DNA from: Bacteroidota bacterium
GTDB lineage: Bacteria > Bacteroidota > Bacteroidia > Bacteroidales > UBA12077
Length of the DNA: 64,000 bases
Direction of reading: 5' to 3'
Assembly: GCA_020444275.1 (NCBI GenBank)
Contig: JAHLLG010000001.1
Location: 186,001 to 250,000 of the forward strand
In this document: positions 1 through 64,000 of the stretch, piece after piece
Layout of the letters: each line of letters begins with the position of its first letter
Numbering within the stretch: the stretch's first letter is position 1
Made by a program: the position numbers and the translations under genes
Notes under the pieces: generated by a model
Databases searched by the model: none
The model's input: only the letters and a program-made list of their open reading frames with translations
What the model was told of the DNA's origin: nothing

Positions 1-486
1 TGGTATGCAGGTCATGGTAAATTTATTAACGATATTGGTTATTGGGTTCCAATTGATGCTACTCGAGATGATGAGTTTACCTATTTTAATATTAGCACAC
101 TAAAAGCAGCATTACAATCTTATTCACAAACAGTAACGCATACATTAGTTATAACAGATGCTTGTGAATCCGGACCAACTTTCTATCAGGCAATGCGTTC
201 AGGATTAAAAGAAAGAGATTGTGGCGATTGGGAGGCAACGAAGTTTAAGTCATCACAGGTATTTTCATCGGCAGGATATGAATTAGCAGTGGATAATTCA
301 CAGTTTACTAAAACTTTTGCGAATACATTACGCAATAATCCAAATGCATGTTTACCTATCGAGAATGTTGTATCTAAAGTTACTGTTGCCGTGGCAAAGG
401 ATGGAATGCAGAAGCCACAGTTTGGTAAAATTGATGGATTAGAAGATGAAGGAGGAACATTTTTCTTTATATCGAAAGAGAGATAA
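1..486 (+). CDS. Caspase-like (peptidase C14 family) protein, 5' truncated by window edge
   Basis: The reading frame is open from base 1 to the TAA at 484-486, so only the C-terminal part (about 161 residues) is present. It begins WYAGHG, the catalytic-His block of caspase/metacaspase-like C14 peptidases. The catalytic-Cys block DACESG follows, with Cys at bases 163-165. Spacing and order (His then Cys about 50 residues later) fit the family. Bacterial members are cysteine proteases, often in signalling, cell-death or secreted contexts; the N-terminal half that would show a signal peptide or fused domain lies outside the window. The SpoIIE-type phosphatase starts 15 bases downstream, so the two are probably co-transcribed. 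Family call firm, role unknown. Confidence 0.85.
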   Translation, partial: WYAGHGKFINDIGYWVPIDATRDDEFTYFNISTLKAALQSYSQTVTHTLVITDACESGPTFYQAMRSGLKERDCGDWEATKFKSSQVFSSAGYELAVDNSQFTKTFANTLRNNPNACLPIENVVSKVTVAVAKDGMQKPQFGKIDGLEDEGGTFFFISKER

Positions 487-501
487 CAAAAAATATAACA
501 T

Positions 502-3500
502 ATGATATTTTTAAATAATCCGAAAACTAAAAAAGTTATTCGCACTATACTGCGAATAACTTTTTTTTATGCAGTAATTCTGCTTAGCACATCTGATTTA
601 TTAGCTCAATCTTTCTATTTCGACTATTACAGTGTAAAAGAGGGACTACCACAATCCAAGGTATACGATGTAGTTCAGGATAATAGTGGGTATTTATGGT
701 TAGCCACCGAAAGTGGTATTTCACGATTTGATGGCGAAAATTTTATAACATATAACTCTGAAAGAGGTTTGGCAGAGGGTGGTATAAAAGCATTATTAAA
801 AGACAAAAAAGGAATTATATGGATGGGGCACGTATCGGGAGGTATTACCATGTACCATGATGATCAGTTCTCAGTACATCCGTTAAGCCAGTTTGTTGGA
901 GCTGAAATAACATCCCTTATTATGGATGAGGATACTGTACTTTGGGTTGCAACATATGGCGATGGTTTATTTAGAATTGATAATCCTTATGAGTTAAATC
1001 CTGAAAATATAAAATATGAGCAGTATAAAGGGAAGAGATTAAGCGATAGAGTAATATCAGGTACGGTAACAAACGAAGGTGAAGTATTTTTTATAACCGA
1101 TGCAGGAATAAAAATATTTAATAAAAATGAGAATTCTTTCGAAGGATTTGCTCCCGAAGGATTAGTTACCTATTTTGCTTTTACATCGATGCTTGAAGAT
1201 TCCAAAGGTGATATTTGGTTGGGAACATATCATGGAGGACTATACAGATATCTTAAAAAACAAAAGAAATTCAAGATTTATGATGCACGTGATGGTTTAG
1301 CCAACAACTGGATTAGCACAATATCTGAAGATTCTAAAGGTAATGTTTGGGTAGGAACATGGGGTGGAGGAATCACTAAGTTTTCAGGTAATAATTACAA
1401 AACCTATGACAACACCAATGGTTTGGTTGATTTGAAAATTAGAAGGGTTATTGAAGATATTGAAGGAAATATTCTTATAGCTACAAATGATCATGGTTTA
1501 GCAATATTTAAGGGTGAGCAATTTACAACTTATGGAGAAGAAGATGGGTTAGTTGATCAGCAGATATGGGCTATTGCAGAAGATAAAGGAGGCAAGTTCT
1601 GGTTTGGAACAAATGATGGAGTTTCCGTGCTCAATTTTGATGCTGGAAGAAGAGGAATCCGTTCAGCTCATTTTAATCAGGAATCGAATGCGATTGGTAA
1701 TCAAATTATGTTTTTGAAAGTTGATAAAAATGATAATATATGGATCGGTTCTGCAAATAATGGATTAAATATGTATAATTATAAAACAGGACGATTCACA
1801 TTTAATCCGGTAATAAATCGATATATCCCGAATCAGGCTGTAACGGCACTTGATATTGATTCTCGTAATTTACTATATGCAGGTACTCAGTCGGGATTAA
1901 TATATTACGATATTAACCAGGATAAAAGCCAGTTTTTAACTCAAATTCATGGATTAAATAGTTCGGATATTTCTGTGGTTTATGCTGATTCCAAAGATCG
2001 TATTTGGGTAGGACTAAATAACGGTAAGGGTCTCAATTTGATTCAGGAAGATAGTATTGGTAAAATAGAGCTAGAAGGATTAATTACACCCAAATCAATT
2101 GTAGAGGATTTGGAAGGAAATATCTGGATTGGAACACAAACCAAAGGAATATTAGTTGTAAGAGACAAGGTTGTTGTAAAAACAATTACTGAAAAAGATG
2201 GCCTATTATCAAATCTGATTAATCAACTTAATGTTGATGACAATAACAATGTTTTTATTGGAACCAGTCGTGGTTTAAATAAAATTGATAAGCAAGGCAG
2301 AATACATGTGTATACTGAAAAAAGTGGCTTTACAGGAATTGAGGCTAAGGATAATGCAACATATAAAGATGACAATGGACATTTATGGTTTGGAACTATT
2401 AAAGGTGCCATAAAATATCAACCGGAGTTGGATCAATATGAAGCACCAGAGCCTTTAACTCATATTGCTAAAATGCAAGTTAACAGAGAAGACTATGAGA
2501 TGGTTCCAAATCAGAAGTTAAATTATTTGCAAAATGATATAATTTTTGAATATAACACGGTGAGTTTAAGAAATCCCGATGCTGTTGAGTATAAAATTAT
2601 GCTGGAACCGGCAGATAAAGACTGGCGTCCGATTACGAAGCAAACCTCAGTTAATTATTCATCTTTACAGCCAGAAAAATATACGTTTAAAGTAAAGGCA
2701 AGAAATGGTGCAGGAATATGGAATACAGAACCTGTAACTTATACGTTTACTATTCGTCCGCCTTTTTATAAAACCTGGTGGTTTATATTATCTGTTATTG
2801 CTTTAGGCATCGTTGGAATTATTTCTTATATAAAGATCCGTGAGCGCAACTTAATTAGAGAGAAAAAAATACTAGAAGAAAAGGTTGAAGAGCGCACAGC
2901 AGAGGTGGTTCAGAAAAGTATTGAATTGGAGAAAAAGAATAAAGATATTACAGATAGTATTCGATACGCTAAAAGAATTCAAACAGCAGTGTTGCCTCCT
3001 GAGGTTCCATTCGATGATACCTTTATTTTCTTCAGACCAAAGGATATCGTGAGTGGTGATTTTTACTGGCTTGAACAAATTGAAAATAAAGAGATGATTG
3101 CCGCGGTTGATTGTACAGGTCATGGAGTACCTGGAGCATTCCTTTCAATTCTGGGGCATAGTATGCTAACTAAGATTGTTCGTGAATATGGTATTTTGGA
3201 ACCTGCTAAGATATTAGATCAGCTTGACCTGGAAATTATAAATGCTCTGCATCAGAAAAATGTTGAAGGTGAACGGGTAGTTAACGATGGTATGGATCTG
3301 GCTTTAATTTGTTATAATAAGGATACTCAGATCCTGGAATATGCGGGAGGATATAATCCTTTAATTATGATTCGTAACGGCGAGCTGGAAGAAATTAAAG
3401 CAGATCGTTTCCCAATTGGAATGACAAGTGTTCACGATTCCAAAAAGTTTACCAATAAGGAAATTAAGGTTCAGAAGGGTGATTCTTTCTACATTTTCTC

Positions 3501-3693
3501 CGATGGTTATGCTGATCAGTTTGGTGGCGAGGATGGACGGAAATTTCGAAAGAAAAATATGAAGGATTTATTACTGACCATTCAGGATATGCCTATGAAA
3601 GAGCAGGGAGCTAAGCTAGAGAAACATATTTTGGATTGGATGAAAGGTTATGAACAGATTGATGATATGGTATTTATTGGAAGAAGATTCTAA
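502..3693 (+). CDS. Two-component-type beta-propeller sensor with SpoIIE/PP2C serine phosphatase output
   Basis: This 1063-residue membrane receptor has an N-terminal signal/anchor (about residues 12-35). Roughly fourteen propeller repeats of the WLGT/WVGT...GL type follow (about 55-650), then a Y_Y_Y immunoglobulin-like domain (about 690-755), a membrane segment (about 760-785, TWWFILSVIALGIVG), a coiled coil (790-835) and a C-terminal PP2C-like SpoIIE domain. Metal-binding acidic residues are visible in SGDFYW, AAVDCTGHG and FSDGYADQ. The propeller is predicted periplasmic and ligand-sensing; the cytoplasmic phosphatase would dephosphorylate a serine/threonine phosphoprotein. There is no histidine kinase domain, unlike the hybrid sensors with the same propeller. 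SiaB/SiaC homologues at 17-18.5 kb are plausible partners, by analogy with SiaA; that link is inference. Confidence 0.9.
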   Translation: MIFLNNPKTKKVIRTILRITFFYAVILLSTSDLLAQSFYFDYYSVKEGLPQSKVYDVVQDNSGYLWLATESGISRFDGENFITYNSERGLAEGGIKALLKDKKGIIWMGHVSGGITMYHDDQFSVHPLSQFVGAEITSLIMDEDTVLWVATYGDGLFRIDNPYELNPENIKYEQYKGKRLSDRVISGTVTNEGEVFFITDAGIKIFNKNENSFEGFAPEGLVTYFAFTSMLEDSKGDIWLGTYHGGLYRYLKKQKKFKIYDARDGLANNWISTISEDSKGNVWVGTWGGGITKFSGNNYKTYDNTNGLVDLKIRRVIEDIEGNILIATNDHGLAIFKGEQFTTYGEEDGLVDQQIWAIAEDKGGKFWFGTNDGVSVLNFDAGRRGIRSAHFNQESNAIGNQIMFLKVDKNDNIWIGSANNGLNMYNYKTGRFTFNPVINRYIPNQAVTALDIDSRNLLYAGTQSGLIYYDINQDKSQFLTQIHGLNSSDISVVYADSKDRIWVGLNNGKGLNLIQEDSIGKIELEGLITPKSIVEDLEGNIWIGTQTKGILVVRDKVVVKTITEKDGLLSNLINQLNVDDNNNVFIGTSRGLNKIDKQGRIHVYTEKSGFTGIEAKDNATYKDDNGHLWFGTIKGAIKYQPELDQYEAPEPLTHIAKMQVNREDYEMVPNQKLNYLQNDIIFEYNTVSLRNPDAVEYKIMLEPADKDWRPITKQTSVNYSSLQPEKYTFKVKARNGAGIWNTEPVTYTFTIRPPFYKTWWFILSVIALGIVGIISYIKIRERNLIREKKILEEKVEERTAEVVQKSIELEKKNKDITDSIRYAKRIQTAVLPPEVPFDDTFIFFRPKDIVSGDFYWLEQIENKEMIAAVDCTGHGVPGAFLSILGHSMLTKIVREYGILEPAKILDQLDLEIINALHQKNVEGERVVNDGMDLALICYNKDTQILEYAGGYNPLIMIRNGELEEIKADRFPIGMTSVHDSKKFTNKEIKVQKGDSFYIFSDGYADQFGGEDGRKFRKKNMKDLLLTIQDMPMKEQGAKLEKHILDWMKGYEQIDDMVFIGRRF

Positions 3694-3701
3694 AAAACAA
3701 A

Positions 3702-3730
3702 ACCTTACAGGTTTTTAAAACCTGTAAGGT
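3702..3730. terminator. Bidirectional hairpin terminator between convergent genes
   Basis: ACCTTACAGG and CCTGTAAGGT form a perfect 10-bp stem, extendable through a T/A-rich loop. It sits between the phosphatase stop and the LOG-family stop on the other strand, so it can end both transcripts. Confidence 0.8.
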
Positions 3731-3737
3731 ATATATT

Positions 3738-4319
3738 TTATACCGCAGCTATATTAATAGCATTTTCATCCCATGTTGGTGAGTCGTTAATTCCTTGAAT
3801 TAAATCATCGGGATGATCAATGGATGTCCAAATGCCGCGATGTTCATCTCGTAAGAACTTTTCTTCAATCATCTTATCAAAGAGTTCGAATAATCCATCG
3901 TAAAAACCATCAGTATTAATAAAAACGATAGGTTTTGTAAATTTACCCAATCGTTTTAATGTAAATACTTCCATGGCTTCTTCCAGTGTTCCTGATCCGC
4001 CGGGAAGGATAACGACAGCATCTACATCTTCTATTAGTTTTTTCTTTCTTTCGTGCATATCGGCAACTTGAATTAGCTGATCGATACGTTTGTGTCCCCA
4101 CTCAACATCCATCATAAATTGAGGAATTATTCCTATAATAGTTCCCTTTTCCTGTAAAACAGTATCGGCTAGTTTACCCATTAAACCCACCGCTCCGCCT
4201 CCATAAACTGTGGTAATATTATTTTGAACTAGAACATGAGCTAATTCTTCGGCTACTTTAAAATATTTGTGATCTACTTTATGGCTTGAAGCACAAAACA
4301 CACTTACTTTTGAAATCAT
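3738..4319 (-). CDS. LOG family protein (TIGR00730 Rossmann fold, nucleoside-monophosphate phosphoribohydrolase)
   Basis: This 193-residue cytosolic enzyme has the two signature blocks of LOG/lysine-decarboxylase-like proteins: YGGGAVGLMG near residue 40 and PGGSGTLEE near residue 107. Known members hydrolyse the N-glycosidic bond of nucleoside 5'-monophosphates (cytokinin riboside monophosphates in plants, AMP in some bacteria). The catalytic Arg/Glu region is present (ERKKKL and the GT-x-E of the second block), and length matches the short bacterial class. The older label lysine decarboxylase is misleading for this family. The gene stands alone on the minus strand and converges on the phosphatase. 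The in vivo substrate cannot be told from sequence. Confidence 0.9.
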   Translation of the reverse strand: MISKVSVFCASSHKVDHKYFKVAEELAHVLVQNNITTVYGGGAVGLMGKLADTVLQEKGTIIGIIPQFMMDVEWGHKRIDQLIQVADMHERKKKLIEDVDAVVILPGGSGTLEEAMEVFTLKRLGKFTKPIVFINTDGFYDGLFELFDKMIEEKFLRDEHRGIWTSIDHPDDLIQGINDSPTWDENAINIAAV

Positions 4320-4364
4320 AGTTACTTTATTTGATGATAAAGGTAAAAAAAGTATAAAAACAAA

Positions 4365-4394
4365 AAAGCCTTTCTCCTAATGAAGAAAGGCTTT
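4365..4394 (-). terminator. rpsT intrinsic terminator
   Basis: An 11-bp perfect stem (4365-4375 with 4384-4394, arms AAAGCCTTTCT and AGAAAGGCTTT) has an 8-base loop. Read on the minus strand it is followed by a run of T, directly after the rpsT stop. Confidence 0.85.
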
Positions 4395-4414
4395 GATTTG
4401 TATCTAAAGTTTTT

Positions 4415-4666
4415 TTATAACTTATTTACGTGTAAAGTTAAGCTAGACTTTAAATTAGCTGCTTTCTTAGCATGTATAATGTTCTTCTTTGCTAATTTAT
4501 CAAGCATTGAAGAAACTTTTGGTAACAACGCAGTTGCTTCAGCTTTATCTGTAGTATCACGTAAAATTTTAATCGCATTACGAGTAGTTCTTGCATAATA
4601 CTTATTGTGAAGTCTTAACTTCTCACTCTGTCTTGCTCTTTTCTCTGCTGACTTATGGTTTGCCAT
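4415..4666 (-). CDS. rpsT: 30S ribosomal protein S20
   Basis: This 83-residue basic protein starts [14 protein letters not shown], the typical S20 N-terminus, and keeps the helical S20 core rich in Lys, Arg and Ala. S20 is a primary 16S rRNA-binding protein of the small subunit. The gene lies 30 bases downstream of tRNA-Glu on the same strand. It shares that gene's promoter and has its own terminator, so tRNA-Glu and rpsT probably form one transcript that is processed. No later methionine gives a better start. The identification is secure. Confidence 0.98.
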
Positions 4667-4696
4667 AATTTCTCCGTTAACTTATTAAAAAATTTG

Positions 4697-4768
4697 TAGT
4701 CCGTAGGGGAATCGAACCCCTGTTACCAGGATGAAAACCTGGCGTCCTAACCCCTAGACGAACGGACC
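4697..4768 (-). tRNA. tRNA-Glu (anticodon TTC)
   Basis: The minus strand folds into a full cloverleaf: acceptor GGTCCGT with ACGGACT (one G-U at the end), anticodon stem CCAGG/CCTGG with loop TTTTCAT (anticodon TTC), and T arm GGGGTTCGATTCCCC. CCA is not encoded. It stands immediately upstream of rpsT under a perfect Bacteroidota promoter. Confidence 0.97.
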
Positions 4769-4795
4769 ATTATTCAAGTCTGAAACTTGGTGGTG

Positions 4796-4826
4796 CAAAA
4801 GTAAATGATTTTTTTATTCCTGCAAA
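4796..4826 (-). promoter_or_regulatory. Promoter of tRNA-Glu/rpsT
   Basis: On the minus strand there is TTTG (4826-4823), 19 bases, then TACTTTTG (4803-4796). This exactly matches the primary-sigma promoter of Bacteroidota (TTTG, N19-21, TAnnTTTG). The tRNA 5' end is 28 bases downstream of the -7 box. Confidence 0.85.
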
Positions 4827-4955
4827 TATTTTTTTAAAATTTTTATTTTTTTTCAAAAAAAACTTTAAAAAATTGCTCAAATCACTGCACTTACTGACTA
4901 TCAAATTAAAGACCGCACCAAAAATTGAACTGCGAAGAAAGTGTTTTTTTTCGAA

Positions 4956-6053
4956 TTATTCAATTTTTAAATCAATAAATTTCGAATTCATTAATCGGGC
5001 CGTTGCCATATAATTGGGTTTAAAGCACACTTTTTTACCTACCATGTATTTTTGCTTCAACTGTTTATTAATATTTCTTCCAATATCATAAACAGTCATA
5101 TCTGAAGTTGTTCCAATAAACTTAACATTTTCATCTGTTGGTTTAATATCTTCAACATCTACATCCAGTATCCCAAAATCAAGTATCGCTCGATATGTTT
5201 TGAAAATATCTTCTTCATTTTTATTTTCTGAGGTATGTCCAATACTCGCATCGGAAATTACTCCATCAGGTACATTACTCTTTTCTTCCAGTTCAATAAC
5301 ATTTGCATTGAAACGGAAAGTATCTGTAGATAATCGTTGAAATCGTTTATTATCCAAAGGACTGGTGCCAAAAAAAGCAGATTCTCCAATTCTAAAGTGA
5401 TTTATTGCTTTAGGCACTAGCTTTTTTGTAATTAAAGGAAGTGTTATTGAACTACCACCAGATATTAAAGGGATTTTTTTATTGAACATTTGTTCTAATA
5501 ATTGTTTGAAAAGCCCAAGTTGCAACAGTTTATCGTAAGTTGGTTCAATGCCATACATGCAACCCAGATTTGAACCTATTCCAACAATTTCGATATTTGG
5601 TAATTCAAACACTTTTTTATAAAACTCTACTATGTTCTCTCGAACAACTCCTTCACGCAATTCGCCAAGCTCTATAAATATTATAATTTTATGAATCTTT
5701 TTTTGTTTAACAGCTTCTCTGCTTAATGCTTCAATAGTTCTGAATGAAGTATTAACCGATATGTCGGCATACTGGACAATACTCTTAACTAATCCTTGTG
5801 CAGGAGGTTTTATATAAATGGTTACCAGTTCAGGATTCAGTTTTTTTATTGTTTTAAGGCTAGATAAACGACTGTCGCCAATAGAATGAAGTCGCTCTAC
5901 AATGTCTTCACGTAAAATCTTTTTTAAGAAACTAAGATCTCCCGATAAAACTTTACTCACTAAACTCCATTGGATGTCATGTTTTTTTAGAAAACTATCA
6001 AGCTTTTCTATATTTCGTATTATATGATCTGTTTTAACTACTAGTTCGGCCAT
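4956..6053 (-). CDS. PLP-dependent amino-acid racemase of the alanine/ornithine racemase family
   Basis: This 365-residue protein matches the alanine-racemase N-terminal TIM-barrel fold. Lys34 in SLVSKVLSG is the expected Schiff-base lysine for pyridoxal phosphate. A Gly/Ser-rich phosphate-binding stretch (ISGGSSITLP) and HFRIGESAFFG follow in the usual order. It most resembles the one-chain ornithine/alanine racemase-like enzymes rather than canonical Alr, which carries a longer C-terminal beta domain. The substrate is therefore open (ornithine, lysine or another amino acid). The gene is followed by an AT-rich gap and the tRNA-Glu promoter. It is monocistronic, because a terminator lies between it and the acetyltransferase gene upstream. 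Confidence 0.8.
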   Translation of the reverse strand: MAELVVKTDHIIRNIEKLDSFLKKHDIQWSLVSKVLSGDLSFLKKILREDIVERLHSIGDSRLSSLKTIKKLNPELVTIYIKPPAQGLVKSIVQYADISVNTSFRTIEALSREAVKQKKIHKIIIFIELGELREGVVRENIVEFYKKVFELPNIEIVGIGSNLGCMYGIEPTYDKLLQLGLFKQLLEQMFNKKIPLISGGSSITLPLITKKLVPKAINHFRIGESAFFGTSPLDNKRFQRLSTDTFRFNANVIELEEKSNVPDGVISDASIGHTSENKNEEDIFKTYRAILDFGILDVDVEDIKPTDENVKFIGTTSDMTVYDIGRNINKQLKQKYMVGKKVCFKPNYMATARLMNSKFIDLKIE

Positions 6054-6073
6054 GTTTTTTTGTTAAAGTAAAA

Positions 6074-6119
6074 GGCTGCTTTTATAAAATACTATATGAT
6101 AGATTTATAAAATGCAGCC
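6074..6119 (-). terminator. Terminator of the GNAT gene
   Basis: A long stem (GGCTGC plus TTTTATAAA against TTTATAAAAT plus GCAGCC, one bulged base) has an AT-rich loop. On the minus strand it is followed by TTTTACTTT. It separates the acetyltransferase from the racemase gene. Confidence 0.7.
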
Positions 6120-6140
6120 ATAAAATATTATAAGTAATTT

Positions 6141-6584
6141 TTATTTTTTTAGTCTCATCTCAGCGTATTTCGTTGTCATACCAAGACGTTCGTATAATCT
6201 TTTTGCAGGATTATCATATTCAACATGTAATTTAATATCTCCTTTAGCGAGTTCAAATGATTTTTTAATAATTTGGGCGCCAATTCCTTTACCTCTTAAA
6301 CTAGCATCAACAGCAACATATACCAAGATATTATCTGGAATATAACCACTCATTCCGGTTTTATTCATTACTAATCCACCAACTAGTTTCCCATCATAAA
6401 AACCTGCCAGCAGGAAACCTCCTTTGCCTTCAATAGTTGAAAACGCGTAATCTATAGATAGTTCAATCTGATCTTTGGGATCGCCAAACCGATCGAGATG
6501 AGTATGTAAAAAATCAATAAATTCTTCTTTTGTTAATTCTGGTTTAAAATCTTCGAGTTTATAAATCTCCTTGATTTCTAGCAT
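6141..6584 (-). CDS. GNAT family N-acetyltransferase
   Basis: This 147-residue single-domain protein has the GNAT acetyl-CoA motif A as VDASLRGKGIGAQIIKK (R/Q-x-x-G-x-G/A), preceded by the beta-strand DNILVYVAVD. The C-terminal NPAKRLYERLGM is the usual motif B. Such enzymes transfer an acetyl group from acetyl-CoA to an amine on a small molecule, peptide or protein; nothing in the sequence fixes the acceptor. It is transcribed alone on the minus strand from a -7 box about 115 bases upstream. Family call firm, substrate unknown. Confidence 0.85.
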   Translation of the reverse strand: MLEIKEIYKLEDFKPELTKEEFIDFLHTHLDRFGDPKDQIELSIDYAFSTIEGKGGFLLAGFYDGKLVGGLVMNKTGMSGYIPDNILVYVAVDASLRGKGIGAQIIKKSFELAKGDIKLHVEYDNPAKRLYERLGMTTKYAEMRLKK

Positions 6585-6698
6585 AATAATTTTAGTTTTT
6601 GATTAATATTTAGATTAAATAAATAATTATTAAGATAATAAAAACGTAACGCTTTTATTCAATTTGATATGATAATTCGACTGTAAAATGCTGATTTT

Positions 6699-6706
6699 CA
6701 AAGATA
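6699..6706 (-). promoter_or_regulatory. Candidate promoter -7 box for the GNAT gene
   Basis: The minus strand reads TATCTTTG, a match to TAnnTTTG, 115 bases before the GNAT start and downstream of mpl. No clear -33 element is visible. Confidence 0.45.
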
Positions 6707-6750
6707 CAAAAAAATGATTAAAATAAAAAATTGGGTTTAATCTTAACGAT

Positions 6751-8109
6751 TTATTGAATTAAATGGTTTGAAAATTTTTCTAAGTCTATTCCCGAAAAAT
6801 TTCCGCTACTCATGAGTAATAGGTTGTGATTCATGAGATTTGTGTGTGTTAGATAATCTGTTAATTCTTTTTGATCTGTATAAACCACAAGGTTCTCTTT
6901 ATTAAATGCATTTTTAACCTGATCTGGTGTAATAGCATCCAGTTTTTTGTGTTTAATTACTTCCGGATTGTAATAAACAATCGCAATATCTGCACTTTCC
7001 ATGGTGCCCTTGTATTCTTTTAAAAAGCTTGCATTTAAGCTGCTAAAAGTATGTAACTCCATTATAGCAATTAGTTTTCTTTGCTGATATTGATCTTTAA
7101 CTGCTTTAACAGTGGCTTGCAATTTTGAAGGAGAATGAGCAAAGTCTCTAAAAATTGCGGTATTATCATTTTTAGCCAATACTTCTAGGCGTTTTGCTGC
7201 CCCTTTGAATTCGGAAATAGCTTTATAAAAACCTTCATCGCTAATGCCTATTTTATTACACACCAATTTAGCTCCACTGATGTTTTGAAGGTTATGTTCA
7301 CCAAAAACTTTAATTGGTATTTCTTTATCCAGGTCGATTAAAAAGGTTTGGTTATTATGTTTTGTGTAGGCATGTGCTGTGTAACTAATCTTTTCAATGT
7401 GTGCTGATGTTGTTTTTACAATATCGAGCAGATTCTCATCATGCTTGTAATAGAAGAGGCAACCTTCTTTTTCAATCTTCTCAACAAATATCTTGAATTG
7501 CTCTTTATACTTTTCGAAAGTTGGAAATACATTAATATGGTCCCAGGCTATACCGCTTATTAATGCAATATCTGGTTGGTATAAATGAAATTTTGGTCGG
7601 GGATCAATGGGAGACGATAAATATTCGTCGCCTTCGAAAACGGCGATTGGAGCATCTTCAGTTAAACTTACCATGGTTTCAAAACCTTCAATCTGTGCAC
7701 CTACCATGTAATCAAATTTCTTTTCATGAAAATTAAGCACGTGCATGATCATGGAAGTTATGGTAGTTTTTCCATGGCTTCCTCCGATTACAATCCTGGT
7801 TTTGTCCTTTGTTTGTTCATACAGATATTCAGGGTAGGAATAGATTTTCAGGTTGAGTTCTTTTGCTTTCTGAAGTTCAGGATTATCATTGCGTGCATGC
7901 ATGCCCAGAATAACAGCATCTAAGTCAGAGGTTATCATATTGGGATTCCATCCACTGTATTTAGGCAGGATTCCATATTTATCCAGACGTGAGCGCGATG
8001 GTTCAAATATTTCATCGTCGGAACCAGTTACCTGATAACCTTTTTTAGAGAGACTTATGGCTAAATTGTGCATTGCACTTCCACCAATGGCTATAAAATG
8101 AACTTTCAT
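6751..8109 (-). CDS. mpl: UDP-N-acetylmuramate:L-alanyl-gamma-D-glutamyl-meso-diaminopimelate ligase (Mpl-like)
   Basis: This 452-residue Mur-ligase family protein has an N-terminal Rossmann block FIAIGGSAMHNLA, the ATP P-loop GGSHGKTTIT near residue 110, the central DHINVFPTFEKYKEQF stretch, and a C-terminal domain with DFAHSPSKL. Mpl recycles cell-wall tripeptide by attaching it to UDP-MurNAc in the cytosol. Length and the GGSAMHN signature fit Mpl rather than MurC (which has GIGGIGM). MurC-like activity cannot be excluded without an alignment. It is divergently transcribed from the metallo-hydrolase gene across a 63-base gap. Confidence 0.85.
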   Translation of the reverse strand: MKVHFIAIGGSAMHNLAISLSKKGYQVTGSDDEIFEPSRSRLDKYGILPKYSGWNPNMITSDLDAVILGMHARNDNPELQKAKELNLKIYSYPEYLYEQTKDKTRIVIGGSHGKTTITSMIMHVLNFHEKKFDYMVGAQIEGFETMVSLTEDAPIAVFEGDEYLSSPIDPRPKFHLYQPDIALISGIAWDHINVFPTFEKYKEQFKIFVEKIEKEGCLFYYKHDENLLDIVKTTSAHIEKISYTAHAYTKHNNQTFLIDLDKEIPIKVFGEHNLQNISGAKLVCNKIGISDEGFYKAISEFKGAAKRLEVLAKNDNTAIFRDFAHSPSKLQATVKAVKDQYQQRKLIAIMELHTFSSLNASFLKEYKGTMESADIAIVYYNPEVIKHKKLDAITPDQVKNAFNKENLVVYTDQKELTDYLTHTNLMNHNLLLMSSGNFSGIDLEKFSNHLIQ

Positions 8110-8113
8110 TTTC

Positions 8114-8121
8114 TATATTTG
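8114..8121 (+). promoter_or_regulatory. Candidate promoter -7 box for the metallo-hydrolase gene
   Basis: TATATTTG matches TAnnTTTG and lies 51 bases before the ATG at 8173, in the short gap between divergent genes. The -33 element is not obvious. Confidence 0.5.
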
Positions 8122-8172
8122 TATTTTACAATGTGAAGATAATACAGAATTAGAAATTAAAAAATTGAAATC

Positions 8173-9009
8173 ATGAAACTATATCCGATTCATATTACAA
8201 ATTTTAAAATTGATGGCGGTGCAATGTTTGGCGTTGTGCCTAAAGCGTTGTGGCAAAAAAAATATCCTGCCGATGAAAATAACCTATGCAATTGGGCATT
8301 ACGATCTTTGCTTATTGATACAGGCGACAGAAGAATTCTTATCGACAATGGCTATGGAGATAAACAAGATGAGAAATTTTTTCGCCATGTGCATTTAAAT
8401 GGTGGTGATGGTTTGGATGGAGCACTTAAAAAGCATGGTTATACCTTTGATGATATTACAGATATGATTATTACTCATTTGCATACAGATCACTGTGGTG
8501 GCGGAGTTAAATATAACCAGGATAAAACAGGTTTTGAAATGGTATTTAAAAATGCAACATATTGGGTTAGTAAGCCACAATGGGAGTGGGCAATGAATCC
8601 GAATAAGCAGGAGGCAGCTGCATTTTTAGAAGAAAATCTTATCCCAATGCAGGAAAGCGGGCAATTAAAATTTGTTGAAAAAGATACCGAGCTTTACTCC
8701 GGAATTAAACTCCGATTATATAATGGTCACACAGTTGGACAAATTATTCCTTATATAAACACAGGCAAAGAAACCTTCGTTTTTATGGCCGATTTAATTC
8801 CTTCAACAGCTCATATACCATTAGTATGGAATATGGCTTATGATGTAAACCCCATGGATATGCTGAAAGAAAAGGAAGATTTTTTAAATGAAGCCGCAGA
8901 CAACAATTATACTTTATTTTTTCAGCACGATCTGTATAATGAATGTGTGTGGGTTCATAAGACGGAAAAAGGTGTTAGGGTAAAAGAGTCATTTGAACTT
9001 AAGAATTGA
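8173..9009 (+). CDS. MBL-fold metallo-hydrolase
   Basis: This 278-residue protein has the metallo-beta-lactamase zinc motif THLHTDHCGG near residue 100, preceded by LLIDTGDRRILIDNGYGD (the conserved Asp strand). Later His residues appear in YNGHTVGQ and FFQHD. It has no signal peptide, so it acts in the cytosol. The family includes lactonases, phosphodiesterases and other hydrolases; sequence alone does not choose between them. It resembles the lactonase/AttM-like branch by its length and the NGHTxGQ block, a weak hint only. It is expressed from the divergent intergenic region with mpl. Confidence 0.85.
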   Translation: MKLYPIHITNFKIDGGAMFGVVPKALWQKKYPADENNLCNWALRSLLIDTGDRRILIDNGYGDKQDEKFFRHVHLNGGDGLDGALKKHGYTFDDITDMIITHLHTDHCGGGVKYNQDKTGFEMVFKNATYWVSKPQWEWAMNPNKQEAAAFLEENLIPMQESGQLKFVEKDTELYSGIKLRLYNGHTVGQIIPYINTGKETFVFMADLIPSTAHIPLVWNMAYDVNPMDMLKEKEDFLNEAADNNYTLFFQHDLYNECVWVHKTEKGVRVKESFELKN

Positions 9010-9131
9010 TTAGACCTTCTGTTCACTGTATTGATATTTTGGCAAAAAATATAGCTATAAATTTTAATTCTATTTTTTAGGGAGTAAGTGGTACTTAAGT
9101 GTACTATTAAATATAACCAATAATTTACGAA

Positions 9132-11147
9132 ATGAAGAACTTGTTATTTTTAGCTATTGGAGTCATCCTTTTGCAAACTCAAAGCATAGTAAAAGCACAA
9201 GAAAAAAAAGAATTGCCGGAATATCAATATATGCACATGCTTTCGCAGGACGAGAAGGATTTTAAGGGTAGAGTTGGTAAAACGTTTACCGAAACTGATC
9301 CGCCGAATGGTAAAGTGCGAAATATTGCAGAATTTGAACCAATGGAAGGAGTTTTGGTTCGCTATCCTTTCGGTATACCAATGACATTAATTAAGGCTCT
9401 TGCCGATAAAGATACAGTTATTACTATTGTGGCTTCAGATTCAGAAGAAAATCATGTAAGAGATCAGTATGAAACCTACAATGTAGATTTAAGTAAATGT
9501 AAATTTCTACATGCAGAATCGGATTCCTACTGGACCAGGGATTATGGCCCGCTATTTATTGTTGATGGTAACGATGAAGTGGGTGTTGTTAATTTTATGT
9601 ATAACCGCCCTCGATATAATGATGATGAAATACCTATACATTATGCAGATACATTCGGTTTAAAATGGTATGGGATGAGCGTAGTTCATACCGGAGGCAA
9701 TTACATGACCGATGGGTATGGAGCTTCTGCATCAACAACCATTGTGTATACTGAAAGTGAAGATGAGGGAATTCCGCAGGATACAGTTGACAAACGAATG
9801 CTTGATTATCTGGGGATACACAAGTACCATGTTCTGGATGATCCAAATGATACTTATATCGATCATATTGACTGTTGGGGTAAGTTTCTGGGTGTAGATA
9901 AAATTTTGATTCGCTCGGTATCTGAATCGCATGCACAATATGATGAGTTGGAAGAAATGGCTGATTATTGGAAACATCAGAAATCATCCTGGGGTACGTA
10001 TTATAAGGTTTATCGTGTTTATACGCCAAACGACCAGCCATATACTAATTCACTTATCCTTAATGGCAGAGTATTTGTCCCACAATCAGGATATGAATGG
10101 GACGATGATGCATTGGACGTTTATCGGAATGCCATGCCTGGTTACGAAATACTTGGATTTACAGGTGAATGGCTCTCAACCGATGCCTTACATTGTAGAA
10201 CACATGAATTGGCCGATAGAAATATGTTGCAGATTTTGCATTATCCCATTAAAGGATATCAGGATTATAAAAGTAGTTATCAGCTTAATGTTGAAGTTAA
10301 AGATCTTAGTAAAAAAGGGCTGTATTCAGACTCATTAATGGTGGTATTTAGAGTTAATGAGGGAGATTGGAAAGAGCAATTGCTTAATAATAATGAGTCT
10401 TCGTCGTTTTCCTCAGAAATTACGAATGTTTCTGAAGGTGATAAAATAGAGTATTATATTCATGCTGCCGATTCTTCAGGCAGATCTGAGAATCACCCAT
10501 ATATGGGAAGATTCGATCCTCACATTTTTTATGCAGGAGGTAACTTACCATATTTATCGTTATCGCATAATGAATTAACTTTTTCAACCGATAATACCAG
10601 CGAGGTAGAGTTTACTATTGGAAATGAATATAGTGAACCCATTGAGATTTTAAGTATTACTAATGATTTTTATGGATGTACAGTAGATTCTGAAAGAAAT
10701 TATGAATTCCCATTAGCATTAAAAACAGATAGTCTTCTGGCTTTTACTATTAATCCTTTGGAAACAACAAATTCGAAAGGTTATATCACAGATACGTTAA
10801 AAATTGAAACGGTTGACAGCATTTATCAGGTGGTAATTAACACCGACGAATCTTTCATTCAAACTATAGATCAATCACCAAAAATTACATCTAAGATTTA
10901 TCCAAATCCATTTAGTGGTAAGCTTACTGTTCACTTAAGTACAGCAGGAATATCTCATTTTATTTCCGCAAAGATTGTTAGTTTAACAGGAGCGACTGTA
11001 GATTACTTATCGGTAGTGGATAAAGATGAAAACTATCTTGAATTATTATGGGATAGTAACAGGAGCGCTATTAAACAGGGCGTTTATTTTATAGTGGTAG
11101 AATATGATGATTATCGGGAGACATTTAAAGTAATTAAACAGAAATAG
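9132..11147 (+). CDS. Secreted agmatine/peptidyl-arginine deiminase family protein with type IX sorting domain
   Basis: This 671-residue protein has a signal peptide (residues 1-23) and a PAD_porph-type deiminase core (about 60-365). The core shows YWTRDYGP, TGGNYMTDG, the His-x-Asp pair in YIDHIDCWG and the catalytic Cys in ALHCRTHELAD. A beta-sandwich region follows, then a C-terminal type IX secretion sorting domain starting at KIYPNPFSGK. The family hydrolyses guanidino groups (agmatine, or arginine in peptides). The combination of export signal and sorting domain matches the layout of Porphyromonas peptidyl-arginine deiminase rather than cytosolic AguA. A LysE-type exporter gene starts one base after its stop. 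Substrate is inferred. Confidence 0.85.
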   Translation: MKNLLFLAIGVILLQTQSIVKAQEKKELPEYQYMHMLSQDEKDFKGRVGKTFTETDPPNGKVRNIAEFEPMEGVLVRYPFGIPMTLIKALADKDTVITIVASDSEENHVRDQYETYNVDLSKCKFLHAESDSYWTRDYGPLFIVDGNDEVGVVNFMYNRPRYNDDEIPIHYADTFGLKWYGMSVVHTGGNYMTDGYGASASTTIVYTESEDEGIPQDTVDKRMLDYLGIHKYHVLDDPNDTYIDHIDCWGKFLGVDKILIRSVSESHAQYDELEEMADYWKHQKSSWGTYYKVYRVYTPNDQPYTNSLILNGRVFVPQSGYEWDDDALDVYRNAMPGYEILGFTGEWLSTDALHCRTHELADRNMLQILHYPIKGYQDYKSSYQLNVEVKDLSKKGLYSDSLMVVFRVNEGDWKEQLLNNNESSSFSSEITNVSEGDKIEYYIHAADSSGRSENHPYMGRFDPHIFYAGGNLPYLSLSHNELTFSTDNTSEVEFTIGNEYSEPIEILSITNDFYGCTVDSERNYEFPLALKTDSLLAFTINPLETTNSKGYITDTLKIETVDSIYQVVINTDESFIQTIDQSPKITSKIYPNPFSGKLTVHLSTAGISHFISAKIVSLTGATVDYLSVVDKDENYLELLWDSNRSAIKQGVYFIVVEYDDYRETFKVIKQK

Positions 11148-11148
11148 C

Positions 11149-11766
11149 ATGGTAACCTACTTAATTGCCGGAATTACATTGGGATTTGCTGCAGGTATAT
11201 CGCCAGGACCTCTATTGGTTATGGTAATTACCGAAACAATTAAGTATGATGTGAAAAAAGGGATAAAAATTGCGTTGGTTCCTTTGGTTTCGGATTTACC
11301 TATTGTTTTATTTTCCTTGATTATAATGTATAAGTTATCTAATTCAGATATAATACTTGCCATAGTTTCATTTCTGGGAGCCTTATTTTTGGTATACCTG
11401 GCCTGGGAAAATATAACAATAAGCTCTTTCGATACCCATATCGAAACAAAGCAAATGAAAGGATTTTGGAAGGGTGTTTTTGCCAACTTTTTAAGTCCGC
11501 ACCCTTACTTATTCTGGATGCTTGTAGGTGCTCCAATTACCATAAGAGCTTTTCAAGAAAATATTCTTTATTCGGCACTGTTTATTCTCTTATTTTACGT
11601 TTTTATAATTGGGACAAAGATACTTGTTGTTTTTTTAACCGAGCGATCCAAACGCTTTCTTTCAAGCAAAATATTTCTATACACAATAAGAGGGTTAGGG
11701 ATTCTATTGTTAATCCTGGCTATTATATTAATTAAAGACGGTTTTGAGTTTATCGGTATATTGTAG
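11149..11766 (+). CDS. LysE/RhtB family amino-acid exporter
   Basis: This 205-residue inner-membrane protein has about six hydrophobic segments. The N-terminal block GFAAGISPGPLLVMV is characteristic of LysE/RhtB transporters, which export amino acids such as lysine, threonine or homoserine using the proton gradient. ANFLSPHPYLFWMLVGAP is the second conserved family block. The ATG follows the deiminase stop by one base, so translation is likely coupled and the genes form an operon. Whether it exports a product linked to arginine or citrulline metabolism is speculation. It ends 9 bases before the convergent M28 peptidase gene, with no obvious terminator between. Confidence 0.85.
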   Translation: MVTYLIAGITLGFAAGISPGPLLVMVITETIKYDVKKGIKIALVPLVSDLPIVLFSLIIMYKLSNSDIILAIVSFLGALFLVYLAWENITISSFDTHIETKQMKGFWKGVFANFLSPHPYLFWMLVGAPITIRAFQENILYSALFILLFYVFIIGTKILVVFLTERSKRFLSSKIFLYTIRGLGILLLILAIILIKDGFEFIGIL

Positions 11767-11775
11767 TTTAACGTT

Positions 11776-13320
11776 TTATCTTACTACAATCTTTTTTATT
11801 TCCAAATGTTTTGATTTCACCTTTAAAATATACGTTCCCGGACTTAAATCAGAAATATCAATTTTCTCAGTTTGCGCTATTTTCTTTTTGATTACCAAAG
11901 AACCTAACATAGTATAGAGTTCAACATCACAGGTTTGTTGATCATCTATTGATATATATAACTCCGAACGAGCAGGATTTGGAAATATTTTTATATTGCC
12001 GGATGCTAAGTCTAGTTGACCAATGGACACATTTACATTGATTTCGGCTAGCGATGCTATGGTAGCCAAGGCAGCACTTGTAAAGTTTTGTGCCAGCTCT
12101 ACTGAATTTACTGAAGTTCCCAGTAAATCTCCACTGGTATGAATATACGGGCTGTAATGTTCTACATCTTCAAAAGGAAAAATGCCCATGTAACCCAGGT
12201 TATTAAATGAGGCATGGTCGCTGCTTCCACCAATCAAAACGCCATATTCGACTCCAAAATTGGGTAGATAAGTTGAACAGATATCCGTGTAATAATCGGC
12301 AAGCTCTTGTGCTCCGGCAGGATAAATTAAACTGGTGTGTAGTGGATCGCCAGGATGTCTGTATCCGATCATATCAAGGTTTACATAACCAATAATATCT
12401 TTATCATTAGTTTTGAAATCATTGGCAAAATACTTACTTCCGTATAATCCATATTCTTCTCCTGAAAAAGCACAGTAAATAATGGTACGATCAAAGGTGT
12501 ATTTACTTAAAATCCTGGCAACTTCCAAAACTCCGGCTACTCCCGATGCATTATCATCAGCACCGGGCGCAAATGTGTTGATTGATCTTGAATCGGCGTG
12601 TGCACCAATAACTACATATTCTTCAGGGTAAACTGTGCCTGTTTGAGTAGCGATTACATTAAAGCTTGGAATATTGTACAAATCCAGATCCTGCGTAGCA
12701 ACATCTAAATTGTACAAGCTAAACTTGGCATCGATCCAGTTCAGTGCTCCTATAATATCTGATAAATAACAGTCTCTTGTATTATAACTACTCAAGTATG
12801 AAATTGTAGCCTCTATGCTATCCTCTTCAATTTTATTGATTAATGTTGCAACATTTTCATCATATGAAATACTAGGTAATTCTTGTATCTTATTCGGTTG
12901 AATTAAATATGACGGATTGCTGTCGAAATGAATGAGCGAATGATTATCTGTAGGAGCTAAATCACGCAACGATTCTGTCGGAATCTTGATGATTGAAAAA
13001 TCTTGTTGTGTAAAAAGGATTTTTGCTTTGTTTGAAATTGAACTTTTAGAATTCTTTAGTACAAAACTGTTCGTAAAATAGATATAATATTGGCACTCCG
13101 GATCAAAACCACTTTGCTCGAAGGATGAATATTTTAGTGTTCCCTGATAATTGCCAGAAATAATAGCAAACTGATCGGTATAATAATGAACAACGATATC
13201 CTTCTTGTTAAACAGATCATAAATATCTTGGTGGTTCTTACTTTCAACAATACCTAACTGCTGGGCAAAAGAGGAAACGGCAATAATTGCTGATATGAAT
13301 AATAAGAATAACTTTTTCAT
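11776..13320 (-). CDS. Secreted M28 family zinc aminopeptidase with type IX sorting domain
   Basis: This 514-residue protein has a signal peptide (1-19, ending SSFAQ). The M28 catalytic domain (about 190-420) carries the expected zinc ligands and catalytic acids: His in VIGAHADS, bridging Asp in GADDNASG, Glu pair in FSGEEYG, Asp in VNLDMIG and His in GSSDHASF. The C-terminal 75 residues (IKIFPNPARSEL onward, ending in a Lys/Arg-rich strand) form a type IX sorting domain, so it is predicted at the cell surface or outside the cell. It would release N-terminal amino acids from peptides. Transcribed alone on the minus strand. Functional call firm; exact specificity unknown. Confidence 0.9.
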   Translation of the reverse strand: MKKLFLLFISAIIAVSSFAQQLGIVESKNHQDIYDLFNKKDIVVHYYTDQFAIISGNYQGTLKYSSFEQSGFDPECQYYIYFTNSFVLKNSKSSISNKAKILFTQQDFSIIKIPTESLRDLAPTDNHSLIHFDSNPSYLIQPNKIQELPSISYDENVATLINKIEEDSIEATISYLSSYNTRDCYLSDIIGALNWIDAKFSLYNLDVATQDLDLYNIPSFNVIATQTGTVYPEEYVVIGAHADSRSINTFAPGADDNASGVAGVLEVARILSKYTFDRTIIYCAFSGEEYGLYGSKYFANDFKTNDKDIIGYVNLDMIGYRHPGDPLHTSLIYPAGAQELADYYTDICSTYLPNFGVEYGVLIGGSSDHASFNNLGYMGIFPFEDVEHYSPYIHTSGDLLGTSVNSVELAQNFTSAALATIASLAEINVNVSIGQLDLASGNIKIFPNPARSELYISIDDQQTCDVELYTMLGSLVIKKKIAQTEKIDISDLSPGTYILKVKSKHLEIKKIVVR

Positions 13321-13439
13321 AGCTGGTGATTTTAGAGTAATATCTAAAAATAAGATAATTAATGATAAAAATACCCTATAGAATAAAATTAATTCTGAAT
13401 AAAATATAGATTTTTAAGTGCATTACTAATAATATTAAG

Positions 13440-13447
13440 TACCTTTG
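13440..13447 (+). promoter_or_regulatory. Promoter -7 box upstream of the nucleoid-associated protein gene
   Basis: TACCTTTG matches TAnnTTTG. Transcription would start near 13453, placing the strong hairpin at 13486-13515 inside a 5' leader of about 105 bases. Confidence 0.55.
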
Positions 13448-13485
13448 CATCAGATTATTTTTCGATTTCCGAAATTTAATTTAGA

Positions 13486-13515
13486 ATATCCCCGGGTGTG
13501 GTTGCCTGGGGATAT
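13486..13515 (+). promoter_or_regulatory. Leader hairpin (possible attenuator or mRNA stabiliser)
   Basis: ATATCCCCGGG pairs with CCTGGGGATAT (11 bp, one G-U) around the 8-base loop TGTGGTTG, followed by TTGTATTTAT. It is by far the most GC-rich stretch in the gap and lies between a promoter and the ATG at 13560, so it is part of the leader and not a gene-end terminator. Whether it attenuates or stabilises is unknown. Confidence 0.5.
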
Positions 13516-13559
13516 TTGTATTTATACCGTATCTTTATTCTTAATTTAAACATGAAATT

Positions 13560-14603
13560 ATGTTGATATTTTCAGAAACAACCATCGATCAAATCGCAGT
13601 GCACAAGGTAGGTAGCAAATATAACGAAGAGAATATTCGATTTTCGAAAAGCTCGTTAAACCTTGATAATGATATTAAAGATTTGCTTTCAAAATATTTT
13701 TTGTCATCTTTTAAATCCAACGAATATTTCAATTTTTATCATGAATCTGATTTAAATTTAAACGAGGTATTTCATTATACAGCAAAGATTTTTGAAAATC
13801 CTGATACACTATTTGATCAATCTGTAAATTTGGCAAAACATCTATACGAAAATTCAACACATCCTAATATCCAGGGAGGAGAATTTTACACGGTATATTT
13901 TCAGGATATTGATTTTGAAGGAGATGTTGTCGATGCAATGGGTCTTTTTAAATCGGAAACCAGGGAAACGTTCCTAAAGGTATATCCTACCGAAGAAAAT
14001 TATGCCATTGAAAGTGAACAGGGAATTGATATCAAGAAACTGGATAAGGGGTGTTTGATCTTGAATTTAGAAAAAGAGAATGGTTTTATCGTTGCTACAG
14101 TAGATAAAACCAATAAAGGAGAAGATGCACGTTACTGGATTGATGATTTTTTAAAAATCAAGCAACGCGAAGATGAATACTATCACACCGAAAATGTGAT
14201 GAAAATGTATAAAGATTTTGTGGTAAAACAGATGCCCAATGAATATGAAGTGGAACGTGCCGATCAGGTGGATTTAATTAATAAATCGAAAAAGTTTTTT
14301 AAGGAAACAGACAATTTTCAGTTGGAGGATTTTTCTGAGCAAGTTTTTGAGGATAAAAATTTGATCGATAGCTTTAACAACTATAAAAAAGTGTATGAAT
14401 CGGAAAACGAAGTACAAATTTCCAACGAGTTTGAAATTTCGTCAAGTGCGGTTAAAAAGCAATCCAGGGTATTTAAAAGCGTGATTAAACTTGATAAAAA
14501 CTTTCATATATATGTGCATGGTAATCGCGAATATATCGTAAAAGGTTTCGACGAAAAAACCGGAATGAACTTTTATCAGGTGTTTTTTAAAGAAGAAAAA
14601 TAA
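13560..14603 (+). CDS. 37-kDa nucleoid-associated protein (NdpA/YejK family)
   Basis: This 347-residue cytosolic protein fits the NA37/YejK family in length (E. coli YejK is about 335) and layout. It has an N-terminal helical-beta region with the conserved FENPDTLFDQS and LAKHLYENSTHPNIQGGEF, a central acidic part, and ends in FDEKTGMNFYQVFFKEE. Family members associate with the nucleoid; in some phage-rich genomes homologues sit near defence genes, but this one is in ordinary backbone. It overlaps the YwbE-family gene by one base (TAATG), so the two are co-translated. Function beyond DNA association is not established. Confidence 0.8.
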   Translation: MLIFSETTIDQIAVHKVGSKYNEENIRFSKSSLNLDNDIKDLLSKYFLSSFKSNEYFNFYHESDLNLNEVFHYTAKIFENPDTLFDQSVNLAKHLYENSTHPNIQGGEFYTVYFQDIDFEGDVVDAMGLFKSETRETFLKVYPTEENYAIESEQGIDIKKLDKGCLILNLEKENGFIVATVDKTNKGEDARYWIDDFLKIKQREDEYYHTENVMKMYKDFVVKQMPNEYEVERADQVDLINKSKKFFKETDNFQLEDFSEQVFEDKNLIDSFNNYKKVYESENEVQISNEFEISSSAVKKQSRVFKSVIKLDKNFHIYVHGNREYIVKGFDEKTGMNFYQVFFKEEK

Positions 14604-14800
14604 TGGACGGAACTAAAAGATCAGATATAAAACCGGGATTAGCTGTTGCGATTGTATTAAAGCAACACCAAAGAACAGGTACATTAACGAAAGGAGTGGT
14701 TAAAGATATTTTAACCAATTCAGCTATACATCCTCATGGAATAAAAGTTAGATTAACCACAGGTGAAGTTGGTCGGGTAAAAGAAATAATCACTGGTTAA
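14603..14800 (+). CDS. YwbE family protein
   Basis: This 65-residue protein matches the small YwbE/DUF2196 family almost end to end: RSDIKPGLAVAIVLKQHQRTG, then LTKGVVKDILTNSAIHPHGIKV and a final VGRVKEI. Family members are uncharacterised; the compact beta-rich pattern suggests an OB- or SH3-like fold. The ATG overlaps the stop of the upstream gene by one base. Its stop codon also overlaps, on the opposite strand, the stop of the pseudouridine synthase (14797-14800), a tail-to-tail overlap without room for a terminator. Confidence 0.85.
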   Translation: MDGTKRSDIKPGLAVAIVLKQHQRTGTLTKGVVKDILTNSAIHPHGIKVRLTTGEVGRVKEIITG

Positions 14801-15489
14801 ATTGCTAAATTGTTGAATATCAAATCAAATTCTTCTGGGGTTTGTACTTCAAAATCTAACGTTTCATTCGTTTTTGGATGAGTAAAAGTTAGTTGTTTTG
14901 CATGCAGAAACAGCCTTTTGATACCTGTTTTTTCTGTGATGATCCGATTTAAAGTCCAATCGCCGTGATGTGTATCTCCTAGAATATCAAACCGATGCAT
15001 GGCAAAATGTTGCCTTATTTGATGCCATCTGCCTGTCTCTGGTTTTACTTCAACCAAACTTAACTCAATATTTTCAAACTCCTTATAAGAAATATCAGTT
15101 TTTATGGTTTCGATTGTTTTAAAATGCGTTATTGCCGGTTTCTTTTTACCACGTTTCTTAATTAGTACATTTTCGATAAACGTTCCAGACCCGGGGTTTC
15201 CTTTTACCAAAGCGTAATATGTTTTTTCAACTTCTTTTCGTTCAAACTGAAGTGTTATATTTTTAGCTATTTCCGGGGATAAGGCCAAAACTATTACTCC
15301 CGAGGTTTTGGAATCCAATCTGTGGACATTGTAAACACTTTTATCTAGCATTTTACCAACAAGTTTGGTAAGGTAGGGTGCATCATGAGGCATAAAATCA
15401 TTTTTGTGCACTGGTAAGTTAACTGGCTTATTACAAACAATGATATATTCATCTTGAAATAATAAAGGAATATTTTCAAATTCGGTCAT
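14797..15489 (-). CDS. RluA family pseudouridine synthase
   Basis: This 230-residue protein has the catalytic block VHRLDSKTSGVIV (Asp is the nucleophile) near residue 60. The conserved KPETGRWHQIRQHFAMH and the C-terminal FLHAKQLTFTHP follow. It lacks an N-terminal S4 domain, as do TruC/RluA-like short members. It isomerises specific uridines in rRNA or tRNA; the target cannot be assigned, though the length and TLNRIITEKTGI region resemble the TruC-like class. Transcribed on the minus strand and overlapping tail to tail with the YwbE gene. Confidence 0.9.
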   Translation of the reverse strand: MTEFENIPLLFQDEYIIVCNKPVNLPVHKNDFMPHDAPYLTKLVGKMLDKSVYNVHRLDSKTSGVIVLALSPEIAKNITLQFERKEVEKTYYALVKGNPGSGTFIENVLIKKRGKKKPAITHFKTIETIKTDISYKEFENIELSLVEVKPETGRWHQIRQHFAMHRFDILGDTHHGDWTLNRIITEKTGIKRLFLHAKQLTFTHPKTNETLDFEVQTPEEFDLIFNNLAI

Positions 15490-15525
15490 AAGGTTTAAAT
15501 TAAACTATAAATATAGCTAAAGTTC

Positions 15526-15533
15526 TATCTTTG
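15526..15533 (+). promoter_or_regulatory. Promoter -7 box with very short leader
   Basis: TATCTTTG matches TAnnTTTG and ends 17 bases before the TTG at 15550. The predicted start near 15539 leaves a leader of about ten bases. Confidence 0.55.
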
Positions 15534-15549
15534 TAAAAAAAAGATCGAT

Positions 15550-16044
15550 TTGAAAAATAGTAAAACCCTAACAGCAAAAGATTTTATTCAGAAAGTTTTT
15601 ATCGATGAAACCGGCAGACTTATTGATTCTGGTTTTTATCATTTTGGTTTTGTGATCATGGCTCAGGGCTTGGAAACATTAGGAAGCTTTTTAGATAAAA
15701 AGCCTTTAAAAGCTCGTGATCAATCAAAACTGAGGTTCTCACATGCTATAAATCGCCTAATGCCAAGGGAATATGCTCGGCTTAATGATAATCATAAACT
15801 ATATGATCAGTTAAGAGCGAGTATGGCGCACACATTTACTGTAAGTAAGCATATTTATTTAACGTCAAAAGCAAATAAAGATTTAGGAAATAATCATTTG
15901 AATAGAATTGATGATCAGTTGATTTTAGTCGCTGAATATTTTTACGCTGACTTTAAAAAAGCTTGCTTAAGACTTTTCGAAGCAATGGAAAAAGGTATTG
16001 TCAACGAGAAAAAAATTAACACCGATTTTTATTATACTTTTTAA
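15550..16044 (+). CDS. Hypothetical protein with HEPN-like RxxxxH motif
   Basis: No family is recognised with confidence. The 164-residue protein is largely helical and without membrane segments. It contains LYDQLRASMAHTF, where Arg and His are spaced as in HEPN-type nucleotide-binding or RNase domains (R-x4-H). The only reasonable start is TTG at 15550; the next methionine is 36 residues in, inside the conserved-looking helix. A promoter box ends 17 bases upstream, so the leader is very short. It is likely a stand-alone gene, 76 bases before marC. The HEPN suggestion rests on the motif alone. Confidence 0.65.
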   Translation: MKNSKTLTAKDFIQKVFIDETGRLIDSGFYHFGFVIMAQGLETLGSFLDKKPLKARDQSKLRFSHAINRLMPREYARLNDNHKLYDQLRASMAHTFTVSKHIYLTSKANKDLGNNHLNRIDDQLILVAEYFYADFKKACLRLFEAMEKGIVNEKKINTDFYYTF

Positions 16045-16119
16045 TTATTGGTTATCTTGCAGAAGCTGCTGTTTTTGAGAGCTTTCAGATTGTAAGATAA
16101 TGAATTAAAAAAGAGCTTT

Positions 16120-16755
16120 ATGAATGAAATTATGTCTTTTGCTTTGTTAAGTTTTACTTCTTTCTTTACGTTAATCAATCCTTTGGGAACCATGCCTATT
16201 TTTATGACCATGACTTCCGATTTGGAACATAGGAGTAGAGTAAAAACAGCGAAAAAAGCAGTTATTGTTTCTTTTTTTATATTGATTGTATTTGCTTTCT
16301 CGGGGCAGTTGCTATTCAAATTTTTTGGAATATCTGTTAACAGCTTTAGAATTGTTGGTGGCGTTATCTTTTTCTTAATGGGAATGGATATGCTTCAGGC
16401 TCGCTTAGGGAAAGTAAAAGTGAAAGAATCTGAGGTTAAGAAATATGTTAATGATATATCCGTTACTCCCCTTGCAATTCCTATGATTTGTGGACCTGGT
16501 TCTTTAACCAATGCAATTGTTTTAATGGAAGATGCTGTTAACATTGGGCAGAAAATTGTATTATTTACATCAATCTTTATCGTATTGTTGCTTACTTATT
16601 TGATTCTAATTAGCTCTTCAAAAATTATAAAATTTTTAGGCGAAACAGGCAATAACGTAATGATGAGAATTATGGGATTAATTGTTATGGTTATTGCTGT
16701 GGAGTTCTTTTTTAGCGGACTAAAACCAATACTTATTGATATATTAAACCATTAA
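16120..16755 (+). CDS. MarC family integral membrane protein
   Basis: This 211-residue inner-membrane protein has six hydrophobic segments and the MarC/UPF0056 blocks FTLINPLGTMPIF near residue 20, GGVIFFLMGMDML near 85 and TPLAIPMICGPGSLTNAI near 115. Despite the name, members are not proven antibiotic-resistance proteins; they resemble LysE-type transporters and their substrate is unknown. The gene is followed after 4 bases by a small membrane-protein gene, so both are probably co-transcribed. Confidence 0.9.
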   Translation: MNEIMSFALLSFTSFFTLINPLGTMPIFMTMTSDLEHRSRVKTAKKAVIVSFFILIVFAFSGQLLFKFFGISVNSFRIVGGVIFFLMGMDMLQARLGKVKVKESEVKKYVNDISVTPLAIPMICGPGSLTNAIVLMEDAVNIGQKIVLFTSIFIVLLLTYLILISSSKIIKFLGETGNNVMMRIMGLIVMVIAVEFFFSGLKPILIDILNH

Positions 16756-16759
16756 GAAT

Positions 16760-16981
16760 ATGAAAGTCAGAAAAAAAGGATACTGGTTATTATTTGCATT
16801 AACAATTTTGCTTACATTAGTTACTATATCAACTTTACTTCCGTCTGAAAATGCCAGTAAAGTTTGTATGCTGGGTTACAAGGCACATTGCACTTTTACT
16901 CCTATAAGTACAGTAATATGCGCAATTCCGGTTGCTTTAATATGTTTTATCCGAAAAAGATTTTTTGTTACCTATAAATAA
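16760..16981 (+). CDS. Small hypothetical membrane protein
   Basis: A 73-residue protein with two hydrophobic helices (about 8-25 and 50-63) joined by a short loop that carries two Cys (KVCMLGYKAHCTF), plus a third Cys in the second helix. The N-terminus MKVRKKGYW is basic, so it faces the cytosol. No family is recognised. It starts 4 bases after marC. Its stop abuts the stop of the SiaC-like gene on the other strand with no gap. The two loop Cys would be extracytoplasmic and could form a disulfide; that is inference. Confidence 0.65.
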   Translation: MKVRKKGYWLLFALTILLTLVTISTLLPSENASKVCMLGYKAHCTFTPISTVICAIPVALICFIRKRFFVTYK

Positions 16982-17359
16982 CTATTTCTCGATCATTTCA
17001 AAAGGAATATCAAGTACACTTTTAAACTCAAGACCTTTTTCCTCGATAAGAGTATCGCCTGAATCGAAATGCCATTTTATTCTGATTTCGTTTCCGCTTT
17101 CTTTAATCTTTTCAAATTCGATAAAGAGCTGATAAAACAACTTGGCCGATGATGAGTTAAAATACTCTAATTTGCAGTGTATGGTAGTTTCTTTATTTGG
17201 AGATTTTATATACGCTTCTAACCAGCTAAAAATCGGAGTGAAAAACTTTTCACTATCTTCTGGTAATGAATTTCCTGATATTTCAAACACATTATTTTCC
17301 GGGTCGAATACTATTTCCGGGGTATCTCGGGTACCTTTAATATCTAATTTATCAATCAT
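16982..17359 (-). CDS. SiaC family regulatory phosphoprotein (DUF1987)
   Basis: This 125-residue protein matches SiaC/DUF1987: GTRDTPEIVFDPENNVFEISG, SLPEDSEKFFTPIFSWLEAY and LEYFNSSSAKLFYQLF. The last block contains the serine/threonine phosphorylation region of the family. In Pseudomonas, SiaC is phosphorylated by the kinase SiaB and dephosphorylated by the PP2C phosphatase SiaA, and unphosphorylated SiaC activates a diguanylate cyclase. Here it lies 12 bases downstream of a SiaB-like gene on the same strand, clearly an operon. No GGDEF enzyme is in the window, so its output target is unknown. Confidence 0.9.
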   Translation of the reverse strand: MIDKLDIKGTRDTPEIVFDPENNVFEISGNSLPEDSEKFFTPIFSWLEAYIKSPNKETTIHCKLEYFNSSSAKLFYQLFIEFEKIKESGNEIRIKWHFDSGDTLIEEKGLEFKSVLDIPFEMIEK

Positions 17360-17371
17360 AAAAACTTAAAT

Positions 17372-18484
17372 TTACGCGATTACGTTAAGCGATAAGAAAG
17401 ATTTGTTTTCATCAACTTTCTGAATAGAATAATTCAATGGTGAAATTAACCTTCTGGCAATATCAATTAACCCGATACCTGCCCCGCCATTATTTGGCAT
17501 ATTCCTGTCTCGTAGTTTATTAAGATATAATTCTTTAAGTTCTTTACCGTTTAAACTGTTGATGTGATCAATGTGCTCTCTTAGTTGATCAACTTTTTCG
17601 TTCTCGATTAAATTACCCGTATTCACAACAAAATAATTTTCTGATTTTCCGATCATAAAAATCCCTTCTTTCTTGTTGGCAACAACTACACAATGTCTGC
17701 TAATATTTTGCAGTAATTCAACCAAAATATGAAAAATCTTCTTTTTCGAGGCAGCATCTTTCTTCTCTCTTTGCAGATTTTCTTCAATAATTTTTAAAAC
17801 CGGGAATATTGCATCTTGAGAAAAGTCTCCTTTATGAATTACAAGAATATTTTCTTCTATCATTCTCTGATGATATCCAATGGCTTCATCAATTTCGAAA
17901 CTTGCAGATTGTTCACCGGGTTTTTTTTCTTCACGATTTGATTTTAGAATAATTTGGTTGTAAAATAAAGCATATTTTTCACTGAAATCCTTAAATACAT
18001 ATTCTAATTTTTGTCCCGATTTACGAGCCATTTCGATCAAACCTAATCCTGCACCTCCTTTATCCGAAATTTCCTCGTTTTCAAGAACTTCTCTATACAA
18101 AACTTTAAGTTCATCTTTGTCGAGACTATTCACTTTTTCTAACTGGCGTTGAAGGTTGTCTATTTTAGGTGTTTCAATTAAATTACCCGACGTAATGTAA
18201 TAAATGTCTTGCCAGTTTTTGGTTAGAAAAAAACCTTCATTTGCGGTTGCATGAATTTCACCATCAAGTGATTCCCCGTGGCGAACAATATTCTGAAAGC
18301 ACTCTGCCATAAGGAACGAAGCTTTCTTCTTCATTTTGGAAAGCGAATCAATATTGTTGATGTTATATTCACTTAATTCTATGAGCTTATTGGTAATTTC
18401 ATCACTAAAATCACCATTATAAAGCAAACACAAATTATCTTCCTTAATTCTATCAAAAAACCAAAACGTCGAATTGATATTCAT
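17372..18484 (-). CDS. Tandem SiaB-like protein kinase (two fused DUF6272 domains)
   Basis: This 370-residue cytosolic protein consists of two SiaB-like GHKL-type kinase domains of about 185 residues each. The repeated signatures are ECFQNIVRHGE / ELLQNISRHCV, ITSGNLIETPKID / VNTGNLIENEKVD and GGAGLGLIEMARKSG / GGAGIGLIDIARRL. Each domain therefore keeps the Asn of the ATP-binding helix and the glycine-rich lid. Usual family members carry one copy, so this is an internal duplication and fusion. It should phosphorylate the SiaC-like protein encoded 12 bases downstream. The two halves differ in detail, so one may be regulatory. Divergent from the oxidoreductase gene. Confidence 0.85.
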   Translation of the reverse strand: MNINSTFWFFDRIKEDNLCLLYNGDFSDEITNKLIELSEYNINNIDSLSKMKKKASFLMAECFQNIVRHGESLDGEIHATANEGFFLTKNWQDIYYITSGNLIETPKIDNLQRQLEKVNSLDKDELKVLYREVLENEEISDKGGAGLGLIEMARKSGQKLEYVFKDFSEKYALFYNQIILKSNREEKKPGEQSASFEIDEAIGYHQRMIEENILVIHKGDFSQDAIFPVLKIIEENLQREKKDAASKKKIFHILVELLQNISRHCVVVANKKEGIFMIGKSENYFVVNTGNLIENEKVDQLREHIDHINSLNGKELKELYLNKLRDRNMPNNGGAGIGLIDIARRLISPLNYSIQKVDENKSFLSLNVIA

Positions 18485-18616
18485 ACACAGCTTAGGTTGG
18501 GTTGCTAATCAAATATTAAAATAAGCGAAAAAATATTTAAACCACTAATTTTTTAGAATGAAAATATGAATAATTGTAGCAATTTACTGAAATTATCATT
18601 TGGAATCAACTTTATG

Positions 18617-18624
18617 TATTTTTG
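18617..18624 (+). promoter_or_regulatory. Candidate promoter -7 box for the oxidoreductase gene
   Basis: TATTTTTG matches TAnnTTTG, 28 bases before the ATG at 18652. A TTTG at 18599-18602 is only 14 bases upstream, closer than usual, so the -33 is uncertain. Confidence 0.45.
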
Positions 18625-18651
18625 GGCTATCTTTAAAAATTAAAAACTTGT

Positions 18652-19602
18652 ATGAAAGCAGCAATAATTAATCAGTTTGGAGGACCTGAAGTTTTTAAAA
18701 TTCAGGATATTGATAAACCCAACATACAACCAGATCAAGTATTAATTAAGGTAAAAACAGTAAGCATAAATCCGATAGACTGGAAACAACGAAATGGTAA
18801 CCATAAATTGATCCTAGGATCTCCTTTCCCTATTGTGTTGGGATATGATGTTTGCGGAGAGGTGATAGAAGTTGGTTCTGAAATCAGCAGGTTTAAACCG
18901 GGTGACCTAGTTTACGGAGTTTTAGATAACAAATATGGAGGTGCATTAGCAGAATATGCAGTTGGTCATGAGAACTGTTTCGATATCAAACCTGAAAATA
19001 TAGATCATAATGAAGCTGCAGCTTTCCCAATGGTCGCATTAACAGCACTGCAAGCTCTAAAATATAAATCAGACTTAAAAACTGGTCAAACCGTTTTAAT
19101 TAATGGAGCTTCAGGTGGTGTAGGTCATTTGGCCGTTCAGCTGGCTAAATTGCTTGGAGCTAAAGTAATTGCAGTAGCCAGTTCAAAAAGTGAACAGTTT
19201 ATAAATCAGTTTAATCCGGATACGTTTATTGATTACACGAAACAAGATATTTTGGATTTAGATAGGAAAGTAGATATCTTTTTTGATGTAATTGGAAATC
19301 AAAAGTTCCCAAAAATCAAACATTTGTTAACTTCTCAAGGGATTTATCTAAACCTGAATTATATTGATACCATGAAAAAGATGCCGCTTTACAAGTTGCA
19401 TCAGATGTTTACAAAGAAAAAAGCAAAAGCGATCTTGATGAAAAATACCGAGGAAGATCTTCAGGTGATTACAAAATGGATTAAAGAAGAAAAACTAAAG
19501 GTGAGTATTGATAAAACATTCTCACTGGAACAAATTCGTGAAGCACACGAATATGCTCAACAAGGACACAATAAAGGAAAGAATATTGTTGTTATTAATT
19601 AA
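18652..19602 (+). CDS. NAD(P)-dependent alcohol dehydrogenase / quinone oxidoreductase (zinc-independent MDR family)
   Basis: This 316-residue cytosolic medium-chain dehydrogenase/reductase has an N-terminal GroES-like domain with LGYDVCGEVIEVGSE and the Rossmann motif INGASGGVGHLAVQLAKLLGA near residue 150. The structural-zinc cysteine cluster of alcohol dehydrogenases is absent, which points to the quinone-oxidoreductase/enoyl-reductase branch. The usual reaction is NAD(P)H-dependent reduction of an alpha,beta-unsaturated carbonyl or quinone. It is followed by the PBP1A gene after 15 bases, which may be read from the same transcript, although no functional link is known. Confidence 0.85.
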   Translation: MKAAIINQFGGPEVFKIQDIDKPNIQPDQVLIKVKTVSINPIDWKQRNGNHKLILGSPFPIVLGYDVCGEVIEVGSEISRFKPGDLVYGVLDNKYGGALAEYAVGHENCFDIKPENIDHNEAAAFPMVALTALQALKYKSDLKTGQTVLINGASGGVGHLAVQLAKLLGAKVIAVASSKSEQFINQFNPDTFIDYTKQDILDLDRKVDIFFDVIGNQKFPKIKHLLTSQGIYLNLNYIDTMKKMPLYKLHQMFTKKKAKAILMKNTEEDLQVITKWIKEEKLKVSIDKTFSLEQIREAHEYAQQGHNKGKNIVVIN

Positions 19603-19617
19603 TTCAATAGTTGTTTA

Positions 19618-21930
19618 ATGAGTGTAAAAAAACAAACTGCAAAATCAAGAAGCTGGAGAAGATTATTATTTAAGGTGTTCTTTACAGGCATTCTGCTTTG
19701 TGCTATTTTGCTATTTTCATTAATAGTATTGGTTCGTATCGGTGCTTTCAGCAAAATGCCATCATATGCCGATTTAAAAAATATAAAAAACAACACAGCA
19801 ACAAATATTTATTCAGTTGATAATACTTTAGTAGGACGTTATTACTATCAAAATAGAACGAATGCCAGATTAGGCGATTTACCTGAACATCTTACAAAAG
19901 CATTGATAGCGACTGAAGATGTTCGCTTTTATCAACACACGGGAGTTGATTTTAGAAGTACCCTGCGCGTATTGGTAAAAACGGTTATTTTGTTTGACAG
20001 AAGTGCAGGTGGTGGTAGTACCATTACACAGCAGTTGGCGAAAAATCTGTTTGGAAGATCCGATCATGGTTTTCTAACAATTCCTGTGGCTAAAATAAAA
20101 GAGATTTTGATTGCCCGCAGAATAGAAAAACTATATTCAAAAGATGAGATTCTGGAGTTATATTTAAATACTGTATCATTTGGAGAAAATACGTATGGAA
20201 TTGAAACGGCTTCTATTCTCTTTTATAATAAAGAACCCTCGAAATTAAAAATAGAAGAATCGGCGGTGCTCATTGGCCTTCTAAAAGCAAATACCAGTTA
20301 TAACCCCAGAATGTATAAACAGGCAGCACAAAAACGCAGAAACATTGTGTTAAGTCAGATGTGCAAGTATGGATATATAACCCATAACGAATTGGATTCT
20401 TTGAAAACCATTCCGCTTTCCATTCGATACAAAAAACTTACTTATACCGAAGGTCCGGCTCCCTATTTCAGAGAATACTTGCGCAAAGAGTGTGTTGAGA
20501 TCCTTAAAGGCAAGAAAAAACCCGACGGTAGTTCATATAATTTGTATACCGATGGACTAAAAGTATATACCACTTTAAATGCACAAATGCAGGATTATTT
20601 GGAAGCAGCAGTTGAGAGTCATATGGCGAAATTACAGGTAACTTTTGATAAAGAGTGGAAAGGGAAAGAACCCTGGATAATAAATCCAAAGTTAGCATCA
20701 CTGCAAATAAAACAAAGCAAAGCATATCAGTCGTTGATAAAAAAAGGCCTTACTGAAGATGAGGCCATAGCGGCTATGAAAGTTCCTAGGCAAACAGAAA
20801 TTTTTACATGGAACGGCATTCAAGATACGTTGATATCGCCACTGGATTCTCTGTTGCATCATTTTAAAACATTGCAAACCGGAGCAATGGTAATGAATGG
20901 AACAAATGGCGATATTCTGGCTTGGGTTGGCGGAGTTAATTATAAATTTTTTAAGTATGATCATGTTACGGCAAAACGACAAACCGGTTCTACAATTAAG
21001 CCAATCGTTTATGCTTCGGCATTAAGACACGGAATAAAACCCTGTGATTTTTATGAAAACGACAGCCTGGTGTATGATCAATTTGATAATTGGACACCTA
21101 AAAACTCAGATGGTGGGTATGGCGGTTTTTATTCGGTTAAAGGTGCTTTGGCTAATTCGGTAAACACCATAAGTGTAAAATTACTGATGGAAACCGGAAT
21201 TGATTCGACCATTTCATTAGCACATCAGATGGGAATTAACTCTGAACTGCCTGAGGTTCCTTCACTGGCACTGGGAACAGGAGAGGTTTCTTTGTACGAA
21301 ATGGTGAACGCTTATGCTACGTTCTTAAACTATGGACAAACTATTAAACCAAGAATTGTGCGAAGAATTGAAGATGCTAACGGTAACTTACTGTATGCCG
21401 ATAATGCACATGAGCCTGGAGATACGGTGTTAGAAAGACAAATTACAGAAACGGTTTTGGCTATGATGCAAGGTGTGGTTGACCGTGGTACTGCAAAATC
21501 GTTACGAAGTATCTGGAAGTTTGAAAGCGATTTTGTTGGGAAAACAGGAACGACGCAGCATAATACCGATGCCTGGTTTATTGGGATGACCCCCAAATTG
21601 GTAACCGGAGTATGGGTTGGGGGCGATAATCCGGTTGTTCGATTTAAAACAACAACCTATGGTCAGGGTGCATACTCTGCACTGCCTGTATTTGCAAACT
21701 TTTATCAGAAATTATATAAGGATTCTAAATATGCGTACTTAGCAAATGAAAAGTTTAGTATTTCAGATTCGACAATGCAATTATTAGATTGCGATGATTT
21801 TAATGAAGAAGGCGAATCGCGAGGTTTTGAATTTTTCAAAAAGGATGAGGAAAGCATTGGAGATTTTATAAAAAGAATCTTTAAAAGAAATAAGAGAAAA
21901 AAAAGTAACCATGAAAATGATCCGGAATAG
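19618..21930 (+). CDS. Penicillin-binding protein 1A-type bifunctional transglycosylase/transpeptidase
   Basis: This 770-residue inner-membrane protein has an N-terminal anchor (about 20-43). The GT51 transglycosylase domain carries ATEDVRFYQHTGVD (catalytic Glu) and GGSTITQQLAKNLF; the transpeptidase domain carries S-T-I-K within RQTGSTIKP (active Ser), S-V-N in ALANSVNT and KTG in GKTGTTQ. All catalytic motifs are intact. It polymerises and cross-links peptidoglycan in the periplasm. The C-terminus ends in a short basic tail (KRIFKRNKRKKS). No OB or PASTA extension is seen. A single stand-alone class A enzyme of typical length for Bacteroidota. Confidence 0.95.
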   Translation: MSVKKQTAKSRSWRRLLFKVFFTGILLCAILLFSLIVLVRIGAFSKMPSYADLKNIKNNTATNIYSVDNTLVGRYYYQNRTNARLGDLPEHLTKALIATEDVRFYQHTGVDFRSTLRVLVKTVILFDRSAGGGSTITQQLAKNLFGRSDHGFLTIPVAKIKEILIARRIEKLYSKDEILELYLNTVSFGENTYGIETASILFYNKEPSKLKIEESAVLIGLLKANTSYNPRMYKQAAQKRRNIVLSQMCKYGYITHNELDSLKTIPLSIRYKKLTYTEGPAPYFREYLRKECVEILKGKKKPDGSSYNLYTDGLKVYTTLNAQMQDYLEAAVESHMAKLQVTFDKEWKGKEPWIINPKLASLQIKQSKAYQSLIKKGLTEDEAIAAMKVPRQTEIFTWNGIQDTLISPLDSLLHHFKTLQTGAMVMNGTNGDILAWVGGVNYKFFKYDHVTAKRQTGSTIKPIVYASALRHGIKPCDFYENDSLVYDQFDNWTPKNSDGGYGGFYSVKGALANSVNTISVKLLMETGIDSTISLAHQMGINSELPEVPSLALGTGEVSLYEMVNAYATFLNYGQTIKPRIVRRIEDANGNLLYADNAHEPGDTVLERQITETVLAMMQGVVDRGTAKSLRSIWKFESDFVGKTGTTQHNTDAWFIGMTPKLVTGVWVGGDNPVVRFKTTTYGQGAYSALPVFANFYQKLYKDSKYAYLANEKFSISDSTMQLLDCDDFNEEGESRGFEFFKKDEESIGDFIKRIFKRNKRKKSNHENDPE

Positions 21931-22012
21931 CCAGTTCGGAATAACAGGAGATATTGTTTTTACTTGTAAAATATTATATCTTGTTGGTATGTTTTATTTG
22001 TAAATTACTCCT

Positions 22013-23062
22013 ATGAAATCGTTTAAAATTCTTATTGTTGAAGATGATCCTATCTATGAAAAAATTATCAGTCATATAATTGAAAATATTGGACAGGATA
22101 TTCATATTTTAAGATCGGATAACGGAGCTGATGCTATTGATATAGTGAATAAAGAAAAGCCTGATCTGATACTTACCGATTGGGAGATGCCTGAAATGGA
22201 TGGCATTGAATTTTGCAAACAAATTAATGCAGAACAAAGTTTTGAGAATATTCCCGTAATTATGTGCACAGGGATTAATACCTCATCGCAAGATATAAAA
22301 ACAGCTTTTGAATCGGGTGTTGTTGATTTTATTCGAAAACCAATAGATAAAATTGAGTTAGCAGCGCGAGTAAACTCCATGCTGAAATTGTCCGAATCAT
22401 ATCAGACAATAAAGGAACAAAAAGAGGAGATTGAGGCAGAGAAGAAAAAATCAGATCAACTACTTTTAAATATTCTACCTAAAAAGATAGCCGAAGATTT
22501 AAAAGAGTATGGAGAGACAAAACCTAAGTTATACAAAAATGTTAGTGTTATTTACACAGATATAGTTGATTTTACGGTTAAAACATTACAAATGCCTTCT
22601 GATGTTTTACTCGATGAGCTCAACGAGCTTGTTAAGGGTTTTGATGTGATTATGCAAAAGCATTATTGTGAAAAAATAAAAACAGTAGGCGATGCGTATG
22701 TTGCAGTGTGCGGATTACCAATCCCGAATAAAGATCATGCTGAAAATATTATTTGTGCTGCTAAAGACATAATTGCCTATCTTGATCAACGAAATAAAAA
22801 AAGTAAGTATAAATGGGAAGTTCGCATTGGAGTGGACACGGGAGAAGTTGCTGGGGGTATCATCGGAACAAAAAAATATATCTACGATATTTTTGGCGAT
22901 CCTGTGAATACTGCATCCCGTTTGGAAAGTAATTCCCAAACGATGCGAATTCATGTTTCGGAGAGAACTTATAAACTCGTAAAAGAAAAATTTAAGTTCG
23001 AAGAACAACCTCCACTGGAAGTAAAGGGGAAAGGAATCATGAAAATGTATTTTGTAAAGTAG
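22013..23062 (+). CDS. Response regulator with class III adenylate cyclase output
   Basis: This 349-residue cytosolic protein has a receiver domain (1-125) with acidic pocket VEDDP, phospho-acceptor Asp in LILTDWEMPEMDG (about residue 56) and Lys in IRKPID. A coiled-coil linker follows (130-155), then a class III cyclase catalytic domain (about 175-345). The cyclase has both metal-binding Asp in VIYTDIVDFT and the GDAY turn. It carries Lys in KIKTVGD and Asp in YDIFGDPVN at the substrate-specifying positions, which predicts ATP rather than GTP as substrate. No histidine kinase is adjacent, so its activator is elsewhere. Cyclic-AMP signalling is inferred from these residues. Confidence 0.85.
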   Translation: MKSFKILIVEDDPIYEKIISHIIENIGQDIHILRSDNGADAIDIVNKEKPDLILTDWEMPEMDGIEFCKQINAEQSFENIPVIMCTGINTSSQDIKTAFESGVVDFIRKPIDKIELAARVNSMLKLSESYQTIKEQKEEIEAEKKKSDQLLLNILPKKIAEDLKEYGETKPKLYKNVSVIYTDIVDFTVKTLQMPSDVLLDELNELVKGFDVIMQKHYCEKIKTVGDAYVAVCGLPIPNKDHAENIICAAKDIIAYLDQRNKKSKYKWEVRIGVDTGEVAGGIIGTKKYIYDIFGDPVNTASRLESNSQTMRIHVSERTYKLVKEKFKFEEQPPLEVKGKGIMKMYFVK

Positions 23063-23084
23063 TATTATTAAATCCCGGAAATTT

Positions 23085-23786
23085 ATGACGAATGCAGAAA
23101 GGTTTCTCGATATCTTTAATCAAATTGAGAAGCATTTAAAATCAAAGTTTAATAATGGATACTATTTACCTTTTGGCGATTTGGTTCGAAAAGGATCGGC
23201 AAAAGAGGGCGTAATTAAACGATTTCGAGAGGAACTTTTTGTATATTCTGATTTGCGAAATGTGTTGGTTCATAATCAACGGGTCAATGGCCGTATGATT
23301 GCAGAGCCTTTAGATGATGTTTTAACCAATATGGAATCTATTCTGGAAAACATTGCGCATCCCGAAAAAGTATCAAAATTTAAGAAAAAAGTGCATTATT
23401 GTTTTACGGATGATCACTTGTCGAAGGCACTGAAGTTTATGCGCGAATACAAGATTTCACAAATCCCGATTTTAGAGCATGGTGTAATTAAAGATGTTTT
23501 AAGTGCAAATCATATTACCGACTGGTTATCTCAAACCGATTTAGCCTCGCCAGTGGAAGTAAAAATAGAAGAGGTGCTCGAGAAAGCAGAGCGAAATGGA
23601 AACTTCGAAATAATTTCTACCCGGATGAGTGTTTTCGATGCTGCTGAAATTTACAAACAATCGTTCAGAAAATCGCCTGTAAACTGGTATTACGATGCAC
23701 TGGTAATTACTCCAACAGGTAAGGCCGACGACCAGATGGTTGGAATTATCGTTTTAAAAGACATTGCAGAGTATATTTCAGTATAA
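23085..23786 (+). CDS. HEPN-like plus CBS-pair domain protein
   Basis: A 233-residue cytosolic protein. The N-terminal half is helical and contains SDLRNVLVHNQR, which has the R-x4-H spacing and LRNxLVH form seen in HEPN domains. The C-terminal half (about 100-233) is a CBS pair: DDHLSKALKFMREYKISQIPILE and MVGIIVLKDIAEYI delimit the two repeats. CBS pairs bind adenosine nucleotides and regulate linked domains, so an AMP/ATP-controlled HEPN module is a reasonable reading. It starts 22 bases after the adenylate cyclase gene and is likely co-transcribed. The HEPN part rests on the motif only. Confidence 0.7.
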   Translation: MTNAERFLDIFNQIEKHLKSKFNNGYYLPFGDLVRKGSAKEGVIKRFREELFVYSDLRNVLVHNQRVNGRMIAEPLDDVLTNMESILENIAHPEKVSKFKKKVHYCFTDDHLSKALKFMREYKISQIPILEHGVIKDVLSANHITDWLSQTDLASPVEVKIEEVLEKAERNGNFEIISTRMSVFDAAEIYKQSFRKSPVNWYYDALVITPTGKADDQMVGIIVLKDIAEYISV

Positions 23787-23800
23787 GGAAAACAGATACT

Positions 23801-23861
23801 CATTGGTGTCTTTGCGAGCGTAGCAAAGCCGGTCTGCTGACAGTCAGGCACGCTCTCAACA
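23801..23861. repeat. Intergenic palindromic repeat (REP-like)
   Basis: The gap after the CBS gene contains CTTTGC-gagcgta-GCAAAG (23810-23828) followed by TGCTGACAGTCAGGCA, itself a near palindrome. Both are GC-rich against the local background and look like the short dispersed palindromes common between Bacteroidota genes. No second copy is visible in this window. Confidence 0.45.
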
Positions 23862-23875
23862 TATGGAAGATTTAG

Positions 23876-24304
23876 TTAACTAATTAGTCCCCAAAAACAA
23901 TACAGGTAAAGTCCTGCAGAAATCAATGAGTCTAGAATGATAAGCTTATTTTTCTTTATTATTTGGTAGTATAACAGTAATGAAACGACTATTCGTAAAA
24001 AGAACTGAATAAAGAAAAAAGAAAAGATTTTTAGACCATATTCGTTATACGATTTAGTACTTTCGAAACGCAATCTCACTATTTCTGAAAAACTTCTTGA
24101 AAGTCCTTCGCTTTTACACGGATGGCCTTCAATTTGCGCACAGTTTGATGGTATAGGGTGATTATTTTTTTCGGCAGAAAAAATGCCGGAATAAATAAAA
24201 ATGAGCATAATTATTCCGGCAAAACAAGTATTTATGATGTAATAAGGTTCTCTCAATACAGATAAGTTATTTTTCTTCTTCTTCAAGCTCTTTTGTAGCT
24301 TCAT
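23876..24304 (-). CDS. Hypothetical membrane protein
   Basis: A 142-residue protein with a strongly basic N-terminus (MKLQKSLKKKKNN) and about four hydrophobic segments (24-44, 91-113, 120-140 clearest). A central extracytoplasmic loop carries two Cys (NCAQIEGHPC). No family is recognised. Its start overlaps the end of the upstream DUF4190 gene by 38 bases in another frame. That suggests translational coupling on the minus strand, or a start further in, though no closer ATG is available before residue 33. Function unknown. Confidence 0.55.
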   Translation of the reverse strand: MKLQKSLKKKKNNLSVLREPYYIINTCFAGIIMLIFIYSGIFSAEKNNHPIPSNCAQIEGHPCKSEGLSRSFSEIVRLRFESTKSYNEYGLKIFSFFFIQFFLRIVVSLLLYYQIIKKNKLIILDSLISAGLYLYCFWGLIS

Positions 24305-24764
24305 CTACTTCTTGAGAAAATTCCTCAAGTGCCTCGCTTGCTGCTTTTGCAGCTTCTTTTACCGATTCTTCTGTCACTTCTTCGATTTCTCCTTCGAGCT
24401 CTTCCATTGCATTTTCAAGTTCTTCCATATCTTCTTCGTCAAATTCTTCTTCCATTGCTTTCTGGAATTCTTTTCCAAACTTTTCGATTTGTGTTGACGC
24501 ATTTCTGAGCATATAAAATTGCCAGCCTGCTATTGCTGTACCAACAATCGAGATGATTAAGGCGGCAATTACAATCCCTTTGCTTGCATTTGCCTTGTTA
24601 GCCTGGGTATAACCCACAGCACTTAAAACAATAGCAATAATTCCGGGTACAATAGCCCACATTCCTAAGCACGGAATAAACGAAATGATTAATGCAATGA
24701 TTCCTAATACCAGACCAGCAATACCTAAACCTTGCCCGGCATTTGTTGATTTAATTTCTTCCAT
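24267..24764 (-). CDS. DUF4190-type membrane protein with acidic coiled-coil tail
   Basis: A 165-residue protein. Residues 10-85 form two to three hydrophobic segments of the DUF4190 type (LGIAGLVLGIIALIISFIPCLG, then PGIIAIVLSAVGYTQANKANASKG and VIAALIISIVG). Residues 90-165 are a highly acidic, Glu-rich coiled coil (EELENAMEELEGEIEEVTEE). The domain is widespread in small bacterial membrane proteins without known biochemical function. The acidic tail is probably cytosolic and could bind a basic partner. It heads a two-gene minus-strand unit with the small membrane protein downstream. Confidence 0.7.
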   Translation of the reverse strand: MEEIKSTNAGQGLGIAGLVLGIIALIISFIPCLGMWAIVPGIIAIVLSAVGYTQANKANASKGIVIAALIISIVGTAIAGWQFYMLRNASTQIEKFGKEFQKAMEEEFDEEDMEELENAMEELEGEIEEVTEESVKEAAKAASEALEEFSQEVDEATKELEEEEK

Positions 24765-24836
24765 AATTTTTGAGATTATAAGATTTAATTTCCGAATTTA
24801 TAAAAATGACGTATTATTTCCAATAAATGTTGCACC

Positions 24837-25349
24837 TTAAATAGATGATACAATTGAAAGTATATCTTTTTCTAGACTTTCTTCAGGAGATTCAATAATC
24901 CGACCAATCTCCTTTCCCTCATATTTTAAAATAATTGTTGGGACATATTTTATATTTAATTCATCAACCTCTGTATTAGGTGCTTTTTTATTTCGCGTTA
25001 CACCAATGGCAATTATATTCTGAGTATCATATTTTAAATAATTAAGAATTTTTATTAACCGTGGAAGTTCTCTCTGGCTATCAGAACACCATGTTCCAAT
25101 CACAACAATCATTTCTACTTCTTCCAGCTTATTGATCAATTCGTTATTTAAAGTGACCGTATCTAAACTATAACTGTCATATTCTGTTTGGTACCAAACG
25201 TTGTAAGGTCTATTTTGAAGCTCTTCAAAATCAAAATATCCAATGATGGTATCCTGTAACGGAATGTATGTTTCACTTTCTGCCGGATTCCAGGCTAATG
25301 CGTTGGAGATAATAAGAAGTAAAACGCCAATAGGAAGAATTTTTTTCAT
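24837..25349 (-). CDS. Exported thioredoxin-fold protein
   Basis: A 170-residue protein with an N-terminal signal peptide (1-19, ending NALA). The thioredoxin-like domain carries VIGTWCSDSQRELPRLIKIL near residue 85. Only the first Cys of the usual CxxC is present (C-S-D-S), so it cannot act as a normal dithiol oxidoreductase. The cis-Pro loop (VPTIIL) is intact. This W-C-S-D-S form recurs in periplasmic thioredoxin-like proteins of Bacteroidota, whose roles are mostly unknown. Transcribed alone on the minus strand, divergent from the MFS gene. Confidence 0.8.
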   Translation of the reverse strand: MKKILPIGVLLLIISNALAWNPAESETYIPLQDTIIGYFDFEELQNRPYNVWYQTEYDSYSLDTVTLNNELINKLEEVEMIVVIGTWCSDSQRELPRLIKILNYLKYDTQNIIAIGVTRNKKAPNTEVDELNIKYVPTIILKYEGKEIGRIIESPEESLEKDILSIVSSI

Positions 25350-25430
25350 GATAATTAATGTATTTTTATCGCAATATATTTAAAACTATTTGATAAGTAA
25401 ACTGTTTTATAAAATTAATTATTTAATAAG

Positions 25431-26681
25431 ATGAGTTTTATTTTATCTGAGAAAAGATCCGGAGTAAATTTTAAAGCCTTTTTATGGCATGCCATATTCT
25501 TAGCCCTGGCCAGTAACTTTATGGATATTGATACTGTAATTCCTGCAATGTTAATCCAGTCAGGCGGATCTTCATTTCATTTGGGTATTTTAACTGCCAT
25601 ATTATTGGGTGGCTCCAGTTTTTTTCAACTTTTTTTTGCAAGTTACTTATCTAATAAGCAATTTAAAAAGAACTATTTGCTTACAGCAATAAACCTGAGA
25701 ATATTTTCGCTTTTTGGTTTGTCTGTTTTATTTGTTTACTCATCAAACTTGCGTTCCGATCTTGTCATTCTGTTGATATTTATCATCATCTCGTTTTTTG
25801 CACTAAGTGGATCATTTGCTAATATTTCTTACATGGATATTTTTGGAAAATCAATCAATCCGCAGAAACGCAAGAAATTTTTCACATTGAAAGAATCCAT
25901 TACAAGCATTGGAGTTTTTGTGTCGGCTTTAGTTGTTCGCGAGCTTTTAAAGCAATATCAATACCCAACCAATTATAGCTTATTATTTTTTATTGCAGCC
26001 CTTTTATTGCTCATTGCTTCCTTTGGTTTTTGGCAGATTAAAGAGGTAAGATCGAACATTAAAATTCAAAAAGGGATACTCAACTTTTTCAAACGAATCC
26101 CGTCTGAGATAAAAAGTAATTCGAACTTAAAATATTACCTGATTCTCATTAACACATTTGGTTTGGCAATGAGCACGTTGCCATTCTTAATTTTATTTGC
26201 AAAAGAAAATTTTGAACTTACCGATAAAATGATTGGAAACTTTCTGGTTTTTAGAATTTCAGGTATGGTATTGTCGGGTATGGTTTTTTATCGATTGGCG
26301 AACCGAATTAATTATAAGTTTATGATTAAAGCGGCAGCAATTGCGGGTTCATTATTGCCTATTGTTAGTTTATTTCTTGTGCAGTTTGAAACATATTATC
26401 AGTTTTTGTTTTTACTATCGGGCTTTTTTGTTTCGGTATATAAAATCTCGAAAAGTGGTGTCCTAATAGAAATATCTAACGATGATAACAGGGCAATTTA
26501 CACAGGAATTTCCGGAGCAGGAGATATTGTATCTATGGTATTCCCGTTAATTGCAGGATTGCTTATTACATGGATTGGATTTAAAATTGTTTTTATTACG
26601 GTTTCTGTCATTGTTATTTCAAGTTACTTTTTTGCTCTTAAACTGGATTGTAAAAATAGCCTTATCGGTAAAAGTCCATAA
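25431..26681 (+). CDS. Major facilitator superfamily transporter
   Basis: A 416-residue inner-membrane protein with about twelve hydrophobic helices and a central cytosolic loop near residue 200-225 (KEVRSNIKIQKGILNFFKRIP). The N-terminal region (FMDIDTVIPAMLIQSGGSSFHLGIL) resembles the MFS members annotated as permeases of unknown substrate, not sugar or drug exporters with the DRxGRR loop. Transcribed singly on the plus strand from the gap shared with the thioredoxin-like gene. Substrate cannot be predicted. Confidence 0.8.
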   Translation: MSFILSEKRSGVNFKAFLWHAIFLALASNFMDIDTVIPAMLIQSGGSSFHLGILTAILLGGSSFFQLFFASYLSNKQFKKNYLLTAINLRIFSLFGLSVLFVYSSNLRSDLVILLIFIIISFFALSGSFANISYMDIFGKSINPQKRKKFFTLKESITSIGVFVSALVVRELLKQYQYPTNYSLLFFIAALLLLIASFGFWQIKEVRSNIKIQKGILNFFKRIPSEIKSNSNLKYYLILINTFGLAMSTLPFLILFAKENFELTDKMIGNFLVFRISGMVLSGMVFYRLANRINYKFMIKAAAIAGSLLPIVSLFLVQFETYYQFLFLLSGFFVSVYKISKSGVLIEISNDDNRAIYTGISGAGDIVSMVFPLIAGLLITWIGFKIVFITVSVIVISSYFFALKLDCKNSLIGKSP

Positions 26682-26719
26682 CAATCAATAAATCAATTCT
26701 GTAAATGTTAAAATAAGTT

Positions 26720-26766
26720 AAACTAAGATTTTTAGTTTGAAAACTAAAAGTTTTAGTTTATGTTTG
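26720..26766 (+). promoter_or_regulatory. Promoter with two tandem BlaI-type operators
   Basis: Two copies of the palindrome AAACTAA-N5-TTAGTTT lie at 26720-26738 and 26741-26759, 21 bases apart centre to centre (two helical turns). They overlap a textbook promoter: TTTG at 26736-26739, 19 bases, TATGTTTG at 26759-26766. The repressor gene starts at 26771, four bases after the -7 box, so its mRNA should be leaderless or nearly so. Binding by the encoded BlaI-like repressor is inferred from position. Confidence 0.8.
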
Positions 26767-26770
26767 TAGT

Positions 26771-27151
26771 ATGAAAGAATTGACCAAAGCAGAAGAACAA
26801 GTAATGGAATATCTTTGGAAGCTTGAAAAAGCTTTTGTAAAAGATATTTTAAATGAATTTCCGGAGCCACGTCCGGCTTATAATACTGTTTCAACTATTG
26901 TAAGAATTTTAGAAAAGAAAGGAATGGTTGGTTATCATGCATATGGTAAAACGCACCAGTATTATCCATTAGTTTCTCCTGCCGGATATCGAAAAGGTAG
27001 ATTCAGAGATGTTTTAAGCAAGCATTTTAGTAATTCATACAAAAAGTTTGCATCATTTTTTGCGCGTGAAGAAGATGTGTCGATATCTGATTTAGAAGAA
27101 ATGAAGAAAATTGTTGAGGAAGAAATAGCAAAACGAAAAGCCAAAAATTAA
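26771..27151 (+). CDS. BlaI/MecI/CopY family transcriptional repressor
   Basis: A 126-residue winged-helix protein. MKELTKAEEQVMEYLWKLEKAFVKDIL and PRPAYNTVSTIVRILEKKGMVG are the classical BlaI/MecI DNA-binding region, and the C-terminal half provides the dimerisation and protease-sensitive linker. Family members repress operons at tandem palindromes until cleaved under the control of a BlaR1-type membrane metalloprotease. The cognate sensor gene overlaps by one base (TAATG), and two palindromic operators lie immediately upstream, so the pair is self-regulated. No beta-lactamase gene is adjacent, so the regulon beyond this operon is unknown. Confidence 0.92.
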   Translation: MKELTKAEEQVMEYLWKLEKAFVKDILNEFPEPRPAYNTVSTIVRILEKKGMVGYHAYGKTHQYYPLVSPAGYRKGRFRDVLSKHFSNSYKKFASFFAREEDVSISDLEEMKKIVEEEIAKRKAKN

Positions 27152-28461
27152 TGAATTTGATTTGGATCAATATAATGGAGTCATCCATAACGATGGCCAT
27201 GTTTTTTCTTATTTACAAGGCTTTTTTAAGTAAAGAAACTTTTTTTCGTTTGAACAGGGTTTATTTGCTAAGCGCTTTGCTATTTTCGGTTACCATACCG
27301 TTTATATCATTAAATATTAATTTATTACCTGATTTGGGAATTGGTTATTCAACCAATAACGAAAGTGGCTTAGCAGGAATCAGGAACGGTTATAATGAAT
27401 TGAATGCAGTAATTATTTATGCCTACTCAACGAAACTTTCATGGACTGTACTAAAACATTATTTGACTATAATATACTATATTGGAGTAATAACATCGTT
27501 TGCAATGTTCCTTACAGGACTTGTTCGAATGTTATTTATAATTTATAGAAGTAAAACCATTAAGTATGGAAAGTATAGTATTGTTGAAAACAAAGATATT
27601 GTTGTGCCATTCTCACTTTTTAAGTGGATCATTATAAATCCTGAGAAGCATTCTTCTAAAGATATTGAACAAATTATCGTGCACGAGAAGATGCATGCTT
27701 TTCAGCTACATTCATTAGATCTGATTTTTATTGAGGTACTTGTTATTCTGTTTTGGTTTAATCCTTTCATCTATTGGTACCGAAAATCAATCAGAGAAGT
27801 TCATGAATATCTGGCCGATGAGGCTGTCGTGGAAAACGGCTTCGATGCGCTAGATTATCAAAAACTCCTGTTAAGTCAGGTGGCTGATAAACGATTTATC
27901 GGGTTAACCAGTAGTTTTAGTTATTCACTATCAAAAAACCGATTAAAAATGTTAACCATGATGAAATCAAAAAGAATATCAAAAATCAAAATTGCACTGG
28001 TAATTCCAGTTATAATAGTTGCACTGTTTTTATTCATTAATCCGGTGGAGCTGGTAAAAGCAAATGATCGTATAAATCGAGCAGATGAATTTGTTGTTCA
28101 GCAAGATACAACTGATGTTATGGATGATGAAATCCTATATGAGGTCGAGGAAATGCCTAAATTTAACGAACAGGGACCTGATGCTTTCAGAGTTTTTATT
28201 CAACAAAATCTAAAATATCCCGCAGAAGCTCAAAAGAATGGAGAACAGGGAAGAGTATTTATTTCATTTGTTGTAAATAAAGAAGGGTATGTTCAGGATG
28301 TTGAAGTAAAAAGAGGAGTGAGTTCATCCTTGGATAATGAAGCTCTTAGAGTTGTTAAGAGTTCACCAAGATGGCAACCTGGTTACCATAAAGGTAAAGC
28401 AGTAAATGTAGGATACACTTTCCCCATTATTTTTGCATTGCATGACAATAAATCTAAGTAA
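27151..28461 (+). CDS. BlaR1-like M56 membrane metallopeptidase with TonB C-terminal domain
   Basis: A 436-residue inner-membrane protein. Four hydrophobic segments surround the M56 zinc motif H-E-K-M-H (VHEKMHAFQLHSLD, about residue 180) and the downstream HEYLADEAVV, which supplies the third ligand. After the last membrane helix (about 275-293) a linker leads to a TonB-type domain (about 345-436: RVFISFVVNKEGYVQDVEVKRG, then WQPGYHKGKAVNVGYTFPI) in place of the penicillin-sensor domain of classical BlaR1. It probably cleaves the BlaI-type repressor in response to an envelope signal. M56-TonB fusions are typical of Bacteroidota. Confidence 0.9.
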   Translation: MNLIWINIMESSITMAMFFLIYKAFLSKETFFRLNRVYLLSALLFSVTIPFISLNINLLPDLGIGYSTNNESGLAGIRNGYNELNAVIIYAYSTKLSWTVLKHYLTIIYYIGVITSFAMFLTGLVRMLFIIYRSKTIKYGKYSIVENKDIVVPFSLFKWIIINPEKHSSKDIEQIIVHEKMHAFQLHSLDLIFIEVLVILFWFNPFIYWYRKSIREVHEYLADEAVVENGFDALDYQKLLLSQVADKRFIGLTSSFSYSLSKNRLKMLTMMKSKRISKIKIALVIPVIIVALFLFINPVELVKANDRINRADEFVVQQDTTDVMDDEILYEVEEMPKFNEQGPDAFRVFIQQNLKYPAEAQKNGEQGRVFISFVVNKEGYVQDVEVKRGVSSSLDNEALRVVKSSPRWQPGYHKGKAVNVGYTFPIIFALHDNKSK

Positions 28462-28470
28462 AACATAAAC

Positions 28471-28494
28471 AAGACCTGGAAAAATCCAGGTCTT
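28471..28494 (+). terminator. Terminator of the blaI/blaR1-like operon
   Basis: AAGACCTGGA-AAAA-TCCAGGTCTT: perfect 10-bp stem, 4-base loop, ending 16 bases before the next ATG. The T tail is short (TTTAAATT). Confidence 0.7.
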
Positions 28495-28509
28495 TAAATT
28501 CATATTCTA

Positions 28510-29826
28510 ATGAAATGGAAATTAGTAGCTATTGGCATATTTATTTTTGCTAATGCACGATGCCAGGATACGGATTCCGTTTTTGAGATAGAGTCTTATT
28601 TATTAAAACGGCAGTATGATTCAGCAATTGTAACTGCAAATCGGTATTTAGATCGCGATTCGTTACAATGGAAAACCTACTACTTTTTAGGTAAAGCATT
28701 CAGGGCTAAAAACCAATATTTTAAATCAGAAACATATTACCAAAGAGCGTTATTAATCGATTCTGTAAATTATTTGGTAGAGCAAGAGTTAGCTGAAATT
28801 TATGATTTTATAGGAAAAGATGAAGATGCAATTAATATTTACTATGACCAGTATTTGAGAGACACTACAGCATTGGAGCCAGTTTTAAAACTTGCTGATA
28901 TTTTTAGAAGAAAACGCGAATACTCATCAGCGATTCACTATTACCAGAAAGCAGTAGCACAGAATCCTGATAACTTTTATTACCATAAGCAGCTGGCATT
29001 TTGTTTTTCTAAAATTGACTTTCCGTTAGGTGCTATTTTTTCATATAAAACGGCCATCATGTTGAATCCTAACGATCTTTCAATGTATATGCAATTGGCT
29101 AATGTTTTAAATAGTGAAAAAATGTTTTCTGAGTCTATTGATTATTGCAATCAGGGTTTACAAGTAAATCCCGAAAATAATCAGTTGATTAAGATCAAGG
29201 CGTATGCACACTATTTAAACCGTGATTTTGATAGTGCAACAGTTTATTTTGGTAAATTACTTGAGACTGGAGATACTTCACATTTTAATTTGAAATACCG
29301 CGGGCTGGCCTTCTTTGAAAAGAAAGAATTTGATGAGGCAATTCATGATTTAGAACTTGCATACGGCATAAATAATCAGGATGCAGAGCTGGCTTTTTAT
29401 TTGGGTAGTGCTTTAGGAAGGAGTGATCAGGATAAAGAAGGAATGCGATTTTTAGATCGGTCATTAACATTACTCTCGCCTTCGCCAAACGAATTATCAA
29501 ATATCTATTCTGAGATGGCGCTAATTTATCAGAATAAAGAAGAGTATGAGAAAGCGCTAGAGTTTTTAAAAAGAGCATATAAAGCTGATGCAACTCCTTT
29601 GTTATCCTTTAAAATGGCGCAACTATACGATTATTTTCTTGGTAATAAAAAAATGGCCATTAATTATTACGAAGGGTACCTGACCCTGTCAAATACACCC
29701 GATTCTTTGCTGTTAAATTCTAATTCCAAGATTAAAGCATCATACGCTGATTCGGCTATGATTGAAAACGCAAATGAAAGAATTAGACTTTTAAAAGAAG
29801 AGATGTTTTTTGAAGATGTTAAATAA
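28510..29826 (+). CDS. Exported tetratricopeptide repeat protein
   Basis: A 438-residue protein with an N-terminal signal (1-19) followed by about ten TPR-like helical pairs. Repeats such as YFLGKAFRAKNQYFKSETYYQRALLI, YHKQLAFCFSKIDFPLGAI and AELAFYLGSALGRSDQDKEG are visible. TPR solenoids bind other proteins; in Bacteroidota, exported forms often belong to envelope complexes. The WD40-repeat gene starts 10 bases downstream, so the two are co-transcribed and may work as a scaffold pair in the periplasm. Enzymatic domains are absent. Confidence 0.8.
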   Translation: MKWKLVAIGIFIFANARCQDTDSVFEIESYLLKRQYDSAIVTANRYLDRDSLQWKTYYFLGKAFRAKNQYFKSETYYQRALLIDSVNYLVEQELAEIYDFIGKDEDAINIYYDQYLRDTTALEPVLKLADIFRRKREYSSAIHYYQKAVAQNPDNFYYHKQLAFCFSKIDFPLGAIFSYKTAIMLNPNDLSMYMQLANVLNSEKMFSESIDYCNQGLQVNPENNQLIKIKAYAHYLNRDFDSATVYFGKLLETGDTSHFNLKYRGLAFFEKKEFDEAIHDLELAYGINNQDAELAFYLGSALGRSDQDKEGMRFLDRSLTLLSPSPNELSNIYSEMALIYQNKEEYEKALEFLKRAYKADATPLLSFKMAQLYDYFLGNKKMAINYYEGYLTLSNTPDSLLLNSNSKIKASYADSAMIENANERIRLLKEEMFFEDVK

Positions 29827-29836
29827 GAATTAAAAA

Positions 29837-30844
29837 ATGAAAAAATATATTATTGCCATTTTTATTGTTTTGGTGCAGTTTCAGGTTTACTCTCAGAAGA
29901 ATGAAATACAACCTTATAAAATTTTAGAAGGCCATACTTATAAGATTAATTATTTACACTTTAGTAACGATGGTAGGTATTTGGCAAGTGGAGGTTGGGA
30001 TAATTATACCATACTTTGGGATATGGAAAACTTTTCAAAGTTAAAAACATTAAAAGGACATTCAGATTGGGTTAGAGAACTAAACATTACTCCCAACAAC
30101 AAATACGTTGTAAGTGGTTCACACGATGGTACGGTCAATATTTATGCTTTGAATACTGGAGAATTAAAACATGTAATCAAAATAACTCCGGAAAATTTTA
30201 TTAAGAAAGGAATATATCCTGAGTTTGATAGAAGAGTAAAAAATGCCGTTTGTGCTGTTTCGTTTACTCCAGATGGGAAATACCTGCTTGTAGGAACTCT
30301 AGACGAGTACATTAGAATTTTTGACACAAGTGAGTTTGAACTGATTAACAAACTAAAAGCGCATCATAATGGAACCGGATATATCGACTTTAGTAAGGAT
30401 GGAAATTTAATGGTGAGTGGATCAATTTACAAAGAGTTAATTGTATGGGATACGCAAACGTATTTGCCAAAACACATACTAAAGGAGCATAGGGGATACA
30501 ATAGCTCTTTTCAATTATTTAACCAGGATAAATATTTGGTAAATGCTGCAAATGATACAATTAATGTATGGAATGTGACGAATGGTGAGCTAATAAGGTC
30601 CATACCTGCGCAGGATAAGCTTCAAAGTGTTCAGTTAACTCCCGATGAAAAATATATGCTTACATGTGGTGAAGACCATATGTTAATATTATGGGATTTT
30701 GAATCTGGAAAGGAATTATGGTCTTACAAAAACTCTAAGCCTGAGCTCGCAGATTGCAAGATAAGCCCCAATGGAGAACTATTAGCACTGGCAACACCAG
30801 AAGGTAAAATTCTTATATGGGAAATTAAGGATTTGGTAAAATAG
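29837..30844 (+). CDS. Exported WD40-repeat protein
   Basis: A 335-residue protein with a signal peptide (1-19, ending VYSQ) and seven WD40-like repeats forming one propeller. Repeat ends such as WDNYTILWDMEN, SHDGTVNIYAL, DEYIRIFDTSEF, LIVWDTQTY, INVWNVTNGE and HMLILWDFESG are clear. WD40 propellers are interaction platforms without catalysis. It is the last gene of a unit with the TPR protein and is followed by a strong terminator. The length gives a single closed seven-blade propeller with no extra domain. Confidence 0.85.
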   Translation: MKKYIIAIFIVLVQFQVYSQKNEIQPYKILEGHTYKINYLHFSNDGRYLASGGWDNYTILWDMENFSKLKTLKGHSDWVRELNITPNNKYVVSGSHDGTVNIYALNTGELKHVIKITPENFIKKGIYPEFDRRVKNAVCAVSFTPDGKYLLVGTLDEYIRIFDTSEFELINKLKAHHNGTGYIDFSKDGNLMVSGSIYKELIVWDTQTYLPKHILKEHRGYNSSFQLFNQDKYLVNAANDTINVWNVTNGELIRSIPAQDKLQSVQLTPDEKYMLTCGEDHMLILWDFESGKELWSYKNSKPELADCKISPNGELLALATPEGKILIWEIKDLVK

Positions 30845-30849
30845 CATAA

Positions 30850-30879
30850 AAATAGGGTTGAAAACTTCCAACCCTATTT
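30850..30879. terminator. Bidirectional terminator between WD40 and THX genes
   Basis: AAATAGGGTTG pairs perfectly with CAACCCTATTT (11 bp, 8-base loop) between two convergent genes. Confidence 0.8.
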
Positions 30880-30897
30880 GTGTTCTTGTGAGAATAA

Positions 30898-31251
30898 TTA
30901 TTCTTTATCTTTTTTTGGCTCTTCTTTTTCTGCATCAGCCTTTTTAGTTGTTGTTTTCTTTTTCGCTGTTGTTTTTGGCTTACTCTCAGCTTTAGCTTTT
31001 GTCTCTGTTTTTGCTTTAGCAGCAGTTTTTGGTTTTGATTCAGCTTTTGCCTTGGCAGCAGAGGTTTTTGATTTTGTTTCAGCCTTAGGTTTCGTTTCGG
31101 TTTTAGGTGCTGCTTTTGGTTTAGCAGCAGCTTTTTTAACGGGTTCCTTAACCTCTACTTTGGTTGTTTTTTTCTTTTTTCTAGGTCTGCGTTTTCCATA
31201 GCTACCTGAAAATAATTTACCTCTTCTAGTTTTTTGGTCACCTTTTCCCAT
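30898..31251 (-). CDS. Ribosomal protein bTHX with long histone H1-like Lys/Ala tail
   Basis: Residues 1-30 (MGKGDQKTRRGKLFSGSYGK, then RRPRKKKK) are a clear match to ribosomal protein THX, a very small protein that sits in the 30S head. Ordinary THX ends at about 30 residues. Here about 87 further residues follow, made almost only of Lys, Ala, Thr, Glu and Pro in degenerate KPKA/KTETKAKA repeats, like histone H1 tails or Bacteroidota DNA-binding tails. The tail is likely disordered and basic. A promoter box lies 38-45 bases upstream on the same strand. The THX part is secure, the tail's role unknown. Confidence 0.85.
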   Translation of the reverse strand: MGKGDQKTRRGKLFSGSYGKRRPRKKKKTTKVEVKEPVKKAAAKPKAAPKTETKPKAETKSKTSAAKAKAESKPKTAAKAKTETKAKAESKPKTTAKKKTTTKKADAEKEEPKKDKE

Positions 31252-31288
31252 GGCTGTATGTTTTTTAGTTCTTAATTTACAATAACCT

Positions 31289-31296
31289 CAAATATA
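31289..31296 (-). promoter_or_regulatory. Promoter -7 box of the THX gene
   Basis: The minus strand reads TATATTTG, matching TAnnTTTG, 38 bases before the THX start. The -33 element is not clear. Confidence 0.5.
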
Positions 31297-31338
31297 ACAA
31301 ATCTTACACGAACTTTAAAATATTGATAGGAATAAAAA

Positions 31339-31360
31339 AAGCCGGTCTTTCGACCAGCTT
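31339..31360 (-). terminator. Terminator of the pyrophosphatase gene
   Basis: On the minus strand AAGCTGGTC-GAAA-GACCGGCTT forms a 9-bp stem with one U-G pair and a GAAA tetraloop, followed by TTTTT, 22 bases after the stop. Confidence 0.85.
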
Positions 31361-31381
31361 CTCTTATATATTGTTTTTATT

Positions 31382-33670
31382 CTAAGCAAAGAACCCTAAT
31401 GCAACCGTTAAACCAGCCATTACAACTGATACCATTGTCATTAATTTAATCAGGATATTTAATGATGGTCCTGAAGTATCTTTAAAAGGATCTCCAACAG
31501 TATCACCAACAACACCTGCTTTATGAGCTTCGCTGTTTTTTCCACCATAATTTCCTTTTTCGATGAACTTTTTCGCATTATCCCAGGCTCCTCCAGAGTT
31601 ATTTAACATGCCTGCTAATGTAAATCCTGTAACAAGACCACCTACTAGCAGACCTACTACTCCGGCAACACCTAATACAACACCAACTACAATTGGAACT
31701 GCAATGGCCAGTAAAGAAGGAACCAACATTTCTTTTTGAGCTCCTTTAGTTGAAATTTCAACACATCTTGCATAATCAGGTTTTCCTGTTCCTTCCATGA
31801 TGCCAGGTATACTTTTAAACTGGCGACGTACTTCGTCAACCATGTCACCAGCAGCACGACCAACAGCTTTCATAGTCATGGCACTAAATACAAATGCCAT
31901 CATAGCTCCCAGGAATAAGCCACCTAATAACATTGGGTTGAATAAAGATAAATCATATGCATATACAAAATCTCTTATTGAAGCAGAAGCTAATTCTACA
32001 GCTTTTTGTCCTTCTGCAACAACCGGCATATTATCAGTATAAAATAAAGTATCACCAACTTGTCTAAAGCCTTCAGCACTTGCATCTGCAAGTTTTCCTA
32101 ACCACAATCTAACTTCCTCTATATAAGCAGCTAGCAATGCCATAGCAGTAAGAGCAGCAGAACCAATAGCAAACCCTTTACCTGTTGCTGCGGTAGTATT
32201 TCCTAACATATCGAGTGCATCTGTTCGTTCACGAACTTCTTTTGGAAGTTCTGACATTTCAGCGTTACCACCAGCATTATCGGCGATAGGACCAAAAGCA
32301 TCTGTTGCTAATGTAATACCTAATGTAGAAAGCATACCTACAGCTGCAAAACCAATTCCGTATACTCCCATTGGGAAGTTGGTAAATCCACCGGCAAAAC
32401 CAAATGCTCCAATAATTCCAAATACAATGGTTACAACAGGAATCCACGTTGAGTACATACCAACTGCAATACCATCAATAATGGTTGTAGCAGGACCTTG
32501 TTGTGCTTGTTTTGCAATACCTTTGGTAGGTTTATATTCGTCTGAAGTGAAGTATTCTGTTCCTTGTCCAATAATAACACCGGCAACTAAACCAGTAACT
32601 ACAGATCCGAATATTCCCCATGTAATCCAATCTAAATATGCCATTCCGGCAACAGCCGCCAATATAAGTACTGAGCTACCTGCTGTTCCTATAAGAAGAG
32701 CATTTAATAGGTTCTTTTGCGTAGCAGATTCTTTTGTGCGTACCATGAAAATACCTATAATAGATAAGATAATACCAAGGGCAGCAACAATCATTGGTGC
32801 AATAACTGCTTTTGTGGCATCAACACCGGCAATCCACGGAAGAGCAGCTCCTAATGCAGCAGTTGCTAAGATCGAACCTGCATACGATTCGTATAAGTCG
32901 GCACCCATACCGGCAACATCACCTACGTTATCACCTACATTATCAGCAATTGTTGCTGGGTTACGTGGATCATCTTCTGGGATTCCTGCTTCAACTTTTC
33001 CTACTAAGTCTGCTCCAACATCGGCAGCTTTGGTGTAAATACCTCCACCAACACGAGCAAATAGTGCCTGAGTTGATGCACCCATACCGAAAGTTAACAT
33101 GGTAACTGTAATTTCAATTAACTTAGCGTGTTCAGTAGTTCCTGGATGAACAAATGTTAAACCTAACATATGCAATCCGTTTTGCATATGCTCGGCAGTG
33201 TAAACTAATTTATTTAAGATTACATACCAGATTGCGATGTCTAATAATGCAAAACCAACTACTACTAATCCCATAACAGCTCCACTACGGAAAGCAATTT
33301 TTAAACCTTTGTTTAATGATTGTGAAGCTCCGTGTGCAGTTCTTGCTGAAGCAAAAGTTGCAGTTTTCATACCAAGAAAACCACATAATCCGGAAAAGAA
33401 ACCTCCGGTCAAGAATGCTACAGGTACAAATGGATTCTGTACTCCAAAATATGCCAGGATTAGCAAAAATACAAACAGTACAATAAATACAATTGTTACT
33501 ACTCTGTACTGTCTTCTTAAATAAGCCATAGCACCATCACGAACGTGCTGGGCAATCTCTTTCATTTTGTCCGTTCCTTCTGAGTTTTTCATCATACTCT
33601 TGAAGAAAAACCATGCAAAAACCAATGCTATGATTGATGCAACAGGAATTAACCAAAAAATAGTGTCCAT
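31382..33670 (-). CDS. hppA: K+-dependent membrane-bound ion-pumping pyrophosphatase
   Basis: A 762-residue protein with about 16 membrane segments. The substrate motifs are complete: [40 protein letters not shown], and near the C-terminus [17 protein letters not shown]. The block [15 protein letters not shown] has Ala where K+-independent enzymes have Lys, which predicts a K+-dependent type. It couples cytosolic pyrophosphate hydrolysis to transport of Na+ and/or H+ across the inner membrane. The choice between Na+ and H+ needs comparison of the known glutamate positions, not done here. It is a single gene with promoter and terminator. Confidence 0.95.
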
Positions 33671-33777
33671 TTCTTAATTGTTTTTAATTAATATTAATAA
33701 TTGATTTCTATTTCAAATTTGAGTATTAAATGCTTTAATAGAGTGTCTTAAATTTGCTTTTTTTATAAAAATGAGTT

Positions 33778-33807
33778 CAAAAATAACACTAAAATTCTGT
33801 TGTACAA
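33778..33807 (-). promoter_or_regulatory. Promoter of hppA
   Basis: On the minus strand: TTG (33807-33805), 19 bases, TATTTTTG (33785-33778). The leader would be about 100 bases and contains no obvious riboswitch fold. Confidence 0.6.
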
Positions 33808-34106
33808 CATATTTTTAAAATATTTGTTCTGATTTTGAACTTTTTTAATAATCCTATTGAAATCTTTACTAATTTTGTTAATTGGTGGAGAATTTTTTTA
33901 ATTGCAATTACACTTTTTTAACGAAATCCGCAGATTTAATCATCTAATATTTCATACTTTCCCAGTAAGATTTATTCAACTTTCATTCGACATTTTCATA
34001 AAAATGAATTAGTTTTATCCTGACGTATTCCTAAATGGTATAATTTTCTATTATTTGAGGAATAGTGCAAGATGAGGTGATTACTCTATTTTTCAAAACC
34101 TAAATT
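33808..34106. other. AT-rich intergenic region between divergent hppA and sensor genes
   Basis: No gene is seen. The stretch contains an inverted repeat, TATTCCTAAAT (34026-34036) against ATTTGAGGAATA (34053-34064), flanking a TATAAT-like sequence. It lies 43 bases before the sensor gene and may be an operator. No perfect TAnnTTTG box is present on the plus strand. Confidence 0.4.
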
Positions 34107-36128
34107 ATGAAAATTCATTCGATTGTATTTGTTGTTGTTCTTGTTTTACTAAGTACAATTAACATTCAAGCTAAGAATCATATAAAGATTGAAGAAGGTG
34201 TTCTTAATCTTGAAATGCTTGACATTACCAGTGACCATAGTATTAAGCTGGAAGGTGAATGGGAGTTTTACTGGAACGAGTTGTTAGAACCTAAAGATTT
34301 CAGGAATAACAAATCACTGCCAGAACCAGAGTTTGTAAAAGTACCGAAATCGTGGACCGGTTATAAACTAAATGATGGCGACAAACTTCCCAATAAAGGT
34401 TTTGCTACCTATAGAATAAATATAAAAAAGAAACCCGATACGCTTGAAACTATTTACGGGTTAAAAATATCGACTGTTTTTTCAAATTACAAGGTTTGGG
34501 TAAATAGTAAACCAATTGCCACTGTTGGTCAAATAGGAACTACAGAGCAAGAATCTAAAGCCGAGTTTAAATATAAAGACATACCTTTTATTTTAAACCC
34601 AAATGAAGAAAGTACCGATAACATTGAGATCATAATTCAGGTATCTAACTTTTCGCATCAGCGGGCCGGATTGCAAAAACCAGTCTATTTTGGCTCGTAT
34701 AGTCAGCTCAAAACAGAGTCCAGAAAAATGGATATTCTAAACCTGATTATTATTGGAATTATCCTGGTTATTGGGATCAATCATTTAAATATGTATCTGT
34801 TCCGTAAGAAGGATGTTTCCAATCTGTATTTTAGTATTCTGTGTTTAGTAATGATCTTACGAAACATAACAACTGGCGATAGAATTATTACATTTATTTT
34901 TCCAAATATAAACTGGGAGCTTTTGGTTAAACTGGATAATTTCTCAGGGTTTGGAACTATACCATTATTTGCACTTTTTATATATAGTTTATTCAAGGTT
35001 GATTTCCCAAAAGTAATGCGGGATATTATTCTGGTTATTGGAGTAATAGTAACATTGCTGGTTTTTGCCACTCCTGCGAATTTTTACGGAAAATTCAGAA
35101 TGCTTTTTGAGTTATACATTCTGATATTTGGATTATATCTAACTTTTGGTGTTTTACTTAAATCTGCAATAAGGAGAAGACCTACAGCTTTTTTCACCTT
35201 TATAGGGATGTTTATTTTATACTCTACAGCAATAAATGATGTACTCAGTAGTATGGGACTAATTCAAAGTGCATATGTGGCACCTTATGGATTGGTAACC
35301 TTTATGTTTATCCAGTCGATTACAATTACTGTAAAATCTGCTAAGGCAATTAACGAAAATGAGGAGTTAAGTACTGAACTTAAGGTTGAGAAGGAGACAC
35401 TGGAGAAGCGAATTGAAGATCGTACAGTGGAATTACAAAAACAGCATGATGAGCTCATCAGGCATCAGGAAAAAGAGAAGCAGGAAGGTTGGGTAAATAG
35501 CGGAGTAGCTATAATTAACGATATTATTGCCGATAACAAAGAAGATTTCAGAGCACTAGGTTCTAAGGTTCTATCGCAGGTTATTAAATATCTGGATGCA
35601 ACATCAGGTGTATTATATATGTTAACCGATGAAGATGTTCAGGAGCCTTATCTTGAGCTTATAGCCGATTACGGATGCAGTAATGAAATTAGAAAAGAGA
35701 AAGCTCAAATTCATATTACTACAGGCAATATGGGGGTGGCTTTTACAGAAAACCGAATGATAGTTGTGGATGATGTGCCAGAAAATTATATTAAAGTAGA
35801 ATCTGGACTAGGATCAGCCAATCCTGAAGGATTAATCATCTTACCACTAAGTATTGATGAAAACGTTTTTGGTATTCTTGAAATTGCAAGTTTTAAAAAA
35901 TTCACACAACTTCAAATAGAGTTTGTTAAGCGAATTGCCAATAATATTGCAGGAAATCTGAATAATATTCGAATGAATGAAAACAGTGCTGCGCTAATTG
36001 CAAAGTTCCAGGAACAGGCACAGGAAATGAAGGAGAAAGAAGAGGAGATGCGCCAGAATATGGAAGAGATGGAAACTATCCGAGAGCAGTACGAGGAATT
36101 GCTTAAGAAAAACGAAAAGAACAAATAA
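34107..36128 (+). CDS. 7TM-DISM receptor with GAF domain and coiled coils
   Basis: A 673-residue inner-membrane protein. It has a signal peptide (1-22), an extracytoplasmic galactose-binding-like 7TMR-DISM extracellular domain (about 30-195: LEGEWEFYWNELLEP, TYRINIKKK), and seven hydrophobic helices (about 208-405). A coiled coil (410-455), a cytosolic GAF domain (about 462-620) and a second coiled coil (625-673, QEQAQEMKEKEEEMRQNMEE) follow. The expected output domain (histidine kinase, GGDEF or PP2C) is missing; the protein ends in coiled coil, so it must signal through a partner. No kinase lies next to it. The architecture is clear, the ligand unknown. Confidence 0.85.
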   Translation: MKIHSIVFVVVLVLLSTINIQAKNHIKIEEGVLNLEMLDITSDHSIKLEGEWEFYWNELLEPKDFRNNKSLPEPEFVKVPKSWTGYKLNDGDKLPNKGFATYRINIKKKPDTLETIYGLKISTVFSNYKVWVNSKPIATVGQIGTTEQESKAEFKYKDIPFILNPNEESTDNIEIIIQVSNFSHQRAGLQKPVYFGSYSQLKTESRKMDILNLIIIGIILVIGINHLNMYLFRKKDVSNLYFSILCLVMILRNITTGDRIITFIFPNINWELLVKLDNFSGFGTIPLFALFIYSLFKVDFPKVMRDIILVIGVIVTLLVFATPANFYGKFRMLFELYILIFGLYLTFGVLLKSAIRRRPTAFFTFIGMFILYSTAINDVLSSMGLIQSAYVAPYGLVTFMFIQSITITVKSAKAINENEELSTELKVEKETLEKRIEDRTVELQKQHDELIRHQEKEKQEGWVNSGVAIINDIIADNKEDFRALGSKVLSQVIKYLDATSGVLYMLTDEDVQEPYLELIADYGCSNEIRKEKAQIHITTGNMGVAFTENRMIVVDDVPENYIKVESGLGSANPEGLIILPLSIDENVFGILEIASFKKFTQLQIEFVKRIANNIAGNLNNIRMNENSAALIAKFQEQAQEMKEKEEEMRQNMEEMETIREQYEELLKKNEKNK

Positions 36129-36210
36129 ATTCAAAGATTTCAAATTCCAAAATCAAAATTCTAAACTATATAGATTTTTGTAGCTTGTGACTCAATTGTT
36201 ATTATATTCA

Positions 36211-36241
36211 TCCGTCTGGCCAATTACAGCGGCCAGACGGA
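36211..36241. terminator. Terminator between convergent sensor and DUF6268-like genes
   Basis: TCCGTCTGGCC pairs perfectly with GGCCAGACGGA (11 bp, 9-base loop) followed by TTCTTTTTG on the plus strand. Confidence 0.85.
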
Positions 36242-36270
36242 TTCTTTTTGCTTTGTAAATAGCAATTTGA

Positions 36271-37182
36271 TTAATCCACTGGTATACTATAAATAAGCCT
36301 GAGGTGAACAAAAGCTCCTCCGCCAAATTCTTCATTTAAACGTGTTCGGTCATCTCCAATATTCACCAGAGGAAGTCCTAAATCAACTTTATCATCTTCT
36401 GCATATAATCCGTAATCTCTTGAAATAGAGTAACCGGCTCGTGCTTCCATAAAAATATTATCGAACAGATGAAAATTACCAAATGCAGAAATATCGATTG
36501 TTTTTCGCTCTACATAAGCATTTTCATAACCGGGCTCATTAATGCGGTGCGATGTGGTTAAACCAATAAAATGTAAACCTATATCTACATTTTCATTAGG
36601 TTCCATATACACCTTACCATAAATAGGTAGTAAACCTTTCACTTTAATTTTGGAAGTCATGTTCCAGTCCAGGTAAAATATAGGAACAATGTAGGTTCCA
36701 AAAAACTCATTGTTGTAAATTGCTCCCACACGCCAGGTGTAATCTTTGTTTTTAACTTTTTCGTACATCAACATACCACCTAACTGAATTGAATTGGAAA
36801 AACTAGCACTAACATCAGCCATAGATCTTGGAACAAATAATATTTGTAATGATCTTTTGGAATCAATTCGATAAACATATCCGGTTCTAAGCATAAACCC
36901 ATTTAAATGAAATTGCTTAATTGGATCAACAGTAGAAGCTAAATATTCGTTGGTGGTTGAAAAGTATTGATAATCTATACTGGTAAACCAAATGGATGAA
37001 TCTTTCAAAACGATAGGAACGCTCAAATTAGTCATGAAATAACCATCGTAATTTTCATTAGGATTAGCATCGGTTGTTCCAATAAAATTGTAATTACCTC
37101 CTGCATAAAATACATCAAAACGGTTTTGTGCAAAGAGTGTAACACTTAATAAGATCAAGGCAGACGTAAGAATTTTTTTCAT
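36271..37182 (-). CDS. Outer-membrane beta-barrel protein (DUF6268-like)
   Basis: A 303-residue exported protein with a signal peptide (1-18, ending LFAQ) and alternating amphipathic strands with aromatic ends throughout (WFTSIDYQYFST, YVYRIDSKRSLQILFVPR, FMEARAGYSISRDYGLYAEDD). The length and glycine/aromatic pattern fit the DUF6268 barrel family of Bacteroidota. Such proteins have no known enzymatic role; a porin or structural function is possible. It is a single gene on the minus strand, with a terminator and, on the other side, the divergent C69 dipeptidase gene. Confidence 0.7.
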   Translation of the reverse strand: MKKILTSALILLSVTLFAQNRFDVFYAGGNYNFIGTTDANPNENYDGYFMTNLSVPIVLKDSSIWFTSIDYQYFSTTNEYLASTVDPIKQFHLNGFMLRTGYVYRIDSKRSLQILFVPRSMADVSASFSNSIQLGGMLMYEKVKNKDYTWRVGAIYNNEFFGTYIVPIFYLDWNMTSKIKVKGLLPIYGKVYMEPNENVDIGLHFIGLTTSHRINEPGYENAYVERKTIDISAFGNFHLFDNIFMEARAGYSISRDYGLYAEDDKVDLGLPLVNIGDDRTRLNEEFGGGAFVHLRLIYSIPVD

Positions 37183-37281
37183 GATATGTAAATGGTTCGT
37201 TTGTTTTCAGTACTAAAGATAGTTATTTTTTTGAATACTGATTTTAAACCAAATGTCATTTTATTTTTCTAATGCTTAGTT

Positions 37282-37289
37282 TATATTTG
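37282..37289 (+). promoter_or_regulatory. Promoter -7 box of the C69 dipeptidase gene
   Basis: TATATTTG matches TAnnTTTG, 24 bases before the ATG at 37313. No clear -33 element. Confidence 0.5.
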
Positions 37290-37312
37290 AAAATCAACTA
37301 AAAAAACACATC

Positions 37313-38938
37313 ATGAACCCTGGAAAAACACTATTGATCATTTTACTTGCAAACTTATTCATTGGCACTTCTGTATTTGCACAGGATGCCGAAGAAGATT
37401 TATATAACCAAAGCTGCACAAGCATTATGTTGGGAAAAGAGGCCACCGACGATGGCTCCGTTATTACAGCGCACACCTGCGATGCATATTATCGTACCTG
37501 GTTGGAGTTTGTTCCTGCACAAAAATTTGAACGCGATACTACGCATAAGGTGTATTGGGGAACCATGCATACACATACTCGCTGGAGTAGAAACGGATTA
37601 GAGCTAAAAGGCGAAATCCCGGAAGCCAAAGAAACATATGCCTATTTAAATACTGCTTATCCTTGTTTAAACGAAAAACAGCTGGCCATTGGTGAAACAA
37701 CCTTTGGTGGTAAGAAGGAACTAAAAAATGAAAAAGGACTTTTTCAAATTGAAGAGCTCCAACGAATAGCATTACAGAGATGCACTACAGCGCGACAAGC
37801 CATAAAACTCATTGGCGAGCTAATTCAAGAATATGGATACGGAGATGCTGGTGAATGTATTACTATTGCCGATCCAAAAGAGGTTTGGCAAATGGAAATT
37901 CTGGGCGAAGGTCCTGATAATATCGGAGGAGTTTGGGCTGCACAGCGTATTCCAGACGATCATGTGGGAGTTTCTGCCAATATCTCTCGTATTGGCGAAT
38001 TGCATTTAGACAATCCCGATTATTATATGGCCTCGGAGAATGTTTATAAAGTGGCTAAGAAGATGGGATACTGGGATGGCAAAGAACCATTTAAATTTTG
38101 GGTGGCGTATAGTGGAGAGAAACCATTTACCATTCGTGAATATTTTGTGTTTAACACGTTAGCGCCAAGTCTGAATCTCGATTTTGAAAGTGAAGAGTTG
38201 CCGTTCTCCGTTAAAGTGGATGAAAAAGTGAATATCAAACAGGTTGTTGCACTGTATAAAGCTACGTATGACGGAACCGAGTACGATATGACCAAAAATC
38301 TGAAGGTTACTAAGAAGAGAAAAAATGATGACGGAACAGAAACGGTTGATACTGTAATCAGCTCTGCTGCTCATCCTTGGTTATCGTATTACAGAAGAAA
38401 GTTACTGAATGCCTTACAAGAAGATGTGATCGATTTTCACCGACCCATTGCAGTGCAGTATTGTGCATATTCATGGATAGCTCAATTACGTGATGATATG
38501 CCCGATGAAATCGGAGGTAAAGTATGGTTTAGTATGGATGTACCTCAATTAAGTCCGCGTGTTCCGATTTATTGCGGTAACCTGAGTTTACCCGAGAGTT
38601 ATTATATCTGTGGTCAGGATCATTTTAGCCGCGAATCGGCACTTTGGGCTTTCCGTCGTGCAAATCGATTGGCTATGGTGAATTGGGGCAGTGCCAAAGG
38701 TATTGTTCTTCCTGAAGTTGAGAAATACGAAAATAAAGTATTTGATGAAATCAATTACGTAGAAACGCGTGCTCTTGAACTGTATGAGCAAGATCAGGAA
38801 AATGCGGAAAACGGAGAGGATACACAACTATGTAAAGAGTATTTAACGGATTATTCCAATGATAATGCCCGTTCGGCTATTAATCGTTGGTGGGAACTCG
38901 GCGATGAGCTTTGGGTACACATGCGCTGGAAATTTTAA
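37313..38938 (+). CDS. Secreted C69 family dipeptidase
   Basis: A 541-residue protein with a signal peptide (1-23, ending VFAQ). The N-terminal-nucleophile active site follows shortly after: Cys in YNQSCTSIMLGKEATDDGS. In this family the propeptide is removed so that the Cys becomes the mature N-terminus. The conserved ITAHTCDA, GVSANISRIGEL and FRRANRLAMVNW blocks are present. C69 enzymes hydrolyse dipeptides; exported versions are common in Bacteroidota. Single gene with a strong terminator. Confidence 0.9.
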   Translation: MNPGKTLLIILLANLFIGTSVFAQDAEEDLYNQSCTSIMLGKEATDDGSVITAHTCDAYYRTWLEFVPAQKFERDTTHKVYWGTMHTHTRWSRNGLELKGEIPEAKETYAYLNTAYPCLNEKQLAIGETTFGGKKELKNEKGLFQIEELQRIALQRCTTARQAIKLIGELIQEYGYGDAGECITIADPKEVWQMEILGEGPDNIGGVWAAQRIPDDHVGVSANISRIGELHLDNPDYYMASENVYKVAKKMGYWDGKEPFKFWVAYSGEKPFTIREYFVFNTLAPSLNLDFESEELPFSVKVDEKVNIKQVVALYKATYDGTEYDMTKNLKVTKKRKNDDGTETVDTVISSAAHPWLSYYRRKLLNALQEDVIDFHRPIAVQYCAYSWIAQLRDDMPDEIGGKVWFSMDVPQLSPRVPIYCGNLSLPESYYICGQDHFSRESALWAFRRANRLAMVNWGSAKGIVLPEVEKYENKVFDEINYVETRALELYEQDQENAENGEDTQLCKEYLTDYSNDNARSAINRWWELGDELWVHMRWKF

Positions 38939-38975
38939 GAATATTATAAAAGTTGTTATTCTAAAGATACTTAAA

Positions 38976-39010
38976 GGAAGCTGTTCTTCGATTACGAAAA
39001 ACAGCTTCTT
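38976..39010 (+). terminator. Terminator of the C69 dipeptidase gene
   Basis: GAAGCTGTT pairs with AACAGCTTC, and inside it TTCG pairs with CGAA, giving an extended stem followed by TTTTTT. Confidence 0.85.
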
Positions 39011-39041
39011 TTTTCCCCTGAAAATTATTCAGTTTTTATAA

Positions 39042-39049
39042 TATATTTG
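39042..39049 (+). promoter_or_regulatory. Promoter -7 box of the acyltransferase gene
   Basis: TATATTTG matches TAnnTTTG, 27 bases before the ATG at 39076. Confidence 0.5.
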
Positions 39050-39075
39050 CAGCTTTCTCTTTTATTGTTGATAGT

Positions 39076-40323
39076 ATGAAAAAAAGATCGAAAAAAGCAT
39101 TTCCAACCAAATATTATATACGGTTTATCACTTTTATAGTATTTCACATTTTTGGGTTTATCTATCGTATCAAAAGAAAAATGCCACCTGAAGTTAAAAA
39201 ACTCAAATCACCTTATGTACTTTTAGGAAATCATGTAGGACATTGGGATCCATTCATTATTGGCAATTTTTTACCTCGTTTTACGCGTTTTGTAGCGTCC
39301 GATGCCAGTATGCGTGGCGGAGTAAATAAATTCTTTATGACCCGACTGGGGACGATTCCTAAAAAGAAAAATATGCGCGATACCAAAGTGATTCGCGATA
39401 TTGTTGCTGTGCTGCAGCAAGGCGGAAATGTGGGTATTTTCCCAGAAGCCGTTCGCAATTGGGCAGGATCTACTATGAGCATGGATAGCTCAACTGCACG
39501 ACTTATAAAAATGCTTAAAGTTCCGGTGGTTGTTGCGGTGCTGAAAGGTATGAATCTGTTTAATCCGCGCTGGGCAAAAAAGGTTCGCAGAACTGAACTG
39601 GAGGTAGAATACAAATTATTGTTCACAAGCGATCAGGTGAAAGAGCTATCAGAGGAAGAGATCACTAAACAAATCATTGAGCATTTATCGCACGATGAAG
39701 TGGAATACCAGAGAAAGCATATGAATAAAATCCGTTCTGATAAAAGAGCTGAACACATTAGCTTTGCTTTATATACCTGCCCTGAGTGTGAGGCAATAGA
39801 CAGTTTCAGAGCTGAAGGTAACGATTTTAAGTGTTTATATTGTAATTACGACGTCCATATTGATGAATATGGCTTCTTTGAAAGACCCAATGGAGGTAAA
39901 CTGTATTTTGATAATATTCGCGACTGGTATAACTGGGAAGGCAAATGGCTGGTCGATTATGTAAAACAGAAATTTGACGTGCAATCTAAAGAGGTTATTT
40001 TTGAAGATAAAAACTCTAAAATTTATCATACCACTTCAGATGGCGATCTGGATTTTATCGGAGTTGCAGATATTCGATTGTTTATAAACCGTCTCGAAAT
40101 AGATTTTAAAGATAAAGAGGAGTGCATGATCATGACGTTGGATGATCTGCAAACCATAAGTCCGCAAATTAACGACCGTCTCGAAATGTACTACAAAGAT
40201 GAAGCCTACCGGGCCATTGGCGAGCGCGAAGGCGTTTCTGCCCTCAAATGGGAAATAGCAGTAAATACTATTTGGAAAAGAATGGGGCAAACCAATAAGT
40301 TGGCACCGTACGTTTCGTTTTAA
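39076..40323 (+). CDS. PlsC-like 1-acyl-glycerol-3-phosphate acyltransferase with zinc ribbon
   Basis: A 415-residue protein. Residues 45-215 are a PlsC-type acyltransferase with the catalytic H-x4-D motif (His53 to Asp58 in GNHVGHWDP) and the substrate block IFPEAVRNWAG. Residues about 232-260 form a CxxC...CxxC zinc ribbon (YTCPECEAI, then FKCLYCNYD). The remainder is a beta-rich domain. It would acylate lysophosphatidate or a related lysolipid at the membrane; the basic N-terminus and helix (15-30) suggest membrane attachment. The zinc ribbon plus C-terminal domain is unusual for plain PlsC and may bind another protein or regulate activity. Confidence 0.85.
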   Translation: MKKRSKKAFPTKYYIRFITFIVFHIFGFIYRIKRKMPPEVKKLKSPYVLLGNHVGHWDPFIIGNFLPRFTRFVASDASMRGGVNKFFMTRLGTIPKKKNMRDTKVIRDIVAVLQQGGNVGIFPEAVRNWAGSTMSMDSSTARLIKMLKVPVVVAVLKGMNLFNPRWAKKVRRTELEVEYKLLFTSDQVKELSEEEITKQIIEHLSHDEVEYQRKHMNKIRSDKRAEHISFALYTCPECEAIDSFRAEGNDFKCLYCNYDVHIDEYGFFERPNGGKLYFDNIRDWYNWEGKWLVDYVKQKFDVQSKEVIFEDKNSKIYHTTSDGDLDFIGVADIRLFINRLEIDFKDKEECMIMTLDDLQTISPQINDRLEMYYKDEAYRAIGEREGVSALKWEIAVNTIWKRMGQTNKLAPYVSF

Positions 40324-40370
40324 TTAGTTATTTATTGCCACTAAGTTACGAAGATATAGCTAGCTGGTTT

Positions 40371-40550
40371 TTATTTTTCTGTATAATCATAAGTTATTTT
40401 CATCAAATCAGTATTAAGTTTGATAATAGTATCTGGATTTTTAGTTTTTACAAAAAAATCAATTGGAGTAATACCATATCTATTTATACCTAATAATATA
40501 TCCCCATTCTCAAACTCAATAACTTCAATTTTTTTCTTTTTGGCATTCAT
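40371..40550 (-). CDS. Small hypothetical protein (59 residues)
   Basis: A short open frame, ATG at 40550 to TAA at 40371-40373, encoding MNAKKKKIEVIEFENGDILL and onward to ITYDYTEK. Codon use is typical of the region, and a -7 box (TATCTTTG on the minus strand, 40583-40576) stands 26 bases upstream. The N-terminus is basic; the rest is predicted beta-rich and soluble, with no membrane segment. No family is recognised. The promoter and intact frame argue for a real gene; homology would settle it. Confidence 0.5.
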   Translation of the reverse strand: MNAKKKKIEVIEFENGDILLGINRYGITPIDFFVKTKNPDTIIKLNTDLMKITYDYTEK

Positions 40551-40575
40551 AATCTTCTGTTTATTAATTCATTTA

Positions 40576-40583
40576 CAAAGATA
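40576..40583 (-). promoter_or_regulatory. Promoter -7 box of the 59-residue ORF
   Basis: The minus strand reads TATCTTTG, an exact TAnnTTTG match, 26 bases before the ATG at 40550. Confidence 0.5.
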
Positions 40584-40663
40584 AACTATCCCGATTGATA
40601 ATAGAATATATGTTAAAAAATACAAATAGTTATAAACAAGTACATAAGGGAGGGTAAAACATT

Positions 40664-40737
40664 GCTAGCGCGGACATGTTGTCCGCGTTTCAAAGTTTAA
40701 CTATAAAATAAAGCACGGACTGCAAGTCCGCGCTAGC
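40664..40737. repeat. Intergenic dumbbell inverted repeat
   Basis: The outer arms GCTAGCGCGGAC (40664-40675) and GTCCGCGCTAGC (40726-40737) are perfect inverted copies. Inside each arm there is a further hairpin: GCGGAC-atgtt-GTCCGC and CGGACT-gca-AGTCCG. The GC-rich element between AT-rich genes resembles small non-autonomous palindromic elements (REP/MITE-like). No transposase is near. Confidence 0.7.
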
Positions 40738-40832
40738 TGCGAGTGTTAATAAAAGATTTGTAACTACCTAATTAATAATTTCTTAGTTATTTTTTGACTT
40801 TGTATATTTACACTAATTTTAAAATAACAGCG

Positions 40833-41021
40833 ATGAATAATAATAAATTAGAGTATTTGCTTTCTAAGGTTAAATTACTAAAAGAAAAAGAAATAAGTTT
40901 CGGAATTGAAAAGAAGAATGATTTATATTATTTGAAAATAGTAAGTCACATAGACTTTAATTCAAGCGAAGAAGCACATGAAGTTATCAACATATTTCAA
41001 TCACTGTTTAAGGCCACTTAA
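40833..41021 (+). CDS. Small hypothetical protein (62 residues)
   Basis: Start chosen at the ATG at 40833; an upstream in-frame TTG at 40794 would add 13 residues of unlikely composition. The product, beginning MNNNKLEYLLSKVKLLKEKE and ending FQSLFKAT, is soluble, charged and predicted to have helix-strand-helix structure. No family is recognised. It stands between the dumbbell repeat and the accessory region. Protein-like composition and an intact frame support it, but no homology could be tested. Confidence 0.5.
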   Translation: MNNNKLEYLLSKVKLLKEKEISFGIEKKNDLYYLKIVSHIDFNSSEEAHEVINIFQSLFKAT

Positions 41022-41093
41022 CATTATTTTTTAGACATCTAACTGCCCCCAACTCGCGTGGACATATTAGCTGCTGTTCAAATTATAAGCTAG

Positions 41094-41137
41094 TTCTCTG
41101 TGCCCCTTTGTGCCTCCTTTGTGTACCTCTGTGGTAA
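41094..41137. repeat. Degenerate CTTTGTG tandem repeat
   Basis: Four imperfect units of the CTSTGTGxxCC/CTTTGTG kind lie in a row in a non-coding gap. Similar stretches are scattered between genes in many Bacteroidota genomes. No coding or regulatory role is evident. Confidence 0.35.
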
Positions 41138-41178
41138 AACGACAAAACGTTGGTTAATAGTTTCAAAAAGCAAGCAAG

Positions 41179-41601
41179 CTAACCAATAAACCTAGTCCGT
41201 TTCGAAGCATATTCTTTTTCAAAACGCTCTTTGTCGGTATATTCCAGAAAATCTTTGTGATGTTCGGGTGGAATAAAATCAGAGTCTTTTTCGTGCTGAA
41301 TAGAACAAAAATAACGTTCGGTTTCGGCAACAATGGCACTCCAGTAGTGAATTACACCATTGGCATAACCGCAATACACACAATTTATTTTCTGGCCAAC
41401 TTTTAAATAGGAAAGCTTATGCCGGTCAATTTTAATATACTTTTTCCGCTTTACATATGGGATTCGATAAAACGGGAAACAAAAGCGATGGTAAATTTCT
41501 ATAAACAGATCTAAAATAGCCATAGGTATTACCGCACCAAAAATAAACGGTGCTGTAAGTATATGTCGTAACATCCTGTTTTTTATGGTTATGTATTTCA
41601 T
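41179..41601 (-). CDS. Hypothetical protein with hydrophobic segment and CxxC knuckle
   Basis: A 140-residue protein with a basic N-terminus, a hydrophobic segment (about 15-37, PFIFGAVIPMAILDLFIEIY) and a soluble C-terminal part. The latter holds NCVYCGYANG, a single zinc-knuckle-like pair, later followed by FCSIQHEKDSD. The C-terminus is rich in charged residues. No characterised family is recognised, although the layout looks like a conserved Bacteroidota protein. A promoter box is 19 bases upstream. It is the last ordinary gene before the disrupted yifB. Confidence 0.65.
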   Translation of the reverse strand: MKYITIKNRMLRHILTAPFIFGAVIPMAILDLFIEIYHRFCFPFYRIPYVKRKKYIKIDRHKLSYLKVGQKINCVYCGYANGVIHYWSAIVAETERYFCSIQHEKDSDFIPPEHHKDFLEYTDKERFEKEYASKRTRFIG

Positions 41602-41619
41602 GTTAAATAATTTTTAAAC

Positions 41620-41627
41620 CAAATTTA
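41620..41627 (-). promoter_or_regulatory. Promoter -7 box of the 140-residue protein gene
   Basis: The minus strand reads TAAATTTG, matching TAnnTTTG, 19 bases before the ATG at 41601. Confidence 0.45.
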
Positions 41628-41670
41628 TTCCAATGAAAGTGTTCTAAAACTAAGAACTAGAAACTAAAAA

Positions 41671-42438
41671 CTAATTTCCCCAACCACTTCGATCCAAACT
41701 TCGGTATTGTATGGCTTCTGCCAAATGGTACGATTGAATATTTTTAGTTCCTTCCAGGTCGGCAATAGTTCGCGATACTTTTAAGATACGGTCATAAGCC
41801 CTGGCCGACAGTCCCAACTTTTCCATCGCTTTTTTCAGTAATGTTTTTCCTGCATTATCAATTTCACAATGTTCACGAATCTGTTTCGACGACATTTGTG
41901 CATTGCAATGAATATCATCTTTATCTTTATACCGTTCAGATTGAATTTCCCGGGCTGCAATTACACGATTTCGAATATGTTCACTACTTTCTGCCGGCTT
42001 AACTTCGGAAAGTTCATCGTACGAAACCGGAACAACCTCAATGTGAATATCAATGCGGTCTAAAAGTGGCCCTGAAATTTTATTTAAATATCGCTGAATA
42101 TTTCCCGGAGCACAAACGCACTCCTTATCGGGATGGTTGTAATATCCACAAGGACATGGATTCATTGAAGAAACCAGCATAAAACTGGCAGGATATTCAA
42201 CTGTAAATTTTGCACGACTAATGGTTATTACCCGATCTTCAAGAGGCTGTCGCATTACTTCCAGTACCGATCGCTGGAATTCAGGCAGTTCATCCAAAAA
42301 GAGCACCCCATTATGTGCCAAAGAAATTTCTCCGGGTTGAGGAAACCCACCGCCACCAACCAAAGCCACATCAGAAGTTGTAATACAAAATGAGGTGATA
42401 ATATTAACTAATTTTAAAATTTTAATTTGCTTGATCAT
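41671..42438 (-). pseudogene. C-terminal half of YifB/ComM (Mg-chelatase-like AAA+ protein), 5' end lost
   Basis: From [21 protein letters not shown] to the end, the frame is a clear YifB/ComM C-terminal part: Walker B in [12 protein letters not shown], the sensor block [14 protein letters not shown] with its extra Cys, arginine residues in [13 protein letters not shown] and the C-terminal [17 protein letters not shown]. Normal YifB is about 510 residues; here the first half, including Walker A, is missing. The first 22 residues of this frame are unrelated sequence joined just before the SDVAL block (about 42,380). The product cannot bind ATP properly. The break coincides with a repeated 24-base motif, so an insertion is the likely cause. 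Confidence 0.85.
42374..42397 (+). repeat. att-like 24-base direct repeat, copy A (in yifB)
   Basis: Reads GAAGTTGTAATACAAAATG and then AGGTG. Aligned without gaps it shares 21 of 24 bases with copy B (48627-48650) and 18 of 24 with copy C (43901-43924). It sits exactly where yifB similarity ends. Confidence 0.65.
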
Positions 42439-42554
42439 TGATTCATTTGTTTATTGTATTTCAGAGAGTTAAATTTATAAGTTGTGTAAAACAAGTTTAT
42501 TTGAATAAACAGGATATATATAAGCTGAGTATAACACCTTAAAGATAATAAATT

Positions 42555-43847
42555 ATGGAAAATATTGAATGGCTTGATATTTTAAAAGTAATTATTTCGA
42601 TAATTACAGTAGTTTTAGCTATTATAGGCGTCATTTATGGAAATGACTTGATAAGCAAAAAACGTGATCTTAGAAAATCATACGAAGATAGAATTAATAC
42701 TTTCCACAGACCAATTTTGCAAGCCTTTACAACTAGCAAAATGCTTAAAGACGTATTAGAGAAACTAATAAAAAATAAACCTAGTGACTTTAGAACGCTC
42801 CCTTATCTTATTGAAAAAGAAGGGAATATTGCTCCGTCAGAAAAGAAGGTTATAGAAGAAATTGTAAGTGTCGGGAAAGAAATAGAAAATTTAATTAATG
42901 AAAATGCAGGGTTGATATTGGACAATAATCTCAGAGAAGAAGTTGGTATATTATCTCGTCATTTAAGAATTTTTAGATTTGTAGCACAAAATAGTAAAGA
43001 ATATGATTCAAATGAATTCAAAGAATTTGTTTACCCACGAGAAGTAAATGAAATGATTGAAAGAGAATATCGAGCAATTTTGCGAATGTTGCAAAATGAT
43101 ATTGAAAACAAATATCTTGAAGAGATAGAGATAGGTTGTAAAAGCAATAAAATTTGTTACCTATGTGCTCAGATAGTTGGTAATCCAGATCAAGATTTAA
43201 TCCACAAAATTATGGGTGATTCAATTCATCTTTACAAAAGACGAATATATTTTGAAAATGAAAAATTTGCAATAATTCCAAGTATTGGGCCATTAACATT
43301 AGGTCATGTTTTAATAGTTCCTAAAAAACATTTTAATAGTATTTCGATGGTTGAACCTTTTGATGAGTTAGATATTTATAAAAATGAAATGACGAAATTA
43401 TTAAACATAATATTTCAAAATCCTATTCACTTTTTCGAGCATGGTAATTCATCGAAAACAAAACGTTTATTGTGTTCAACTGAACATGCCCACTTACATG
43501 CTTTTCCATCAAAAATTGAGAACTATGTTGAAGTTTCGTCAATGATAAAAACGTTTAAATGGACCGCAACAGATATTAAGTTTAAAGAAGTTTCAAATTA
43601 CGTTAATGATACAGAATATCTATTTTATGAAACTCCAAATGGAAAGACTTATCTGAAAATATTTAATGATAATAAAATTGAATCGCAATTTTTTAGAAAA
43701 CTTGTATCTGAAATTGATGGTAAAAGAAAAACCTGGAATTGGAAACAATTCCCTAGACTAGATACTCTAAAAGATACAATCAAACAGTTAGAAAAATTTC
43801 AAAATAAAATTGAAAAGAAAGAGTACTATTCACAACGGAGGCTATAA
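42555..43847 (+). CDS. Membrane-anchored HIT-domain protein
   Basis: A 430-residue protein. An N-terminal membrane helix (about 9-28, ILKVIISIITVVLAIIGVIYG) is followed by a helical region (30-195), a CxxC pair (CYLCAQ, about residue 198) and a histidine-triad domain. In the latter, GPLTLGHVLIVPKKH and the H-x-H-x-H motif (EHAHLHAF, His311, 313, 315) are intact. HIT proteins hydrolyse nucleotide-phosphate bonds (AMP-NH2, Ap4A and similar). A membrane anchor plus long helical spacer is unusual. It is the only gene between copies A and C of the att-like repeat, so it may be a stand-alone cargo gene. Its partner or target is unknown. Confidence 0.8.
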   Translation: MENIEWLDILKVIISIITVVLAIIGVIYGNDLISKKRDLRKSYEDRINTFHRPILQAFTTSKMLKDVLEKLIKNKPSDFRTLPYLIEKEGNIAPSEKKVIEEIVSVGKEIENLINENAGLILDNNLREEVGILSRHLRIFRFVAQNSKEYDSNEFKEFVYPREVNEMIEREYRAILRMLQNDIENKYLEEIEIGCKSNKICYLCAQIVGNPDQDLIHKIMGDSIHLYKRRIYFENEKFAIIPSIGPLTLGHVLIVPKKHFNSISMVEPFDELDIYKNEMTKLLNIIFQNPIHFFEHGNSSKTKRLLCSTEHAHLHAFPSKIENYVEVSSMIKTFKWTATDIKFKEVSNYVNDTEYLFYETPNGKTYLKIFNDNKIESQFFRKLVSEIDGKRKTWNWKQFPRLDTLKDTIKQLEKFQNKIEKKEYYSQRRL

Positions 43848-43900
43848 AACATCCGCTTAATAGTATTTTTAGCAATGAGCCTCAAAACAGCTTAAAATCA

Positions 43901-43924
43901 GAAGAAGTGTTAAAAAATGAGGAG
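43901..43924 (+). repeat. att-like 24-base direct repeat, copy C
   Basis: Starts GAAGAAGTGTTAAAAAATG and then AGGAG, in the same orientation as copies A and B and with 18 of 24 bases identical to each. The remaining 43848-44100 gap is AT-rich with no gene. Confidence 0.5.
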
Positions 43925-44100
43925 TGCTAATTAATTATTCTTAGTATTAAAATTAACTATATTGATTATTATTTCCAACAAAGATTAAGAAAAGCAGTTT
44001 TATTTTAACATTTGCTTTAGATATAATCAATATATAGATATATAGTGAGCTCAAAATAATTATAGGATGATGGATTTTTGTATCTTCTATGACTAATTAC

Positions 44101-45198
44101 TCATAAACTCATCATTACTGAATTTTCCATTCTGGTTTCATTTATCATTTTTATTGTTGAATTACAAATACATGGTGTATAAATACATGGAGAACAATTA
44201 CCAGACTTGAAATGTCGACAATTCTTATTTATTTCTTTAGGATGCAGTTCCGGATCATAAAGCCTTCTGTAGGATTCGAACAACTCTGATTGCCAAATCT
44301 CACTAACTTCGTGTTCTAATAAATTCATATTAGCTCCCTTTAGATTCAAGTATGAACAATATGATTCTGGCATAAAATATCCAAATGGACATGGGCTACA
44401 TCTTCCCTCTGAATCTAAATATAACATAGTTGTTGCTGCTTTGCAAGGGATATAAAAAAAAGGTAGTCCGACTTGTTTATATAGATATTCACCCAAAAGA
44501 GGTCTAGCATGCAATTCCACCCTCGGTTGTTTATACTTGTCTACAAGGCTTTTTAGAGTTAAAAGTTTTTCAATTGCCTGAGACCATAAATTTGGGTTTC
44601 TCTTAGAATTGTCATCATGATTAATTTTTCCTCTGCCAAGATTAAGCTTCAATGAAATTCTTAGTGCAGGTAGTTCCCATTTTCTTGTAAGTTCGTACGC
44701 TGCTTCAAGTTGGTTAATGTTTTTATCAGTTAATACCCAGAATAGATAAGGTTTTAAATTGTACTCTTTTAAAATGTTGATACCTTTTTCAACTAAACTA
44801 AAGCTTTTTGAATTAGTAGTAAATTCATGATAATATTGTCGATTGGTTCCATAGAGACTAATTTGGAAATAGCTGATGTTTTCATGAATTTCTTTTAGTG
44901 TTTTAGCTGTTTTCTTAGTGATAAGAGAACCATTTGTACTAAAAACCATTAGCATACCTTTTTTGGCAACGTATTTCATCACTTCAAGCATATCTTTCCG
45001 ATAAAAGGGCTCTCCCCCGAGGAATCTAAGAAATAGAACACCACTTGAATGTAATTTATCAATTATTGTACATGCCTGCTTGAAATCAAGTTCATTTTTA
45101 GATCGCTTTCCACTACTTGACAAACAAAAAGGACAGGAAAAATTACATCCTGCTGTAACATCCCACTGGGCAAGTATTGGTGTAATGATGTTTTTCAT
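44101..45198 (-). CDS. Radical SAM/SPASM peptide-modifying enzyme
   Basis: A 365-residue enzyme from the ATG at 45198; an upstream in-frame TTG at 45231 would add 11 residues. The N-terminus carries the radical-SAM motif C-x3-C-x2-C (GCNFSCPFC) and FLRFLGGEPFYRKDM, the SAM-binding GGEP block. The C-terminal third has SPASM/twitch-type cysteines: CKAATTMLYLDSEGRCSPCPFG, then CRHFKSGNCSPCIYTPCIC, enough for auxiliary iron-sulfur clusters. Enzymes of this layout modify ribosomal peptides (thioether, C-C or epimerisation chemistry). The gene is 155 bases downstream of a Cys-rich precursor-like gene on the same strand. The reaction is inferred, not known. Confidence 0.88.
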   Translation of the reverse strand: MKNIITPILAQWDVTAGCNFSCPFCLSSSGKRSKNELDFKQACTIIDKLHSSGVLFLRFLGGEPFYRKDMLEVMKYVAKKGMLMVFSTNGSLITKKTAKTLKEIHENISYFQISLYGTNRQYYHEFTTNSKSFSLVEKGINILKEYNLKPYLFWVLTDKNINQLEAAYELTRKWELPALRISLKLNLGRGKINHDDNSKRNPNLWSQAIEKLLTLKSLVDKYKQPRVELHARPLLGEYLYKQVGLPFFYIPCKAATTMLYLDSEGRCSPCPFGYFMPESYCSYLNLKGANMNLLEHEVSEIWQSELFESYRRLYDPELHPKEINKNCRHFKSGNCSPCIYTPCICNSTIKMINETRMENSVMMSL

Positions 45199-45353
45199 TT
45201 TTGAGACTTTATTTTCATTCTCTTGATACAATAATTTCTAATTACTTAAAATTACTTCGTTAGCTAACAAATTGTTTGCGGCCATAGTTCTAAGTATGCT
45301 AAGAGTCTAATTATTTTGTTGTTAAGAGGTTTGTTAATTAAATTCAATGGTTT

Positions 45354-45641
45354 CTACATAATATCAGAACAACCCATACAACCCATACAACCCATACAAC
45401 CCATAAGGCTAGTTTTAGCTATACCGGATTCAATAAACGCAGCTCTAGCACGTTCAAGAATATTATCTCGAACTTTGTTTAGATTGTTAATCATCTCTTG
45501 ATCACATCTGATGTCACGTTCTTTTATAGTCTTTATAGGGCTGACTAATAATTCCATAAGCAAAATATCATCTTTTTCGATTGAATTTTTAAAATCAAAT
45601 GTAGATTTCGCTTTTGATTCTGGAGGTCTTTTCTCTTTCAT
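45354..45641 (-). CDS. Putative RiPP precursor peptide with C-terminal (Met-Gly-Cys)4 core
   Basis: A 95-residue protein without a signal peptide. Residues 1-78 are charged and helical, suited as a leader (FDFKNSIEKDDILLMELLVS, then QEMINNLNKVRDNILERA). The C-terminus is TSLMGCMGCMGCMGCSDIM: four perfect Met-Gly-Cys triplets and nothing else but a five-residue tail. The downstream radical SAM/SPASM gene and this layout are what is expected of a ribosomally made, post-translationally modified peptide. The four triplets are encoded by four identical 9-base units. A good promoter precedes it. I do not recognise the precursor family. Confidence 0.7.
   Translation of the reverse strand: MKEKRPPESKAKSTFDFKNSIEKDDILLMELLVSPIKTIKERDIRCDQEMINNLNKVRDNILERARAAFIESGIAKTSLMGCMGCMGCMGCSDIM
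45369..45404 (-). repeat. 9-bp tandem repeat, four perfect copies, inside the precursor core
   Basis: ACAACCCAT (plus strand) occurs four times without mismatch. Read on the minus strand each copy is ATG GGT TGT, one Met-Gly-Cys unit. Slippage by one copy would change the core by one triplet without shifting frame. Confidence 0.95.
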
Positions 45642-45687
45642 AACTTCTCTTTTTAATTAAACATAGTATTTAGTCAATTTAATTAAA

Positions 45688-45718
45688 CAAAGTTAGAGAT
45701 TATAATAGGTTGCGTCAA
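45688..45718 (-). promoter_or_regulatory. Promoter of the precursor peptide gene
   Basis: On the minus strand: TTG (45718-45716), 20 bases, TAACTTTG (45695-45688). Predicted start near 45682, giving a leader of about 41 bases before the ATG at 45641. Confidence 0.65.
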
Positions 45719-45764
45719 TCGCAATTAATAAGTAATCAGTACTAATTACCTATATATAATTAAT

Positions 45765-45971
45765 TTATAAATTAATACCATTTTTAATAGCCCAAATTAT
45801 TAGTTCCGATTGTGAATGAGTATTAGTCTTTATGTGTATGTGGCGTATATGCGTATCTACAGTATGAATAGAGAGGTTTAATGTATCAGCAATTTGTTTT
45901 CTGCATTTAGCTTTTAGTAATTCTTGAATAATGTCAACTTCTCTCTTGCTTAAAATAAGTTTTGATTCCAT
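45765..45971 (-). CDS. Stand-alone LuxR-type helix-turn-helix protein
   Basis: A 68-residue protein that is nothing but a LuxR/GerE DNA-binding domain: LSKREVDIIQELLKAKCRKQIADTL, then SIHTVDTHIRHIHIKTNTHSQSELIIWA. No receiver, ligand or PAS domain is attached. Such free-standing regulators bind DNA as dimers and are controlled by their own level or by a partner. It lies 123 bases upstream of the precursor gene on the same strand, and the precursor has its own promoter in that gap. A role as local regulator of the peptide locus is likely by position only. Confidence 0.85.
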   Translation of the reverse strand: MESKLILSKREVDIIQELLKAKCRKQIADTLNLSIHTVDTHIRHIHIKTNTHSQSELIIWAIKNGINL

Positions 45972-46194
45972 AACATAAAATCTTTATATATTTATTAAGT
46001 CATGTTATTTGCTCATAGGTTACGTAATAAAATTTATGCTTTTGTCACTTAAATTATTTTTTCACTTATAATGAGTTACTATCAATCTTTCTAGTTTTAT
46101 TAAAGTATATTGTGACAGAACATTGCTAAGTTTTATTTATTAAAAATGATATATTAAATATTATAACCAAAGAAATTCGTTTATATTCAGACTC

Positions 46195-47919
46195 TTAATT
46201 GATGAAGGAAGATAGTTTATTAAATGAGTAAGCGATTCTTATACCAGAATTAATGGTATCCTCGAATTTTTCATTTTCCTTAGTGTTGTTATCGAACATG
46301 TCATTTTTTTGTATGAAAAAGCCAAATAAAAATTTGTCACTTTTTTTATAAAAGTTGATACCTAATCCAACTGTAGACTCATTAGCTAAATATTCGCTAT
46401 TATTCCAATAATGTCTAAAGTATGGATTAATAGTTAATAAACTTGCTCCTTCTTCACTAGTTTTTAATTTAATCAAATAGGCATAATCAATAGAAAAAAC
46501 TTGCCTCCTTTGATCAATGTAATTGCCACTATATGCAGATTTAACTTGTTCAGAATGATATCGATTTCCTGAGATCGTATCAATATGGGTTACTGAATAG
46601 TTACTTTCTGTTAGATCATTAAAATTGTTTGACCTATCATACATAAAAGATATGCCAATAATATGCTTACCTGAAAATGATATGTTATAACCAAATTCAT
46701 AAGAGAGTCCTTTAAATTTCTCATTTTTAAACACTAAAGAATCTACAGTCATTAAGCTGGAGAAAACAGTGTCAATCCTACTAAACTCACTTCCAAATAA
46801 CCCAGATCGCAAAAAAACGGTGCCTCTAATTATACCTCCTGAGCTTTGCTCTAACTTTTGTATTTTTAATATTCTCTGTGTATTTGAATCAGAATTAAGT
46901 TTTCTGTTATTTGCATTTTCAATTTTTTTCTTCACCACTTTATTATAGAAATCTTTCTTAATCATATCAACCTCATCATATGTGAAGCCAACTCCAAGAA
47001 AGAAATCAAAATACTCATAATCATTTAGTTCTTTTGTTTGTATAATCTTCATTTCTTGATATGAAGTTATGTTAGTTGCTACCTTATTTTTAACATCAAT
47101 TTCAAAATATGAAGCTAAAGTATTGAGCTTTGTTTTATTTTCATATAGAGGTAGTTCAATAGCCATAAATAGCTCATAAACTTCTTGAGCTGCTTCATTT
47201 TTAGTAAAATCAACATCTCCAACTTTAACTAAGAAATCCTTACGTATTTTATTAATTTCTGTCTGCTTTAAATTAAGCCCCAAATTGACTGATAAGTCCT
47301 CCCTATATGCACCAAAGTTGTTTGCATACTTATAGTCAACCTCATTAATTGTATTAAATGCTATTTGAGGTTCACTTAAAAAGGAGTTAGCATTTTCTTT
47401 ATTGAAATGAGTGTACTTGTCAGATATTTTTTTCTTCACAGAAGTGGTATTCAAAAACCTAAAGTTGAACAGCTTAGTCTTCTCATTATCCCATACCACT
47501 GATTTTATGAACGAATCATAAATGGTATTATAGTCTTCTGCTAAGTCAATGAAAGGATCTGCTTCTTTCTGCTTTTTGATCATTTCCATCAATACCTTTC
47601 TCCCCTTATCCATTCTAAAAGAAAATCCAACAAAGGCACTCAACTCGGAGCTAATTACAAAGTCTCCATCCTTAAAAAGAAAAGAATCATCATCTGCAGA
47701 GCCTCCTTTATAATTTACTCCCCACAAAAATGGAGTTAATCTTGATCTTGAGTCAGCAAGGTTATTAATACTCAAGGAAAGTGTTTCATCCGTGCTCAAG
47801 GATAGTGAAGATGGAGTATTAAGAAAAGTAGTTCGTTCCTCATCATCTGAGAGTATAAATTGTGCATTTATTCGACCAATAAAAAGAAACAATAGTCCGA
47901 CTAAAAGAATAATTTTCAT
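46195..47919 (-). CDS. Exported hypothetical protein, probable outer-membrane beta-barrel C-terminus
   Basis: A 574-residue protein with a signal peptide (1-19, ending RINAQ). The middle (about 110-330) is helical and charged, with repeated KKI/KKDF segments. The last 200 residues look like amphipathic beta strands with aromatic ends (GLSYEFGYNISFSGKHIIGIS, VFSIDYAYLIKL, FLFGFFIQKNDMF), suggesting an outer-membrane barrel. No known transporter family is recognised. It follows the 118-residue protein gene by 2 bases, so they form one operon. Position next to the peptide locus allows a role as export or receptor component; unproven. Confidence 0.7.
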   Translation of the reverse strand: MKIILLVGLLFLFIGRINAQFILSDDEERTTFLNTPSSLSLSTDETLSLSINNLADSRSRLTPFLWGVNYKGGSADDDSFLFKDGDFVISSELSAFVGFSFRMDKGRKVLMEMIKKQKEADPFIDLAEDYNTIYDSFIKSVVWDNEKTKLFNFRFLNTTSVKKKISDKYTHFNKENANSFLSEPQIAFNTINEVDYKYANNFGAYREDLSVNLGLNLKQTEINKIRKDFLVKVGDVDFTKNEAAQEVYELFMAIELPLYENKTKLNTLASYFEIDVKNKVATNITSYQEMKIIQTKELNDYEYFDFFLGVGFTYDEVDMIKKDFYNKVVKKKIENANNRKLNSDSNTQRILKIQKLEQSSGGIIRGTVFLRSGLFGSEFSRIDTVFSSLMTVDSLVFKNEKFKGLSYEFGYNISFSGKHIIGISFMYDRSNNFNDLTESNYSVTHIDTISGNRYHSEQVKSAYSGNYIDQRRQVFSIDYAYLIKLKTSEEGASLLTINPYFRHYWNNSEYLANESTVGLGINFYKKSDKFLFGFFIQKNDMFDNNTKENEKFEDTINSGIRIAYSFNKLSSFIN

Positions 47920-47921
47920 AA

Positions 47922-48278
47922 CTAAATAATTTGTGTGTTTAATAGAATCTCTGTTAAAGAGCCATCCGTGTCATCAATTTTTATAGGTTGGTTAAGAAGT
48001 TTTTTTTCACCCTGGTTGCAGAGAGTTGCTTTAAGTTCCATGAAAGACCCTGTAGGTCCTTCAGCAGTAATTGCTATTTTCTTAATTAATGTGCAATCAT
48101 CATTAACGATTACACTTATAAATTTCCCGGAATATTTATCTCCGTTTCTATCTAAACTTAAATTTAAATGAGAATTTGGATGCCCTCCAATCTTCATTAT
48201 ACCATGAAATTCGATTGAGGTAACGATAATGTTAGGGCTAGAAAGTTTTAATTCGTAAGTAACGTTTGTAAGTTTCAT
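47922..48278 (-). CDS. Hypothetical beta-rich protein
   Basis: A 118-residue protein without signal peptide or membrane segment. The pattern of alternating hydrophobic strands (VTYELKLSSPNIIVTSIEFHG, then LNLSLDRNGDKYSGKFISVIV) suggests a single beta-sandwich or barrel domain. No conserved catalytic motif or known family is recognised. Its stop is 2 bases before the start of the 574-residue exported protein, so the two are translated from one message. The upstream gap holds an inverted repeat (GTCCAC 48325-48330 with GTGGAC 48354-48359). Function unknown. Confidence 0.65.
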   Translation of the reverse strand: MKLTNVTYELKLSSPNIIVTSIEFHGIMKIGGHPNSHLNLSLDRNGDKYSGKFISVIVNDDCTLIKKIAITAEGPTGSFMELKATLCNQGEKKLLNQPIKIDDTDGSLTEILLNTQII

Positions 48279-48763
48279 AGTTGATAGGTTTAATTTTAGA
48301 ATACATAAGTTAAGGGATTGAGAAGTCCACTTTTATTCAAGTTGTTATACAGGGTGGACAATCATGTTTTGATGTGAAAGGGATCTAGATCACGGATGTA
48401 TAGGACTAAGGAGGTTTATGGAATACTTTTTTCATATTAATCTAAATATTAATCTGAAATTTGTACTCCCCTTAAAGTCAATACGTTCTAAAAAGAAAAT
48501 CTGATTATACGCAAGTTATAAAATAATATATCAAAAGTAAAATAGAATGAGTTTTTCTTTTTTGATATTATGATACAATATAAGAACTATTAATTAGTCC
48601 ATCTAGCCTCATAGTATTATTTCCTGAAGTTGTATTGCAAAATGAGGGGTGCATGTTATTTAATATTTAAATGTGAATAATCAGTTTATTTTTAACACAC
48701 CTATTGGTTTTTTACTAAAACACATTTACTCCGCTGCACTTCGCAAATGAGCTTTAAGCTAAT
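48279..48763. other. Intergenic region with palindromes and att-like repeat
   Basis: No gene is seen in 485 bases. It contains the inverted repeat GTCCAC/GTGGAC (48325-48359), the palindrome GATCTAGATC (48382-48391) and copy B of the att-like motif (48627-48650). Confidence 0.6.
48627..48650 (+). repeat. att-like 24-base direct repeat, copy B
   Basis: GAAGTTGTATTGCAAAATG followed by AGGGG; 21 of 24 bases match copy A in yifB, same orientation. It separates the peptide locus from the DarTG/nuclease cluster. Confidence 0.65.
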
Positions 48764-49918
48764 TTAAATAGCCAGTTTACTTTGCTTGTGGTATAATTCC
48801 ATGCCAGGTACATTGCTATATCTCTCATTTAATCTACTTCTTAGGTTGAATAATCTTCTTTCAGCTGAATCAACTATTTGTGAGAATAGGCATATTTGTA
48901 CTTTTCCTATTTCAACTTTGTGTTCATTTTCAATAGATTGAATGGGTTGGACTTTCTCATTAAATGTTTCTCCAACTACGAAAGCGTTTATATATGGATT
49001 TCCTATTATTGTTCCACATTCCATAAAATCTTCAACGTATCCAACTGCTTGATTTCTTTCTTCTCTGGTTAATTTAAATCCACCTCTTTTAAGTTCAATT
49101 ATTAAAATTTTATTTACTGTTGTTAGCCCATTTTCGTTATCATATGCAACAGTTCCAGTTATTGAAAAGGTTGAACTTCCCTTCACAACAATATCTGGTC
49201 TTTTTCTATTATTTTTGAAAATTTTCTTATCAATTTTTTTACCAAATACCTTTTCAATTGTTGTTTGCAATTGATTGTTTGATGCATATTCAGGTGAATC
49301 AAATTCAGGACCAAAAATCCATCTAGCACTTGCAATTAATGGATGCAAAATATGCAGTTCATCAACAGTTTTATCATTTGAAAGTTTTCTAATTGCTTCA
49401 ATTACAGTTATTCTTTTATCTATCTCATCTAAAACAGTTAATGCATCTTTAATACTCCAGTTGTCAAGTATTTTATTCAATCCTTCAATATCTTCATGTG
49501 ATAGTAATGATAACTTTTGTAGAAGTTCACTTCCACTTCGTGTTTTTTCTAAGTTTAATATTGTTTCAACGGCTAAAGCAATTGAATCTTCCCTGGCTGT
49601 GGGATTTGATACTGTTATATTTTCAATTGCTTCATTAAACTCATATTTTGCCAAAGGACTAAGTTCTTCATACTGCTTCTTATATTCCTTTTTTATATGT
49701 TTTGTAGTTTCTTCAATATTCTCATTCGCTATCTTTGAGAACATGGACTGAACATGTTCATCAATTTTTTCAAATATTGGTTCTAAAAACTTATCCTTCT
49801 TGAAACCTGACCAATCTTCTAATATGTAATCTGCTAAATCATTAGTTTGAACAACAATGGAATATCTTTTAGCCTGTCTGGTTCTTCCATCCAATACCAT
49901 TTTTTTCCTAAAATCCAA
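48764..49918 (-). CDS. PD-(D/E)XK-like nuclease half of a GHKL-nuclease protein (-1 frame)
   Basis: This 384-residue frame has a helical part (1-240) and a C-terminal nuclease-like domain: RPDIVVKGS, then KILIIELKRGGFKLTREERNQ. The Asp and E-x-K spacing fits PD-(D/E)XK enzymes such as Shedu-type nucleases. It opens with a TTG at 49918, in the -1 frame relative to the upstream GHKL gene and overlapping it. The sequence KKMVLDGRTRQAKRYSIVV continues naturally from the GHKL part, so the two are halves of one protein of about 638 residues. The join is at the seven-A run (49906-49900). A separate start at the ATG at 49900 is possible. Likely anti-phage role. Confidence 0.75.
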   Translation of the reverse strand: MDFRKKMVLDGRTRQAKRYSIVVQTNDLADYILEDWSGFKKDKFLEPIFEKIDEHVQSMFSKIANENIEETTKHIKKEYKKQYEELSPLAKYEFNEAIENITVSNPTAREDSIALAVETILNLEKTRSGSELLQKLSLLSHEDIEGLNKILDNWSIKDALTVLDEIDKRITVIEAIRKLSNDKTVDELHILHPLIASARWIFGPEFDSPEYASNNQLQTTIEKVFGKKIDKKIFKNNRKRPDIVVKGSSTFSITGTVAYDNENGLTTVNKILIIELKRGGFKLTREERNQAVGYVEDFMECGTIIGNPYINAFVVGETFNEKVQPIQSIENEHKVEIGKVQICLFSQIVDSAERRLFNLRSRLNERYSNVPGMELYHKQSKLAI

Positions 49919-50679
49919 GATGGTTCACCAACCAAACGTCCACTTTGCCAAACTGCTATTCCTTGATATAGTGTAGACTTTCTTGACTTTTTAGAGTCAA
50001 TCAGATGAATATTAAGTTTAATCTTATTTACACTTATCGTATCAGAAAAAACAAGCCCTTGATGTTGTTCTAGCTGGATTGTTTTTTTATTTATGGAAAT
50101 TATAAATTTAGGGTCATGTAAGAAACGTGCTGAAATAACTTCTAAGATTGTATCTGCACTGGGCAAATTTTTTTCTACATTAACTTCAAGTCTTACTCCC
50201 GATTTATTGGTTTTATTAAATTCCTGAGACTTTATAAGAAAAGGTTCATTTTCACTTTTGGTGGTTATAGTAAATTTTGATTCTATACCGTTTTTTTTAG
50301 CAATTACTACATATTCATTATTGAAACAAAGCATTCCATGTCTTCCGACTCCATTTCTTCCATAAGCATATCTTTGTAAACTAACCCCTTTTGGGAATTC
50401 AACTTTTTTTCCTTGATGTTTTAATCTATTGTAACCAAGCTTCATCCATCTTGAGTAAAATTCATCTTTTGTCAGTCCAATACCATTATCTTCAATCGTT
50501 AATTTCTGTCCCTTTTCTTCTGGTATGAAAACCTCAACCTTAGTAGCTCCTGCATCCCAGGCGTTGGCAACTAATTCTGTAAGTGCAATTTCAGGTGAAT
50601 TTCCTAAACTTCCTAAAGTTCTAATAAGATAATCATCTTCAAAAAGTGAGCCTTGAATAATGTCACTGTTATTTTTCAT
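49834..50679 (-). CDS. GHKL (Hsp90/MutL-like) ATPase half of a GHKL-nuclease protein
   Basis: A 281-residue frame with the Bergerat ATP fold: ALTELVANAWDAGATKVEV (catalytic Asn region), IEDNGIGL (N2 box) and GRNGVGRHGM (lid). These match histidine kinase/gyrase B/Hsp90-like ATPases. After residue 260 the frame turns into an unrelated 21-residue tail and stops at 49834, whereas the -1 frame continues smoothly. If frameshifting occurs, the product is a 638-residue ATPase-nuclease; if not, a short ATPase domain. It lies 37 bases downstream of darG on the same strand, so it belongs to the same transcript. ATP-dependent control of a nuclease is the likely logic. Confidence 0.78.
   Translation of the reverse strand: MKNNSDIIQGSLFEDDYLIRTLGSLGNSPEIALTELVANAWDAGATKVEVFIPEEKGQKLTIEDNGIGLTKDEFYSRWMKLGYNRLKHQGKKVEFPKGVSLQRYAYGRNGVGRHGMLCFNNEYVVIAKKNGIESKFTITTKSENEPFLIKSQEFNKTNKSGVRLEVNVEKNLPSADTILEVISARFLHDPKFIISINKKTIQLEQHQGLVFSDTISVNKIKLNIHLIDSKKSRKSTLYQGIAVWQSGRLVGEPSWILGKKWYWMEEPDRLKDIPLLFKLMI
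49900..49906 (-). promoter_or_regulatory. Slippery heptamer A_AAA_AAA (candidate -1 frameshift site)
   Basis: In the GHKL frame the codons are GGA AAA AAA TGG, so the heptamer is correctly phased for -1 slippage, which gives ...Lys-Lys-Met-Val-Leu and enters the nuclease frame. ATGGAA starting 9 bases after it can pair with TTCCAT further downstream, a possible stimulatory stem. Confidence 0.6.
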
Positions 50680-50716
50680 AGAATTTAGTCTTAATCGTAA
50701 GGAATAAATAAATTAA

Positions 50717-51757
50717 CTAATGTAAATTAGGTATTATATCATTTAACTCTAATCCCATTAAAGAATTAATAATTAACCCTCTTTTTTTTAAAAAGTCTAA
50801 TACTTCAATTATTTCTTCATCTGTAAATCTGCTAGCTTTTTCTTCTGACCATTTTTTAAATTCTACTGACACTAGTTCTTGTGGTATTGACTTTTTATCT
50901 AATAAGATAAATAAGACAGTTGTTATTAATTCAACCTTCTTATCCGATGATAGCTCATTCAAAAATTCAATTGCACTTCTTGTTGGCTTAGAATACTTTT
51001 TCAACTTCTCAATTACACTATCGCTCATTAATGTATTTTGAGCTAATTCAAATGCTTGTTTAGTATTGAAATTGTAATAATCTTGATATTCTTTTATCTC
51101 TCTACTTAAAATATCAATAGAATGATTATATGGTCCATAATTGTAAGCCTTAAACTTAAAATACTCTTCTCCAGAGAAGATGTTTATTAAAAATGCTCCC
51201 TTTTGCAATCTAGTTTTATTGAATTTCTCCAATCCGATTTTTAATTTCATTAATATTAAGTGAGAAGCATTAAGTTTAGGCACCTTCTTCTTATTTTTTA
51301 TTGAATTAACAGTAAATGATGGTTCATACAGTATAAAATCGTATTTGCCTTCGAAAGGACTTAGTTTTTCCACTAAGATTTCTTTTACTTTATTCCATTC
51401 TAAGCCACCATTACCACAACCCAAAGGAGGGAAAGCTATTGATTTTATATTTAAGTCAGACAGTTTATTAATTAAAGTATCTAATCCTTTTTGAATGTAT
51501 TCATACTTTGATTTTTTTCTCCATTTATCTTTTGTTGGAAAATTCAGAATAATCTTATTCGTTTCGTGATATGCTAGGATAGAACCAATTTTAAAATTTC
51601 CAGACTTACACTGTTTAACATACTCCTCATTATTTGCAGGGTATCGTAGTTTAAATTGATAAGCAATTCCTTTACCCATATAACCTTCACAATTTACAGT
51701 ATTAACAATTGCATCAGCATTTGAATCTAGTATGTTTCCTGTGGTAAAACTTATCAT
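50717..51757 (-). CDS. darG: DarG macrodomain antitoxin
   Basis: A 346-residue protein. The N-terminal macrodomain (1-155) has TGNILDSNADAIVNTVNCEGYMGKGIA, the ADP-ribose-binding start, and FPPLGCGNGGLEW. The C-terminal part (about 165-346, LILMKLKIGLEKFNKTRLQKG, YNYGPYNHSI) matches the second domain of DarG, which binds the toxin. DarG removes ADP-ribose that DarT places on thymidines of single-stranded DNA and neutralises DarT directly. The ATG overlaps the darT stop by 4 bases. Together with darT it is a complete toxin-antitoxin/anti-phage pair. Confidence 0.92.
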   Translation of the reverse strand: MISFTTGNILDSNADAIVNTVNCEGYMGKGIAYQFKLRYPANNEEYVKQCKSGNFKIGSILAYHETNKIILNFPTKDKWRKKSKYEYIQKGLDTLINKLSDLNIKSIAFPPLGCGNGGLEWNKVKEILVEKLSPFEGKYDFILYEPSFTVNSIKNKKKVPKLNASHLILMKLKIGLEKFNKTRLQKGAFLINIFSGEEYFKFKAYNYGPYNHSIDILSREIKEYQDYYNFNTKQAFELAQNTLMSDSVIEKLKKYSKPTRSAIEFLNELSSDKKVELITTVLFILLDKKSIPQELVSVEFKKWSEEKASRFTDEEIIEVLDFLKKRGLIINSLMGLELNDIIPNLH

Positions 51758-52338
51758 TTTACAAATATATTATTTAATACATTTACATAAAAGGAGTTGT
51801 TTGCTCCAACTATTTCATCTCTTAATTTTATTACTTCCGCTTTAGCCTCCTCATCGGAAACAATTATTGAGAAAAAATCTTTAGCATCAATCCTAGTATC
51901 TGTTAAGCATTCTGCCATACAAATTTCTTTACATTCTTTATCAGAATACTTGCGCTCTGCCATTTTATCCCAATTGATAGTATTCATTCCATTATCGTAA
52001 TCTAGTAATGTGCATTCTTTTAGTGATAAAGGGTGTTGTGGTAGGATTTTAAATCCTTTTGTCTTCGCAAGTTTTCTTGTTAGTGTAATAAATATGAATT
52101 TTTTGTCAGGATGCGCTTTTTGCACAGAACCATCAAATGGATTTAATGGAAAGAAATGAAAGGGAACAAGGCTATTCAGACCTTCCTTTTCTCTATGAAG
52201 TATAATTTCTCTATCAGCAACATCAACAAATTCTTCAGCGTCATTTCTTGAAAGTAATCCATTTTTTAAAATGCTTTCTAAATTTTCAATTGAAGTTAAA
52301 TGATAAATTAATTTACCTTCTTTAGGAGGTGTAGCCAT
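51754..52338 (-). CDS. darT: DarT ssDNA thymidine ADP-ribosyltransferase toxin
   Basis: A 194-residue protein matching DarT (DUF4433): IYHLTSIENLESILKNGLLSR at the N-terminus (NAD-binding His), FVDVADREI, VPFHFFPLNPF and MAECLTDTRIDA near residue 150 with the catalytic Glu (M-A-E-C-L). DarT transfers ADP-ribose from NAD+ to thymidine bases in single-stranded DNA, blocking replication of host or phage. The gene precedes darG with a 4-base overlap, so antitoxin synthesis is coupled to toxin translation. All key blocks are present, hence probably active. Confidence 0.93.
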   Translation of the reverse strand: MATPPKEGKLIYHLTSIENLESILKNGLLSRNDAEEFVDVADREIILHREKEGLNSLVPFHFFPLNPFDGSVQKAHPDKKFIFITLTRKLAKTKGFKILPQHPLSLKECTLLDYDNGMNTINWDKMAERKYSDKECKEICMAECLTDTRIDAKDFFSIIVSDEEAKAEVIKLRDEIVGANNSFYVNVLNNIFVK

Positions 52339-52537
52339 AATTGATACTTTACATTTGTTATGTGAATGTATAATTTTTTATCGATTTCATCAAACATAAT
52401 TTCACACTTTTACAAACACTTTTGCAAGCAAAAGCTTGCAAAAAAGTTAATAATTCTACTCTATATTTCAATTCCTCAAAATGTTTTTAATTTTTACTGT
52501 ATGTTTATAGTCTGTGTCTCCGAGATAAAAGATTATG
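52339..52537. other. AT-rich intergenic region upstream of darT
   Basis: About 200 bases with no supported gene or clear TAnnTTTG box. It contains GCAAGCAAAAGCTTGCAAAAAAG, where CAAGC and GCTTG pair (52423-52440), followed by A-rich sequence. Confidence 0.4.
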
Positions 52538-52626
52538 TCGGAGATGACAGAGTCGCTTAATGCAGTTGATTTATAATCAGCCGAACTCGTAAGGGTTCCG
52601 GGGGTTCGAATCCCTCTCTCGCCGCA
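52538..52626 (+). pseudogene. Degenerate tRNA-Ser-like sequence (class II)
   Basis: The 3' half is almost a normal tRNA-Ser: variable arm GAAC/GTTC, T arm GGGGGTTCGAATCCCTC and the end TCTCGCCGCA. The 5' part keeps GGAGATGACAGAGTC and an anticodon stem GTTGA/TCAGC with loop TTTATAA (would read UAU, not serine). The outer three acceptor pairs do not match and the D loop lacks GG, so it is not expected to be charged. It looks like a captured tRNA-gene end, as left by integrative elements, inside the accessory region. Confidence 0.6.
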
Positions 52627-52779
52627 AGAAAAGCTTTCGAAAGGGGGCTTTCCCCATTATAAAATTAAACAAACCATAATACGCCATCGAAAGCCACACG
52701 GGGCTTGCTTGTTTTGTGACTTGTAATTATCTCAGTCTGGTTTTTAATGCGAGGGGTTAGTGTTTTTTGACAAATCTAG
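52627..52779. other. Gap between the tRNA-like remnant and the next gene
   Basis: 153 bases without a supported gene; a small hairpin AAAGC...GCTTT follows the tRNA-like end directly (52631-52652). Confidence 0.35.
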
Positions 52780-53172
52780 TTATATACCATTAATGGATTT
52801 ATGGGCATTAGTATATTTTTCAGTTATTACAGGAAATATCTTCCAATAATTATTATTTGATATCTCCTTTAATTTCAGATACATAGTTGAATATAATTGA
52901 CTCATCTTTTTTTCCTCGTTAACAAAAAAATGAATAGCATGAAAGATATTATATATCGCTAGAAAAATTGCAGCAGATTCTAATTTCAAAGAAACCATGT
53001 TGGGATCAATATACCAAATCACCATAAGATCATATTGTTCTAAAATTTTACAATCAATTTCAGCATCTTCTAAGCCTTCAATTTTATTTAAAAATTCTTG
53101 AGGATTCTTCTGAATATCTTTGAGTTGATTAAGTATTGCTTCCTCTGGTATATTAATTAGATTCTTTTTCAT
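52780..53172 (-). CDS. Hypothetical protein
   Basis: Start chosen at the ATG at 53172 (MKKNLINIPEEAILNQL); an upstream in-frame GTG at 53244 adds a 24-residue hydrophobic stretch that looks untranslated. The 130-residue product is helical and soluble, with aromatic-rich segments (YDLMVIWYIDPNMVSLKLES and AIFLAIYNIFHAIHFFV). The second could be a membrane or buried helix. No family is recognised. It is isolated on the minus strand in the accessory region. Function unknown. Confidence 0.55.
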   Translation of the reverse strand: MKKNLINIPEEAILNQLKDIQKNPQEFLNKIEGLEDAEIDCKILEQYDLMVIWYIDPNMVSLKLESAAIFLAIYNIFHAIHFFVNEEKKMSQLYSTMYLKLKEISNNNYWKIFPVITEKYTNAHKSINGI

Positions 53173-53338
53173 TACAAGTTGTAAAATTAAATATCCATTT
53201 TTAATTTTTACTAAATTAGATGGATTAATATTTAGGAACAACACAATTATTAATTGAAAAGGGAATTGTCTTACACATTTTTTTCCTTTATATCATCTAT
53301 AATATAAGAAGAAAATGTGTGTAGGCTAAATCCCTCTT

Positions 53339-54445
53339 TCAATTTTTCCTTTTTGAAACGTAATCTTCAATTATCTTATAATCTATATCATCTAATTCTT
53401 TTGATGCGGTGGCTATTGTAGATTTTGGATTTTCTGTAAAGTAACAGTTAAGTCTAAATTTATTAATGTCTAATTTCGATACATTAATTGTATTTTGATT
53501 AATTCGATCTGTATCAGCATTAACTTCATTTGGTTTATACTTTTTAATTGTTTTTGGATCAATCTTGAGTAGTTCTGATGCATCCTTTAATCCGGCTTTA
53601 GGATTATTTTCATAATATTTTCTTATAATATATTCCTTAATGACGTTTTCCTTAACTACAACTAAATGTCTATTGTTATTGATAAAATCTCTTTTAGCTT
53701 TGGAGTGTTTTTTCTTTTCCGTAGCTTGTTGTTGTAAATGATATCTTATGACATTTTTAAGGAAAGTTATGGAAGCAAAATTAATTTCGGATGAAAGAAA
53801 ATAAGCCATGCTTTGTTCTTCATTGAACTTTAAAAATTCGTATGCATTTGATTTAATAGTTTGAATATAAATATCTTTTCCTGAAATTTCCCTTTTTATT
53901 TTAAGAAAGCTTAGCATGCCTGATATAGAATCTAGTTTTTTTATTAATTCAGATTTCTCAGCTTCTGTTTGTTTTATTAATTCTTTCGCTTTCTTAGATA
54001 GATATTGTTCAGGTTCAGGTATACTTACATGCTCAAAATCATCCATTTTATAGTTTAATGAAACTTCCCAGGCAATTATTAAATATAATTCATGTAATGT
54101 TTTTCTAGTGAAATAATATACTACATCATTAGGAATATCTGCTCCATATTTGTTTAAGCTTAAAGTGTAACCATTTCTTATAGAATCTAGGAGAACCTGA
54201 TTCCTAGTAAATATAGATTGTTTCAATTTGGCTTTTGGATTGTCAATATAATTGTTTGATATTAAGGTTTCAATCTTTTTCTCATGGATTTTTCTTAAAT
54301 CGTCAGTGTTTTGAGGTATCACAGTTCTTTCAACAGCCAATTTTTCAATTTCATTCCAGACAGAATCTTGTGTGAATAACTCCATTTTAAGAAGAGTAGA
54401 AACCTTATATGAATATTTCTTGAATTTATCTTTTATTTTTGTCAT
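53339..54445 (-). CDS. Hypothetical protein with two C-terminal HTH-like repeats
   Basis: A 368-residue, Lys-rich, helical protein without signal or membrane segment. The middle has coiled-coil character (AEKSELIKKLDSISG). The last 95 residues contain two related units, YENNPKAGLKDASELLKIDP-KTIKKY and FTENPKSTIATASKELDD-IDYKII. They look like degenerate helix-turn-helix repeats of the kind used to follow a length of DNA. No family is recognised. The promoter region upstream holds a 34-base perfect tandem repeat, a possible binding site. Probably a DNA-binding protein of the mobile region; replication, partition or regulation cannot be told apart. Confidence 0.6.
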   Translation of the reverse strand: MTKIKDKFKKYSYKVSTLLKMELFTQDSVWNEIEKLAVERTVIPQNTDDLRKIHEKKIETLISNNYIDNPKAKLKQSIFTRNQVLLDSIRNGYTLSLNKYGADIPNDVVYYFTRKTLHELYLIIAWEVSLNYKMDDFEHVSIPEPEQYLSKKAKELIKQTEAEKSELIKKLDSISGMLSFLKIKREISGKDIYIQTIKSNAYEFLKFNEEQSMAYFLSSEINFASITFLKNVIRYHLQQQATEKKKHSKAKRDFINNNRHLVVVKENVIKEYIIRKYYENNPKAGLKDASELLKIDPKTIKKYKPNEVNADTDRINQNTINVSKLDINKFRLNCYFTENPKSTIATASKELDDIDYKIIEDYVSKRKN

Positions 54446-54456
54446 TTTCAGCTACA

Positions 54457-54524
54457 ATATAATGCAATATTATAATAAATATTATGGTTTATATAATGCA
54501 ATATTATAATAAATATTATGGTTT
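54457..54524. repeat. 34-bp perfect tandem repeat (two copies)
   Basis: Units 54457-54490 and 54491-54524 are identical. Each contains TAATGCAATATTATAATAA and the partial palindrome AATATT...AATATT. They fill the gap between two HTH-tailed protein genes and resemble iterons or a double operator. Confidence 0.85.
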
Positions 54525-54549
54525 ATGTGTAATGTTAGTTTTTCATAGT

Positions 54550-55689
54550 TCAAGTCAATTTTGGAGAAAAGGGTTCTGGAAGCGATGGTGAATTAATATG
54601 TTTCATTTCAATAAGATAGTTATGCACCTTTTTATATTCAATCTTCAACTGAAGCGATATATCTAATACCGACTTACCTTGTTTATATAGTTTATCAATT
54701 TCATTCATCCTAATCACTTTAATAACAGTTGTTCTTGAAATTTGAGGAGTGAAGGATTTAGCTATTTCGGAATGAGTCATTCCTGTTTTTTTTAACTGAA
54801 TGATTTTGGCATCTCTTAATTTCTTAGCTTTTTTATTCAGAGCGGCTTCATTTTTCTGATATTTATTTCTTTTATCTTTAACATATTGTTCTTTCTGCTG
54901 CTTCCTTCTGATGGTGGTTAAGTATTTAGAATATAGTTTTAACATAATTTTAAGTCGATCTGTTCCCATTACAGAAAAATCATATAGTTTTAATGACCAA
55001 TAAGCTACATTAGCTTCAATTTGTTTCTTATAAAATATTCCATTTTTTTCTATCCACCTTATTGGAACTAGGTTGATATCCTCATAATTACCGGGGTTTA
55101 AAACCATTTGTGCTTCGTATAAGGCTAGATTACAATTAATGTAATTTCTAATGTACTCTAGTCCATTCGAATTCTTTAGTAAAAGAGAAAACTCGATATA
55201 TTTTTTATAGTTTGGAATTCTTTCAATTGCCTCCAGTGACTTTTTTAATAAATAAGAATGAAAACCTCTCTCATTAATTATTAGATGTATAAAATAGCTA
55301 GTAATCATTAATTCAACCACACTATTCTTATGATAATCCTTAATTAAAATACCTTTAGAATCAAAAAGAAATTTTGAAGGGAAGTACTGATATAAGTAAC
55401 TTGAAGGAATTTTATGAATAACGGTTTGGTAGTAATAAATTTCTAATAATTCATCAATCTTTATTTTATATTCAGTTTCAAAGCTATTAGAGGCACTAAA
55501 TACTCCAGAAATATTTTCCAGTAGCTTTTTTTGAGGAGCAGTTAATTTATTTTTCTTTTCAAATTGCGCATCAATTGAAGATTTGTCGCAAAATTGCAAT
55601 GGTTCTCCTTGTGAATATCTGTTTACTTCAGAAAGGATATTTTGATACAATTGGGAATACGTAATTTTTCTAGTAGTCAAAAAAATCAA
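54550..55689 (-). CDS. Hypothetical protein with C-terminal helix-turn-helix
   Basis: A 379-residue protein. Residues 1-240 are helical, with aromatic-rich stretches (ELLEIYYYQTVIHKIPSSYL). A basic coiled region follows (TIRRKQQKEQYVKDKRNKYQ), then a C-terminal HTH: KKTGMTHSEIAKSFTPQISR-TTVIKVIRMN and YKQGKSVLDISLQLKIEYKK. This part resembles a resolvase-like or Homeodomain-like DNA-binding end. The start is TTG at 55689, because a stop codon lies immediately upstream and no ATG is near. No family is recognised. Its length and tail resemble the neighbouring 368-residue protein, but sequences are clearly distinct. Confidence 0.6.
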   Translation of the reverse strand: MIFLTTRKITYSQLYQNILSEVNRYSQGEPLQFCDKSSIDAQFEKKNKLTAPQKKLLENISGVFSASNSFETEYKIKIDELLEIYYYQTVIHKIPSSYLYQYFPSKFLFDSKGILIKDYHKNSVVELMITSYFIHLIINERGFHSYLLKKSLEAIERIPNYKKYIEFSLLLKNSNGLEYIRNYINCNLALYEAQMVLNPGNYEDINLVPIRWIEKNGIFYKKQIEANVAYWSLKLYDFSVMGTDRLKIMLKLYSKYLTTIRRKQQKEQYVKDKRNKYQKNEAALNKKAKKLRDAKIIQLKKTGMTHSEIAKSFTPQISRTTVIKVIRMNEIDKLYKQGKSVLDISLQLKIEYKKVHNYLIEMKHINSPSLPEPFSPKLT

Positions 55690-56146
55690 TTAATTTAATA
55701 TTACTATCAGTATGAGTGTTGCTGATTAAACCAGAAGATTATATTTTTCGCAAACAACTTTTTGAACAGTAGTAAATTTTAAAATTCTTATTTATTCAAC
55801 AATAGTGGGCAAATATAATATAAGCTTTTCAATATTTATTACTTTATATTAATAAATTAATTAACAACACCATATGGAGTTTAATGATGAAAAGAGAGAT
55901 TCTACAAAGCGTACAAAAACTTGTGGACAAATTATAATTGTGAACATTTTGTTGTTGACAGAATTAAAAATTATCACTAACTCAAATAATAAACGATCTA
56001 CTTCTAACATGCATATGTTATGAGTTGCAATCTTATAAGATTACAAATCAATTTTTTGTATTTGAGTTCATACTTAGATAATTTTTATATTTGTTCTACT
56101 AAATTTATTTGTTAAATTGAGCTTTATGGGTTCAGATTAAGCTGAG
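55690..56146. other. AT-rich intergenic region
   Basis: Part of a 1.1-kb stretch without intact genes. I see only AT-rich sequence with short open frames, none supported. Confidence 0.5.
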
Positions 56147-56167
56147 TTAGTGCCCGATGGGCACTAA
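56147..56167. terminator. Hairpin next to the truncated gene copy
   Basis: TTAGTGCCC-GAT-GGGCACTAA, a perfect 9-bp stem with a 3-base loop followed by TTTATTTTATT. It mirrors the terminator at 58891-58908 next to the intact homologue. Confidence 0.65.
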
Positions 56168-56179
56168 TTTATTTTATTG

Positions 56180-56293
56180 TCAACTCCAATAACCTCCTTC
56201 CTTCTCATCAATAAACAAATCCGGAAGCTCTTCAAAATAAAACTCATCCATATAGATGGATTCGAACGTACTATTGAAATTGTTTCTAGTATT
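56180..56293 (-). pseudogene. C-terminal fragment related to the 140-residue secreted protein gene
   Basis: Reading the minus strand up to the stop at 56180 gives ...SIYMDEFYFEELPDLFIDEK-EGGYWS. This aligns with SMYMEVFYLEKLPSWFMDDE-VGGYWEW at the end of the gene at 58918-59340. Only about 38 codons remain. It is a decayed partial copy, with the same kind of terminator hairpin beside it. Confidence 0.7.
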
Positions 56294-56802
56294 GCTGGAT
56301 TATAAGATTAAGGAAAGATTTTTAAAGATTGTAATGTAAATTAGTTTATTTGACATAACCAAGTGGTAACATCTAAAAGTCACTAATAGGACTATAATCC
56401 TACTGACTGATTAATATTTGGTTACCATTATTTAGAATTACTTTATTAGCAGCATTTGATGTCCAAGAAATTTTATGCGGTTTTAATTTCTAACCCTCCC
56501 CACTATTAAGATTAGTGGTTAACATTTTTTCTAACAGCCTTGTATTTAATGAAATAGTTTCTTAATTTTAACGTTACTAACACTTACCAGAACGATTGCG
56601 AATACGAAAGGGAGTAGAAAAAAAGTATTGTAATGGTTCAACAGGATAATAGATTATTAATCCGTTTCGGGAAGTTTTTTCTCGCATTATTTAAAGGGGT
56701 AAAAAATAAGAATTTGTTTCAATGAGACAAAAATATAAGAATATTTTCAATTATTGCTTATAACAATAATTTAAGCATTATTACCAAGAAAAGGACACGA
56801 CC
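56294..56802. other. Intergenic region upstream of the 422-residue protein gene
   Basis: About 500 bases with no supported gene and no exact TAnnTTTG box. It is AT-rich with an occasional GC-rich patch (TCCGTTTCGGGAAG near 56660). Confidence 0.4.
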
Positions 56803-58071
56803 ATGAGCAAAGAAATCCAAGGCACGAATAAAGAGATTAGAATACCTCAGGATAAGGTAGAACACTTACAATCTGAATTAACAAACATCCGTGAAGAATT
56901 GCAGAATAGTAAGTACATTAAAGAGGCTATTAAAGTACTTGCAGCTGGTGGATTGAGGAGCACAATAGGTAATTATTGGAACGCAGTGGTAGATGATTTA
57001 AGAAAAAAAGTTATGCATAGAAGTTTAGATCTATTTAATAAAGAAATGGGTTACAATGGTAAAGTTAAGACATATGAGGATTTCCAAACTTATGTAGTTG
57101 ATTTTGATTTGATAGAAGGAGCATTTAAGATTGGCGCTATCAACTGGGAAGCAAAAAAATTATTACATCAAGCCAGAGAAACTAGAAATATATTTGACGG
57201 GCATCCAGATAGTAGCGACCCAACCTTGTTTAAGGTATTTAATATGGTAGCAGATTGCAATAGATATGTATTATCTAAAGATTTTCCTCAAACAATAATT
57301 GATACGAACGAATATATTCTACAAATGGATTCTGCAGACTATCATAAAAATGAAATCGCTGCGGAACAAGCTTTTACGGATTTACCTGAAATCTATAAAA
57401 ATGAATTAGCTAATAAACTATATTCGCTCTATCAACAGGACAATACTTCAACAGTGTTAAATGCAAATATTGAATTTTGCTATCCAATTCTTTGGAAAGT
57501 ATTACCAAAAGAGACTAGACAGCTAATTGGAAAAAGATTCGACAAAGATGTGGTTAGTGGAAATAGACCGAAAATAGGGAAGGCTTTGGACTTGCTGATT
57601 TTAGTTAATGGCTTACGATATACATCTCTTGCTAGCAGAAAAATCATTTTTGAGCCTAGCATAAAATTTCTTGAAGACAATCTTGATAATTGGGAAGCCG
57701 AAGGAAGAGCCGTTAAACACCTTAAACGTCTTGGGACAGTTATACCAGATGAATTAAAAGAAAGATATGTGGCGGCTATAACAAAAACATATGTTGGGCA
57801 TTCTGGGTATTACTCATTTAATGCTTCACCAATAATAGCAGAATTATTTGCTACATTTGATAATACCTTGGTTGAGGCATTTGTTGAACTGGTTAAAACT
57901 GATCCTACTTTAAAAAGAAGGATACGTAGTTCTAATAAGCAATTTGGAAGATTACAGAACCTTGGGAATATACTTCTTAGTGAAATCACAATTAAGGATG
58001 ACTTAAAGGAGTTTTTAGAATTAATGACTGATAATAATAAAAATGAAGAATTTTTCAAAGAAATAAAATGA
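56803..58071 (+). CDS. Hypothetical protein with HEPN-like motif
   Basis: A 422-residue soluble protein. It starts with a coiled coil (10-45, VEHLQSELTNIREELQNSKY). A segment follows, AKKLLHQARETRNIFDGHPDSSDP (about 123-146), in which Arg and His are spaced R-x5-H, as in HEPN-type ribonuclease domains. The rest is all-helical (about 190-400), with LDLLILVNGLRYTSLASRK and PSIKFLEDNLDNWEAEG, possibly a HEAT-like repeat array. No family is recognised. It stands in the accessory region with a small membrane protein downstream. An RNA-targeting abortive-infection role is suggested by the motif and context, not shown. Confidence 0.65.
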   Translation: MSKEIQGTNKEIRIPQDKVEHLQSELTNIREELQNSKYIKEAIKVLAAGGLRSTIGNYWNAVVDDLRKKVMHRSLDLFNKEMGYNGKVKTYEDFQTYVVDFDLIEGAFKIGAINWEAKKLLHQARETRNIFDGHPDSSDPTLFKVFNMVADCNRYVLSKDFPQTIIDTNEYILQMDSADYHKNEIAAEQAFTDLPEIYKNELANKLYSLYQQDNTSTVLNANIEFCYPILWKVLPKETRQLIGKRFDKDVVSGNRPKIGKALDLLILVNGLRYTSLASRKIIFEPSIKFLEDNLDNWEAEGRAVKHLKRLGTVIPDELKERYVAAITKTYVGHSGYYSFNASPIIAELFATFDNTLVEAFVELVKTDPTLKRRIRSSNKQFGRLQNLGNILLSEITIKDDLKEFLELMTDNNKNEEFFKEIK

Positions 58072-58220
58072 AAATAGCCAACAATACTAATAATTCGTAA
58101 GGGTTTCAGAAGTTTTTAGCGTTTTAACCTGCTTTAATGTTGAATGAAAACTGACAGGATTAAAACCTGCTATCCATAGAAAAACATATACTAAAAGTTA
58201 ACAAATATTTAAGAAAAACA

Positions 58221-58793
58221 ATGAGTAAAAAAAGAACAGTATCAAGTCTTCGTGTGAAACTTAATCGTTTAAGGCAACTTGAAGAATCGAATAGTTATCA
58301 GTATCAAACGTTGAATGATTATGCTGAATATCTCAATACGATAATTGATGAACTTAATCTGACGACTGTAGTCCAAATTCAGCATTTAGGACCAGGTCAG
58401 TCAATAGCTATAGGATCTGAACCTTCCAATTCCGAAAGAGAAAAAATGAATGAGATAATTAGCAAATACAGTGAGGTACTAACGGAAATTAACCCAAGCC
58501 ATGGACAATCAATAATCAATGAATTTAAAGAGGCAAGTAGTAACATTAAGAGAGCTGTATTAGGAATAAATTTAGCATTACTTATAGCATGTGCAGGACT
58601 TTTTTATAGGATTGGTGTCAACGCTGGAGAAAATGAAAAGGATGTCTTAAACAACCAAAATGTAGAAAAGACTGAAGAAATTAAAGAACTACAATATAAA
58701 ATAGACAGTCTTTCTATCGAAATTGAAAATGAGAAAAATAAGGTTTCTCAGCAGTCACCAAATGAGTCAATAATTCAAGACAAAACTGAATAA
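58221..58793 (+). CDS. Hypothetical single-pass membrane protein
   Basis: A 190-residue protein with a basic N-terminus (MSKKRTVSSLRVKLNRLRQL) and a helical cytosolic part with a coiled coil (5-60). One membrane helix lies at about 113-131 (AVLGINLALLIACAGLFYRIG). A C-terminal charged coiled coil (135-175, KTEEIKELQYKIDSLSIEIE) follows. No catalytic motif or family is recognised. It follows the HEPN-like gene by 150 bases and may act with it, for example as a membrane partner, which is only suggested by position. A clear terminator ends the unit. Confidence 0.6.
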   Translation: MSKKRTVSSLRVKLNRLRQLEESNSYQYQTLNDYAEYLNTIIDELNLTTVVQIQHLGPGQSIAIGSEPSNSEREKMNEIISKYSEVLTEINPSHGQSIINEFKEASSNIKRAVLGINLALLIACAGLFYRIGVNAGENEKDVLNNQNVEKTEEIKELQYKIDSLSIEIENEKNKVSQQSPNESIIQDKTE

Positions 58794-58890
58794 GTAATTG
58801 TATAATTATTAATTATGTTTACAGCAATTAGATAAAAAGATTATTTATTAATATATTAGTGTTCTTATAGAAATAGCGGAATTAATTAAA

Positions 58891-58908
58891 GTGCCCCCTT
58901 CGGGGCAC
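58891..58908. terminator. Bidirectional terminator
   Basis: GTGCCCC-CTTC-GGGGCAC, 7-bp perfect stem with a CTTC loop, followed by ATTTTTATTT, between convergent genes. Confidence 0.85.
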
Positions 58909-58917
58909 ATTTTTATT

Positions 58918-59340
58918 TCACCACTCCCAATAACCACCTACCTCATCATCCATAAACCAACTCGGAAGCTTTTCAAGGTAAAATACCTCCATATACATGG
59001 AATTAATTGTGCCATTCTCATTAGGTTTTACAAATAATATAGCCATTAACCAAGGAGAACCAATTCTAATTGCAGCAGTAAATTCTTCAAGGTCTGCTAC
59101 GATCTCTTTTCGATTATTTTCCGACTCTTCCCAGGAAATTATTGGAAAGGTTTTCATATTATAAAAGAAAGTTAGTGTCATAGAATCTTTATCAAATTTC
59201 CAGACATTTAATCCGTGGTGTTCAATATTGATTGTATCATCAATAAGATAGGAACAGTTGAATGTAACATATATAGGATTACTACAAAATGAGTTGAATC
59301 CTAAGATTAAGATTATTGATATTAAAAATAATTTCTTCAT
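58918..59340 (-). CDS. Hypothetical secreted protein
   Basis: A 140-residue protein with a signal peptide (1-19, ending FNSFC; the Cys after SF could be lipidated). The mature part is beta-rich (YVTFNCSYLIDDTINIEHHG, TLTFFYNMKTFPIISWEE) and has no known family. A decayed copy of its C-terminus lies 2.7 kb away at 56180-56293. Transcribed alone on the minus strand. Exported, function unknown. Confidence 0.6.
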   Translation of the reverse strand: MKKLFLISIILILGFNSFCSNPIYVTFNCSYLIDDTINIEHHGLNVWKFDKDSMTLTFFYNMKTFPIISWEESENNRKEIVADLEEFTAAIRIGSPWLMAILFVKPNENGTINSMYMEVFYLEKLPSWFMDDEVGGYWEW

Positions 59341-59384
59341 TTTTTTGTTTATTAATAATAATTAGAAGTTATTAAGCACATAAA

Positions 59385-59417
59385 AAAAGACTTGTATACG
59401 TTTGACACAAGTCTTTT
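59385..59417 (-). terminator. Terminator of the mobile-module operon
   Basis: AAAAGACTTGT pairs perfectly with ACAAGTCTTTT (11 bp). On the minus strand it is followed by a run of seven T, 62 bases after the 186-residue gene. Confidence 0.85.
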
Positions 59418-59478
59418 GAGAAAATGTCCGCTTTACTCAAGCTAAGTAATAATGCCCCTTTCAAGGCATTAGTGTTTG

Positions 59479-60039
59479 TTAGTCAATTGGAGCAATTAGA
59501 TATGTGCCGTTGGTCCTGCATCTTCCCAACGCTGATTTAAAAATTGTCGGAATAAACTCCAGATCATCAAACTGCGAGTCAAAAGAGTTTCCCGGTTTAA
59601 CTAGAAAAGATTCTTCATACAGTACCTTCTTCTTATTAACCTGATCCTTAGGGATGCCTTTATTAACCCTTTTGATTATTTTTATTTGTCCGGGTAATTT
59701 AATTACATCTTCCTGATCAAAATTTTCTGACTTGAGATAATCAAACAGCGTATTGCCAACAAAATCTACACATTCCAAATCGCCTTGACCTTCATTGTGC
59801 AGCACATTTGGTTTACTTATAACAGAACCAAGAATGACATTAACTGGTACTTCCATTTCTCTGCCATTGACTTCAATTTCCATGGCAGGGACCTGCGCTT
59901 TACCCCAGGGTAAAAGTTTATCCTTACTTACCGAGATGATTCTTACATCATCATCAGAACTAAATAAAGCATGATTATAAGTTTTAGGTGATAGCGTATT
60001 AAAAATTTCTCGCTCTATGGTAATATTTGTGTTATTCAT
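59479..60039 (-). CDS. Hypothetical protein of the mobile-element module
   Basis: A 186-residue soluble protein with mixed alpha/beta pattern (ALFSSDDDVRIISVSKDKLL, GKAQVPAMEIEVNGREMEVP, VNVILGSVISKPN). No signal, membrane segment or known family. It is the last of a minus-strand row (Sak4-like ATPase, RadC-like protein, this protein) with a shared terminator. It is probably a conserved accessory protein of an integrative element or phage. Function unknown. Confidence 0.6.
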   Translation of the reverse strand: MNNTNITIEREIFNTLSPKTYNHALFSSDDDVRIISVSKDKLLPWGKAQVPAMEIEVNGREMEVPVNVILGSVISKPNVLHNEGQGDLECVDFVGNTLFDYLKSENFDQEDVIKLPGQIKIIKRVNKGIPKDQVNKKKVLYEESFLVKPGNSFDSQFDDLEFIPTIFKSALGRCRTNGTYLIAPID

Positions 60040-60084
60040 AATTTTTAATGTTTAAGTGATTAATACTTTATTGATATCGTTAGG

Positions 60085-60543
60085 CTAGATGAGTCCCTCA
60101 TCAGAGAAACTAAAGTAACCATCATAAGGTGTTAGGATTAAATGGTCGAGTAGCTGAATACCAAAAATTTCTCCGGCATCTTTTACTTTCTTTGTGACCA
60201 TTTTATCGGCATTGCTTGGATTGGTATTACCGCTTGGATGGTTATGAACCAGGATGATATTAGCTGCATTACATTTGATAGCATACTGAAATACAACCTT
60301 CACATCACAGATGGTTCCTGTTGAACCTCCGGTGGATAAATTGGCAACCCCAAGCACCTTATTCGCCCGATTGAGCAAGATGAGTTTCATGGTCTCGATA
60401 TGTTCCATGTCCTCATCCCAGAAATTCCGGATGAGGTTATTTCCATCCTGTGAGCAAGTGATTTGTGTTCTCTCTGAGGCTTTTATTTTTGAACTATATC
60501 TGATTTTAACCTCAGCAATATTTGATAATATTGATTTGTCCAT
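60085..60543 (-). CDS. RadC-like JAB domain protein
   Basis: A 152-residue JAB/MPN-family protein. The metal-binding motif H-x-H-P-x-G (LVHNHPSGNTNPSNAD) and the preceding LSTGGSTGTICDVKVVF are intact, followed by DAGEIFGIQLLDHLIL. The N-terminal helix-hairpin-helix part of full RadC is absent; short forms like this are typical of Bacteroidota mobile elements. The family is a predicted metallo-isopeptidase or nuclease; the older DNA-repair name is not well supported. It lies between the Sak4-like ATPase and an unknown gene, all on the minus strand. Confidence 0.88.
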   Translation of the reverse strand: MDKSILSNIAEVKIRYSSKIKASERTQITCSQDGNNLIRNFWDEDMEHIETMKLILLNRANKVLGVANLSTGGSTGTICDVKVVFQYAIKCNAANIILVHNHPSGNTNPSNADKMVTKKVKDAGEIFGIQLLDHLILTPYDGYFSFSDEGLI

Positions 60544-60571
60544 GTTATAATAATTTAGATGATACCAAAAA

Positions 60572-60595
60572 CGGGTGAATTTTAAGTTTCACCCG
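60572..60595. terminator. Terminator after the Sak4-like ATPase
   Basis: CGGGTGAA pairs with TTCACCCG (8 bp) with T runs on both sides, 28-51 bases after the ATPase stop on the minus strand. Confidence 0.75.
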
Positions 60596-60622
60596 CTTTT
60601 TCAATTTTTATAATGTTGGAAG

Positions 60623-61447
60623 TTATACCGTTGGCTGCAATTCAGGTTTTAATGCTTCTTTCCGTTTGATTAACAGGCTGTTAATTTCTGTCCTGAAATC
60701 AGGATAACTCGCATGAATTTGTCGAAGCTCATCAATATTTTGAGCTTGAGCTATGATTTCAACTACCTCATCCAATGAAGTTCCCTGGTTACACCATTTG
60801 GTAATTAACTCTCCGGTTTCTTTGGTTATCTTGAAACAAGGCTTATCAACAAATAATCCGGTTCTGTCCTTGGAAGAAACTGCATTGTGTTTGATGTCGA
60901 TATTTAAAACCGTAGTAAATTCATAATCAATTCCATCACGCGAAATAGACTTCATACCTACTTTTTCAGGTACCATTTTATTATTCTTTTCTGTAAGAAC
61001 ATAATTCTGTTTACTTCGCATTGTGGCTATAATATGTGTTCTGGACTGTAGTATTTTTTGAACAAAAGCACGGTGACGTGGATTTAATTTCGCCCAGTTA
61101 ACAAATGTATTGCCTGTAAGATTGGAATGAATGTCTAAAATGCACTCCCACTCATTTGATATTGAGTCGATAATAATTACTTCTGAACCTGACTTTTCAC
61201 AAAGCTCAATTGCTTTAATGTATCTTTCAGGTGTAAATGGAGCATCCAATGCAAGTACATTGTAATCTCCAAGATGAGAGTAGAGATCTGCGGAATGATT
61301 TTCAGTATCAATTACCGTCACCTTACTCCAATCATTACACATTCCATGTGCGATAAGTAATGCACTGTAAGTTTTGCCAGAGCCTGCTGGTCCGGCAAGA
61401 GCCATTTTCATTTTAGCTCGTTTGCGTTGTGATTTTCTAATTTCCAT
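60623..61447 (-). CDS. Sak4-like RecA-fold ATPase of a mobile element
   Basis: A 274-residue protein from the ATG at 61447; a TTG two codons upstream is less likely. Walker A is ALAGPAGSGKTYSALL near residue 17 and Walker B is EVIIIDSISNEW near residue 95. IIATMRSKQNYVL (sensor) and a C-terminal helical region follow. This matches phage and integrative-element ATPases of the Sak4/AAA_24 group, which act in single-strand annealing recombination. It heads the minus-strand mobile module (ATPase, RadC-like, unknown), with a terminator after it. Well-supported family, context-specific role inferred. Confidence 0.85.
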   Translation of the reverse strand: MEIRKSQRKRAKMKMALAGPAGSGKTYSALLIAHGMCNDWSKVTVIDTENHSADLYSHLGDYNVLALDAPFTPERYIKAIELCEKSGSEVIIIDSISNEWECILDIHSNLTGNTFVNWAKLNPRHRAFVQKILQSRTHIIATMRSKQNYVLTEKNNKMVPEKVGMKSISRDGIDYEFTTVLNIDIKHNAVSSKDRTGLFVDKPCFKITKETGELITKWCNQGTSLDEVVEIIAQAQNIDELRQIHASYPDFRTEINSLLIKRKEALKPELQPTV

Positions 61448-61889
61448 AATCAATCAATTTTTAGTGAATATTAATTTATCGGAGTAGAAAATGGTTTATA
61501 TCTTGCTCCTGTATGGATTAGGTGTGTAGAAAGTCTCGAAAAATGGTCTGAAAATGGTTTTTTAGAGCTTGTTTTTTACCACGGTTATTTTAGTTGAATC
61601 ACTTGTTGTATTAGGGTAGTGAGACTATATTTTTAGCAATTTGAAAAGTGTAAAATTGATTGTGATCTGCACAGGCCTTTCTTTTATTTCACATATTTTA
61701 TTTTTTAAAGCACACTGGGTCTATTCCCCAATGCTTTCTTGGGGGGGGGGAGTTGCAGATTGTGGTATAGAACCCGGCTTATATACTGTAATCTGATATT
61801 TATGGTTGATTCATTCGTACATTCAAAATGTTATTAAGAAACTTAGAAGTTTATTTTGAGGTTTAAATCACTTCTCTTATTAAATAATG
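61448..61889. other. Intergenic region with a ten-G tract
   Basis: About 440 bases without a gene. It carries an uninterrupted run of ten G (61741-61750). CCCCAA (61727-61732) can pair with TTGGGG at the start of that run. Confidence 0.6.
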
Positions 61890-62702
61890 TCATTGAAAAT
61901 TCTCAATGATCCAATCTTTATTTAATTTGGATTCAACCTGATTTTCAAAATTATCATCTAATAACCATAAAAAGTCTAAATTACTTCTTTCCTCAACTTC
62001 ATTAATTGAAACAATATGATCATAAATGTTATCACTACGAGGGGTGTTTTGATCAAAAATAAATGCTGCTGTATTAAATTGATCATCTAAGGTTGGGATA
62101 ATAATAATCTTCCAGTAACCACTTGGTAATTTATGCTGTTCATTTGCATTGGGTAGTTTTGGCATTTCTCTTTCATAAAGCGGACCAGTCATTACGTACA
62201 CGAGATTGGTTTTTCTTACTATGTCTCTCACCTTATTTTCTAAATACATCCAAGGACCTCTATTAAGATCTGATTTTTGAGGTGTAATATTGCTTAGGTA
62301 GTTTGTTTCAGATGCATATACAGAGTTTTTAAAAGAGCCTAAAGGGGCTTGATGTCCACGATCAGTTTTTAATGTGTCATTAGCATATTTATAGTCATTT
62401 TCAGATCCTGATTTAGGCTCCAACGTTTCTTCTTCGTCGAGCCATGGATCAGACTTCCAAGCTCTATCAATTGTTAATGATCCATCGACTTCATGAACTG
62501 TAAGTCTATATGCAACCCAATCCGCAAATTTTGTTTCATCATTACTACTTAACGCATAAATATCTCTTATAATTAAATCATTTGATTCAGGTGTTCCTGT
62601 AGGATAACCATAGAAAAAATGTTTACAATAAATTTCAGGATTTTGAGCATTTAATTGACTTGTGATCAAAATAATAGAAATAATAAAGATAAAATTTTTC
62701 AT
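61890..62702 (-). CDS. Secreted DNA/RNA non-specific endonuclease (NUC1/NucA family)
   Basis: A 270-residue protein with a signal peptide (1-19, ending QLNAQ). The nuclease domain has the catalytic DRGHQAP (His as general base), NYLSNITPQKSDLNRGPW (metal-binding Asn) and NLVYVMTGPLYE. All family motifs are in order and the length is usual. It would cleave DNA and RNA with a divalent metal ion. The signal peptide places it in the periplasm or outside the cell, not in the cytosol. It precedes DUF6527 and ThiF-like genes read in the same direction, but the 60-base gap leaves co-transcription open. Confidence 0.9.
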   Translation of the reverse strand: MKNFIFIISIILITSQLNAQNPEIYCKHFFYGYPTGTPESNDLIIRDIYALSSNDETKFADWVAYRLTVHEVDGSLTIDRAWKSDPWLDEEETLEPKSGSENDYKYANDTLKTDRGHQAPLGSFKNSVYASETNYLSNITPQKSDLNRGPWMYLENKVRDIVRKTNLVYVMTGPLYEREMPKLPNANEQHKLPSGYWKIIIIPTLDDQFNTAAFIFDQNTPRSDNIYDHIVSINEVEERSNLDFLWLLDDNFENQVESKLNKDWIIENFQ

Positions 62703-62762
62703 AATTAAGATCTTTAGTGTATAGTAACTAATTTACAAATTTTTTTTAACTTGAAATTAATT

Positions 62763-63077
62763 TTACCAAAAAAGGAAAGATCTGTTCTTATGCCATAGTA
62801 CCTTACTTCTAGAAATACTAAAATGGCTCTTACATCCTACTATTCTAGATACTGATGGGTATAAGGATATTTTTTTATTTGCTGTTAAATAGTGCCAGCA
62901 AGGTGAAACGGTTTTCAACAAATTTAGATGTATAACATCTTGACATCCACAAGGACATTTAAAACTGAGTAACCATTTATTATTTGATTCTCCAATAACA
63001 TATATACATTTCGTTTGATAATTTTCAGGTGGATCAAGAACATTTTTGTATTTGTATCTTCTTCTAAATAATTTCAT
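62763..63077 (-). CDS. DUF6527 family protein
   Basis: A 104-residue basic protein resembling the DUF6527 family: NYQTKCIYVIGESNNKWLLS, then FKCPCGCQDVIHLNL and SHFSISRSKVLWH. The Cys-x-Cys-x-Cys cluster (CPCGC) and an upstream Cys suggest a zinc-bound fold. Members are often found beside ThiF/E1-like genes in bacterial ubiquitin-like modification or anti-phage loci, as here: the ThiF-like gene ends 6 bases upstream. The biochemical role of DUF6527 is not established. The family call rests on recognised pattern and context. Confidence 0.7.
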   Translation of the reverse strand: MKLFRRRYKYKNVLDPPENYQTKCIYVIGESNNKWLLSFKCPCGCQDVIHLNLLKTVSPCWHYLTANKKISLYPSVSRIVGCKSHFSISRSKVLWHKNRSFLFW

Positions 63078-63083
63078 TTTAAT

Positions 63084-64000
63084 TTATATAGATAATTCCG
63101 GCATTTCAAGATAAGGTATCACATCACCTCGCCCAATATTCTTTGCTAAAAATAAATCTTTAGAATACTTGTTTTCTCCTACATTAACAATGAAGTTTTC
63201 TGTCATATCAATTGTACTTGCAGCATAATAATCAGGAGAATCTACCTTATACTGGTGCACTCTGTTTAGAAATTCATTAATTGCATGGCTTGATATTTGC
63301 ATATTTATACTAATTACAGCCGGACTATTTACATTTATATTCTTTATGTATGAATTCTTTTTTAAATGAAAATATTCGTTTGGATTTTTCCTATACTGAC
63401 TTGAGGATCTTACATCGTCTAAAGTATATACACCACGCGTAAGTAGGGAAGATTTGCCAGGTTGTATATAGTGAACAGTTCCGCATATTTTTGATATACC
63501 TCCTTTATTATCTGCCTCTAATTTAACTCCAAGATCAAAATAGGGGATTATATAAAATGTACTCAACTGATTAATTAAATACCTTCCATCAACACTATCC
63601 AGACAGCCAAAAATAAGGTCACAATTTGAAAGTGATTTTAGTAAATCTTTATTTTCATATATATTATGTCTATAAGTTATAATTTTAGTTTCTAAACCAA
63701 TATTATTATAAGCATCAGCTAAAACATCCACTTTATATCTTTTTTTTTCGGCATCACTCCTAGTGGAATTTAGTATCCTATTTAGATTTTTAGTTTCAAC
63801 AATATCGGGATCTGCAATAACAAGTTTTCCTACACCTAAACGAACAAGTTGTTCAATAACGATACTGCCTGTCCCTGATGCTCCAACTATACCAATCTCC
63901 ATGCTGTTTAACATTGTGTACGTTTTCTCTCCAAATGCTTGTATTGTTCTTCGAGCAAAATCATCATTTAACGTTGTTTTTGGTTGATTAAAAAAGGTAA
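63084..64000 (-). CDS. ThiF/MoeB/E1-like adenylyltransferase, 5' truncated by window edge
   Basis: Open from the window edge to the stop at 63084, so about 305 residues are visible. Upstream of the internal Met at 63914 the frame continues with DDFARRTIQAFGEKTYTML, the usual E1 N-terminal helix. The nucleotide-binding motif IGIVGASGTGSIVIEQL, the Asp in IADPDIVETKNLNR (metal/ATP), and CDLIFGCLDSVDGRYLIN (acidic residue for adenylation) are present. It would adenylate the C-terminus of a ubiquitin-like or sulfur-carrier protein. A catalytic Cys in the C-terminal part is not obvious; GCLDS could serve. Adjacent DUF6527 points to a defence-type Ub-like locus. Confidence 0.85.
   Translation of the reverse strand, partial: TFFNQPKTTLNDDFARRTIQAFGEKTYTMLNSMEIGIVGASGTGSIVIEQLVRLGVGKLVIADPDIVETKNLNRILNSTRSDAEKKRYKVDVLADAYNNIGLETKIITYRHNIYENKDLLKSLSNCDLIFGCLDSVDGRYLINQLSTFYIIPYFDLGVKLEADNKGGISKICGTVHYIQPGKSSLLTRGVYTLDDVRSSSQYRKNPNEYFHLKKNSYIKNINVNSPAVISINMQISSHAINEFLNRVHQYKVDSPDYYAASTIDMTENFIVNVGENKYSKDLFLAKNIGRGDVIPYLEMPELSI

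Follow-up and report, generated by a model that had tools for sequence, protein, structure and literature searches.

The locus described here raises the question of whether a small protein that ends in a run of Met-Gly-Cys units is the substrate of the radical SAM enzyme encoded next to it, or whether the two genes are unrelated neighbours. We followed up an earlier note on a 64,000-nucleotide stretch of a Bacteroidota genome (the window, in what follows), in which this pair had been put forward as a candidate new RiPP system. Our best reading, to which we give a probability of about 0.5, is that the 95-aa protein is a RiPP precursor made of a helical leader and a Cys-repeat tail, and that the adjacent radical SAM/SPASM enzyme is its maturase. 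The features on which the argument turns are collected in Table 1.

Table 1. Features of the putative peptide locus and its close neighbours (window positions).
Feature	Position	Strand	Basis or remark
Radical SAM/SPASM enzyme, putative maturase	44101..45231	-	Pfam Radical_SAM and SPASM; CX3CX2C
Putative precursor, 95 aa	45354..45641	-	ORF and coding score; charged leader, predicted helical; tail (Met-Gly-Cys)4-Ser-Asp-Ile-Met
Perfect 9-bp tandem array, unit ATGGGTTGT on the minus strand, encoding the Met-Gly-Cys repeats	45369..45405	-	Tandem Repeats Finder
TTG-N20-TAACTTTG promoter-like match	45688..45718	-	about 46 bp before the peptide ATG
LuxR/GerE-type DNA-binding protein, 68 aa, possible regulator	45765..45971	-	PF00196, E 7.7e-14
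574-aa protein, no family, signal-peptide-like start (by eye)	46195..47919	-	Pfam, NCBIfam, PADLOC, PHROGs
118-aa protein, no family	47922..48278	-	Pfam, NCBIfam, PADLOC, PHROGs

The Met-Gly-Cys protein and its repeat

The open reading frame is as the earlier note had described it, with 95 residues and a C-terminal sequence (...TSLMGCMGCMGCMGCSDIM) that holds four exact Met-Gly-Cys units plus SDIM. We trained a codon model on 45 ORFs of the window, each 150 aa or longer, with the region of the finding excluded; under it the peptide frame scored 0.083 bits per codon over the whole ORF and 0.146 over residues 1-81, against -0.13 to -0.24 for the other five frames at the locus. The training ORFs scored no lower than 0.051 (median 0.164), and 43 spurious ORFs no higher than 0.114 (median -0.18); the whole-ORF score of the peptide overlaps just the top of the spurious range, and its leader score lies above that range. 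The frame is coding-like, and its leader scores like a gene. The leader had also been called helical and charged, and helices are indeed predicted at residues 17-32, 35-41, 48-71 and 74-82, with the Cys tail left without structure, but this single-sequence AlphaFold model is of low confidence (mean pLDDT 58.8), and we keep the helical leader as provisional.

The tail is unusual in its surroundings: of 206 ORFs that are 60 aa or longer, taken in all frames from the window and from three further stretches of the same genome (L236, L237 and L240), the peptide is the only one with at least four Cys within its last 20 residues. That its core belongs to no described precursor family agrees with Pfam, NCBIfam, PADLOC and PHROGs, in which the peptide found no family and a single sub-threshold match (NCBIfam, E 0.068); among the titles listed in a literature search, likewise, none described a (Met-Gly-Cys)4 core, which is no proof of its absence in print. 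Among 20 genomes of the genus the peptide was found in its own genome only, and among 395 of the phylum in its own genome plus three weak matches (L219-L221). These three were judged to be chance, two of them being parts of open frames 718 and 449 aa long and the other containing five internal stops. Plasmids gave nothing for the peptide, and none of the 12 stretches that matched its pattern in viral contigs was a relative.

The same tail could also act as it stands, in a small metal-binding protein whose four evenly spaced Cys are direct ligands of Cu, Zn or an Fe-S cluster, the radical SAM enzyme being either unrelated or in need of the bound cluster. Metal binding is an established behaviour of Cys-rich peptides, and a Cys at every third residue of an accessible C-terminus would suit it; on the other side, no metallothionein or other metal-binding family was matched in Pfam, NCBIfam or PHROGs, and no gene for metal transport or metal regulation was recognised among the neighbours scanned. 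We consider this reading quite improbable and rank it third, behind the RiPP reading and a minisatellite, and ahead of a RiPP with other chemistry.

The minisatellite concerns the repeat as DNA, which is a perfect array (4.1 copies, 100% match, score 74). The highest Tandem Repeats Finder score in the window, 140, belongs elsewhere, to a perfect 34-bp tandem duplication of 2.1 copies at 54457-54526. No second coding pattern for Met-Gly-Cys-Met-Gly-Cys occurs elsewhere in the 4.2-Mb genome; when up to three mismatches were allowed, three further places came up, all at three mismatches, compared with six for the reversed control pattern. The wider DNA pattern for (I/M)GC was found elsewhere in at least 117 genome stretches and 93 viral stretches, with identical units in 206 of the 333 matches listed and the Met form in 28 of the 210 loci listed. 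As an observation in its own right, 9-bp arrays that read (Ile/Met)-Gly-Cys are widespread, extending over many phyla and viral contigs (loci L009-L218). None of the 210 listed loci gave a radical SAM match to the window enzyme (tblastn, E 1e-3), whereas comparison radical SAM loci did, and since no locus exceeds about 15 kb and the match sometimes falls close to one end of it, a distant radical SAM gene could be missed. Arrays of this kind, being common elsewhere, mostly built of identical units and in no listed locus accompanied by a radical SAM match, arise by themselves. The window repeat may be under selection at the protein level, but its identical DNA units permit a plain minisatellite account.

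Under that account, slippage lengthened a 9-bp minisatellite close to the 3' end of a small gene of the island that has some other function, and the radical SAM gene is an unrelated neighbour. The fact that the sole Cys-rich ORF end among the 206 adjoins a radical SAM gene argues against such a history, as do the position of the array, which lies in the reading frame shortly before the stop of a coding-like ORF and has no second example in the genome, and the Cys-repeat neighbours that also occur beside two distant relatives of the enzyme (see below); in its favour stand the perfection of the array, the figures just given for (I/M)GC loci and the 155 bp that separate the peptide stop from the enzyme ATG (45198). 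We regard it as the most serious competitor, possible though somewhat unlikely. Should the protein indeed be no RiPP, the locus would serve as a warning that 9-bp minisatellites often read (Ile/Met)-Gly-Cys and can mimic RiPP cores.

The adjacent enzyme and the gene order

A radical SAM gene does follow the peptide gene on the same strand, in agreement with the earlier note, and its product matches PF04055 with 73.8 bits against a Pfam cut-off of 29.5 (E 2.4e-20). The enzyme measures 376 aa from a TTG and 365 aa from the likelier ATG at 45198; in the ATG form, the CX3CX2C motif occupies residues 18-25 (C18, C22 and C25), with a further Cys at 43. Of the claimed SPASM-type cysteines, the domain assignment stands and the canonical spacing does not: residues 263-339 of the 376-aa form match PF13186 over the cut-off (E 8.7e-5, 23.2 bits against 21.5), but the C-terminal Cys of the 365-aa form run C252-X14-C267-X2-C270-X10-C281-X45-C327-X7-C335-X2-C338-X4-C343-X1-C345, which departs from the usual SPASM motif, CX2CX5CX2CX17-35C, as described for AhbD (PMC10452713). 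Judging from the residues themselves, their number would be enough for auxiliary clusters, though the spacing differs from the usual one. AlphaFold modelled the enzyme poorly (mean pLDDT 48.8, with residues 246-365 under 50). The enzyme gene has a codon score of 0.011 and the LuxR/GerE-type ORF one of only 0.004, low values that would fit a foreign origin.

No named maturase family in NCBIfam claims the enzyme, as none of the best 25 of 73 matches reaches its curated cut-off; the top scores are 105.1 bits against 650 (TIGR04546) and 104.6 against 265 (TIGR03962). The generic matches among these 25, far under their cut-offs, include AhbC, mycofactocin, AhbD, NirJ, StsB (a sactipeptide maturase) and PqqE, and AlbA is a weak generic match of 49.6 bits. 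Viperin was tried and rejected, with PADLOC pVip at 57.7 bits over residues 22-132 only and NCBIfam viperin at 49 bits against a cut-off of 180.

This mixed company, in which enzymes of mycofactocin, heme (AhbC, AhbD, NirJ) and PQQ stand besides StsB, gives some room to the thought that the same precursor and enzyme make a product other than thioethers, by C-C links, epimerisation or a backbone change at Met or Gly, the thiols staying free. TvgB, which performs C-C chemistry on a Cys-free repeat (PMC9062424), would be a model for it. Cys is, however, the conspicuous residue of the window repeat and of both analogues discussed below, and we hold this outcome to be very improbable.

RREs are described as common, not universal, in such radical SAM RiPP enzymes (PMC8326336). 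The window enzyme leaves no room for an N-terminal one, as 17 residues precede its first cluster Cys, and no RRE was found at the locus, the genome's one PqqD match lying about 120 kb away, though divergent RREs could be missed. As a side observation, that PqqD match (L239; C7:110913-111113) stands beside a 145-aa ORF, which we take to resemble a lasso-peptide protease, and a 256-aa ORF with an internal direct duplication lies just upstream in L239.

Close relatives of the enzyme were found only in its own genome among 395 genomes of the class (1e-40 and 1e-22), and the same held for 393 genomes of the order (1e-21). Among 25 genomes of the family, one other genome gave three generic matches of 28-29% (1e-15), and among 296 of the phylum seven other genomes gave matches of 24-28% (1e-20); these draws overlap, and in the large ones just the best first-look candidates per genome were scored. 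A search for close relatives only, in genome contigs that include other phyla, matched the pattern in 16 stretches, none of them a relative, and the one stretch matched in viral contigs was not a relative either. Plasmids yielded 169 records with best listed identities of about 28%, mycofactocin maturases leading, phage records eight matches, all under 60%, and PDB sequences nine matches (best E 1.7e-8), SkfB and PqqE included. As neither a close relative of the enzyme nor a convincing one of the peptide came up in the genomes searched, the pairing is seen at a single locus.

The good promoter said to precede the peptide gene is uncertain. TTG-N20-TAACTTTG is the Bacteroidota-type promoter consensus; the upstream match in Table 1 is one of 12 in the window (6.7 in mononucleotide shuffles), but a sigma-70 scan performed at chance level (24 sites, 28.3 expected) placed no site just upstream of the peptide. 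Terminator-like sites are absent from 43800-48800, where 1.5 were expected in shuffles, which is weak evidence. Pfam identified neither a leader protease nor an exporter in the neighbours scanned, three of which matched no protein family; among 25 genomes of the bacterial family, the 574-aa neighbour occurred only in its own.

The locus nevertheless has the anatomy of a RiPP: a short precursor with leader and core, encoded beside a putative modifying enzyme. Counting for this reading are the coding frame, the sole Cys-rich end of 206 ORFs next to a radical SAM gene, the radical SAM and SPASM domains, the helical leader and unstructured tail of the low-confidence model, the promoter-like match before the peptide and, weakly, the lack of a terminator-like site between the genes, together with two distant analogues (L226 and L232) and the precedent of TvgB (PMC9062424). 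Counting against it are the lack of close relatives in the genomes searched, the identical DNA units, the commonness of (I/M)GC arrays and the 0 of 210 listed loci with a radical SAM match, the non-canonical SPASM spacing, the want of a recognised RRE, protease or exporter, the 155-bp gap, the low codon score of the radical SAM gene and the mere four residues after the last Cys. The interpretation of the earlier note is thus retained for its anatomy and its analogues and weakened by the identical repeats and by a neighbourhood in which the usual partners were not recognised.

If the RiPP reading is right, the helical leader would dock on the enzyme, and residues of the flexible (Met-Gly-Cys)4 tail would be oxidised by it with the help of a 5'-deoxyadenosyl radical and auxiliary Fe-S clusters. 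The likeliest outcome is that Cys sulfur would be joined to carbons of nearby residues, giving thioether rings and up to four losses of 2 Da. What we observed is the ORF with its coding character, the repeat, the radical SAM domain and Pfam SPASM match of the enzyme and the order of the genes on one strand; the joint working of the two genes, this chemistry, and any cleavage, export or role in competition or island-borne defence are inferred. Four identical Cys units would then make a simple substrate for studying how one radical SAM enzyme, without a recognised RRE, sets several links in succession.

The interrupted comM gene

On either side of the cassette lies one half of comM: window 41671-42438 encodes the C-terminal half, C7:255683-256534 (L236:6684-7535) the N-terminal half. 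The intervening DNA, about 27 kb, has the look of a mobile island, running from window 42438 to beyond 64000 and ending at L236:6684 (C7:255683). A large serine recombinase of 518 aa (L236:5118-6674) adjoins the N-terminal half, and a second resolvase was noticed at L236:4479-5066. At the other end, a 430-aa protein (window 42555-43847) adjoins the comM break; its HIT-domain matches are weak and fall slightly short of the Pfam cut-offs, and in PHROGs it matches phrog_23000, a family of unknown function (E 9.6e-15).

Among the remaining contents, PADLOC recognised a DarT (E 2e-36) and DarG (E 1.6e-92) toxin-antitoxin pair at window 50717-52338, and a ubiquitin-like operon (window 62763-64000 and L236:85-2176) encodes a multi-ubiquitin protein, an E2 and a 463-aa JAB-ThiF (JAB-E1) protein. 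The last of these crosses the window end, window 63084-63914 being its C-terminal part, and a DUF6527 gene lies behind it. There is an overlap between a GHKL-ATPase gene (49834-50679) and a 384-aa ORF (48764-49918) that matches SduA/DUF4263 weakly (E 7e-4), and the two may be either a two-gene system or a single gene in two frames. Were the RiPP reading correct, a peptide-modifying system would belong to the cargo of an island that splits comM, beside defence-type modules.

Distant analogues and known systems

In 12 loci where the enzyme has a distant relative, we screened for ORFs between 30 and 129 aa long that carry at least four Cys in their last 30 residues. The rule was passed by 18 ORFs in 7 of the 12 loci, of which two (L226 and L232) were found by eye to have a Cys-repeat peptide adjoining the enzyme; the remaining ORFs were set aside as chance-like or, in L228, ferredoxin-like. 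L225 and L227-L231 have radical SAM ORFs of 413-427 aa, and no convincing Cys-repeat peptide was found there.

The first analogue (L226/L234; genome G823, of the same phylum) has an enzyme that shares 24-28% identity with that of the window in its radical SAM part, and 135 bp after its gene a 73-aa ORF ends in CQCNCTCTCTCTCPCMCTCTCLNTR, a (Cys-X)n repeat. Its Cys and Thr codons vary, which argues that this repeat is kept at the protein level. Upstream of the enzyme lies a PqqD-like protein of 97 aa (weak match, E 0.0054). Compared with the window, the period is thus 2 rather than 3, the peptide stands downstream of the enzyme, a PqqD-like protein stands upstream, and the enzyme shows, by eye, the usual SPASM Cys spacing. 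At 1e-40 this enzyme was found in 1 of 13 genomes of its family, its own. The region (L234:5296-8394) may be a separate peptide system, made of the PqqD-like protein, the radical SAM enzyme and the (Cys-X)n peptide, and by reading it continues with kinase-like and phosphatase-like ORFs.

The second analogue (L232; MT836680.1) is a human faecal scaffold filed as phage, in which a 38-aa ORF (MTNPEMTTLDIGCWGCLGCASCGIGVSLLSALSGANVI) with IGC-WGC-LGC-ASC precedes a 456-aa radical SAM/SPASM ORF by 80 bp. Its peptide and that of the window have the C-X2-C-X2-C-X2-C spacing in common. The enzymes are 24% identical over 341 columns. That of L232 has AlbA as its best NCBIfam match (174 bits, where the cut-off is 850), and some 110 residues precede its radical SAM core. 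Three stretches of viral contigs matched the L232 enzyme, none of them a relative. In L232:2054-7692 a relaxase-like ORF and, after the radical SAM ORF, an ABC-transporter-like ORF were recognised by reading, and the element looks more like a plasmid or an integrative element than a phage. Both loci were picked by eye and support the RiPP reading only as analogies to the window pair, not as homologues of it.

A bolder thought, which we regard as rather unlikely, is that the locus represents a new class of RiPP borne by a mobile island. Its enzyme, lacking an RRE and having an unusual auxiliary-cluster region, would close a (Met-Gly-Cys)n tail into small thioether rings set in a regular ladder, to serve in competition or against phages, and would be kin to a scattered Cys-repeat set that includes the (Cys-X)n peptide of L226 and the (x-Gly-Cys)n peptide of L232.

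As to systems already named, subtilosin acceptors lie C-terminal to its cysteines, and the window peptide, unlike subtilosin, has only four residues after its last Cys; set against AlbA-type sactipeptides such as subtilosin, and against L232, it has a long leader and almost nothing after the cysteines. ACGX, CcpM, CefB and SbtM are, by their NCBIfam names, maturases of Cys-rich or Cys-repeat peptides; these names appear as generic matches of the L226, L232 or L233 enzymes and are absent from the best 25 of 73 families of the window enzyme, a comparison made by names only.

A close parallel in design is TvgB of Halomonas anticariensis, a radical SAM enzyme that modifies its TVGG-repeat precursor TvgA several times (PMC9062424). 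Its core is free of Cys, whereas that of the window is Met-Gly-Cys; its chemistry forms C-C bonds on valine (cyclopropylglycine); and it belongs to a five-gene cluster with oxidase and peptidase/transporter genes, unlike the window (PMC9062424). The window core matched no family searched, and repeat-core radical SAM RiPPs as such are already known, since in TvgA/TvgB, as in the window, a short tandem-repeat core adjoins a radical SAM enzyme of the SPASM-related group (PMC9062424).
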